From Devosia equisanguinis (GTDB lineage Bacteria; Pseudomonadota; Alphaproteobacteria; Rhizobiales; Hyphomicrobiaceae): a stretch of DNA of 34,708 nt. The notes below the pieces were generated by a model. It saw only the letters and a list, made by a program, of their open reading frames with translations. It ran no database searches and was not told the origin of the DNA. The position numbers were made by a program, and so were the translations under genes. Where the stretch lies: contig CAMAYR010000025.1 of the NCBI GenBank assembly GCA_945862355.1, forward strand, positions 1 to 34,708, in the 5' to 3' direction. Shown one piece after another: positions 1-34,708 of the stretch; the stretch's first letter is position 1, and the number at the start of each line of letters is the position of its first letter.

Positions 1-41
1 GTCGTGTCGGTGTCCGACTGCACGATCTCGAAGCTTCGCAT
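1..41 (-). CDS. 5' end of a leftward gene cut by the window edge
   Basis: On the minus strand an ATG at 41-39 opens a frame that stays open to the window edge and reads MRSFEIVQSDTDT. An AGGTGA stretch lies a few bases upstream of this ATG and could be its ribosome binding site. Thirteen residues are too few to assign a family. The gene would be divergent from the LuxR gene at 443, so the roughly 400 bases between them would hold both promoters. The call rests only on the start and binding-site geometry and could be chance. Confidence 0.35.
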   Translation of the reverse strand, partial: MRSFEIVQSDTDT

Positions 42-442
42 CCCATCACCTGCCGAGTGAGCCGCCCTCGACAAGAGAAATAGCTGATTCGCAAACCAAC
101 CCAGACCCTTACGCCATCACCACCGGATCGGAGTTACGGAAGCAGGAACAAGAAAACAGCGCACGACCGGTAGCGCGGCGCGCGCACGCCAAGCAATCAT
201 CATTCGGCATCCCCTTTACGCCATATCTTCAAACCACCCCTGCGCCCCCTGAGAAGTATTGAAATCGGCGCAAAGCAATTAGCGATTGATTTCCTCACCT
301 CCCCACAAGTAACATTACGGTGGCACGCCGAGAGCGCTAGCGAACCTCCCATTTGGGAGGTGTGCCCAGCTGCACTCGTGGATTTTTATAACTACGCACC
401 ATTTCATCAGACCAGCGACAATATGAGTTCAGAGGTATTATA
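42..442. other. Intergenic region upstream of the first LuxR gene
   Basis: About 400 bases without a convincing gene. It is less GC-rich than the neighbouring coding DNA, with AT-rich patches at about 195-320 and 380-440. It holds a perfect 18-bp palindrome at 344-361 and an extra half-site ACCTCCC at 297-303. No tRNA or other RNA gene was seen. Confidence 0.6.
344..361. promoter_or_regulatory. 18-bp lux-box-like palindrome
   Basis: The sequence ACCTCCCATTTGGGAGGT is two perfect 8-base arms around a TT centre, ending 81 bases before the LuxR start at 443. Classical LuxR-type operators are 18-20-bp palindromes with ACCT and AGGT ends, and this fits that pattern. A degenerate copy sits at a similar distance before the second LuxR gene (1914-1931). 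Inference: an operator for one or both LuxR proteins. It could also bind an unrelated regulator. Confidence 0.55.
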
Positions 443-1585
443 ATGAACAATTCCGTGGTGTTGAGGGCGATTGATGCCGCATACGAAACAATCGGCTACG
501 CGAACAAATGGCCTGATGCTCTCCAACTTATAGCCGGCTGCCTGTCCGCTAAAGGCGCCATATTATGCGTGGCCGGATCATTCGACGGTTATAGGCATTA
601 CTCGTCCCCGACACTGACAGCGCCAGTCCAGGAGTACGTCTGCCGGTGGATACCGCAGGACATCGCTACCCAAAGAGCTGCCATGCCATGCGGGTCACCA
701 TCCCGGGTCCATGCGGAGTTACACGCCACGACACCGGAAGGGATCCCTACACACCCCGACTTCGTGGCGTTCTCCAGAAAGCACGAGCTGGGCTGCATCT
801 TAAGGGGAGAGCTGGTTCACACTCAGCGCGTCACCGGAATCCTCACAGTGAGAAAACCGCTGGGAACACCCCCATTCACCGCTGAGGAAGTCGATATCTT
901 TCATGGCATCAAACGACATTGCGAGCGCGTATTGGAGCTTGGGGCCGCCAACCAGCGGCAGCACTTGCTCGCTGCAGGCCTGGCACAATTCGGTGAAGCC
1001 ATGGGCTTCTCCCACGTCCTGCTAGATGCGAAGGGCCGCCTACTGCCCGGCAGCGAATTCTCGACCGGCTGGACGAACGAGGTCGTGTGGGTCACCAGCG
1101 GCCGCGTCGAGCTTGCCGATCACCACGCCCGCGACATGCTCCGCAGGGCGATAGCCGCGGCCCTGGAATGTGCCGCCACCGGCCGTGATCTCGCCCCCAA
1201 GTCCGTGCTCATCCCGCGACCTGACGGCGGTCGCCCGCTGATCGCCTATGTGTCGCCATATACATTTCACGGAACCGAGCCGAGGCCGGCAAGCCTCCAG
1301 CAAGCCGCAGTGACGATCACCATCCTAGATCTCGCAACCGGCTCCGAAATAGATCCCCACATCCTTGGAAGCCTCGGGCTGACGGCCAGCGAAGCACGCA
1401 TCGCCGCGCTCATTGGAACAGGATGCAGCCCGCGAGAAACCGCCAACCGCCTCGCCATCGCTGAATCCACAGTGCGCACAACCCTGAAGCTCATTTATGC
1501 CAAGACGGGAACATCGCGCCAAAGCGAGATCGCCGTTCTGCTCGGCCGCCTGGCCGTCATGAGTATCAGGCTCGCGAAATCATAG
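443..1585 (+). CDS. LuxR-family transcriptional regulator (first of two paralogues)
   Basis: A 380-residue DNA-binding regulator. The last ~70 residues (about 308-371) form a LuxR-type helix-turn-helix: an LTASEARIAALI segment, then SPRETANRLAIAESTVRTTL, then a KTGTSRQSE recognition region. The N-terminal ~300 residues show no autoinducer-binding signature I can recognise and probably form a PAS/GAF-like sensing region. The N-terminus (AIDAAYET...WPDAL...IAGCL.AKG) matches the second LuxR gene at 2036, so the two are tandem paralogues. ATG 443 follows AGAGGTATTATA, an acceptable ribosome binding site. The palindrome at 344-361 suggests autoregulation. The ligand and targets are unknown. Confidence 0.88.
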   Translation: MNNSVVLRAIDAAYETIGYANKWPDALQLIAGCLSAKGAILCVAGSFDGYRHYSSPTLTAPVQEYVCRWIPQDIATQRAAMPCGSPSRVHAELHATTPEGIPTHPDFVAFSRKHELGCILRGELVHTQRVTGILTVRKPLGTPPFTAEEVDIFHGIKRHCERVLELGAANQRQHLLAAGLAQFGEAMGFSHVLLDAKGRLLPGSEFSTGWTNEVVWVTSGRVELADHHARDMLRRAIAAALECAATGRDLAPKSVLIPRPDGGRPLIAYVSPYTFHGTEPRPASLQQAAVTITILDLATGSEIDPHILGSLGLTASEARIAALIGTGCSPRETANRLAIAESTVRTTLKLIYAKTGTSRQSEIAVLLGRLAVMSIRLAKS

Positions 1586-2008
1586 CTCGTTCACGGGCCG
1601 GAGCCCCTCCGTCAACCGTGCCCGATCTGGCCTGGATCCATTCCTCGCAGAAGTTGTGCAGGCGTAAGCGGGACGGAGGCTTCAAGAACAGCCCCCGTCC
1701 CATCAGTATAGATCTGCAACAACGTCTCTGTCGAAAAGCCCTGCAAAATTGCGATCTGCCGCTGCAAGAATTCCAGCCCCGGATTGTCTCGCCACCACGA
1801 GACCAGCTTGGTCTTTCCCGACGCGCAGGCGCCAGAGGCCTCACCGCCTACATCCTCGACCACTGACGCCGCGCACCGGTCTCGTCATCTGAGCCCGGAG
1901 GCGTTGCACCCGCTACCCCCATTTGGGAGGTATTTTGCCAACGGGATGAAACACAACTTCAGAAATCTCTTGAGAGAGTATCCATGAATTCGTACGATCC
2001 AGACATTG
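1586..2008. other. Spacer between the two LuxR genes
   Basis: About 420 bases. Several short open frames exist on both strands (for example 1612-1863 on the minus strand, 83 codons), but none has a recognisable domain or clear ribosome binding site. The right part is AT-richer and holds the second copy of the palindromic motif (1914-1931) and a short leader frame starting at 1984. Confidence 0.55.
1914..1931. promoter_or_regulatory. Degenerate copy of the lux-box-like motif
   Basis: TACCCCCATTTGGGAGGT shares the 14 bases CCCATTTGGGAGGT, apart from its decayed left arm, with the perfect palindrome at 344-361. The right arm is intact and the left arm keeps 5 of 8 paired positions. It lies 77 bases before ATG 2009 and 104 bases before ATG 2036, against 81 bases for the first copy. 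The conserved position before two paralogous regulators suggests a shared operator rather than chance. Confidence 0.45.
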
Positions 2009-2049
2009 ATGGGCACAAAACTTTCTTGGGACGACATGACTTCACATGA
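1984..2049 (+). CDS. Possible 21-codon leader peptide before the second LuxR gene
   Basis: ATG 1984 follows a GAGAGAG purine stretch with good spacing, a better binding site than any other start nearby. It reads 21 codons (MNSYDPDIDGHK...) and stops at TGA 2047-2049, overlapping the LuxR start at 2036 in another frame. It could be a leader peptide giving translational coupling, the original start of the LuxR gene displaced by a frameshift, or chance. Confidence 0.25.
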   Translation: MNSYDPDIDGHKTFLGRHDFT

Positions 2050-3529
2050 CGTGCATTCAGATGCTATTTTCGACGCGATCGATGCCATTTACGAAACCAC
2101 GGCGGAAGAGCAGCACTGGCCCAACGCCCTCGAGCGGATTGCCGCCTGCCTCGACGCGAAGGGCTCTGTTCTGATCACCCAGCGCCAGGACCAGAGCATC
2201 GCAACGGTCGTCTCCACCGGGATAATGGACGCGCAGGCCGCCTACGACAGTCATTGGTGGAGGCACGACTTCCTCACCGAGCGCGCCATCGAGTATGGGC
2301 TCGTCAGTGGAAAGGACGTTTTCCGCGACACCGATATGTCGACCGAGGAGGAGCGCCTCACCCACCCTTTCTATCTCGAGTTCCGCAAGCCGTTCGGCCT
2401 CGGCGGCGCGCTGGCGGGATCGGTGGCGCCCACCCCGGAAACGATAGTGGCCCTCTCTGTGCAAGGCCACTATGGCGCACCCGCTTTCTCCGATGAGCAC
2501 AACTCGATCATGAGGCGTCTCATCAAGCACTGCGAGCGCGCTCTGGTGTTGTCCTGCCAGGCGTGGGAGCAGCGCCTCGTCAATCTGGCGCTCGAGCAGA
2601 TGCTTGCCCGCCTCGGCTGCGGCGTCCTGCTGCTCGATGACGCTGGCCGGCTCATCCACGTCAACGCCACCGGTGAAGCACTGTTGCGCACCGACATTCG
2701 GCTGGCCAGCGGCCGCCTGACACTGCCCGCACAGGAGGCCCGCCGCGCCCTCGACGAGGCGATCGTTTCCGCGTTGAGCGATACGCCCGATGATCGCCTC
2801 ACCTGCCCCCGTCCGATCATCTCCCCGCGCGGCGAGGACAAGCGCCCGCTGATCCTCTACGTCCTGCCGCTGCGCTCCGAAGCTGCCGCCCACTTCTGGA
2901 GCCCCCTCCAGCGCGTTGGCGCACTCGTCATCATCGTCGATCCCGCGACCTCCACAGACCTCGACCCTGCCCTGGTCCGCGACTATCTCGGCCTCACGCT
3001 CGGCGAGGCCCGCGTCGCGGCGAAAGTCGGCCACGGTCTCAGCCCCCGCGAGACAGCAAAGATGTTGGGGATATCCGAGGAGACGGCGCGCACCACACTC
3101 AAGCGCATTTTTTCCAAGACCGGCGTATCCCGCCAGAGCGAACTCGCCGTCCTCTTGTCGCGGCTCGACCAGACGTCCCCCGACAGCGCGCACGACGGCC
3201 GACCGATCCAGCCCGCACGATCCGGCCTGACTGGCCTTACTGGCGGATCACCATCACGCCGGCTCGGCGATGATGTACTTGTACATGTCGCGCGGCTTCA
3301 CTTTCGCCTCGCTGATCGCCCAGCCGCGCACGGAGATGCCGGCCTCGTGGACCGTGTCGGGATCTCCCGAGACGAGGAGATGCCACCAGCCGAGATCCCG
3401 GCCCTCGCCGATCAGGCGATAGGCGCAGGTCGCTGGCAGCCAGTCGATCTCCCGCACCTTCTCCGCGTCGATCTTGATGCAATCATGCACCTTCTCGAAC
3501 CGGTTTGCGTAGTCGGAGCAGCGGCATGA
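2036..3529 (+). CDS. LuxR-family transcriptional regulator (second paralogue) with antisense-encoded tail
   Basis: Paralogue of the regulator at 443, with the same AIDA-YET...WP-AL...IA-CL-AKG opening and the same C-terminal helix-turn-helix ([46 protein letters not shown]), which ends near base 3170. The frame then stays open for about 120 more codons to 3529. From 3254 this tail is read from the strand opposite the ycgN-like gene, in codon-aligned antisense. The homologous part therefore ends about where the 380-residue paralogue ends, and the tail looks like an extension through a lost stop. I chose ATG 2036 because it aligns with the paralogue and follows GGGA; ATG 2009 is also possible. 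Confidence 0.8.
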
Positions 3530-3703
3530 GCCGTGGTCGAGCAACCGGCAGGCGAGCCGCGTCAACTCGACCTCCTTGGTCTCCTCGTCCTCCAGCTTGA
3601 CGAGACAGCAGCGCCCGCAGCCGTCGCACAACGACTCCCATTCCTCCGCGCTCATCTCCTCCAGCGTCTTCGTCCGCCAGAACGGCTCTGCGTAGTGTTG
3701 CAA
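3254..3703 (-). CDS. YcgN/UPF0260-family cysteine-cluster protein
   Basis: A 149-residue protein of the YcgN/UPF0260 family, part of the YkgJ-type Zn/Fe-chelating CxxC cluster proteins. It opens with [20 protein letters not shown], typical of this family. Cysteines fall in the pattern CDGCGRCC, then C in RLACRLL, then GSCRCSDY, C in HDCIKI and C in ATCAY, consistent with metal binding. Length is normal for the family. The biochemical role is not known. The 3' part is convergent with and overlapped by the tail of the LuxR gene at 2036-3529. Confidence 0.9.
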
Positions 3704-3864
3704 TCTGATCCCTCGCGCTCGACCTGGAGACAGTGATAGACAATCGGAATTCTGCCGTCATGTGCGTAGATGGAAAACTTCCCCTCGACGATCGCTATTC
3801 GTCGGCTCGCCCGCAAGCAGTGCAACGTGCTAGAGTACGAACGTTCGAGATGGAACCGCTGCGG

Positions 3865-3886
3865 GCAATAATCGCGCGATTATTGC
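3865..3886. promoter_or_regulatory. Perfect 22-bp palindrome upstream of the penicillin-binding protein gene
   Basis: Arms GCAATAATCGC and GCGATTATTGC meet with no spacer, giving a perfect 22-bp palindrome. It lies 50 bases before ATG 3937 and 95 bases before GTG 3982, and about 160 bases from the divergent ycgN-like start. With no loop it is more likely a dimeric-regulator operator than an RNA hairpin. A shorter palindrome CGAACGTTCG lies nearby at 3838-3847. The regulator is unknown. Confidence 0.5.
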
Positions 3887-3936
3887 AGGACTGATCAAGA
3901 AGTAGAGTCGTTCCGGCAAAGCCACTCGAACCGGAA

Positions 3937-6234
3937 ATGCTCAAAGGAAGTCGACGAGACAGCTTTGGAGGCTCGGGCATCGTGAGCGACTGGTTCTTCC
4001 GACAAGGCGGGAGCAATCGCCGCATCAACTGGCTGGGAATCGACGCCTGGGTCGATTCCACGGCCGCCATGCTTTGGGACCTCGCCAAGGACTTCTACAA
4101 CGGCCTGTCGAGCTACTTCGCCCGTTTTCGCCTCACGGGCTGGCGCAAGCTCGCCAACGAAGGCGTGTCCGAATGCCTCACGATGGGCGCGGGCGGCCTC
4201 GTGGTCCTGTATTTGCTCGCGCTGCCCGCCCTGAACGAGATCGAGGACGGCAAGCTCGTCGCCCAAGGCAAGTACAGCGTCAAGTTCCTCGACATCGACG
4301 GCAACGAGATCGGCAAGCGCGGGATCAACCTGAACGACGCCGTGCCGCTCGATGAAATCCCCGACCACATGATCAAGGCGGCGATGGCCACCGAGGACCG
4401 CCGCTTCTTCGAGCACGTCGGCGTCGACTTCTTCGGCACCGCGCGCGCGCTCGTCGAGAACCTCAAGGCGGGCGAGACCGTGCAGGGCGGCTCGACCTTC
4501 ACCCAGCAACTCGCCAAGAACCTCTACCTGACGCCCGAGCGCTCTCTGCAGCGCAAAATCAAGGAGGTCTTCTACGCCTTCTGGCTGGAGTCCCGATACA
4601 CCAAGCGCGATATTCTTAAGATGTATCTCGACCGCGCCTACATGGGCGGCGGCACGTTCGGTGTGGAGGCTGCCTCGCAGTTCTATTTCGGCAAGTCGGT
4701 TAGAGACATCAATCTGGCCGAGGCAGCACTACTCGCGGGTCTCTTCAAAGCCCCGACCAAGTTCGCTCCGCACGTCAACCTTCCCCTGTCCCGTGCCCGC
4801 ACCAACGAGGTGCTGTCGAACCTTGTCGAGGCCGGCTTCTATACCGAAGGTCAGGTGCATCAGGCCAGGCTCTACCCCGCCCAAACCGTCGAGAACCGCC
4901 GGACAGAAAGCGCCGACTGGTTTCTCGATTGGGCCTTCGAGGAGGTCCAGCGTCTAATGGAGGGCAAGGGCCAGTTCCAACTGACCGCCCGTCTGACAGT
5001 CGATCTCGCCCTCCAACGGCAGGCCGAGGAGACGCTCACGACGACGATCCGGCAGAAGGGTCGCCAGTTCCGCTTCAACTCCGGCGCCATCGTGGTGCTG
5101 GAACCCGACGGCATGGTTCGGGCACTGGCCGGCGGCCCCGACTACGGCGAGAGCCAGTTCAACCGCGCCACCAACGCCAGAAGGCAGCCCGGCTCGTCAT
5201 TCAAGATCTACGTCTATGCGACCGCCTTGGAGCACGGGCTCACCCCTGAATCCTCCGTATCCGACAGCTCGCCCTCGTGCGGCAACTGGCATCCCCAGAA
5301 CTACGGCGGCAGCCACGGTTCTGGCGCACGCATGCCGCTGTGGATGGCCTTTGCGCGCTCCCTCAACACAACCGCGACGGCCCTGTCGCTGCGCTACGAT
5401 CGAGACAAGGTGATCGAGATGACGCGCCGCGTCGGCATTCGCGGCATCCGCAAGACCTGCTCGATGGCGCTCGGCGACTACGGCATCTCACCGCTCGAGC
5501 ACACCGGCGGCGTCGCGACCTACATCAACGGCGGCAAGCGGGCGCGCCCCTTCGGCGTCCTCGATATCACCAACTCGCAAGGCGAGATCATCTATAGCCG
5601 CGAGCGCGACGAGCCAGAGGCAGCCCAGATCGTCAATCCCCGCGTCGCGCAGAGCATGAACCAGTTGATGCATCGCGTCGTCACTGACGGCACCGGCAAA
5701 GCAGCCGCGCTCGATTTCACTCACGTCGTCGGCAAGACCGGAACCAGCTCGGGCCCGCGCGACGTCTGGTTCGTCGGCGGTACGGGCAAGTACGTCTCCA
5801 GCGTCTGGTTCGGCAACGACGACAATCGACCGATGGCGAACGGGGCAACCGGTGGCGGGGTGGCCGCACAGGCCTATCAGCGGCTGATGTCCACCGCCCA
5901 CGGGACCACCGGCATTCCCTCGATACCGGGCTTGCCGGTCCACCCCGTGCAAGCCGCCGAGCGCGCCCAGATGGCAGCTGCAGAGCCACGCCGGGATGGC
6001 GCCGGCAACCCGGCTGTGGGCGGCACACGGCGCCAGCAGAGCATCATGCCCGGTGAAACGCGCGAGGCCTTGCGCAAGCTCTCCGAGCTGATGCGAAAGG
6101 CCACCGGTCTGCCTGGAGAGGCCACGCCTGCTCCAGGAGATCAGGGGGCCTTGCCCGCGCCGTCTCAGCCGGGCCGGCGCGCGGAGGCCCCGCTCGGCCA
6201 GACACCGCGCCTCGATCCGCGCACCCGTCAATGA
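3937..6234 (+). CDS. Class A penicillin-binding protein (glycosyltransferase GT51 plus transpeptidase)
   Basis: Bifunctional peptidoglycan synthase of about 765 residues, anchored in the inner membrane and acting in the periplasm. A hydrophobic segment lies at about 83-99. The GT51 domain shows EDRRFFEHVG with the catalytic Glu153, GGSTFTQQLAKN (184-195), RKIKEVFYA (206-214) and KRDILKMYLDRAYMG (223-237). The transpeptidase domain shows the SxxK motif SSFK with nucleophile Ser420, SLN at 475-477 and KTGT at 600-603. The last ~75 residues are rich in Pro, Ala and Glu and probably disordered. GTG 3982 has a better ribosome binding site (GGAGG, 10-base spacing) than ATG 3937 and would give 750 residues. 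The palindrome at 3865-3886 may control it. PBP1A-like; the exact subclass is uncertain. Confidence 0.93.
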   Translation: MLKGSRRDSFGGSGIVSDWFFRQGGSNRRINWLGIDAWVDSTAAMLWDLAKDFYNGLSSYFARFRLTGWRKLANEGVSECLTMGAGGLVVLYLLALPALNEIEDGKLVAQGKYSVKFLDIDGNEIGKRGINLNDAVPLDEIPDHMIKAAMATEDRRFFEHVGVDFFGTARALVENLKAGETVQGGSTFTQQLAKNLYLTPERSLQRKIKEVFYAFWLESRYTKRDILKMYLDRAYMGGGTFGVEAASQFYFGKSVRDINLAEAALLAGLFKAPTKFAPHVNLPLSRARTNEVLSNLVEAGFYTEGQVHQARLYPAQTVENRRTESADWFLDWAFEEVQRLMEGKGQFQLTARLTVDLALQRQAEETLTTTIRQKGRQFRFNSGAIVVLEPDGMVRALAGGPDYGESQFNRATNARRQPGSSFKIYVYATALEHGLTPESSVSDSSPSCGNWHPQNYGGSHGSGARMPLWMAFARSLNTTATALSLRYDRDKVIEMTRRVGIRGIRKTCSMALGDYGISPLEHTGGVATYINGGKRARPFGVLDITNSQGEIIYSRERDEPEAAQIVNPRVAQSMNQLMHRVVTDGTGKAAALDFTHVVGKTGTSSGPRDVWFVGGTGKYVSSVWFGNDDNRPMANGATGGGVAAQAYQRLMSTAHGTTGIPSIPGLPVHPVQAAERAQMAAAEPRRDGAGNPAVGGTRRQQSIMPGETREALRKLSELMRKATGLPGEATPAPGDQGALPAPSQPGRRAEAPLGQTPRLDPRTRQ

Positions 6235-6246
6235 CGTGGCTTTGAC

Positions 6247-6888
6247 ATGGCAGTGACCGGCCCGACCGTCTCCCTCGGCTACCAGCTCGTCCGTGCGCGC
6301 CGGGCACTGCTGGCTTGGCTTGCGTTCTGGGCCAATGCGCTCTTGTTCGCCGCAGCAGTCCTCGTCCTGGGCATCGGATCTGCATTCTGGCTGATCGAGC
6401 GCGGCTCCCAACTCACCACCCAGCGCAACGGCCCTTGGGTGATGTGGATTCGCGCAGGCCAGCGCGACCTCGATCCCTATACGCGCGCCCGCCAGTCGCG
6501 CCACGGCCACTTGCCGCTCAGCGCCCAGATCGCCGCCACCTGGGAAGCGCGCTACGACAACGACGGACGGCGTCTCCACTCGAGCTGCGAGTATCTGCTC
6601 GAATCCGAGCCCATCGACGCTGGCTGGTTCAGCCTCGCCGTCTACGACGACACTGGACTGCTGATCCCGAATTCCGCCGAACGCCATGCCTTCACCAGCC
6701 AGACCATCGCCTCCAATCCCGACGGCTCGTTCTTTCTCGTGCTGGCACGCGATGCCCGCCCTGGAAACTGGCTGCCCGTCGGTGGGGCCGGCCGCCTCTC
6801 CCTCATGCTCACCATGGTCGAGCCCAAGCCCTCCGTCGCCGAAAGTGCGCAGCAACTGCCCAGCATTCGCAGGATCGGCTGCCGATGA
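6247..6888 (+). CDS. DUF1214 domain membrane protein
   Basis: A 213-residue protein with one N-terminal membrane segment (about residues 22-50), then a predicted periplasmic domain. The part with WARYDNDG-like residues, GWFSLAVYDDTGLLIPNSAERHAFTS and DGSFFLVLARDARPGNWLPV resembles the DUF1214 family. In many proteobacteria DUF1254 and DUF1214 are fused in longer proteins; here, as in many Hyphomicrobiales, they are separate short membrane-anchored partners. It starts 12 bases after the penicillin-binding protein gene, and its TGA overlaps the next ATG (ATGA), so they are co-translated. Function unknown. Confidence 0.8.
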   Translation: MAVTGPTVSLGYQLVRARRALLAWLAFWANALLFAAAVLVLGIGSAFWLIERGSQLTTQRNGPWVMWIRAGQRDLDPYTRARQSRHGHLPLSAQIAATWEARYDNDGRRLHSSCEYLLESEPIDAGWFSLAVYDDTGLLIPNSAERHAFTSQTIASNPDGSFFLVLARDARPGNWLPVGGAGRLSLMLTMVEPKPSVAESAQQLPSIRRIGCR

Positions 6889-7454
6889 GCTTCATACTGC
6901 GATGGCTCCGGCGCTGGCCGGTCTTTTTCGCCGCCCTTGCGGCCGCGGGGATCGTTCACATCTGCACGGTTTTCGCCGTCCCCCTGGTCTATCGCTCCGA
7001 TGCGGTCCTGCGCCTGCAGCGGACCCTGCCGCTCCACTCGTTCGTGATCCTGCCCCCGGCCAAGCCGCGCGCCCAGGTCATCCCCTACCAACTTCCCGAC
7101 ACGCGCTATGCGATCTGCCGTTTCGATGTTCGCGATGGACCGATCGTCGTGAAAGCGGTTCTGCCAGAGCCGGGCTGGACGCTGACAGCCTATGCGCCTG
7201 GTGGCGAGAGCTTCTACTCGATGCCCGCGTCCGAGCAGCGCCGCATAGCCGTCAGCATTCTCGTCCTGCCTGGCGGCGAGCGTTTCCTGGGGCCGATGTA
7301 CGATGCGCGCTCGCTCGAAATCGAGACCAGCCAGGTCATCGCACCTGCGAGGACCGGCCTCATCGTCATCCAGGCCCCGATGAAAGGCCGGACCTACGCC
7401 GCCGAGGTGGAGCAGGCGCTGGCCCAGGCATCCTGCCGCAAGCTGACATTTTGA
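6885..7454 (+). CDS. DUF1254 domain membrane protein
   Basis: A 189-residue protein starting at ATG 6885, overlapping the stop of the DUF1214 gene. One N-terminal membrane segment (about residues 11-35) is followed by a domain resembling DUF1254: PDTRYAICRFDVRDGPIVVKAVLP, WTLTAYAPGGESFYSMP, and a C-terminal GLIVIQAPMKGRTYAAEVEQAL. A longer open frame extends upstream, but it lies over the preceding gene; the ATGA junction fixes the start. It probably forms a complex with the DUF1214 partner. The role is unknown. Confidence 0.8.
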   Translation: MSFILRWLRRWPVFFAALAAAGIVHICTVFAVPLVYRSDAVLRLQRTLPLHSFVILPPAKPRAQVIPYQLPDTRYAICRFDVRDGPIVVKAVLPEPGWTLTAYAPGGESFYSMPASEQRRIAVSILVLPGGERFLGPMYDARSLEIETSQVIAPARTGLIVIQAPMKGRTYAAEVEQALAQASCRKLTF

Positions 7455-7479
7455 GCCGAGCCGCGGCAGGAAACCGATC

Positions 7480-8253
7480 ATGAGCCTGCCTACCTTCCCC
7501 GCCGAACTGGCACCCGCACTAGCGATCACTGCGGTGGCAGCCTTGCTCGCCGGCCTCGCCCGAGGGTTCTCAGGTTTTGGTGCAGCCCTGGTGTTCGTGC
7601 CGGTCGCCAGCGCCACCCTCGGCCCCGTCATCGCCGTCCCCGTGCTCTTGATCGCCGACGTGATCGTGTCGAGCACCGTCATAAGGCGGGCGCTCCGGGC
7701 GTGCTCGTGGCCCCAGGTGCGCAGCGTATCGATCGGCGCGCTGGTCGGCTTGCCGATCGGTAATCAGGTGCTGACGGCAACTGATCCCGTCGTCGTGCGA
7801 TGGGCTGTAACCCTGCTCATCTTCGCTTCCCTGGTGATGATGGTCTCAGGCTGGCGCTACAGCGGCGAGCGGACCCCTGCCGTCAACGCCGGCGTCGGCG
7901 TCGTGTCAGGCCTGATGAGTGGTCTCGCCCAGATAGGCGGCCCACCCGCGGTCGTCTATTGGATGAGCGCCGACAACGATATCGCGCGCACCCGGGCCAA
8001 CCTGATCGCCTACTTCGCAGTGCTGATGTGGACCTCGCTGGCGATCTTCATAGTGCGCGGGCTGATCTCCACCAACGTCGTCTGGCTCGGCCTTGCCGCC
8101 GCACCGAGCTATGCCTTAGGGATGTACGCCGGCACGCGCATGTTCGGCCTCGCCTCGCCCGACACGTTCCGCCGGATCGCAGTCGGGCTCGTCGCGGTTG
8201 CGACGATCCTGAGCGTGCCCGCTCTCGATCCGTACCTGCGGTGGGGCCGCTAA
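7480..8253 (+). CDS. TauE/SafE-family membrane permease
   Basis: A 257-residue, very hydrophobic protein with seven to eight predicted membrane segments in the two-repeat layout of TauE/SafE (formerly DUF81) transporters. GLARGFSGFGAALVFVPV (about 26-43) is the first repeat signature, and GLMSGLAQIGGPPAVVYWM (about 145-163) the second. Family members export sulfite, sulfoacetate or other organosulfur anions, but the substrate cannot be read from this sequence. It lies 25 bases after the DUF1254 gene and may be in the same transcript. Confidence 0.88.
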   Translation: MSLPTFPAELAPALAITAVAALLAGLARGFSGFGAALVFVPVASATLGPVIAVPVLLIADVIVSSTVIRRALRACSWPQVRSVSIGALVGLPIGNQVLTATDPVVVRWAVTLLIFASLVMMVSGWRYSGERTPAVNAGVGVVSGLMSGLAQIGGPPAVVYWMSADNDIARTRANLIAYFAVLMWTSLAIFIVRGLISTNVVWLGLAAAPSYALGMYAGTRMFGLASPDTFRRIAVGLVAVATILSVPALDPYLRWGR

Positions 8254-8390
8254 GCACGGCGCGAATAATCGCCGGCACGAGATAGCCACCCTTGAAAGAG
8301 CGGTCCGCAGCGCGTATTCCACGCGCGCCTGCGCGAGGCTTGGCCGCACGCCGCTCGCCCAGGCCGCAGGACCGATCGAGGAAAACGAAT

Positions 8391-9422
8391 ATGGGCTACA
8401 AGGTTGCAGTCGTCGGCGCCACCGGCAACGTCGGGCGCGAGATGATGACGGTGCTGGCCGAGCGCAAGTTCCCCGCCGACGAGGTCTTCGCCATCGCCTC
8501 GCGCCGCTCGCTTGGCGTCGAGGTCAGCTTCGGCGACAGGATCCTGAAATGCCAGGATCTCGAGAATTTCGATTTCACCAAGGTGGACATCTGCCTCATG
8601 TCGGCCGGCTCCGGGCCGGCCAAGGAATGGGGGCCGAGGATCGCCGCTACCGGCTGCGTCGTGATCGACAACTCCTCCTGCTGGCGATACGACATGGACG
8701 TTCCCCTGGTGGTGCCCGAGGTCAACCCCGAAGCGCTCGCCGGCTGGACCAAGAAGGGCATAATCGCCAACCCCAACTGCTCCACCGCGCAGATGGTGGT
8801 GGCCTTGAAGCCGCTGCACGACGCCGCCGGCATCAAGCGCATCGTGGTGTCCACGTATCAGTCCGTCTCCGGGGCGGGCAAGGACGCCATGGACGAGCTT
8901 TGGGCGCAAACCAAAGGTAAGTACGTTCCCGGTCAGGAGGTCTCGCCCAAAAAGTTCCCCAAGGAGATCGCCTTCAACGTCATTCCTCAAATCGACGTCT
9001 TCATGGAGGACGGCTACACGAAGGAGGAATGGAAAATGCTGGTCGAGACCAAAAAGATCATCGATCCCAAGATCAGGGTTTCGGCCACCTGCGTGCGCGT
9101 GCCGGTCTTCGTCGGGCATTCCGAATCCGTCAACGTCGAATTCGAGCGCCAGATGTCGGTTGCCGAAGCACGCTCCATTCTGCGCGAGGCGCCAGGCGTC
9201 CTGCTCGTCGACAAGCGCGAGCCCGGCGGCTACGTCACGCCGATCGAGGCAGCCGGCGAGTATGCCACGTATGTCAGCCGGATTCGCGAGGATGCCACCG
9301 TCGAGCACGGCCTGGCTATGTGGATCGTGTCGGACAACCTGCTCAAGGGTGCTGCACTCAACGCCGTCCAGATCGCTGAGACGATGATCGAGCGTAATCT
9401 GATGACCCGCAAGCCATCCTGA
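8391..9422 (+). CDS. asd: Aspartate-semialdehyde dehydrogenase
   Basis: A 343-residue cytosolic enzyme that reduces aspartyl-4-phosphate to aspartate semialdehyde with NADPH, the branch point to lysine, diaminopimelate, threonine and methionine. It shows the nucleotide-binding start VAVVGATGNVGREMM, the substrate motif ASRRSLG, and the catalytic cysteine Cys130 in NPNCSTAQM, followed by the conserved QSVSGAG. ATG 8391 directly starts the Rossmann fold and follows CGAGGAAAACGAAT, a good ribosome binding site. A frame open upstream to 8292 lacks homology, so I excluded it. It stands alone, with 137 bases of spacer on its left. Confidence 0.96.
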   Translation: MGYKVAVVGATGNVGREMMTVLAERKFPADEVFAIASRRSLGVEVSFGDRILKCQDLENFDFTKVDICLMSAGSGPAKEWGPRIAATGCVVIDNSSCWRYDMDVPLVVPEVNPEALAGWTKKGIIANPNCSTAQMVVALKPLHDAAGIKRIVVSTYQSVSGAGKDAMDELWAQTKGKYVPGQEVSPKKFPKEIAFNVIPQIDVFMEDGYTKEEWKMLVETKKIIDPKIRVSATCVRVPVFVGHSESVNVEFERQMSVAEARSILREAPGVLLVDKREPGGYVTPIEAAGEYATYVSRIREDATVEHGLAMWIVSDNLLKGAALNAVQIAETMIERNLMTRKPS

Positions 9423-9447
9423 GCGCCAACCAGGCACCCGTGACAAA

Positions 9448-9470
9448 GCCGCCGCTGAGGAAGCGGCGGC
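9448..9470. terminator. Hairpin between asd and marR
   Basis: Perfect 9-bp stem GCCGCCGCT / AGCGGCGGC with a 5-base loop, 25 bases after the asd stop. On the plus strand no T-run follows; on the minus strand TTTGT follows. It lies between convergent genes and may act as a bidirectional terminator. Confidence 0.5.
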
Positions 9471-9549
9471 CATGGTCGATGTAAGGTCGATCTGACGGGC
9501 CACAGGCCCCGCAGTGGCGACACGAGCAAAGGTAACCGAGGTGGGAAAG

Positions 9550-9569
9550 TGGCGGCACAACTGCCGCCA
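9550..9569 (-). terminator. Hairpin just after marR
   Basis: Perfect 8-bp stem TGGCGGCA / TGCCGCCA around a 4-base loop, starting 12 bases past the marR stop in the direction of transcription. On the minus strand it is followed by CTTTCC, a weak U-tract. Probably the marR terminator. Confidence 0.5.
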
Positions 9570-9581
9570 TTCACCCAACTC

Positions 9582-10115
9582 TCACCCGCGCGAGGAAACC
9601 AGCGGTGGCGCCATTGCCGTGAGCGAGCGCACGATCTTGTTGAGATCCTGCAGGAACCGTTCCCGCTCTGCGGCGCTCAACACCGACAGCAGCTTGTCGT
9701 CGACCTTCCGCGCCACAGGATCAGCCGCCTTGAGCACCCGGCTGCCTTCCTCGGTGAGCCGCACCGCATAAGCGCGCGCGTCCTCCTTGGTGCGGCGGCG
9801 CTGCAGCAGCCCCTTCTTGATCATGCGCCGGATGATGTCGGCCAGTGTCGACCGATCGATGCCCGTGCGGTCCACGAGGTTTGTCTGGCTGAGCCCCTCG
9901 TTTTGCGCGACGGTCAGAAGCACCGCGAATTGACGCGGGGTGAGCCCCCCCTCCGCCATATCATTCTGGAAGATGTCACCTGCACACTGACCCGCCCTGT
10001 GCAACAGGTGAATCGGTGACCGCTCGAGGCGGTCCGCGCTCTTGTCCTTGGCCATTGTCGATGTTGTTCTCGCGTCAAGGATTGCTGTATCTGAATTCGA
10101 AGACTGTGTTGCCAT
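9582..10115 (-). CDS. MarR-family transcriptional regulator
   Basis: A 177-residue winged-helix regulator. Order: dimerisation helix (SPIHLLHRAGQCAGDIFQN), LTPRQFAVLLTVAQ, the helix-turn-helix LSQTNLVDRTGIDRSTLADIIRRM, and the wing KEDARAYAVRLTEEG. MarR proteins usually repress neighbouring genes and are relieved by small, often aromatic, ligands. The second ATG at 10055 (MAKDKSADRL) gives a 157-residue protein closer to the family core, and the first 20 residues look unconserved. The motif ATTCGAA at 10095-10101 and 10229-10235 lies near the start region and could be its operator. The regulated gene is not obvious. Confidence 0.9.
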   Translation of the reverse strand: MATQSSNSDTAILDARTTSTMAKDKSADRLERSPIHLLHRAGQCAGDIFQNDMAEGGLTPRQFAVLLTVAQNEGLSQTNLVDRTGIDRSTLADIIRRMIKKGLLQRRRTKEDARAYAVRLTEEGSRVLKAADPVARKVDDKLLSVLSAAERERFLQDLNKIVRSLTAMAPPLVSSRG

Positions 10116-10328
10116 TGCCGGGATCTCGAGCAGTTTGTTGCTGGGAGAAGAGAAGCGAGCACGGAAGGCTCCAGTACGCCCCTACTTCCCCTCGCTCTGG
10201 AACAAGTGCTCAATGCGCTGGACACAGTATTCGAATATCGGGAACAACCAGCCAAGTCAATGAACGCTGTATAACACCGATAAGATTTCTTAAAAATCAG
10301 AGCATTATCAGAACAATCCGGACTAGCG

Positions 10329-10916
10329 TCAGCGCTCCCCCCCTGCATCGTATCGCTTGATGAGGCCGAGCTGAGATATCGCGAAGACCATAGTCATAGG
10401 CATGACGCCCCAGACCTTGAAGCCGATCCAGAAATCTGTCGAGAACGACCTCCACACAACTTCATTGAGCAACGCAAGCAAAGCGAAGAATAGCGCCCAC
10501 CTGAACGTCAGCTTTCTCCATCCCTCATCTGTCAGATTGAACACCTCCCCGAAGATGAACTTCAGCAAAGCCTGCCCCCACATCAAGCCGCCAAGTAGAA
10601 TGGCGCAGAACAAGGCGTTGACGATGGTTGGCTTCATTTTGATGAACAGCTCGTCCTGGAGAATCAGTGTCAACGAGCCGAACACCAGAACGAACGCACC
10701 CGAAACGAGGGGCATCACCGGAATGCGGCCCCACAACCGCTGCGACGCGACGAGGGCGACCACAGTCGCGACCATGAACGCCCCGGTGCCGTAGAATATC
10801 CCGCTACGCGAGTTGACGATGAAGAAGACGGCAATCGGACCGAGTTCCAGCAGCATTTTGAGCAGCTGCTGGCCGGACAACTCCGGCTCCTTGCTCGAGG
10901 ATTGCTTTTCGCTCAT
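10329..10916 (-). CDS. ispZ: IspZ/YciB septation protein A family membrane protein (short form)
   Basis: A 195-residue inner-membrane protein with about five membrane helices. Family landmarks: LLELGPIAVFFIVNSRSGIFYGTG, the RIPVMPLVSGAFVLVFGSLTL loop, KPTIVNALFCAILLGGL, and the C-terminal LTDEGWRKLTFRWALFF and LNEVVWRSFSTDFWIGFKVW. IspZ/YciB proteins contribute to cell division and envelope integrity. Length is close to the usual ~180-200. It is the last gene of the leftward mtaB-ftsY-ispZ2-ispZ1 series, 173 bases after its longer paralogue. Confidence 0.93.
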   Translation of the reverse strand: MSEKQSSSKEPELSGQQLLKMLLELGPIAVFFIVNSRSGIFYGTGAFMVATVVALVASQRLWGRIPVMPLVSGAFVLVFGSLTLILQDELFIKMKPTIVNALFCAILLGGLMWGQALLKFIFGEVFNLTDEGWRKLTFRWALFFALLALLNEVVWRSFSTDFWIGFKVWGVMPMTMVFAISQLGLIKRYDAGGER

Positions 10917-11089
10917 CTGCCGCCACCTTGCTCTGGAATCTGCTCAACGGTATCTGCTCGACCGACCCGACAAAATGGCTGAGACTCAGCAACCATCGCG
11001 TCCTTCTGCTTGTTCTCCGGGCAAAGCCACCGAGAGCATCCGCAACGGCCGTGGCGAAACGTCGAAGCCGCGCCGGGCAGGCCGATCCA

Positions 11090-12007
11090 TCAGCCTTGCG
11101 TGGAACGTGGCGGATTGGTCCGGGCGGGCGCCAGCGCGTAGCCCTGCCCACTACCGGCCGCCGGAATCATCGCTCCCGCCTGTTCGCCTGCCGCGCCATC
11201 GATCCGGTAGGGCTGCATCAGCCGGGTCAGATACCACGCATAGATCCCGCTGATCGGCATGATGAAGGCGATCTTGAAAAGTATCCAGATATTGACACCG
11301 TTCATCTCGCCCATAAGCGGCACGGCATAGAAGGTCTCCGCCACGAAGAACTGCCGGACGACTTCGTTCATGAAAGCGGTAAAAATGAAGAACCAGGCGA
11401 AGCTGTACGTGAAGCGGTCCCAGCCCTCTTGCGTGTAGTGGAACGTCTTCTCGAACACATAGCCGAAGAAGTTCCGCTTGAAGAACGTTCCAACGATGAA
11501 TCCGGCGACGAGCGAGCCCAGGCACAGCAGGTTGGCGAACAATGGGTTGTGCGAATCCCCCAGACTCGACCACTGGCCTGCTGCCGCCGACATGACGAGC
11601 GGGGCCTGCAAAGCGCCCCCGATCAGGAACAGCCCCAGAACCGTGAACATCGAGTAGCGGCCAAGTGTCGGCGACGTGACGAAAAGGCCGCCGAACAGAA
11701 AGCCCGCGAACAGCGCATTGAAGATCGACACCTTGATCTGGACCCACATCGGGTCGCCGGTCACCAGCGTCAGGATGCCGAACACGATGGTCACGCTGCT
11801 GGCGATGATGGGAAACACCGGGAAGCGCCCGAGCACCCATCGCATCACTACCATGGCGATGATCGTCGAGACGATCAGTGCGCGCGTGCCGTTGTTGATG
11901 CCAGCCGCCGCGTTGACGATGAACATCGTCACCAGCGGGCCGAACTCGCTCAGGATATTGACGGTCTGCTCCGCGTTGAACGGAAAGACGCGCTTCAGGA
12001 AGCTCAT
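11090..12007 (-). CDS. Long IspZ/YciB paralogue with extra central segment
   Basis: A 305-residue IspZ/YciB-family membrane protein, much longer than the usual ~190. N-terminal landmarks match the short copy: LSEFGPLVTMFIVNAAAGINNGTR, GRFPVFPIIASSVTIVFGILTLVTGD, KVSIFNALFAGFLFGGL. Then about 70 extra residues (RYSMFTVLGLFLIGGALQ through LLCLGSLVAGFIVGTFF) add roughly two membrane helices and a loop before the family resumes at FGYVFEKTFHYTQEGWDRFTY and FMNEVVRQFF. The C-terminus has a Gly/Ala/Pro-rich tail. I chose ATG 12007 (MSFLKRVFPF); the frame is open to 12040. It starts 58 bases after ftsY. Its role is inferred from the family only. Confidence 0.85.
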   Translation of the reverse strand: MSFLKRVFPFNAEQTVNILSEFGPLVTMFIVNAAAGINNGTRALIVSTIIAMVVMRWVLGRFPVFPIIASSVTIVFGILTLVTGDPMWVQIKVSIFNALFAGFLFGGLFVTSPTLGRYSMFTVLGLFLIGGALQAPLVMSAAAGQWSSLGDSHNPLFANLLCLGSLVAGFIVGTFFKRNFFGYVFEKTFHYTQEGWDRFTYSFAWFFIFTAFMNEVVRQFFVAETFYAVPLMGEMNGVNIWILFKIAFIMPISGIYAWYLTRLMQPYRIDGAAGEQAGAMIPAAGSGQGYALAPARTNPPRSTQG

Positions 12008-12064
12008 CGAGTAGACCTCGTTTTGACGCTCACGCCGCACATCGGCAAAACCGTGGGCATAGAG

Positions 12065-13315
12065 CTAATTCTGCGCGATCGCCCGGGCGAACTCATCGGC
12101 GTCGAAGGGCTGGAGATCATCGACCCCCTCCCCTACGCCGATCGCGTGCACCGGAATACCGAACCGAGCCGCGATAGCCACGAGAATTCCGCCGCGGGCC
12201 GTACCATCCAATTTTGTCATTACAAGCCCCGTAACCCCGGCCCGCTCGCGGAAAACCTCCACCTGCGACAACGCGTTCTGCCCCGTCGTCGCATCGAGCA
12301 CCAGAAGAACATCGTGCGGCGCAGTGGGATCGATCTTCCGCATCACCCGGATGACCTTCTCGAGCTCGTCCATCAGCGCCTGCTTGTTCTGCAGACGTCC
12401 CGCCGTATCAATGAACAGCAGGTCCTGGCCCTGCTCGCGGGCCTCCTTCAGCGCGTCGAAAGCCAGCCCGGCAGAATCCGCCCCGACATCGCGCGCGATA
12501 ACCGGCGCGCCGGTCCGCTCGCCCCAGATCTTGAGCTGATCGATCGCTGCTGCCCGGAACGTGTCGCCCGCCGCCAGCATCACCCGGCGTCCGGCGACCA
12601 CATGCTGCTTGGCAAGCTTGCCGATCGTCGTCGTCTTGCCCGTCCCGTTGACACCGACCACCAACACGACGTGCGGCTTGTTCGCAGGGTCGATCTCGAA
12701 CGGCTTGGCGACGGGAGCCAGCACCTTGGCCACTTCCTCGGCCAGGATCGCCTTGACCTCCTCCGGGTCGATGCTCTTGTCGTAGCGGCCCTTTGCGAGA
12801 GCCTCGGTGATCCGCATCGACGTCTCGACACCCAGATCGGCCTGGATCAGCAGATCTTCGAGCTCTTCCAAAGTCGTAGCGTCGAGCTTGCGCTTCGTGA
12901 AAACGCTGGTGATGCCTTCGGTGAGCTTCGTGGACGTCTTTTTCAGACCCGCCGTGAGGCGCTGAAACCAAGACTGCCTGGGCGGTGGCTCGGAAGGCGC
13001 GACCGCCACCGCCTTCGCCGTCGCTTGCACCGGTATTGGCACTGAAACTGACTCGGACACGGACACGGACACTGGCGGGTGCGCGGTCGGGGGCGCTGCT
13101 TCGGGCTCGGGCTCGCGGGCCGGCGGCACCTCGACCAGTGCTTCCGCGCCACTGGGCCCGCCAACCAGGTCTACGGCCTCCTCCGAACGAGCGGGTTCAA
13201 CGCTCTCCTCCTGCACGGGTGCAGGTGCAGGCCCCGGTGGCGGCTCGGCCGGCTTCGTTGCTCCTCGCCCGAACAGACGCCCGAGCAAACTTCGCTTCTG
13301 CGGCTCCTCGCTCAC
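12065..13315 (-). CDS. ftsY: Signal recognition particle receptor FtsY
   Basis: A 416-residue SRP-receptor GTPase that docks ribosome-SRP complexes at the inner membrane. Residues 20-115 are the acidic, Pro-rich A region, including an SV repeat at about 82-93. The NG domain follows: N-domain helices (about 120-200), P-loop GVNGTGKT (221-228), AAGDTFRAAAIDQL (248-261), DTAGR (303-307), TKLD (367-370) and GTARGG. The C-terminus FDADEFARAI is typical. Its ATG overlaps the mtaB stop by four bases (ATGA), so the two are coupled. Confidence 0.97.
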   Translation of the reverse strand: MSEEPQKRSLLGRLFGRGATKPAEPPPGPAPAPVQEESVEPARSEEAVDLVGGPSGAEALVEVPPAREPEPEAAPPTAHPPVSVSVSESVSVPIPVQATAKAVAVAPSEPPPRQSWFQRLTAGLKKTSTKLTEGITSVFTKRKLDATTLEELEDLLIQADLGVETSMRITEALAKGRYDKSIDPEEVKAILAEEVAKVLAPVAKPFEIDPANKPHVVLVVGVNGTGKTTTIGKLAKQHVVAGRRVMLAAGDTFRAAAIDQLKIWGERTGAPVIARDVGADSAGLAFDALKEAREQGQDLLFIDTAGRLQNKQALMDELEKVIRVMRKIDPTAPHDVLLVLDATTGQNALSQVEVFRERAGVTGLVMTKLDGTARGGILVAIAARFGIPVHAIGVGEGVDDLQPFDADEFARAIAQN

Positions 13316-14610
13316 GCCACTGCCTCCGCCAACAGCCGGCGACCATCCGTTCCCGTGACCCGCGACGCGATACTGGTGCCGGCCGCGACAGACCTGTGCA
13401 AGCCACCCAGCCTCACCTGCGCGAACTGCGCCGTGCGCGCCGGCAACTCACCATCCCCCGCGCGCTCCACGCTCGCCTCCACGATCCCGCCGACCTGCGA
13501 GCTGAGCCAAGCCTCGAGCACCATCTGGCCCTTTTCCCTCAATCTCGCCGCACGCTGCCGCACGACATCACCCGGCACTTGCGGCATCTGCGCGGCCGGC
13601 GTCCCCCGACGCGCGGAATACGGGAACACGTGAAGGAACGCCAGCCCGCATTCGTCGACCACTGACAACGTATCGGCGAAATGCGCCTCCGATTCGGTTG
13701 GAAATCCGGCGATGAGATCAGCCCCTAGCACGATGTCGGGACGGGCTCGACGCAGCCGCTCGCACATCGCAATGGCCTGCGCGCGACTGTGACGGCGCCG
13801 CATTCGCTTGAGAATGAGGTCACTTCCCGACTGCAAAGACAAATGCAGGTGCGGCATCAACCGCGGCTGGTCTGCAAGTGCGGCCATCAGGCTGTCGTCC
13901 ACCTCCGCCTGATCGATCGAGGAAAGCCGCAACCGCGAAAGCTCGGGAACCGCGTCCAGCACCTGCCGCACCAACTGCCCCAGTGGCGGCTGCTCTGGCA
14001 GATCGCTCCCCCAGGACGTGATGTCGACCCCGCTCAGCACGACCTCGGGCACGCCCTGCTCGACGTGCCATCGCACCCGTTCGACCACCTGCGCCGCAGG
14101 CAGCGATCTCGACCGCCCCCGGCCGAAGGGAATGACGCAGAATGTGCAGCGGTGATCGCAGCCGTTCTGGATCTGGATGAAAGCGCGGGGAATGGCTGTG
14201 GCCGCCGCCGCTGCCCCCGCCGTCGGAACAGCGCTCTCCGCCATGATGTCGCCGACCATGATGCGGGGCGCCTGCCCGCCCGATGCGAGCGCGCGGAATG
14301 TCTCCGCACGCGCCTTTTCGCCATTGCCGACGACATGATCGACCTCGGCCAGCGCCGCGAAGCGCTCAGGCTCGATCTGAGCTGCGCACCCTGTCGCCAG
14401 CAACAATGCATCGGGATGCTCCCGCCGGAGCTTGCGGATCTGCTGAAGGCCCTGCCGGACGGCCTCTCCGGTCACCGCGCAGGTGTTGACGATCACCGCC
14501 CGGTCGAGCCCCGCGGCCTGCGCGTGCGCACGCATGTCGGCAGCCTCGCTCGCGTTGAGCCGGCACCCCAGCGACACCACGGTCGGCAGTCGAGGCACTG
14601 AAACGGTCAT
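13312..14610 (-). CDS. mtaB: tRNA (N6-threonylcarbamoyladenosine(37)-C2)-methylthiotransferase MtaB
   Basis: A 432-residue radical-SAM enzyme that methylthiolates t6A37 in tRNAs reading ANN codons. The N-terminal UPF0004 domain has cluster cysteines Cys16 (SLGCRLN), Cys44 (NTCAVTG) and Cys75 (TGCAAQ). The radical-SAM motif CDHRCTFC gives Cys151, Cys155 and Cys158. It is followed by LSGVDITSWG, the HLHLSLQSGSD strand, GADLIAGFPTE and HVFPYSARRGTPAAQM, then a C-terminal TRAM-like region. It is the first gene of the leftward mtaB-ftsY-ispZ run. In related genomes dapF often sits upstream; here the divergent zinc cluster does. Confidence 0.95.
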   Translation of the reverse strand: MTVSVPRLPTVVSLGCRLNASEAADMRAHAQAAGLDRAVIVNTCAVTGEAVRQGLQQIRKLRREHPDALLLATGCAAQIEPERFAALAEVDHVVGNGEKARAETFRALASGGQAPRIMVGDIMAESAVPTAGAAAAATAIPRAFIQIQNGCDHRCTFCVIPFGRGRSRSLPAAQVVERVRWHVEQGVPEVVLSGVDITSWGSDLPEQPPLGQLVRQVLDAVPELSRLRLSSIDQAEVDDSLMAALADQPRLMPHLHLSLQSGSDLILKRMRRRHSRAQAIAMCERLRRARPDIVLGADLIAGFPTESEAHFADTLSVVDECGLAFLHVFPYSARRGTPAAQMPQVPGDVVRQRAARLREKGQMVLEAWLSSQVGGIVEASVERAGDGELPARTAQFAQVRLGGLHRSVAAGTSIASRVTGTDGRRLLAEAVA

Positions 14611-14759
14611 GAGCCATCCAGGATCGGCGAGCGGGCTCCCCGGCGACGCGTCGGCCGGCCGGTAGCCATCAGCGGCCCGACCGCGCCGAGACGGAGGGGC
14701 GCACCAACCTTAGATAGGGTAACCCGCGCCTTAGCGCCAGCCGGCGCCAGCTTGCCCAA

Positions 14760-14788
14760 TTGACACCCCACTTTTGTTATATTGTAAC
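14760..14788 (+). promoter_or_regulatory. Predicted promoter of the zinc cluster
   Basis: A perfect -35 hexamer TTGACA at 14760-14765, then a 17-base spacer and a weak -10 TGTAAC at 14783-14788. The -10 element lies inside the Zur-like palindrome, so repressor binding would block RNA polymerase. The predicted start point, near 14795, leaves a leader of about 45 bases. Confidence 0.5.
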
Positions 14789-14790
14789 AA
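14774..14790. promoter_or_regulatory. Zur-box-like operator
   Basis: Inverted repeat TTGTTA-TATTG-TAACAA. Its core TGTTATATTGTAACA matches the Zur consensus core TGTTATAWTATAACA known from proteobacteria at 14 of 15 positions. It sits 50 bases before the ZrgA-like start and overlaps the predicted -10. Inference: Zur represses the downstream cluster when zinc is sufficient. Confidence 0.65.
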
Positions 14791-14839
14791 TCTTTGGACG
14801 AATACCCGTTCGCGCCTTCTCATACAGCGAGGTATCCCC

Positions 14840-15460
14840 ATGCGTCATGTGCTGCGCACTGCTCTCCTAAGTGCCACGTTGCTCGGTATCGCTGCTCTGC
14901 CGGCGGCGGTGCTGGCACAATCACCGTCGGCCGACGAGCCGCAGCGCCAGCTCGGCGCCCATGCCCACGGCGCCGGCAAGCTCGGTATCGCCATAGAGGG
15001 CCGCACCGTGGAGATCGAGCTCGAGGCTCCCGGCAGCGACATCGTCGGGTTCGAGCACTCAGCCAAGACGGCCGAGCAAAAAAAGGCGGTCTCGCAGGCG
15101 CGCGCGCTGCTCGCCAAACCAATGGCGCTGTTCAAGCTTCCCGAGGCCGCCGGCTGCAAGGTCGCCAGCGCGAAGGTCAAGCTCGTCGGTGGCAGCCACG
15201 CCCACAGCCACGGGCATTCGCACGGCAACACCAAGGCCACATCTGCGAAGCCGAAGGAGGCTGAAACCCACTCGGAGTTCCATGCCGAATACCGTCTGAC
15301 CTGCGCCAAGCCGGACCAGATCCGATCTGTCGAGCTCGAGTATTTCAAAACTTTCCCCCGCGCCGAGTCGCTGGAGGTCAGCCTGATCGGCGCCAAGGGA
15401 CAGGCGAAGCAGAAGGCCACCCGCGACAAGCCTCGCATCGAAATCGGGGGCGGGAGCTGA
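14840..15460 (+). CDS. ZrgA-like (DUF2796) periplasmic zinc-related protein
   Basis: A 206-residue secreted protein. The signal peptide covers about residues 1-26 (MRHVLRTALL..., ending VLAQ). The mature part begins with QLGAHAHGAGKLGIAIEG and LEAPGSDIVGFEH, the DUF2796/ZrgA hallmark, and carries a His-rich loop GSHAHSHGHSHGN (about 114-126) likely to bind zinc. ZrgA-family proteins are induced by zinc limitation in gammaproteobacteria. Start ATG 14840 is chosen because it begins the signal peptide after GCGAGGTATCCCC; an upstream in-frame extension to 14774 would cross the Zur box. It is first in a cluster with an ABC ATPase, permease and DUF3299 protein. Confidence 0.87.
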   Translation: MRHVLRTALLSATLLGIAALPAAVLAQSPSADEPQRQLGAHAHGAGKLGIAIEGRTVEIELEAPGSDIVGFEHSAKTAEQKKAVSQARALLAKPMALFKLPEAAGCKVASAKVKLVGGSHAHSHGHSHGNTKATSAKPKEAETHSEFHAEYRLTCAKPDQIRSVELEYFKTFPRAESLEVSLIGAKGQAKQKATRDKPRIEIGGGS

Positions 15461-15533
15461 CACGGCCGGCTCTTGCAGTCAGGCCGATGCTGGGCCTAAT
15501 GATGCTGGCTCTATCGAAAGGGACCAAGACCCG

Positions 15534-16298
15534 TTGAGCAACGTCCTGGACATCGACGACGCAGCCTTCAGATGGTCGGGCCGCGACGGCTTCGGCCTCG
15601 AGGTCGACCACTTCACACTGGCACGACGCGAGAAGCTCCTGCTGATCGGCCCATCAGGCAGCGGCAAGTCCACGCTGCTCTCCCTCATCGCCGGCATCAT
15701 CGCCCCTCAGCGCGGTCGCATCGTCGTGCTCGGGACCGACATCGCGAACCTCGGCGCATCGGCCCGCGACCACTTCAGGGCCGAGCACATCGGCGTCATC
15801 TTCCAGATGTTCAACCTGCTGCCTTACGGCAGCGTGATCGACAACGTGCTCCTGCCGCTGAGCTTTGCCCCGGAGCGGCGCAAGCGGGCAGGCGGTGCCG
15901 CCGGCGAGCGGGCGGAGGCCGCGCGGCTTCTCTCCCGCCTCGCCCTCGATCACGCCCACATCGAGAGCCGTTCTGCATCGCGCCTCAGCGTCGGCCAGCA
16001 GCAGCGCGTCGCAGCCGCCCGCGCGCTGATAGGCCGGCCCGACCTCGTGATCGCCGACGAGCCGACCTCCGCGCTCGATCGCGGCCGCCAGATCGCATTC
16101 CTCGACTTGCTCTTCGCCGAGATAGAAGCCGCCGATGCCGGCCTTGTCCTGGTGAGCCACGACGAGACGCTGAGCCACCGCTTCGACCGCGTCTGCGCCC
16201 TCGACGAGATCGCGCGCACAACCGCGGCAACGGACGCGCCTTACCCGGCCCCTCCCGCCGACCAATCAGCGCCCGGCCAAGGGGACGCCCCGGCATGA
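15534..16298 (+). CDS. ABC transporter ATP-binding protein (MacB/LolD-like)
   Basis: A 254-residue ATPase with Walker A GPSGSGKS (about 39-46), Q-loop FQMFNLLPYGSVIDNVLLPL, signature LSVGQQQRVAAARAL, Walker B LVIADEPTSALD and switch His in LVSHDE. It resembles the LolD/MacB class, which couples to single FtsX-type permeases for lipoprotein or periplasmic mechanotransmission rather than classical import. The start is TTG 15534 after GAAAGGACC; no in-frame ATG fits. Its TGA overlaps the permease ATG. It is the ATPase of the Zur-box cluster, matching the gene order of zinc-responsive loci such as P. aeruginosa PA4063-PA4066 (recalled, not searched). Confidence 0.92.
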   Translation: MSNVLDIDDAAFRWSGRDGFGLEVDHFTLARREKLLLIGPSGSGKSTLLSLIAGIIAPQRGRIVVLGTDIANLGASARDHFRAEHIGVIFQMFNLLPYGSVIDNVLLPLSFAPERRKRAGGAAGERAEAARLLSRLALDHAHIESRSASRLSVGQQQRVAAARALIGRPDLVIADEPTSALDRGRQIAFLDLLFAEIEAADAGLVLVSHDETLSHRFDRVCALDEIARTTAATDAPYPAPPADQSAPGQGDAPA

Positions 16299-17554
16299 TC
16301 GTCCTGCGGCTCGCTGCCCAATCCCTCCTCAACCGCTGGGTGACGGCCCTGCTCACGGTCGCCTCGATCGCGCTCAGCGTCATGCTGCTGCTCGCCGTGG
16401 AGAAAGTCCGCACCGGCGCGCGGCAGAGCTTCACCGACACGATCTCCGGCACCGACCTCATCGTGGGGGCGCGCTCGGGCGCCATCCAGCTCCTGCTCTA
16501 CTCGGTGTTCAGCATCGGCAATGCGACCAACAACATCACCTGGGCGAGCTACGAGGAGATCGCCCGCCAGCCGGAGGTCGCCTGGGCGGTGCCGCTGTCG
16601 CTTGGCGACAGCCATCGCGGCTTCCGCGTCCTCGGCACCACTCAGGACTACTTCAAGCACTACCGCTACCGCCGAACCAACAGCCTCGTGCTCGCCGAAG
16701 GCGCAGTGTTCTCAGACCTGTTCGACGCCGTGCTCGGCGCCGATGCAGCCCGGGCCCTCGGCTACAAGGTCGGCGACAGCATGGTGGTCGCCCACGGCCT
16801 CGGCTCGGTCTCCTTCGTCGAGCACGACGACAAGCCGTTCCGCGTCGCGGGCATCCTCGCCAAGACCGGCACGCCCGTCGACCGCACAGTCCACGTCAGC
16901 CTCGAGGCGATCGAGGCGATCCATGTCGATTGGCAGAGCGGCGCGCGCCAACCCGGCCAGGCCATCACCGCCGACGACGTCCGGAAGATGGACTTGAAGC
17001 CCCAGGCCGTCACTGCCGCGATGCTGGGGCTGAAGTCGCGGCTCGCTACGTTCCGCCTGCAACGAGCCATCAACGAGTACCCGCGCGAGCCGCTATCCGC
17101 GATCATTCCCGGCGTGGCGTTGCAGGAGCTATGGGATCTCGTCAGTGTCGCCGAGACAGCCCTCACCGCCGTCTCCATCATGGTCGTGGCCACCGCCCTC
17201 ATCGGCATGGTGGTGATGATCCTGACTACGCTGAACGAACGCCGCCGCGAGATGGCGATCCTGCGTTCCGTCGGCGCCCGGCCTCGCACCATCCTCGGCC
17301 TGCTGACGGCGGAAGCCGGACTGCTCACCATCGCAGGCGTGGCGCTCGGCACGGCCTGCCTCTATATAGCGCTGCTAGTGCTGCGGCCCGTGCTGGATCG
17401 GCTGTATGGCCTCCATCTTCCGCTCGATGCCCTGCGCTGGCAGGAGTGGCAGATGCTGGGCGCAGTGGTGCTTGCAGGTCTCTTGGCAGGTCTGCTGCCT
17501 GCCTTGCGCGCCTATCGCCTGTCGGTAGCCGATGGCATGACGGTGAAATCGTAG
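16295..17554 (+). CDS. ABC transporter permease (MacB/FtsX type)
   Basis: A 419-residue permease. One N-terminal helix (about 13-35, WVTALLTVASIALSVMLLLA) is followed by a ~230-residue periplasmic domain and three C-terminal helices (ALTAVSIMVVATALIGMVVMILTT region, the TIAGVALGTACLYIALLVL region and the LGAVVLAGLLAGLLPALRAYRL end). The conserved NERRREMAILRSVGARPRTI loop is the FtsX/MacB coupling element. Start ATG 16295 overlaps the ATPase stop. FtsX-type pumps move lipoproteins or act on periplasmic partners; direct zinc transport is not established. Confidence 0.92.
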   Translation: MIVLRLAAQSLLNRWVTALLTVASIALSVMLLLAVEKVRTGARQSFTDTISGTDLIVGARSGAIQLLLYSVFSIGNATNNITWASYEEIARQPEVAWAVPLSLGDSHRGFRVLGTTQDYFKHYRYRRTNSLVLAEGAVFSDLFDAVLGADAARALGYKVGDSMVVAHGLGSVSFVEHDDKPFRVAGILAKTGTPVDRTVHVSLEAIEAIHVDWQSGARQPGQAITADDVRKMDLKPQAVTAAMLGLKSRLATFRLQRAINEYPREPLSAIIPGVALQELWDLVSVAETALTAVSIMVVATALIGMVVMILTTLNERRREMAILRSVGARPRTILGLLTAEAGLLTIAGVALGTACLYIALLVLRPVLDRLYGLHLPLDALRWQEWQMLGAVVLAGLLAGLLPALRAYRLSVADGMTVKS

Positions 17555-17571
17555 GCCCCACGAGGACGACG

Positions 17572-18162
17572 ATGACAGGACGAATGAACGCTCACCGCCG
17601 GACGTGCCCAATGGCGCGGCCTCTCGCGCTGCTCGCTGCCGCTGTCGCGATCGCGTCCGGCCACATCGCGCCTGTCAACGCGCAGGACGCGCCGCTGAAG
17701 CTCACCTGGTCGAGCCTCATGCCGCCAGCGCCGCCCAAACCGCCCCGCTCCATCGTCGCCGGCCGAACACCACTCGACCCGCTGAACCCGACGCACGAGA
17801 GATCCGTGCCGGAAGGGCGTTGGCTGACGGGTGGCAGATCGACGCCGAGCACACCGGCCCCGGTCGTAGAAGCGCTCAACGGCAAGCGCGTGCAGCTCGG
17901 CGGCTATGTCGTGCCGCTCGATTTCGAGGCGAACGGCGTGAAGGAGTTCCTGCTGGTGCCGTTCGTCGGCGCCTGCATTCACGTACCCCCGCCGCCGGCA
18001 AACCAGATCGTCTACGTACAGGCCGCCAAGGGCTTCGAGGTCAAGAGCCTGTTCGAGCCTGTTTATGTAACGGGCCGGATGACCACCACGCCGTCGTTCA
18101 CGGGGCTGGCCGACGCCGGCTACACGCTCGAGGCCGAGCGCATCGATCCGCGCAAGGAGTAG
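17572..18162 (+). CDS. DUF3299 secreted protein of the zinc cluster
   Basis: A 196-residue protein with an N-terminal signal segment (about residues 14-37) and a Pro-rich linker, then the DUF3299 domain: GKRVQLGGYVVPLDFEANGVKEFLLVPFVGACIHVPPPPANQ, with a conserved Cys-Ile-His that could bind metal. ATG 17572 follows CGAGGACGACG; ATG 17584 and ATG 17611 are alternatives. It lies 17 bases after the permease. DUF3299 proteins regularly accompany ZrgA-like proteins and MacB-type ABC genes. The function is unknown but is probably periplasmic and metal-related. Confidence 0.87.
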   Translation: MTGRMNAHRRTCPMARPLALLAAAVAIASGHIAPVNAQDAPLKLTWSSLMPPAPPKPPRSIVAGRTPLDPLNPTHERSVPEGRWLTGGRSTPSTPAPVVEALNGKRVQLGGYVVPLDFEANGVKEFLLVPFVGACIHVPPPPANQIVYVQAAKGFEVKSLFEPVYVTGRMTTTPSFTGLADAGYTLEAERIDPRKE

Positions 18163-18166
18163 AGGT

Positions 18167-19027
18167 TTGCTGACCGATCGACGACGCGCGCTCCTGACCC
18201 TCGCCGGCGCCTTCACCGCGACCGCTCTTCCAGCCCATGCTCAGACGCAGACGCCCGACGGCACGATACCGCGTCTGGCGATCTCGCCGCAGATCGCCGC
18301 CCGGGTCGGCCAACAGGTTTGGCAAAACGAGAGCGGTCGAAGCATTGCCGGCCTCACCGCCTGGAACGACGCGGAGGATTTCCCCTCGCTCGGCATCGGC
18401 CACTGGATCTGGTTCAAAGCGGGCGGCCATCCCCTGTTCGAGGAAAGCTTCCCCCGCCTGCTCACCTTCATGCGGGAGCGTGGTGCGAAGCTTCCCCCCT
18501 GGCTCGACAAGCCGACCATCCCGCCCTGCCCGTGGCCGAGCAAGGTCGAGTTCCAGCGCCAGTTCAATTCACCACAGCTCACCGGCTTGCGCCGCTTCCT
18601 CGCCGACACGATCCCCCTGCAAACCCAGTTCCTGCTCGTGCGCGCGGAGGCGGCGATACCCCGGATGCTCGCATCACTGCCCACAGCCGCCGAGCGCCGA
18701 CACCTGCTGGCCCAGCTCCACCGCGTGGTTCGTTCTTCGCCCGATCTCTATCCGCTGATCGACTACGTCAACTTCAAGGGCGAGGGGATCAGCGAAAAGG
18801 AAACCACCTTCGACCCTTCCACCGGCCGCCGCGAAGGCTGGGGCACCAAGCATCTCCTGCTCGAGATGAAGGGCACCGCCGTGGGAGCGCCCGCGCTGGC
18901 GGAATTCTCGCGCGCTTCGAAATTCGTGCTCGACCGCCGCATCCGCAATCATCCCCCGAGCCAGCGCTGGCAAGCAGGCTGGCACAAGCGTTGCGCCACC
19001 TACCGTCACCCCCTCGCCACCACCTGA
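18167..19027 (+). CDS. Secreted lysozyme-like protein of unknown function, last gene of the zinc cluster
   Basis: A 286-residue protein with a signal segment of about 25 residues that resembles a Tat signal (DRRRALLTLAGAF). The mature part shows VGQQVWQNESGRSIAGLTAW followed by FPSLGIGHWIWF. A Glu (Glu55) ahead of a GIGH motif (76-79) resembles the catalytic layout of phage-type (GH24) lysozymes. It matches a widespread uncharacterised family, recalled by pattern. The start is TTG 18167, five bases after the DUF3299 stop, with a very close GAGG; no better start is visible. Inference: peptidoglycan remodelling linked to zinc starvation. Confidence 0.75.
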   Translation: MLTDRRRALLTLAGAFTATALPAHAQTQTPDGTIPRLAISPQIAARVGQQVWQNESGRSIAGLTAWNDAEDFPSLGIGHWIWFKAGGHPLFEESFPRLLTFMRERGAKLPPWLDKPTIPPCPWPSKVEFQRQFNSPQLTGLRRFLADTIPLQTQFLLVRAEAAIPRMLASLPTAAERRHLLAQLHRVVRSSPDLYPLIDYVNFKGEGISEKETTFDPSTGRREGWGTKHLLLEMKGTAVGAPALAEFSRASKFVLDRRIRNHPPSQRWQAGWHKRCATYRHPLATT

Positions 19028-19081
19028 AATTCGCCGCAGTGTCTGGCATCATGATCCAAGCCCGCTCGGTGTCTGGACTTC

Positions 19082-19096
19082 TTGCCGATTCGGCAA
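19082..19096. promoter_or_regulatory. 15-bp palindrome upstream of the dioxygenase gene
   Basis: TTGCCGA-T-TCGGCAA is a perfect inverted repeat ending 65 bases before the LigB-like start, 55 bases after the preceding stop. No T-run follows, so an operator is more likely than a terminator. The binding factor is unknown. Confidence 0.35.
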
Positions 19097-19161
19097 CTCG
19101 ATTGCATGTTCCCGTAAAATTACGTCCGTCATTCGCGCCGATCCAATAAGGAAGCTCCACC

Positions 19162-20151
19162 ATGGCCGAAATCGTGCTCGCCATCGGCACCTCGCACAGC
19201 CCACTGCTGGCGAGCCCGCCGGAGGACTACCCCAAGCACGCCGAGATCGACGCCAAGGGCCGCAAGTTGCTCGACCGGAACGGCCGCCCCTGCACCTACG
19301 GCGACCTGCTCGCCGCCGCGCCAGCCAACCTCGCCAGCCAGATCGAGATGCCCGTGCTCGAGGAGCGCGCAGCCAAGTGCAACTCCGCCATCGTTCACAT
19401 CGCCCGCTCGATCGAGGACGCCCGCCTGGATGCCCTGATCGTGATCGGCGACGACCAGAACGAGCAGTTCTTCGACGACAACATGCCAGCGATACTGATC
19501 TACTGGGGCGACACGATCGAGAACCGCGAACTCGTCATGCCGGCCGACGCCCCGCAATTCTGGCGCAAGGCCCGCTCCCAGTATCACGAGGCCGACGGAC
19601 GGCGCGAGTACCCCGTCGACGCCAAGCTCGGCCTGCACATGATCCAGCACCTCGTCGGCGCGGAGTTCGACATCTCCCATTCCCGCCGCCTCTCCAAGGA
19701 ACACGGCGAAGGCCACGCCTTCGGCTTCGTCCACCGCCGCCTCATGCCCGGGAAAGTCGTGCCCATCGTGCCCGTCGCGCTCAACACCTATTTCCCGCCG
19801 AACCAGCCTCGCCCTTCACGGTGCTGGCGGCTCGGCGAGGAGATAGCCCGGGCCGTCGCGCGCTTCCCCTCCGATGCCCGTGTCGGCATCCTCGCCTCCG
19901 GCGGCCTCAGCCACTTCACCGTCGACGAGGAGTTCGACCGCGATTTTCTCGCCGCCTGCAAGCGCAAGGACGCCGCCTGGCTCTCCGCCGTGCCGGTCGA
20001 GAAGCTCAACTCCGGCAACTCCGAGATGCGCAACTGGATCACCACGGCAGGCGCTGCCCAGCTCCTCGACGTGACGTGGCAGGAGTATGTGCCCTGCTAC
20101 CGCTCGCTCGCCGGAACCGGATGCGGCATGGGCTTCCAGGTGTGGCAGTAG
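19162..20151 (+). CDS. LigB-family class III extradiol dioxygenase
   Basis: A 329-residue enzyme of the LigB superfamily (non-haem Fe(II) extradiol ring cleavage, as in the beta subunit of protocatechuate 4,5-dioxygenase). The N-terminus EIVLAIGTSHSPLLASPP contains His12 at the position of a LigB iron ligand. Further landmarks are IVIGDDQNEQF, SKEHGEGHAFGF, VPIVPVALNTYFPP and GGLSHF. The C-terminus ends in an NSEMRNWITTAGA region, as in LigB-like proteins. ATG 19162 follows AAGGAAGCTCCACC. The substrate is not determined; the neighbouring TctCBA transporter suggests a carboxylated aromatic. Confidence 0.87.
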   Translation: MAEIVLAIGTSHSPLLASPPEDYPKHAEIDAKGRKLLDRNGRPCTYGDLLAAAPANLASQIEMPVLEERAAKCNSAIVHIARSIEDARLDALIVIGDDQNEQFFDDNMPAILIYWGDTIENRELVMPADAPQFWRKARSQYHEADGRREYPVDAKLGLHMIQHLVGAEFDISHSRRLSKEHGEGHAFGFVHRRLMPGKVVPIVPVALNTYFPPNQPRPSRCWRLGEEIARAVARFPSDARVGILASGGLSHFTVDEEFDRDFLAACKRKDAAWLSAVPVEKLNSGNSEMRNWITTAGAAQLLDVTWQEYVPCYRSLAGTGCGMGFQVWQ

Positions 20152-20165
20152 GCGGGGCCTCCCCC

Positions 20166-20606
20166 TCACCACACCCCGACGTTCGGCATCGACTTCCACG
20201 GCTCCTCGGGCGGCAGCGGCTTGCCCTTCTGCAATAGCTCGATGGAGATGAGATCGGGCGAGCGCACGAAAGCCATGTTGCCGTCGCGCGGCGGCCGGTT
20301 GATCGTGACGCCTTTGTCCAGCAGCCGCTGGCAGGTCGCGTAGATGTCGTCGACCTCGTAGCAGAGGTGGCCGAAGTTGCGCGCCGAGCCGTAGTCCTCG
20401 CCATCGTGGTTGAAGGTCAACTCCAGCTCGCAAGTGCGCTCCGCCTTGGCCCGCTCAGCGTCCTGGGGCGCTGCGAGAAAGATCAGTGTATACTTACGCT
20501 CCGGCCGCTCGACCCGGCGCGTCTCCACCAGCCCCAGCGCATCGCACCAGAAGTCGAGCGATCGTTCTATATTCCGGATGCGGACCATGGTGTGTCGGTA
20601 GCGCAT
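20166..20606 (-). CDS. Glyoxalase I-like VOC protein (gloA-like)
   Basis: A 146-residue VOC-fold protein. It resembles lactoylglutathione lyase: [26 protein letters not shown], then [29 protein letters not shown], then [13 protein letters not shown]. All four metal ligands of the E. coli enzyme have counterparts (His5, Glu in ELELTFN, His in NFGHLCYEV, Glu in ISIELLQ). Such enzymes detoxify methylglyoxal as its glutathione hemithioacetal. It faces the LigB-like gene tail to tail with 14 bases between the stops. Another VOC activity, such as ring cleavage, cannot be excluded given the neighbour. Confidence 0.85.
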
Positions 20607-20821
20607 GGGCTCTCCTCGACTGGGCTCGTGTGCACGTTGCGATGATCGCCGCCACGGGCAGGCGCGTCAATGCGCGGACATGCCAATAGCGCGGCGCCCT
20701 GGACAGGACAGCCAGCTATACCGTTCGCACGAGGTTGACAGGCATGCTCAGACCTGAGACCTAACTTTCAAGCAACAGGCTCGGTTCTCCGATCACCGGC
20801 CGCAATGGGAGGCTCCGTCAG

Positions 20822-21823
20822 ATGTCCATCACACGCCGTTCCACGCTTCAAGGCATCGCAGCACTCGGATCGCTCGCCGTTGCCGGCCGCGCCGGCGCCC
20901 AGGCGAAGTACCCCAGCCGCAAGATCAGCGTCATTATCCCAACCGGCCAGGGCGGCGGCGCGGAACGGCTTGCACGCCCGTTTGCAGCCCAGTGGTCCAA
21001 GGTGCTCGGCCAACCTTTCGAGTTCGAATTCCACCCAGGTGCTGCCGGTCAGGTCGGCTACACGCTGTTCGTGCAGAAGCGCGAGCGTGACGGGCACAGC
21101 ATGTTGTTCGGCAACATGGGCCCCGAGATGATCATGTACGCGCTGCAGAAGCCGGCGTACAAATTCCCCGACGACTACGTCTATTTCTGCGGCACAGACG
21201 CCGATGATTCCTGCGTGTTCGTGCGCAAGGACAGCCCCTTCAAAAAGCTGGAGGAGGTCGTCGACGCCGCTAAGAAGCGGCCGCTCAACACCGCGACGAG
21301 CCGCATCCCCCACCCGGCTTCGATCGGCATCCTCGAGCTCGGCCGGCAGACCAACTCACGCTTCAACCTGATCCCGTTCGGCGGCGGAAACCCGACCCAG
21401 GTGGCCGTGCTGTCGGGCGAGACCGACATCGGCGTGCTGCCGATCACCGGCGTCGTGCGGCTGGGCGACAAGTTCCGCGTCCTGGGCGTCTTCAACAAGG
21501 AGAACATCTTCGCCGAGGAGACGGCCAACGCGCCCACCGTCAACAAGGCGCTCGGCACCAAGATCCCCGATCTGCAGTCCACGCGCTCCTGGGCGATCCA
21601 CAGCGAGTTCATCGCCAAGAACCCCGAGGCATTCGCAATGCTGGAGCGCACCGCCAAGCAGGTGATGAGCGACAAGGCGTTCCGCGAAACCGCAGCCAAG
21701 GGCGGCGAGGCGGTAAAGTCGTTCAAATACTACAGTCGCCAGGAGTGCACCGAGTACGCCCAATCCATGATCAAGCTGGCCGAGGAGTTCCGGCCCGTCC
21801 TCACCGCCAAGCGCAAGAAGTAG
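20822..21823 (+). CDS. Tripartite tricarboxylate transporter substrate-binding protein (BUG/TctC family)
   Basis: A 333-residue periplasmic binding protein. The signal peptide (about residues 1-26) carries ITRRSTLQG, a twin-arginine-like motif. The mature domain shows SVIIPTGQGGGAERLARPFA, HPGAAGQVGYTLFVQKRERDGHSMLFGNMGPEM, the DIGVLPITGVVRL segment and the C-terminal YYSRQECTEYAQSMIKLAEEF. BUG proteins bind carboxylates such as citrate, tartrate or aromatic acids. It is followed at 27 bases by TctB and then TctA, so a complete secondary transporter is encoded. The ligand is unknown. Confidence 0.93.
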   Translation: MSITRRSTLQGIAALGSLAVAGRAGAQAKYPSRKISVIIPTGQGGGAERLARPFAAQWSKVLGQPFEFEFHPGAAGQVGYTLFVQKRERDGHSMLFGNMGPEMIMYALQKPAYKFPDDYVYFCGTDADDSCVFVRKDSPFKKLEEVVDAAKKRPLNTATSRIPHPASIGILELGRQTNSRFNLIPFGGGNPTQVAVLSGETDIGVLPITGVVRLGDKFRVLGVFNKENIFAEETANAPTVNKALGTKIPDLQSTRSWAIHSEFIAKNPEAFAMLERTAKQVMSDKAFRETAAKGGEAVKSFKYYSRQECTEYAQSMIKLAEEFRPVLTAKRKK

Positions 21824-21850
21824 TCCGCGCCAGCGCGGGGGAGAGCTCGA

Positions 21851-22375
21851 GTGGCGACAGACGGCGAGAATGGCGCGCGCGAGGAGGATACCTCTGTCGG
21901 CGGCGACCTCATACTACCGCTGCTCGCAGTGGGGCTGACGCTCTATTATTTCCACTCGACCGCCGACATGGACTGGGAGGCGAAATCGACCGGGCTGTTC
22001 GTCGGCACGGTCATTCTCACGCTGAGCGCCTTGCATCTCGTTCGCGTCATCTTCACGCTCGTCACCGGCCGCGCCAGGATCGGGTTCGGCGGTCTGTTCG
22101 CCTTGAACCAGCACAACGCCCAGCGCCTCGGCCTCCTGGTTCTCGGTATCGGCTTCATCGCCGGCCTGCCCTGGCTGGGGACGACGCTCGGGCTGTTCTT
22201 GCTGCTGTTCCTGTCGATGCTGGTCACGGGCGTGCGCGAGTGGCGCCCGCTGATCGGCATTTCGCTTGTCGCCTCGCTGGTAGTCTACGTGCTGCTCATC
22301 TACCTTCTGGGCAGCCGCCTGCCGCCTGGGCCTTTCGAGCTGCTAGCCGCCCGGCTTCTCGGCATCCAGGGTTGA
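21851..22375 (+). CDS. TctB-family small membrane subunit
   Basis: A 174-residue protein with four predicted membrane segments: ILPLLAVGLTLYYFHST (about 18-34), a TGLFVGTVILTLSALHLVRVIFTLV stretch, LGLLVLGIGFIAGLPWLGTTLGLFLLLFL and the C-terminal IGISLVASLVVYVLLIYLLG. The layout, including the weakly conserved WEAKSTGLFVG, matches TctB. The start is GTG 21851, after GGGGGAGAGCTCGA. Nine bases separate its stop from TctA. Confidence 0.88.
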   Translation: MATDGENGAREEDTSVGGDLILPLLAVGLTLYYFHSTADMDWEAKSTGLFVGTVILTLSALHLVRVIFTLVTGRARIGFGGLFALNQHNAQRLGLLVLGIGFIAGLPWLGTTLGLFLLLFLSMLVTGVREWRPLIGISLVASLVVYVLLIYLLGSRLPPGPFELLAARLLGIQG

Positions 22376-22384
22376 GGTCTCGCG

Positions 22385-23914
22385 ATGTCTGACGGCTTCA
22401 TCCTCGAACTGTTCATGAAATCCTTCGGCCTGTGGTGGGTGATCATCCCGGGCATGTTGATCGGGCTGATCGTCGGCATTTTGCCCGGATTTTCCGCCCA
22501 GAACACGCTGATCATCCTGCTGCCCGTCACGCTTCACATGCCGGTGGAGGCCGGCATGGCGTTCATGATCGGCCTTTACACGACGACGCAACTCGGTGGC
22601 GGCATTCCAGCCATCCTGTTCAACATGCCAGGTGAGGGCGGTGCTGCCGCGACCACGCTCGACGGCTACCCGATGACGCGCAAGGGGCAGGCGCAGCAGG
22701 CGCTGGTCTGCTGCTTCGCGGCCTCCGCCTTCGGCGGCATCGTGACGACGCTGGCGACCCTGGCGCTGCTGCCCTGGCTCAGCCAACTCGGGCTCTACTT
22801 CAAGAGCGTCGAGATGGTCGTCGTGATGGTGTTCGGCCTCACGCTGATCGCTGCGATCGCCGCCCATGATCTGCTCAAGGGCCTGATTGCTGGATTCACC
22901 GGGCTGATGATCGGCGCCATCGGCGCAGACCCGGTGTACGGCACGGCGCGCGCCTCGTTCGGCTTTCTCGAGCTCTACGACGGCGTGCCGTTGATCCCCG
23001 CCTTGATCGGTCTTTTCGCCATATCCGAAGCGTTCGTGATGCTCGAGACCTCGTCGGTGGTCCAGAGCGGCGACAGCCTCGACCGGGCGAAGAATGCTCG
23101 CTGGGCCGACACGATAGACGGCCTCCGGATCAATCTGCACTACTGGTGGCAGACGATCTGGACGGCGATGATCGGGCTCATCATCGGCATTCTTCCCGGC
23201 GCCGGCTCGACCATCGCTGCCTTCCTCGCCTACCAGTACTCCAAGATGTTCTCCAAGACGCCGGAGCTTTACGGAACCGGCCACCCACCGGGTGTGATCG
23301 CGCCGGAAAGCGCCAACAACGGCGTCACCTCCGGCACGCTCGTGCCGGTGCTGGCACTCGGCATTCCAGGTGGCACGACCGGCGCTATCATGATGATCGT
23401 GCTCACCTATCACGGCATCACGCTCGGCCCGCGCCTGTTCATCGAGCAGCCCGCGCTCGCCTACGGCGTGTTCGTGCAGATGGCGGTGTGCTACATTTTC
23501 ATGATCGCGATGATCCTGCCGCTCGCTCGCTACATGAGCCGCGTGGTGTGGGTGCCGACCAAGTATCTGGTGCCGCTGATCCTCTCGCTTATCACAATCG
23601 CGGCGTTCTCCGAGCGGGAATACATCTTCGACATGGCGCTCGCGCTGTTCTTCGGGGTGATCGGCTATATCGCGCGCAAGACGCGCTACGAAATCACCGC
23701 ACTGCTGATCGGCGTGCTGATGGGCCCGCTGCTCGAGACCTATCTGCTGCGCGCGCTGCGCATCGGCCAGGGCGACTGGACGATCCTGTTCTCCTCCACG
23801 CTCGGCAACGTTCTGTGGGCGATGACGGCGCTGTCGCTCATCCTGCCGTTCATCCGCGCTCGCCAGAAGGAGGGCGTACTAGCCCAGTCCGCCCGCGCCG
23901 GCTACGAATCCTGA
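22385..23914 (+). CDS. TctA-family large membrane subunit
   Basis: A 509-residue transporter with about 12 membrane helices and the paired TctA signatures: MLIGLIVGILPGFSAQNTLI (about 25-44), its repeat GLIIGILPGAGSTIAAFLAYQYSK (about 261-284), GGGIPAILFNMPGEGGAAATTLDGYPM and LGIPGGTTGAIMM. TctA forms the translocation channel and is driven by the sodium or proton gradient. It is the last of the TctC-B-A trio. Confidence 0.96.
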   Translation: MSDGFILELFMKSFGLWWVIIPGMLIGLIVGILPGFSAQNTLIILLPVTLHMPVEAGMAFMIGLYTTTQLGGGIPAILFNMPGEGGAAATTLDGYPMTRKGQAQQALVCCFAASAFGGIVTTLATLALLPWLSQLGLYFKSVEMVVVMVFGLTLIAAIAAHDLLKGLIAGFTGLMIGAIGADPVYGTARASFGFLELYDGVPLIPALIGLFAISEAFVMLETSSVVQSGDSLDRAKNARWADTIDGLRINLHYWWQTIWTAMIGLIIGILPGAGSTIAAFLAYQYSKMFSKTPELYGTGHPPGVIAPESANNGVTSGTLVPVLALGIPGGTTGAIMMIVLTYHGITLGPRLFIEQPALAYGVFVQMAVCYIFMIAMILPLARYMSRVVWVPTKYLVPLILSLITIAAFSEREYIFDMALALFFGVIGYIARKTRYEITALLIGVLMGPLLETYLLRALRIGQGDWTILFSSTLGNVLWAMTALSLILPFIRARQKEGVLAQSARAGYES

Positions 23915-23955
23915 GGCGCACGGCCGATCGCTCTCCCTTGGGCAGCAGCGGGTGT

Positions 23956-23975
23956 CCAAAGGGCTCGCCCTTTGG
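23956..23975. repeat. Hairpin between convergent tctA and MFS gene
   Basis: Perfect 8-bp stem CCAAAGGG / CCCTTTGG around CTCG, 41 bases after the TctA stop and 75 bases past the MFS stop. There is no T-run on either strand. It may still end both convergent transcripts, or be part of a dispersed extragenic repeat. Confidence 0.4.
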
Positions 23976-24050
23976 CAGTGGCGTCGGGGCAGCGCCACGA
24001 CCATGCAGCAAGGAAATCGGCGGCCACCTGTCTACCCGCCGCCGCACGGC

Positions 24051-25355
24051 TCACACCTCGCGCGGCACCTCGGCGGCAGCCTTCAGAGGCCCGCGGATCC
24101 ACATCCACAACGCAACGAGCAGCACCACGCACGCCGTCAACGCCACATTGAGCGACACGACCTGCGCCATCTCTCCGATGAACAGCGCTCCACTGATGCA
24201 CCCGATCTCGAATGCCACTCCATGCAGGGCCACGACCCGCCCACGATAGGCCGGCTGGCTCTCCAACTGGATCAGGCTCTGGATCGCCCCGCCGCGCGTG
24301 ATCATGCCCGCCCCGGCGATGAACGAGAACGTCGCCGCCATCGGCAGGCTCGTGCTCACCACGATGCCGATCAGCGCGGCTGCGAAAACTGGCATCGCAC
24401 CCAAAGCCACCGCGGTGAGCCGGATGCGGTTGGCCGGACAGCTCGCCAGCCACAGCCCGCCGAAGATCGAGCCGAGGCCGAAAGCCGAGAGCATGATCCC
24501 CGCTTCCCGCACGCCGCCGCCGAACGCGTGATGCACGATCGCCGGCACGAACTCCACGAACGGTCGCGCCAGCGCGATCGAGGCGATATGCAGCAAGAAC
24601 ACGTACATCAACAGCTTGATACCCAGGATGTGGGCGAGCCCGGCCCGCAAGGCCTCGATGAAATTGTGATGCTGATGGTGCACATTGGCCTCGTCTGCCG
24701 GTGGCGGAATGCGCCTCAGCAGGATGACGAACGCCAGCGTGAAGGCAGCGCACGCGAGATAGGCCGCGGCATTGCCCAACGCGTAGATGATGCCGGCTGC
24801 CATAGCCGGTCCGACGAAGCCAGCGACGTTGAACACCACAGTGTTGAGCGACACGGCGGTGGCGAGATCCTCCTTGCGCACATAGGCCGTCACGATCGTT
24901 TTCGAGGCGGCGTGCGAGATGGCATTCACCCCGCCGTACAGCACTGTGAGCCCGAGAAGCCAAGGTAGCGTCAGCCAGCCCATCAGCGCGAAGACCGCAA
25001 ACACGATGTTCGTGGCAAGCGACCCCCAGCAGGAGAACATCATGATCTTCTGCCGGTCGTAGCGGTCCGCGAAGATCCCCCCGATCAACTCCATCACGAG
25101 GCCCGGCAGCAGGAGGCATACGAGCGCCCACGCCAGCATCCGCTCGTCATGGCTGAGTTGCCAGACGACCAGTGGCGTCGTCACCCGGAACATCCATTTG
25201 GAGGTCATCTCCAGTACGCGCGCGAAAATGTAGTCGCGCAGCGGTGCCGTCAATGCGATGCGCGCAACCCGCCGCCAAGCCGCCTCGGCCGGCTCCTCCC
25301 TCGCGCGCCAGAAATCGTAGGTGATGTGCACGCCTGCCGAGCCCGCCTGTTCCAA
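24051..25355 (-). CDS. MFS transporter
   Basis: A 434-residue major facilitator with about 12 helices. The conserved motif A between helices 2 and 3 reads GGIFADRYDRQKIMMFS (about 95-111), and a symmetric motif follows in the second half (GLGSIFGGLWLASCPANRIRL). The central loop is short and has an HHQHHN cluster (about 224-229), as in EntS-like MFS_3 exporters. The N-terminus has an unusual ~35-residue soluble extension before RDYIFARVLEMTS, so the start could lie further in. The substrate is unknown. It is convergent with tctA and 145 bases downstream of the glycosyltransferase gene. Confidence 0.88.
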   Translation of the reverse strand: MEQAGSAGVHITYDFWRAREEPAEAAWRRVARIALTAPLRDYIFARVLEMTSKWMFRVTTPLVVWQLSHDERMLAWALVCLLLPGLVMELIGGIFADRYDRQKIMMFSCWGSLATNIVFAVFALMGWLTLPWLLGLTVLYGGVNAISHAASKTIVTAYVRKEDLATAVSLNTVVFNVAGFVGPAMAAGIIYALGNAAAYLACAAFTLAFVILLRRIPPPADEANVHHQHHNFIEALRAGLAHILGIKLLMYVFLLHIASIALARPFVEFVPAIVHHAFGGGVREAGIMLSAFGLGSIFGGLWLASCPANRIRLTAVALGAMPVFAAALIGIVVSTSLPMAATFSFIAGAGMITRGGAIQSLIQLESQPAYRGRVVALHGVAFEIGCISGALFIGEMAQVVSLNVALTACVVLLVALWMWIRGPLKAAAEVPREV

Positions 25356-25483
25356 CCCACGCCTTCAGCGGCTCTCGCATGGCGGCTCGCCTCGAGCAAC
25401 CCGCGCCCACAGCAAGGCTGCCTTGCACGATCGTCCGGCTCAAGTGCCCCGGGAAGCACCTGATAAGCACCGATATGGGCCCG

Positions 25484-25505
25484 GTAAGGTCAGGTCAGGT
25501 CAGGC
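25484..25505. repeat. Short GGTCA tandem repeat
   Basis: GGTCA is repeated three times in tandem just past the glycosyltransferase stop region and before the MFS start. It is a small tandem repeat without an evident role. Confidence 0.4.
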
Positions 25506-27359
25506 TCGCAGCTTCGGCTCATTGCCGGCCCGGCCACCGGACCTGGCGCCCACCGAATGGCGGGCTCGGTGTTCAGTCTTTTCCCAGAGGTAAGGTTGCG
25601 TGACGAGTTGCAGCGCCGCCCGATAGGCCGCCAGCGAGATCATCAGCCAGTAGACAGGTACCAACAGAAGGTTGGGAATGAGCCACCCGATGTCGCGCCG
25701 CAACGCTGCGATCACCGCCAGCACCACCGCACTGGCGTACCCGGCCAGCAGGTTGAACAACGCAAGCGCGAACATCGCCCCGCCCAATGCGGTGTCCGGC
25801 GGCACCAGCGCCAGCCCTGCCGCAAGCTCCCAGATCAGCACGGCCAGAAAGATCGGATGGATCAACGCGGATAGCACGATGCCGCCCAGCAGAGCGTTGA
25901 AGGCGACGAACCCCTTGAGCCCTGCCTCGCGAAACAACTGCCCCGGATTGCGCATGTGTACGAGCCAGGTCTGCATGAACCCCTTCATCCATCGTGTCCG
26001 CTGCGGCAGCCACACCGCAAATCGCTCAGGCGCTTCCTCGAAGGTGGTCGAATCGAGCACCCGGACCCGACCGCCTGCCCGCGCGATCCTGATCCCGATG
26101 TCGGCATCCTCCGTGACGTTGTAGGCATCCCACCCACCGAGTTGCTCGATCACGGCCCGCGGAAAATGGTTCGACGTTCCACCAAGCGGAATGGGCACTC
26201 CCAGCCGCTCCAGCGCAGGTAGCATCGCGTCGAAAAGCGCGGCGTACTCGAGCATGAACTGGCGTGCGATCCATCCGGGTCTGGCGTTGTAGAGCGCCAG
26301 ACGGCCCTGCACACACATAAGGTCTGCCGGCCCCGATCGGAACGCGGCCTGCGCGCGGCGCAACTGATCGGGCTCGGGATCGTCCTCGGCGTCATACACG
26401 ACGACGAACTCCCCCCGCGCCAGCCCAAGGGCATAGTTGAGCGCCTTGGGTTTCGTCCGCGGCGGCACGTCGGGCACCACGACCACCCGCATGTATGTCG
26501 GCAGCGACAATCTGCGCAGCGCAGCCTCGGTCTCTTTGTCCACGCTCTCGATCACCAGCAGCACGTCTAGCTTGCCCGGCGGATAGTCGAGCCCACGCAG
26601 CGACGAGACCAGCCCCGGCACCACTTCCGCCTCCCGGAACAAGGGCACGATGATGCTGTAGACGGGCAACTCCGCGTCCGGCACACGCGGCAAGTGACGC
26701 TGACGCGGCCTGCGCAGAATGATCACAACTGCCAGCACACGCAGCCCGACGATGAGCAAGAACGGCAAAGCCATAAGCGCACCCAGTGCCGCAAGGGCTG
26801 TGTCCGGCGCTACGAGCAGACCGCCGAGAACCAGACCGGGCAACGTCGGCGCCATCAGCACCTGCCACGTCGCGAATGCAGCTCCCGCACTCATGTCGGG
26901 CTGTCGCCGCAACAAGCCGTTGGCCGCCCGATCCGCCCTCAGGCGACGAACTTCCGGCGGCTCGCTCCAGTCGATCTGCTGGGGCATGAGCAACAACGCG
27001 GCATTACCCCGCGCGCGAATGGCGACCACATCCTTCGCCACCTCGGCCGGCGTCGCCGACCACACGTCGACCACCTCGGTGATCCCTCCCTCGACGCGTG
27101 CGCTTGGCGCCGCCAGACGCACATGAAGCAGGTCCAGGTAGCGCGTCGCGCTGAGATGGCCCGCATGGAGCAGGATCATATGGGGCGACACACCGCGCGC
27201 AGCCCCCTCCTCGCAAGCCCCTTGCATGACCGCCGGGTCGATCCCCTGATCGACCAGGAAAGCATATTCGGCGATCAGATCCGGCAGCGGCGCGATCGCC
27301 CGCGACCGACGCGGCGCGCGCACGAATCGCCGTCCATGCTCGCCCCCCCCCGATGTCAA
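25500..27359 (-). CDS. Family 2 glycosyltransferase with N-terminal extension; start probably frameshifted
   Basis: About 619 residues. The N-terminal region (about 28-150) resembles the MshEN/GspE-N domains found on some processive glycosyltransferases. Two membrane helices (about 166-215) follow, then the GT2 domain: YSIIVPLFREAEVVPGLV, DAEDDPEP (323-330), GGTSNHF (393-399), TEDADIGIRI (416-425) and QRTRW (453-457). C-terminal helices complete a cellulose-synthase-like layout. It probably makes an extracellular polysaccharide. The frame as read starts at TTG 27359 without a binding site. A much better start, GTG 27381 with GGAGG five bases before it, lies one frame away across a run of nine G (27343-27351); eight G would fuse them. 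Confidence 0.88.
   Translation of the reverse strand: MTSGGGEHGRRFVRAPRRSRAIAPLPDLIAEYAFLVDQGIDPAVMQGACEEGAARGVSPHMILLHAGHLSATRYLDLLHVRLAAPSARVEGGITEVVDVWSATPAEVAKDVVAIRARGNAALLLMPQQIDWSEPPEVRRLRADRAANGLLRRQPDMSAGAAFATWQVLMAPTLPGLVLGGLLVAPDTALAALGALMALPFLLIVGLRVLAVVIILRRPRQRHLPRVPDAELPVYSIIVPLFREAEVVPGLVSSLRGLDYPPGKLDVLLVIESVDKETEAALRRLSLPTYMRVVVVPDVPPRTKPKALNYALGLARGEFVVVYDAEDDPEPDQLRRAQAAFRSGPADLMCVQGRLALYNARPGWIARQFMLEYAALFDAMLPALERLGVPIPLGGTSNHFPRAVIEQLGGWDAYNVTEDADIGIRIARAGGRVRVLDSTTFEEAPERFAVWLPQRTRWMKGFMQTWLVHMRNPGQLFREAGLKGFVAFNALLGGIVLSALIHPIFLAVLIWELAAGLALVPPDTALGGAMFALALFNLLAGYASAVVLAVIAALRRDIGWLIPNLLLVPVYWLMISLAAYRAALQLVTQPYLWEKTEHRARHSVGARSGGRAGNEPKLRA
27343..27351 (-). repeat. 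Nine-G homopolymer at the glycosyltransferase start
   Basis: Nine consecutive G on the minus strand, directly after the fourth base-triplet of the apparent start. Loss of one G would join the well-placed GTG 27381 to the glycosyltransferase frame. Such tracts slip readily in replication and in sequencing. Confidence 0.7.
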
Positions 27360-27469
27360 AGCGCGCCCGTCTCTCGCCCACGCGTCCCTCCAGGAGGCAA
27401 AGCCTCCAGAACCGCCGCCGCCCCCGCGACACGATTATGACCAAGTGTAGATTCTGACGCACGCTGACG

Positions 27470-27549
27470 CTAGTGAGGCGTCGCGCCTTAGTTGACCGAC
27501 GGTGCGGCGAGGGTGGCGTCAACTCAGGCGCGATGAACGCCTCACTAAG
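27470..27549. repeat. REP/BIME-like imperfect palindrome, unit 1
   Basis: Left arm 27470-27496 (CTAGTGAGGCGT, CGCGCCT, TAGTTGAC) pairs with right arm 27518-27549 (GTCAACT, AGGCGCG, ACGCCTCACTA) with small bulges and a 21-base loop. The arms resemble those of the next palindrome at 27562-27636, so the two form a tandem of one element type. Confidence 0.65.
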
Positions 27550-27561
27550 CCATTGTTGATT

Positions 27562-27636
27562 CTAGTGGCCCGTAGCGCCTAAATCGCAACATGGCAGCAA
27601 TTTCTTCCGATTTAGGCGCGACGTGAGAGCCACCAG
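27562..27636. repeat. REP/BIME-like imperfect palindrome, unit 2
   Basis: Left arm 27562-27586 (CTAGTGGC, GCGCCTAAATCG) pairs with right arm 27608-27636 (CGATTTAGGCGC, GCCACCAG) with a bulge and again a 21-base loop. It shares CTAGTG and GCGCCT, in the same order, with unit 1. Probably a dispersed extragenic element of this genome. Confidence 0.65.
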
Positions 27637-27923
27637 ACTACGTTCGCGCAGATTTCATCCCGATGTTCGGGCGCATTCAGCGAATTCCGCGATCTCGTTC
27701 AGTGCATTTCAGCCGCCGCTCCTTCCCGCCAACGTAAAACGACGTCGCACGATGACCAAAATGGCAAAACCCGCCGCATCCGCGCCGTGCTGGCCGTGCT
27801 ATCTTCGCCTCGACGAATCTCGGTCCGCCGCGGACCGGATCACACTTCATCAAGCCCCCAACTCATCCTGACAGCCAGCCGCGAGCCGACGACCACAACA
27901 ACCACCGGACCCCCCGCTTGTCG

Positions 27924-28784
27924 ATGTCCTGCAACACACGAAATCTGCCAATCGGTCGCGCACGCCGGGCGCTGGCCGCCCTAACTGCGCTTGCGATGAT
28001 GGCCTCGACCGCGCCGCCGCTGGCCATGGCTCAGTCGGCCAAGGCAACCAGTCCGCCCGCCGAGACCGAGCGCAACCAGCGCCGCCACACCCTGCGTTTC
28101 CTGACCACCAACGACTTCCCGCCGTTCAACTACACCGACGAGGACGGCGTGCTGACCGGCTTCCATGTCGATCTTGCCCGCGCCATCTGCCTTGAGCTCA
28201 ACGTCCAGTGCGATGTCCTGCACCGCCAGTGGGAGGATCTACTGCCCGCGCTCGCCCGCCGGCAAGGCGATGCCGTTATCGCCGGCCACATGGTTTCGGC
28301 GCGCGCGATGGATACGGTGGACTTCACCGACCGCTATTTCTTCACTCCAGGCCGCTTCGTGGCACGGCGTGCTGGCTCCGAGATCGAGGTCACCCCGAGC
28401 GGACTTGCGAGCCGCCGCATCGGTGTCGCAAAGGGCACGACGCACGAGGCCTACCTCCAGGCGTTCTTTCCCGATACCGCAATCCAATCCTTCGAGACGC
28501 AGGAACTGGCGCGCGACGCGCTGATGAGCTCGAAGGTCGATCTCGTCTTCGACGACGGGATCAGCCTGGTGCTGTGGATCAACGGCGAGGCTTCCAAGGG
28601 CTGCTGCGATCTTAAAGGAGGCCCCTACCTCGAGCCCAAGTACTTCGGCGACGGCATCGCTATCGCCCTGGTCAAGAACGACTGGCAGCTCCGGGGCGAC
28701 CTCAACGGGGCGCTGCGCAAGCTCCGGGCGAGTGGCCGATTCGAGGAGCTGGTGCTGCGCTATTTCCCTTATCGGGTGTTCTGA
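27924..28784 (+). CDS. Family 3 extracellular solute-binding protein
   Basis: About 286 residues. An N-terminal signal segment (ALAALTALAMMASTAPPLAMA, shown here only as landmark, about 17-37) precedes the SBP_bac_3 domain: LRFLTTNDFPPFNYTDEDGV, GFHVDLARAICLELNVQC, WEDLLPALARRQGDAVIAG, VDFTDRYFFTPGRFV, and RIGVAKGTTHEAYL. The C-terminal lobe ends GRFEELVLRYFP. Such proteins bind amino acids or similar small ligands. No permease or ATPase gene is adjacent, so this is an orphan binding protein or a sensor-like one. ATG 27924 is preferred over TTG 27918; neither has a clear ribosome binding site. Confidence 0.87.
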   Translation: MSCNTRNLPIGRARRALAALTALAMMASTAPPLAMAQSAKATSPPAETERNQRRHTLRFLTTNDFPPFNYTDEDGVLTGFHVDLARAICLELNVQCDVLHRQWEDLLPALARRQGDAVIAGHMVSARAMDTVDFTDRYFFTPGRFVARRAGSEIEVTPSGLASRRIGVAKGTTHEAYLQAFFPDTAIQSFETQELARDALMSSKVDLVFDDGISLVLWINGEASKGCCDLKGGPYLEPKYFGDGIAIALVKNDWQLRGDLNGALRKLRASGRFEELVLRYFPYRVF

Positions 28785-28910
28785 ACAGCAGAATTATCCC
28801 AAGCCCAGGCCGCCCGCGGAACGCCTTCATACTGTTGTAAACTGACCATGACTTGATTGAGATCGTCAACGCGGGCAATCTGGCCCCTTGAAACGCGGGA
28901 CCACCATCTC

Positions 28911-29702
28911 ATGGCCACGCATTACCGTGCCTTGTTCATCTCCGACGTGCATCTGGGCACGCGATGGGCCCAGGCACCCATGCTCCTCGATTTCCTGGCT
29001 CAGGCTCGGGCCGATACCCTTTACCTGGTTGGAGACATCGTCGATTTCTGGCGCATCCGTCGCGGCCTCATCTGGCCAGATCCCCACGGCGAGGTGCTCA
29101 AGGCCATCCTTCGCCTTGCCCACGACGGCACCCGCGTCGTGTTGATTCCGGGCAACCACGACGCCGGTCTGAGGGCCTACTGCGGTACCAGCTTCGGAAA
29201 TATCGAGATCCGGCAGAACGCCGTGCACGTGACCGCGTCCGGCAAGCGCTATCTGGTCACCCACGGCGACGAGTTCGACGTGGTCGTGAACCGGGCCCAT
29301 TGGCTGGCTCTCCTCGGAGACCGCAGCTACGCCATGCTGCTCGCCCTCAATCGACCGTTCAACGCCGTCCGCCGCAGCATGGGCATGGAATACTGGTCGA
29401 TCGCCGCCTACATGAAACAGCGCGTGAAAAGCTGCGTGAGCCGCGCTAGCGATTTCGAGCGCAGTCTCGTCGGGGCCGCACGCGAGCACGAGACCACCGG
29501 CGTGATCTGCGGCCACATCCATCGCGCAGCATCGCATGTGGTGGACCATGTCCACTACGTCAACACCGGCGACTGGGTGGAAAGTTGCACCGCCGCGGTG
29601 GAGACCGCCTCCGGTAAGCTCGAGCTCATCGAGTGGCCGACCTCGAGCACAGCAAGGGGCGCTAGAGATGAGCCGGCGTCTCCCATGGGAGCGGCAGCCT
29701 GA
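28911..29702 (+). CDS. Calcineurin-like phosphoesterase, PlcP/LpxH-like
   Basis: A 263-residue metallophosphatase with the full two-metal motif set: DVH (12-14), GDIVDFW (41-47), GNHD (81-84), HGDEFD (118-123) and GHIH (201-204), plus YVNTGDWVESCTA near the end. It belongs to the UDP-2,3-diacylglucosamine-diphosphatase-like family. In alphaproteobacteria close relatives are PlcP, a phospholipase C that releases diacylglycerol from membrane phospholipids under phosphate starvation. The next gene, a GT4 glycosyltransferase, starts on its stop codon (TGATG), as in PlcP-Agt pairs. ATG 28911 starts the domain; an open frame to 28857 lacks homology. Confidence 0.9.
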   Translation: MATHYRALFISDVHLGTRWAQAPMLLDFLAQARADTLYLVGDIVDFWRIRRGLIWPDPHGEVLKAILRLAHDGTRVVLIPGNHDAGLRAYCGTSFGNIEIRQNAVHVTASGKRYLVTHGDEFDVVVNRAHWLALLGDRSYAMLLALNRPFNAVRRSMGMEYWSIAAYMKQRVKSCVSRASDFERSLVGAAREHETTGVICGHIHRAASHVVDHVHYVNTGDWVESCTAAVETASGKLELIEWPTSSTARGARDEPASPMGAAA

Positions 29703-30763
29703 TGCGCATTCTCGTCGCCACGGATGCTTGGCGGCCCCAGGTCAACGGGGTCGTCCGCACCTATGAGCGTCTGGAAGCAGAGTTGCGGGATCTCGGCGCG
29801 GAAATGGAGCTACTCTCGCCCGCCGAGTTCCGAACGGTCCCTTGCCCGACCTACCCCGAGATCAGCTTGGCCCTGCCCGGCTTCCGCCACGTCCACGAGC
29901 GGATTGCAGCGCTTCGTCCCGATGCCATTCACATCGCCACCGAGGGGCCAGTCGGCTGGATGACGCGCCGCTGGTGCCGCCGGCACGGTGTTCCCTTCAC
30001 CACCTCCTTCCACACCCGTTTCCCGGAGTATCTGCGGGCCCGTTTCCGCCTCCCGATGACCTGGACCTACGCCGCTCAGCGCCGTTTCCACAACGCTGGC
30101 GCCGGCCTGATGGTCGCGTCCTCGAGCATGGCCGACGAGCTTCGCGCGCGGGGCTTCAAACGCCTGATGCCCTGGACGCGCGGCGTCGACACCGAGTTGT
30201 TCCGGCCACGCCCCGCCCGTGTCTTCGGCGAGGCCCCCGTATTCCTGTATGCTGGCCGCGTTGCCGTGGAGAAAAACCTCGAAGCCTTCCTCCGGCTCGA
30301 CCTGCCCGGCCGCAAGGTCGTGGTCGGCGCGGGCCCGATGCTGCAAGACCTCTCCGCCCGCTACCCGGACGTCCACTTCACCGGCAAGCAGACCGGCGAG
30401 ACGCTGGCGACGAGCTACGCGTCGGCTGACGTGTTCGTATTCCCGAGCCTCACCGACACCTTCGGCATCGTGCTGCTGGAGGCGATGGCCTCCGGCGTCC
30501 CCGTCGCCGCATTCCCTGTCACCGGCCCGATCGACAACGTCGTCGACGGCGTCACCGGCGCCCTGGACGAGGACCTCAGAAAAGCCTGTCTCGAGGCCCT
30601 GGAGCTCGATCGTACCCGCGTCCGCGACCATGCGCGCCAGTTCACCTGGGAGGCCGCTGCGCGACTGTTTCTGGACAACATCGAGGACGCGCTGTTCGCA
30701 GCCCAGGGCCGGCTTGCACCCGCACGCAGCTTGCGGCTCGCACGCCGGCCGCGTTCGGCCTGA
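29702..30763 (+). CDS. GT4-family glycosyltransferase, Agt-like
   Basis: A 353-residue GT-B-fold enzyme. The N-lobe has RILVATDAWRPQVNGVVRTYERL (2-24), HIATEGPVGW and FTTSFHTRFPEYLRAR. The C-lobe has FLYAGRVAVEKNLEAFL, VVVGAGPML, FTGKQTGETLATSYASADVFVFPSLTDTFGIVLLEAMASGVPVAA, where the ExxxxxxE region binds the nucleotide sugar. This resembles the MgtA/SqdX diacylglycerol glycosyltransferases. Its start overlaps the metallophosphatase stop by one base, so the two are translationally coupled. Inference: it glycosylates the diacylglycerol made by the partner. Another lipid acceptor is possible. Confidence 0.9.
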   Translation: MRILVATDAWRPQVNGVVRTYERLEAELRDLGAEMELLSPAEFRTVPCPTYPEISLALPGFRHVHERIAALRPDAIHIATEGPVGWMTRRWCRRHGVPFTTSFHTRFPEYLRARFRLPMTWTYAAQRRFHNAGAGLMVASSSMADELRARGFKRLMPWTRGVDTELFRPRPARVFGEAPVFLYAGRVAVEKNLEAFLRLDLPGRKVVVGAGPMLQDLSARYPDVHFTGKQTGETLATSYASADVFVFPSLTDTFGIVLLEAMASGVPVAAFPVTGPIDNVVDGVTGALDEDLRKACLEALELDRTRVRDHARQFTWEAAARLFLDNIEDALFAAQGRLAPARSLRLARRPRSA

Positions 30764-30782
30764 CCGCCGGCCGGCCCTTCAC

Positions 30783-31715
30783 TCAACCGAGCGCTGCCGC
30801 CACCGCCATATCCGCCGCCGTTCCCAGGAAGATCAGCCAGCCCACCCACTGGTTGGAGCGGAAGCGCACCAGACAATTGGCGCTGTCATCGGTCGCAAGC
30901 GTCGCCACTTGCCAAGCCAGTTGAAGCGCGACGATACCCAGCACCGCGAACAGCACCGGCCCCGCGCCCGCGAGCCATGCCGCGAGCATCCAGAGCACGA
31001 CGGCGCCCGCGTAGAACCCCACCAGTGCCGGCCGCGTCGCCTCGCCAAGCCGCAGCGCCGTCGACTTGAGGCCGAGCATCGCGTCGTCCTCCTTGTCCTG
31101 GTGGGCGTAAATCGTGTCGTAGCCGATCGTCCACAGGATGCAGGCTGCATAGAGCACGAACGTCGCCGGGGCGAACGAGCCCGTCACCGCCGTCCAGCCG
31201 ACGAGCGCGCCCCACTTGAACGTCAGGCCCAGCATCACCTGCGGCCACCACGTGAAGCGCTTGAAGAAGGGATAGGTCGCAACCAGCCCCAGCGAAGCGA
31301 TGCCCACCCACACCGTGAACCAGTTGAGCTGGATCAGCACCAGGAAGCCGACGAGGCACAGCCCGAGCCCGAACCCGAGCGTCTGGCGCACGCTCACCTG
31401 TCCCGACGGGATGGGCCGCAGCGCCGTGCGCTCGACGCGGCCATCGTAGTCGCGATCGACGATGTCGTTCCACGTGCAGCCCGCCCCGCGCATCACGAAC
31501 GCGCCGACGAGAAACAGCGCGACGAGCCAGAGGTCCGGAAACGCCTGCCCGATCGAACGCTCGGCGAGCGTCTGCGACCACCAGCACGGAAACAGCAGCA
31601 GCCACGCCCCGATCGGCCGATCGAAGCGCGCGAGCTTGAAATAGGGCTTCAGTGCTGCCGGCGCGTAGGCATCGACCCAATTACGCGCCGGCGCATCCGC
31701 AATGATCCTGGACAC
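30783..31715 (-). CDS. ubiA: 4-hydroxybenzoate polyprenyltransferase UbiA
   Basis: A 310-residue inner-membrane prenyltransferase of ubiquinone synthesis, joining a polyprenyl chain to 4-hydroxybenzoate. The first Asp-rich motif is NDIVDRDYDGRVERT (83-97) and the second YDTIYAHQDKEDD (199-211); both bind Mg-diphosphate. PYFKLARFDRPIGAWLLLFPCWW at the start and about eight to nine helices complete the family pattern. The gene follows ridA on the same strand after 36 bases. Confidence 0.96.
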   Translation of the reverse strand: MSRIIADAPARNWVDAYAPAALKPYFKLARFDRPIGAWLLLFPCWWSQTLAERSIGQAFPDLWLVALFLVGAFVMRGAGCTWNDIVDRDYDGRVERTALRPIPSGQVSVRQTLGFGLGLCLVGFLVLIQLNWFTVWVGIASLGLVATYPFFKRFTWWPQVMLGLTFKWGALVGWTAVTGSFAPATFVLYAACILWTIGYDTIYAHQDKEDDAMLGLKSTALRLGEATRPALVGFYAGAVVLWMLAAWLAGAGPVLFAVLGIVALQLAWQVATLATDDSANCLVRFRSNQWVGWLIFLGTAADMAVAAALG

Positions 31716-31751
31716 GTTCCGACTATCGCCTGCTTGCAGATGCCGGCCGCC

Positions 31752-32099
31752 TCACTTCGCTGCCGTCACCATGATCTCGACGAGCAGGCGCGGATCGGCG
31801 AGCTTTGCCTCGACGCAGGCGCGCGCCGGCAGATCCTTGCCGCCGTTCCATTCCTTCCACACCACGTTCATCTCCGCGCGCAGCTTGATGTCCGGCACCC
31901 AGATCTGCGCCTGCACGATCTTGGACTTGTCGGTGCCGCACTTGGCGAGCAACGCGTCGATCTGGCCGACGACGTCGCGCGTCTGTTCCTTGACGCCGAC
32001 GGTCGGGTCGCCAGCGACGATGCCGGCGAGGAACACGAAGCCGTTGGCCTCCACGGCCTTGCTCAGGATGTCGGATGGGTCGTGGCGCTTGATGGTCAT
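31752..32099 (-). CDS. RidA family (YjgF/UK114) protein
   Basis: A 115-residue protein of the RidA family, which hydrolyses reactive enamine and imine intermediates from PLP enzymes. Landmarks: VFLAGIVAGDPTVGVKEQTRDVVGQIDALLAKCG, VQAQIWVPDIKLRAEMNVVWKEW, and PARACVEAKLADPRLLVEIMV, with the conserved Arg that binds the substrate carboxylate. ATG 32099 follows GGGAGACACCC. A frame open to 32360 has no matching residues. It probably forms an operon with ubiA. The exact RidA subfamily is uncertain. Confidence 0.9.
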   Translation of the reverse strand: MTIKRHDPSDILSKAVEANGFVFLAGIVAGDPTVGVKEQTRDVVGQIDALLAKCGTDKSKIVQAQIWVPDIKLRAEMNVVWKEWNGGKDLPARACVEAKLADPRLLVEIMVTAAK

Positions 32100-32435
32100 G
32101 GGTGTCTCCCGTGCTGGTTTGGCTGACCTTCCCCTAGCACACCGCGCGCCGATCCTGGAAATCGACGCCTTCAGATCGAGCCAGACCGCGTCACCGCACC
32201 TGAACCAGGGCCATCCCCTGTCGCCACGCCAGGGCGATCCACGGTTTTGACCAGAGCGGTCATGGCCGACCATAGATCTCACTGGTTCGGCACCATCCGA
32301 TTTGGCCTCGCCTGCCGTCCCGCGCCTGCAGACATCCGGGAAAAAGGTGGCTGTCCCCAATTGTGCGTCCCCAATTGTGGAATCCGGGCGGTTTAGCAGC
32401 CGAGGCGGCGATAGATCGCCGGCACGTCGATTGCC
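32100..32435. other. Intergenic region with short direct repeat
   Basis: About 335 bases without a recognisable gene. It holds a 13-base direct repeat GTCCCCAATTGTG at 32353-32365 and 32367-32379. The repeat borders the gene fragment on its right. Confidence 0.5.
32353..32379. repeat. 13-base direct repeat GTCCCCAATTGTG, two copies
   Basis: Two exact copies separated by a single C (32366). They lie between ridA and a decayed gene fragment. Such short CCCCAATTG repeats are common scars in proteobacterial extragenic DNA, but no mobile element is visible here. Confidence 0.55.
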
Positions 32436-32573
32436 CTAGGACATCAAGCCTCCCGCCTCGACATAGAGCGGGAAGATGAACATCGACGGCAGGCTATGCC
32501 GCAGGGCGAGGTCTGCGATCGTCCTCTGGTACGGTGTAAAATTCACGCTGGAGAGTACGAATTCGCATTCTGC
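32436..32573 (-). pseudogene. Fragment of an ABC-type substrate-binding protein (DUF534-like)
   Basis: On the minus strand a 45-codon open stretch without start codon ends at TAG 32438-32436. It reads RTIADLALRHSLPSMF and then YVEAGGLMS, which matches the C-terminal part of DUF534/TrpX-type substrate-binding proteins, where LALRHRLPA and EAGGLMSYG are conserved. The stop falls exactly at the Tyr of MSYG. A later frame (32416 to 32398) reads AIYRRLGC, similar to the following LYRRAA segment, which fits frameshift decay. The start of the gene is absent. Confidence 0.6.
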
Positions 32574-32617
32574 CATTCCCTGATCTCTGCTCTGCGCCCA
32601 CCATTACCTACTTACGT

Positions 32618-33643
32618 CTACAGTCCCGCTCCTGCGCCAACGCCCAACCCCGGGGGTAGAGATCCACCAGAGGAAGGCCTCGCCGCTGCGCGAGGAACGG
32701 CGGGCTGTCGCCTGATGGTTGCCGATGCTTTGCCAGGCGCACCCGCTATGCCGGACGCTGGTGACGATCGGCTCCGTGTCACACTGGACGGTGGAAGAGC
32801 TGCCACTTGGGTGAATGAGAAGCTCTCGTTGAGGGCTGCCTCCTCCCACGGAATTTGCTTGTTGTTCGTCTCCTGCATGACTGATCGACGGATGCGGATC
32901 ATCAACTCTTGGATGGTGATCCCTCGCGTGCCGATGTGCTGAAGAAGTGCTCGCGTGAAGGGACTGTTGCGACCTTTTCCATCGTCGGCGACATTGTCCA
33001 ACTGAGTAGCGTAGGCCCTGAACACGCCTGCGGAATAGGCGCTAGGCCTCAAATTCGACGCTCCGTTGCCTCGCAGTATAGGCAGTGATCGACTGCTGGC
33101 TGAAACAAGTTGCAGACCCAAGGCGTCCTTCGCAGCGCCTGTCCTGCAGGCGTCGAGGAAGACGATTCCCAGTTTGGCCGCTTGAAGTGGCTGCAGCACG
33201 GTGGAGAACCCAATCAGGTGATCGTCGAGGGGATTGCCTCCCTGGTCACTGGCATCCGGCAGCCGGAGGGTCGCTGGAACGTCGACAGGCAGCAGAAAGC
33301 TCTCGCCGTTCACGGTTATGCCGTGACCAGCATAAAATACCAGCGCGATGTCCTTGTCTGTAACCCGGGACGCGAAATCGTGAAGCCTTGCGCGCATCAA
33401 GGCATGATCGGCATCCGTAACGAGAACGACTTCAAACCTGAGGCTCTTCAACTTCCCGGCGATATCCGTTGCGTCGTTGACGGGGTTCCTGAGCGGGGAC
33501 ACGCTGGTGTAGTTGGAGTTGCCGATCGCAAGTGCCAGACGACGCTGCGCAAGGCTGTCGGTAGTCACTGCCGAACAGCCGATGCAGCTGACGGCTCCGG
33601 TCAAAAGCAGCCGACGGAAAAACAGCGAGCCGCGCATTACCAT
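32618..33643 (-). CDS. Secreted caspase-family (peptidase C14) protein
   Basis: About 341 residues. An N-terminal hydrophobic signal (LFFRRLLLTGAVSCIGC) ends in Cys residues that could be lipidated, though the lipobox is imperfect. The caspase fold follows: RRLALAIGNSNYTSVSPLRNPVNDATDI, the catalytic His107 in FYAGHG and Cys166 in FLDACR. The last ~60 residues are Ser/Pro/Gly-rich. Similar secreted caspase-like proteins exist in Hyphomicrobiales, with mostly unknown roles. ATG 33643 lies nine bases after GGAGG; GTG 33646 and ATG 33637 are alternatives. It is divergent from the gene at 33770. Confidence 0.88.
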   Translation of the reverse strand: MVMRGSLFFRRLLLTGAVSCIGCSAVTTDSLAQRRLALAIGNSNYTSVSPLRNPVNDATDIAGKLKSLRFEVVLVTDADHALMRARLHDFASRVTDKDIALVFYAGHGITVNGESFLLPVDVPATLRLPDASDQGGNPLDDHLIGFSTVLQPLQAAKLGIVFLDACRTGAAKDALGLQLVSASSRSLPILRGNGASNLRPSAYSAGVFRAYATQLDNVADDGKGRNSPFTRALLQHIGTRGITIQELMIRIRRSVMQETNNKQIPWEEAALNESFSFTQVAALPPSSVTRSRSSPASGIAGAPGKASATIRRQPAVPRAAARPSSGGSLPPGLGVGAGAGL

Positions 33644-33751
33644 CACGTAGCGCCTCCATCATCAAAGCACTCTGATAGCATAAAGACCTCAACATGGAAG
33701 GTTCACCACGACCGTGTTGGTTGCGATATCGTGTTGGTGTTCATCAGCGCC

Positions 33752-33769
33752 GAGGTCACCGAGGTCACC
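33752..33769 (+). repeat. Duplicated 9-base unit carrying the ribosome binding site
   Basis: GAGGTCACC is repeated twice in tandem immediately before ATG 33770. Each copy has a GAGG; the second has five-base spacing to the ATG. In frame it would encode EVT-EVT if translation began further upstream. Confidence 0.5.
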
Positions 33770-34567
33770 ATGTCGTCGATTGCTGTCCGTTCATTTTTAT
33801 TGGCCATCACCTGCTGCCTGCTGATCCTTCGCGGCGAGAGCCCGGCCCTAGCCCAACGAGCGGCCGAACACTGGGTGCCGATCGGCTCGATCACCATCCC
33901 CGGCGGAGCGAAGCGGCACCGCACGGACCTCCCCGAATCGCGATTGCGCGTGACGGCAATCCGGCTCTTGGCAAAGGACACGCCGCTCAGGATCACGCGG
34001 ATTTCTGTCGCCTACGCCAACGGCCAGATGCACTTTGACGAGCGCGCGATCGAACTGGCGCCTGGCAAGCCGTCCATCATGATCGATGCCAGGGACGAGG
34101 GGCGGATCATCGACTCCATTACGCTCGACTTGCAGACTGCACCCGGTACGCCGATCATGGTGGAACTGCAGGGTAAGGCCGAGTTGACTGCTCCACCTCG
34201 TGCAGTAGCCGCAAAAGAAGTAGTTGCGTCCACCCCGCGGGGAAGCGGCGACGTTCTGGCCACGCCCAAACGCAAGTACGTCGAGCTCGGCATTTTTTAC
34301 GGCACCAATCGGCGCCAGGAGGAGAACCGGCAAAAGAACGGCAGAAGTCTCGCCACGTTCAGCGGCGAAATCGGCCGCGACCTGGTTCTGGGCCGGGCAA
34401 TCGTGACCATCCCAATCGAGCGAGAGCGCGGCAGCATTCCGCGCCCGGAAACCAACCTGCTTTTCACGCGGATCGCGTTCCGAAAGGAGGACCCGGATCG
34501 CGACTTCACGCTTGCCGCCATAGACGTTCTGAGCGCAGCCGAGCTCGATATGCAGATCTCCACCTGA
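33770..34567 (+). CDS. Secreted protein with only the N-terminal part of a DUF900-type alpha/beta hydrolase
   Basis: A 265-residue protein. The signal segment covers about residues 1-29. A beta-rich domain of unknown family (about 35-145: WVPIGSITIPGGAKRHRTDLPE, ITRISVAYANGQMHF, IDSITLDLQ) follows. From about 165 YVELGIFYGTNRRQEEN and LVLGRAIVTIPIERERGSIPRPE match the conserved entry segment of DUF900 hydrolases (VFYATDR...YG-A-V-IP). The protein stops before any HGF or GxSxG motif, so the catalytic domain is missing. It is divergent from the caspase-like gene by 126 bases. The upstream frame from 33110 is open but antisense to the caspase gene, so it was excluded. Confidence 0.72.
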   Translation: MSSIAVRSFLLAITCCLLILRGESPALAQRAAEHWVPIGSITIPGGAKRHRTDLPESRLRVTAIRLLAKDTPLRITRISVAYANGQMHFDERAIELAPGKPSIMIDARDEGRIIDSITLDLQTAPGTPIMVELQGKAELTAPPRAVAAKEVVASTPRGSGDVLATPKRKYVELGIFYGTNRRQEENRQKNGRSLATFSGEIGRDLVLGRAIVTIPIERERGSIPRPETNLLFTRIAFRKEDPDRDFTLAAIDVLSAAELDMQIST

Positions 34568-34708
34568 ATCGGTGACTTTGCGCACCGTTCGGCTGGCTGC
34601 TTTGCAAGTGGCTGGATCGGGGTGGCCGGTGGCAGAAGGGCGAAAGCGCGCAGGCTTCGCACTTCGCGGGGGCGACACGCCCCGGCGGCTGGCACTGCGA
34701 CGCTGGCG

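Follow-up and report, generated by a model that had tools for sequence, protein, structure and literature searches.

A predicted lysozyme-superfamily protein of an uncatalogued family at the end of a likely Zur-controlled zrg operon in one bacterial genus

The closest described relatives of the locus studied here are two Zur-regulated gene clusters. In Vibrio, zrgABCDE encodes ZrgA, an ABC ATPase, a permease, a DUF3299 protein and, as fifth product, a small DUF2607 membrane protein (PMC9817125, PMC9820375), and the published Zur site of V. parahaemolyticus reads TGAGTGTTATATTATAACACCCG (PMC9817125). The PA4063-PA4066 cluster of P. aeruginosa carries the four-protein set with its two-subunit MacB-like transporter, and has no fifth gene (PMC11481552, PMC8561739). 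A V. cholerae znuA mutant needs ZrgA for zinc-limited growth (PMC9820375), whereas the MacB-like PA4064/PA4065 pair has been proposed to export pyochelin-cobalt (PMC11481552), so that the Zrg core is viewed in print as either a zinc importer or a pyochelin-cobalt exporter. A previous reading of the present DNA made from its sequence alone (hereafter the sequence-only reading) had called the mechanism of such loci unsolved, a description that holds only in part given these proposals.

The window, the whole stretch of 34,708 nucleotides that was analysed, contains five open reading frames at 14840-19027, all co-directional on the plus strand and at the positions first reported for them. The features discussed below are as follows.

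14775..14789, + strand: predicted Zur box, TGTTATATTGTAACA, 50 bases 5' of the zrgA start, a near-perfect palindrome
14840..15460, + strand: zrgA, His-rich, secreted ZrgA-family zinc-binding protein (PF10986, E=1e-52)
15534..16298, + strand: ABC ATPase of LolD/MacB/FtsE type, TTG start (PF00005, ABC_tran, 6e-30)
16295..17554, + strand: type VII ABC permease, MacB/LolC/FtsX-like (MacB_PCD 1e-14, FtsX 2e-15)
17572..18162, + strand: DUF3299 periplasmic protein, ZrgE/PA4066-like (PF11736, 1e-39)
18167..19027, + strand: gene 5, predicted secreted lysozyme-superfamily protein, TTG start (AlphaFold2 pLDDT 91.6)
18329..18403, + strand: predicted active-site segment of gene 5, with E55 at 18329-18331, E70 at 18374-18376, S74 at 18386-18388 and GIGH (residues 76-79) at 18392-18403

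Judged by sequence comparison, the first four genes are a standard Zrg module of ZrgA, ABC ATPase, MacB/FtsX-type permease and DUF3299 protein. ZrgA matches the PDB sequences 7ahw (PA4063, E=1e-33) and 8ezw (a ZrgA-type zinc-binding protein, 2e-20), and scores 156 bits against the NCBIfam ZrgA equivalog, under its cut-off of 185. The best NCBIfam models for the ABC ATPase are LolD, YbbA and FtsE, each under cut-off; the best PDB sequence matches of the permease are LolF (2e-7) and MacB (1e-3), and the ABC pair is homologous to PA4064/PA4065. The DUF3299 protein matches PDB 4hsp, deposited as a 'hypothetical protein' (E=1e-29). The features that mark a Zrg module, namely a ZrgA protein, a separate ABC ATPase and MacB-like permease, a DUF3299 protein and a Zur box near-identical to that of Vibrio, are all found here. 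The locus differs from both described clusters in its fifth gene, which encodes a lysozyme-like protein. Among 16 alphaproteobacterial ZrgA loci compared, orthologues of the ABC ATPase and permease are present in 14 and DUF3299 in all 16, in some of them as the first gene of the locus. At two loci (L136 and L142) an apparent Fur-family regulator gene lies directly 5' of the zrg cluster.

Several observations bear on the regulation of the cluster. The Zur box, a feature that the sequence-only reading does not mention, differs from the consensus at one position, with 0.02 such matches expected by chance in the window, and a TTGACA hexamer lies 5' of it at 14760-14765. In the 5.05-Mb genome, exact GTTATANTRTAAC occurs only at this box. 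One-mismatch Zur sites occur at two other places, namely at znuA (PF01297, 1e-65) and in the gap between a TonB-dependent receptor gene and tonB, and all three places are zinc-uptake loci. Chance alone would give about four one-mismatch sites in the genome, and the reversed pattern used as a control matched equally often; the argument for a regulon therefore rests on where the sites lie and not on their number. Two Fur-family genes are encoded in the genome, an Irr and one with Zur as its best model, the latter overlapping znuC. A perfect core palindrome also precedes zrgA in another member of the genus (L012, at 4407), and several zrg clusters of other alphaproteobacteria are preceded by Zur-like boxes. 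Because of the box, the sites at zinc loci, the encoded Zur and the similar sites at other zrg clusters, the cluster is likely to be Zur-repressed; its zinc repression, first proposed from resemblance to known loci, is thereby backed by a predicted operator and by genome context.

Gene 5 follows the DUF3299 gene closely. Only 4 bases separate the DUF3299 stop (18162) from the gene-5 TTG (18167), and an AAGGAG directly 5' of the stop is a possible ribosome-binding site for gene 5. The stop, the AAGGAG site and a near TTG are conserved in all four members of the genus, and in each of these genomes gene 5 adjoins DUF3299 on the same strand with tight spacing. Since this contact is kept in 4/4 genomes, gene 5 is likely to be co-transcribed with the zrg genes and to share their Zur control. 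Beyond gene 5 a gap of 134 bases precedes an extradiol-dioxygenase gene at 19162.

The product of gene 5 was modelled with AlphaFold2 from an alignment of 76 relatives (mean pLDDT 91.6). Compared with known structures by VIA-align, the model best matches GH46 chitosanases, with Z of 9-10 over about 190-200 residues, followed by the VgrG3 muramidase (7.7), Brucella SagA (7.0) and a pesticin-T4 lysozyme (6.7), and at lower scores by T4 lysozyme forms (5-7), MltC and MltE (both about 5) and the P1 endolysin (4.6). Nearly all of the 50 structural matches listed are lysozyme-superfamily domains or T4-lysozyme fusions, GH46 being the highest. Foldseek alone returned only weak matches from the PDB and BFVD, the best being GH46 at E=0.18. 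Described hallmarks of the superfamily are an acid Glu at the C-terminus of a helix, a beta-hairpin that is the most conserved part, a second acid and a Ser/Thr (PMC2976769, PMC7511926). In the model, helix 41-56 ends at E55-S56 (an ES motif) and residues 74-75 and 80-81 form the strands of a hairpin; E55, E70, S74, L75 and G76-H79 are invariant in 76/76 relatives. Fold, ES-motif Glu, conserved hairpin and the E70/S74 pair are therefore all present in the model, which supports regarding gene 5 as a lysozyme-superfamily enzyme. The lysozyme-like character proposed for the fifth protein is thus upheld by predicted fold and by the invariance of E55, and the Glu...GIGH pattern on which that proposal drew corresponds to E55 and residues 76-79. 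Because the order of residues resembles that of the superfamily, we infer that E55 would act as the general acid, E70 as the base and S74 as the holder of the water.

Membership of a described family within the superfamily finds no support. Gene 5 shares with GH46 chitosanases (PDB 1qgi, 7xh0) an acid Glu, a second acid and a Ser/Thr in matching order, E70 standing four residues before S74 where the second acid of GH46 stands five before its Thr. Sequence identity is however just 8-12%, PF01374 matches none of the 76 relatives and the hhalign probability is 0.03%. As a GH24 phage-type lysozyme gene 5 fares little better (no PF00959 match, hhalign probability 1%). The VgrG3 muramidase domain, SagA and T4 lysozyme have the superfamily core and a GIGH-type hairpin in common with gene 5, but their domains are smaller and, as judged by the GH24 profile comparison, no sequence homology is detectable. 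Such a lack of sequence relation between families is usual within the lysozyme superfamily.

Gene 5 itself matched nothing in Pfam, NCBIfam, PHROG or PDB sequences, no common Pfam family was found among its 76 relatives, and plasmid and viral-contig collections returned no hit. At least 556 relatives emerged when 84,980 species genomes were scanned, and 80 of them were kept for locus comparison; these are mostly from Verrucomicrobiota and include alphaproteobacteria such as Bradyrhizobium and Hyphomicrobiaceae. By these searches, gene 5 is a member of a widespread family that has no Pfam or NCBIfam entry. Its association with zrg genes is confined to one genus: zrg genes adjoin gene 5 in 2/80 kept loci, both from the genus of the window, and in 0/78 outside it, and gene 5 is found in 0/16 alphaproteobacterial zrg loci outside the genus. 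Conservation of the fifth gene beside ZrgA loci, which the sequence-only reading had put forward as a check on its proposal, is thus not observed beyond the genus. Among 103 genomes of the window's family, 12 have gene 5 and 50 have ZrgA; gene 5 and the zrg genes stand side by side in the four genus members, and gene 5 lies away from any zrg cluster in the others that have it, including one (G353) where 125 kb separate it from ZrgA on one contig. How often gene 5 and ZrgA occur together in these genomes (10/12 vs 40/91, p=0.013) was not taken as evidence, since related genomes are not independent. Across 289 genomes of the class, 18 had a ZrgA above the cut-off and none a convincing gene 5.

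The genus copies of gene 5 group as a single clade (support 100/99) in a tree of 84 proteins, beside Bradyrhizobium and Hyphomicrobiaceae copies. Most simply, gene 5 reached its place behind the zrg genes, at the operon end, in a single event in a common ancestor of the genus members. Where family genomes outside the genus have gene 5, it lies in most of them beside an SSF symporter gene, without a Zur box, and no Zur box above chance was found 5' of solo gene-5 copies in the family. A search of the genus for this symporter, as an ancestral empty site, found none, and the event may have been either a relocation or a transfer. The symporter-linked homologues, and the hundreds more in unrelated contexts, are what would be expected had a wall glycosidase been moved to the operon end by chance, unrelated to zinc and perhaps with a promoter of its own. 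We regard such a passenger as somewhat unlikely. The linkage is retained in all four genus members despite divergence of gene 5 down to about 70% identity, the spacing in the window is only 4 bases, and neither a terminator nor a promoter pattern was seen between the operon genes on the plus strand, which for promoters is a weak test.

The distribution also bears on the proposal, made in the sequence-only reading, of an FtsEX-like regulation of the hydrolase by the ABC module. Both FtsEX, with its partners EnvC, PcsB or RipC, and the present locus combine a type VII ABC pair with a periplasmic wall hydrolase, here a predicted one; the permease belongs to the superfamily that includes FtsX and MacB, and the hydrolase gene lies next to the permease module in gene order. 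ATP-driven motion of the ABC pair would then reach the periplasm and switch on the gene-5 hydrolase. This model is disfavoured because it predicts that the two travel together and that the permease is altered in clusters with the hydrolase, and neither is seen. First, the pairing is not conserved: at other loci each of the two, permease and gene 5, is found without the other. Second, the permease is MacB/LolC-like, scoring 17-20 bits against NCBIfam FtsX models whose cut-offs are 225-255. Lastly, it aligns almost gap-free with permeases of clusters that lack gene 5, and no genus-specific insertion was found in its periplasmic domain. A structure model of the permease, built from a 3-sequence alignment, had a pLDDT of 37 and was set aside. 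The linkage and the permease comparison thus both speak against FtsEX-like control, to which we give very little credence.

As the explanation that best accommodates these data, given about an even chance of being right, we postulate that a zinc-independent wall glycosidase has been captured by the Zur-controlled zrg operon in a zinc-sparing role. Zinc-loaded Zur would occupy the box at 14775, and zinc depletion would lead to transcription of all five genes. ZrgA, the ABC pair and the DUF3299 protein would keep their usual role in metal or metallophore handling. Gene 5, gained at the 3' end of the operon in one genus, would be an exported glycosidase lacking a metal cofactor, metal independence being assumed by analogy with the lysozyme superfamily; it would supply wall cutting once amidases and endopeptidases that depend on zinc are left without it, and would share its regulation with the ABC module without being under the control of that module. 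This zinc-sparing reading leans on precedent, since in V. cholerae Zur induces ShyB, an EDTA-resistant wall endopeptidase (PMC6381278). The likeness is that of a wall hydrolase tied to Zur and zinc starvation, as predicted for gene 5; ShyB however cleaves peptide bonds, where gene 5 would cut glycan strands. Against the explanation, the tie of gene 5 to zinc is limited to one genus. A broader claim, that gene 5 founds an uncatalogued glycoside hydrolase family within the lysozyme superfamily, with members in hundreds of bacterial genomes, and that Zur-controlled, zinc-independent glycan cleavage sustains wall growth, is tentative, and on balance we lean against it.

On the zinc-sparing explanation, a glycan-cutting type would join the short list of zinc-shortage wall hydrolases. 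A known zinc-shortage cluster has gained a gene in a single genus of uncultivated bacteria, and the comparison separates two ideas: zrg transporters need no hydrolase of this kind, and the gene-5 family needs no zrg genes. It also points out a sizeable lysozyme-like family unlisted in Pfam and NCBIfam, and the chief interest remains this family together with its capture by a Zur operon.

A further possibility concerns the envelope itself. Secretion systems use dedicated lytic transglycosylases to open the wall, and the operon linkage of gene 5 with a large envelope ABC machine could mean that its product opens peptidoglycan for assembly of the Zrg/MacB-like machine. We consider this improbable: none of the 16 other zrg systems examined has an enzyme of this kind, the cluster has no MacA-like or TolC-like gene, and to our knowledge Zrg does not span the cell wall.

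Where gene 5 acts, and on what, is suggested by its signals and neighbours. A twin-arginine-like signal (RRRALLTLAG) is present in gene 5 and likewise in the other genus copies, and a lipobox pattern was found in the signal region of about 31 of 76 homologues. Its nearest folds, the secreted chitosanases and the muramidase VgrG3, would suit a released enzyme that lyses neighbouring cells or digests chitosan-like polymers for nutrients and metal. To such foraging for zinc we attach hardly any credence, in that many homologues resemble envelope lipoproteins and some adjoin L,D-transpeptidase genes, observations that point to the wall of the producing cell as the target. Gene 5 may nonetheless act on chitosan like GH46, or on de-N-acetylated peptidoglycan like DslA (PMC7511926). 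The most likely substrate, given the envelope-type signals and the L,D-transpeptidase neighbours in Verrucomicrobiota, would be the peptidoglycan glycan strands of the cell's own wall. Directly 3' of gene 5 at 11 loci, all from a single verrucomicrobial clade, lies a same-strand gene for a YkuD L,D-transpeptidase, an enzyme that acts on peptidoglycan.

Outside the window, the predicted Zur palindrome that lies upstream of zrgA has the following near-matches in the same genome.

L048, about position 1501, and L049, about position 1501 (contigs C64 and C87): Zur-box near-matches

One of these is found at znuA and the other between a TonB-dependent receptor gene and tonB, and their placement suggests, at the level of sequence, a small Zur regulon in this genome. 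A Zur-like gene overlaps znuC on contig C30 (locus L202). At two other zrg loci, a gene for a Fur-family-like regulator sits immediately 5' of zrgA (L142, 6520-6906; L136, 1345-1914), and judging by sequence this regulator is probably Zur. DUF3299 gave two consecutive matches at L142.

Relatives of gene 5, the secreted protein with a predicted lysozyme-superfamily fold, are encoded at no fewer than 556 genome loci, 80 of which were kept (L050-L129). No Pfam family was common to the 76 relatives tested, and a lipobox pattern was matched in about 31 of them. In one verrucomicrobial clade, a YkuD L,D-transpeptidase gene lies directly 3' of the gene-5 homologue on the same strand (11 loci: L085, L087, L091, L093, L099, L100, L101, L107, L109, L123 and L129), an arrangement that likely represents a two-gene cell-wall operon. 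Gene 5 of other Hyphomicrobiaceae-type genomes is adjoined by a conserved SSF sodium:solute symporter gene (L009, 7803-9266; L052, L057, L060, L147, L152, L154, L155 and L157). The window has this neighbour:

19162-20151: LigB-type extradiol dioxygenase gene, next after the cluster

The dioxygenase gene also adjoins gene 5 in L011 and L013, two other genus members with long enough contigs. Public contigs of this genus (L050, L051) carry the label Devosia equisanguinis, while genome grouping places them in the same family as records of Filomicrobium and Hyphomicrobiaceae; this species assignment may be mistaken.
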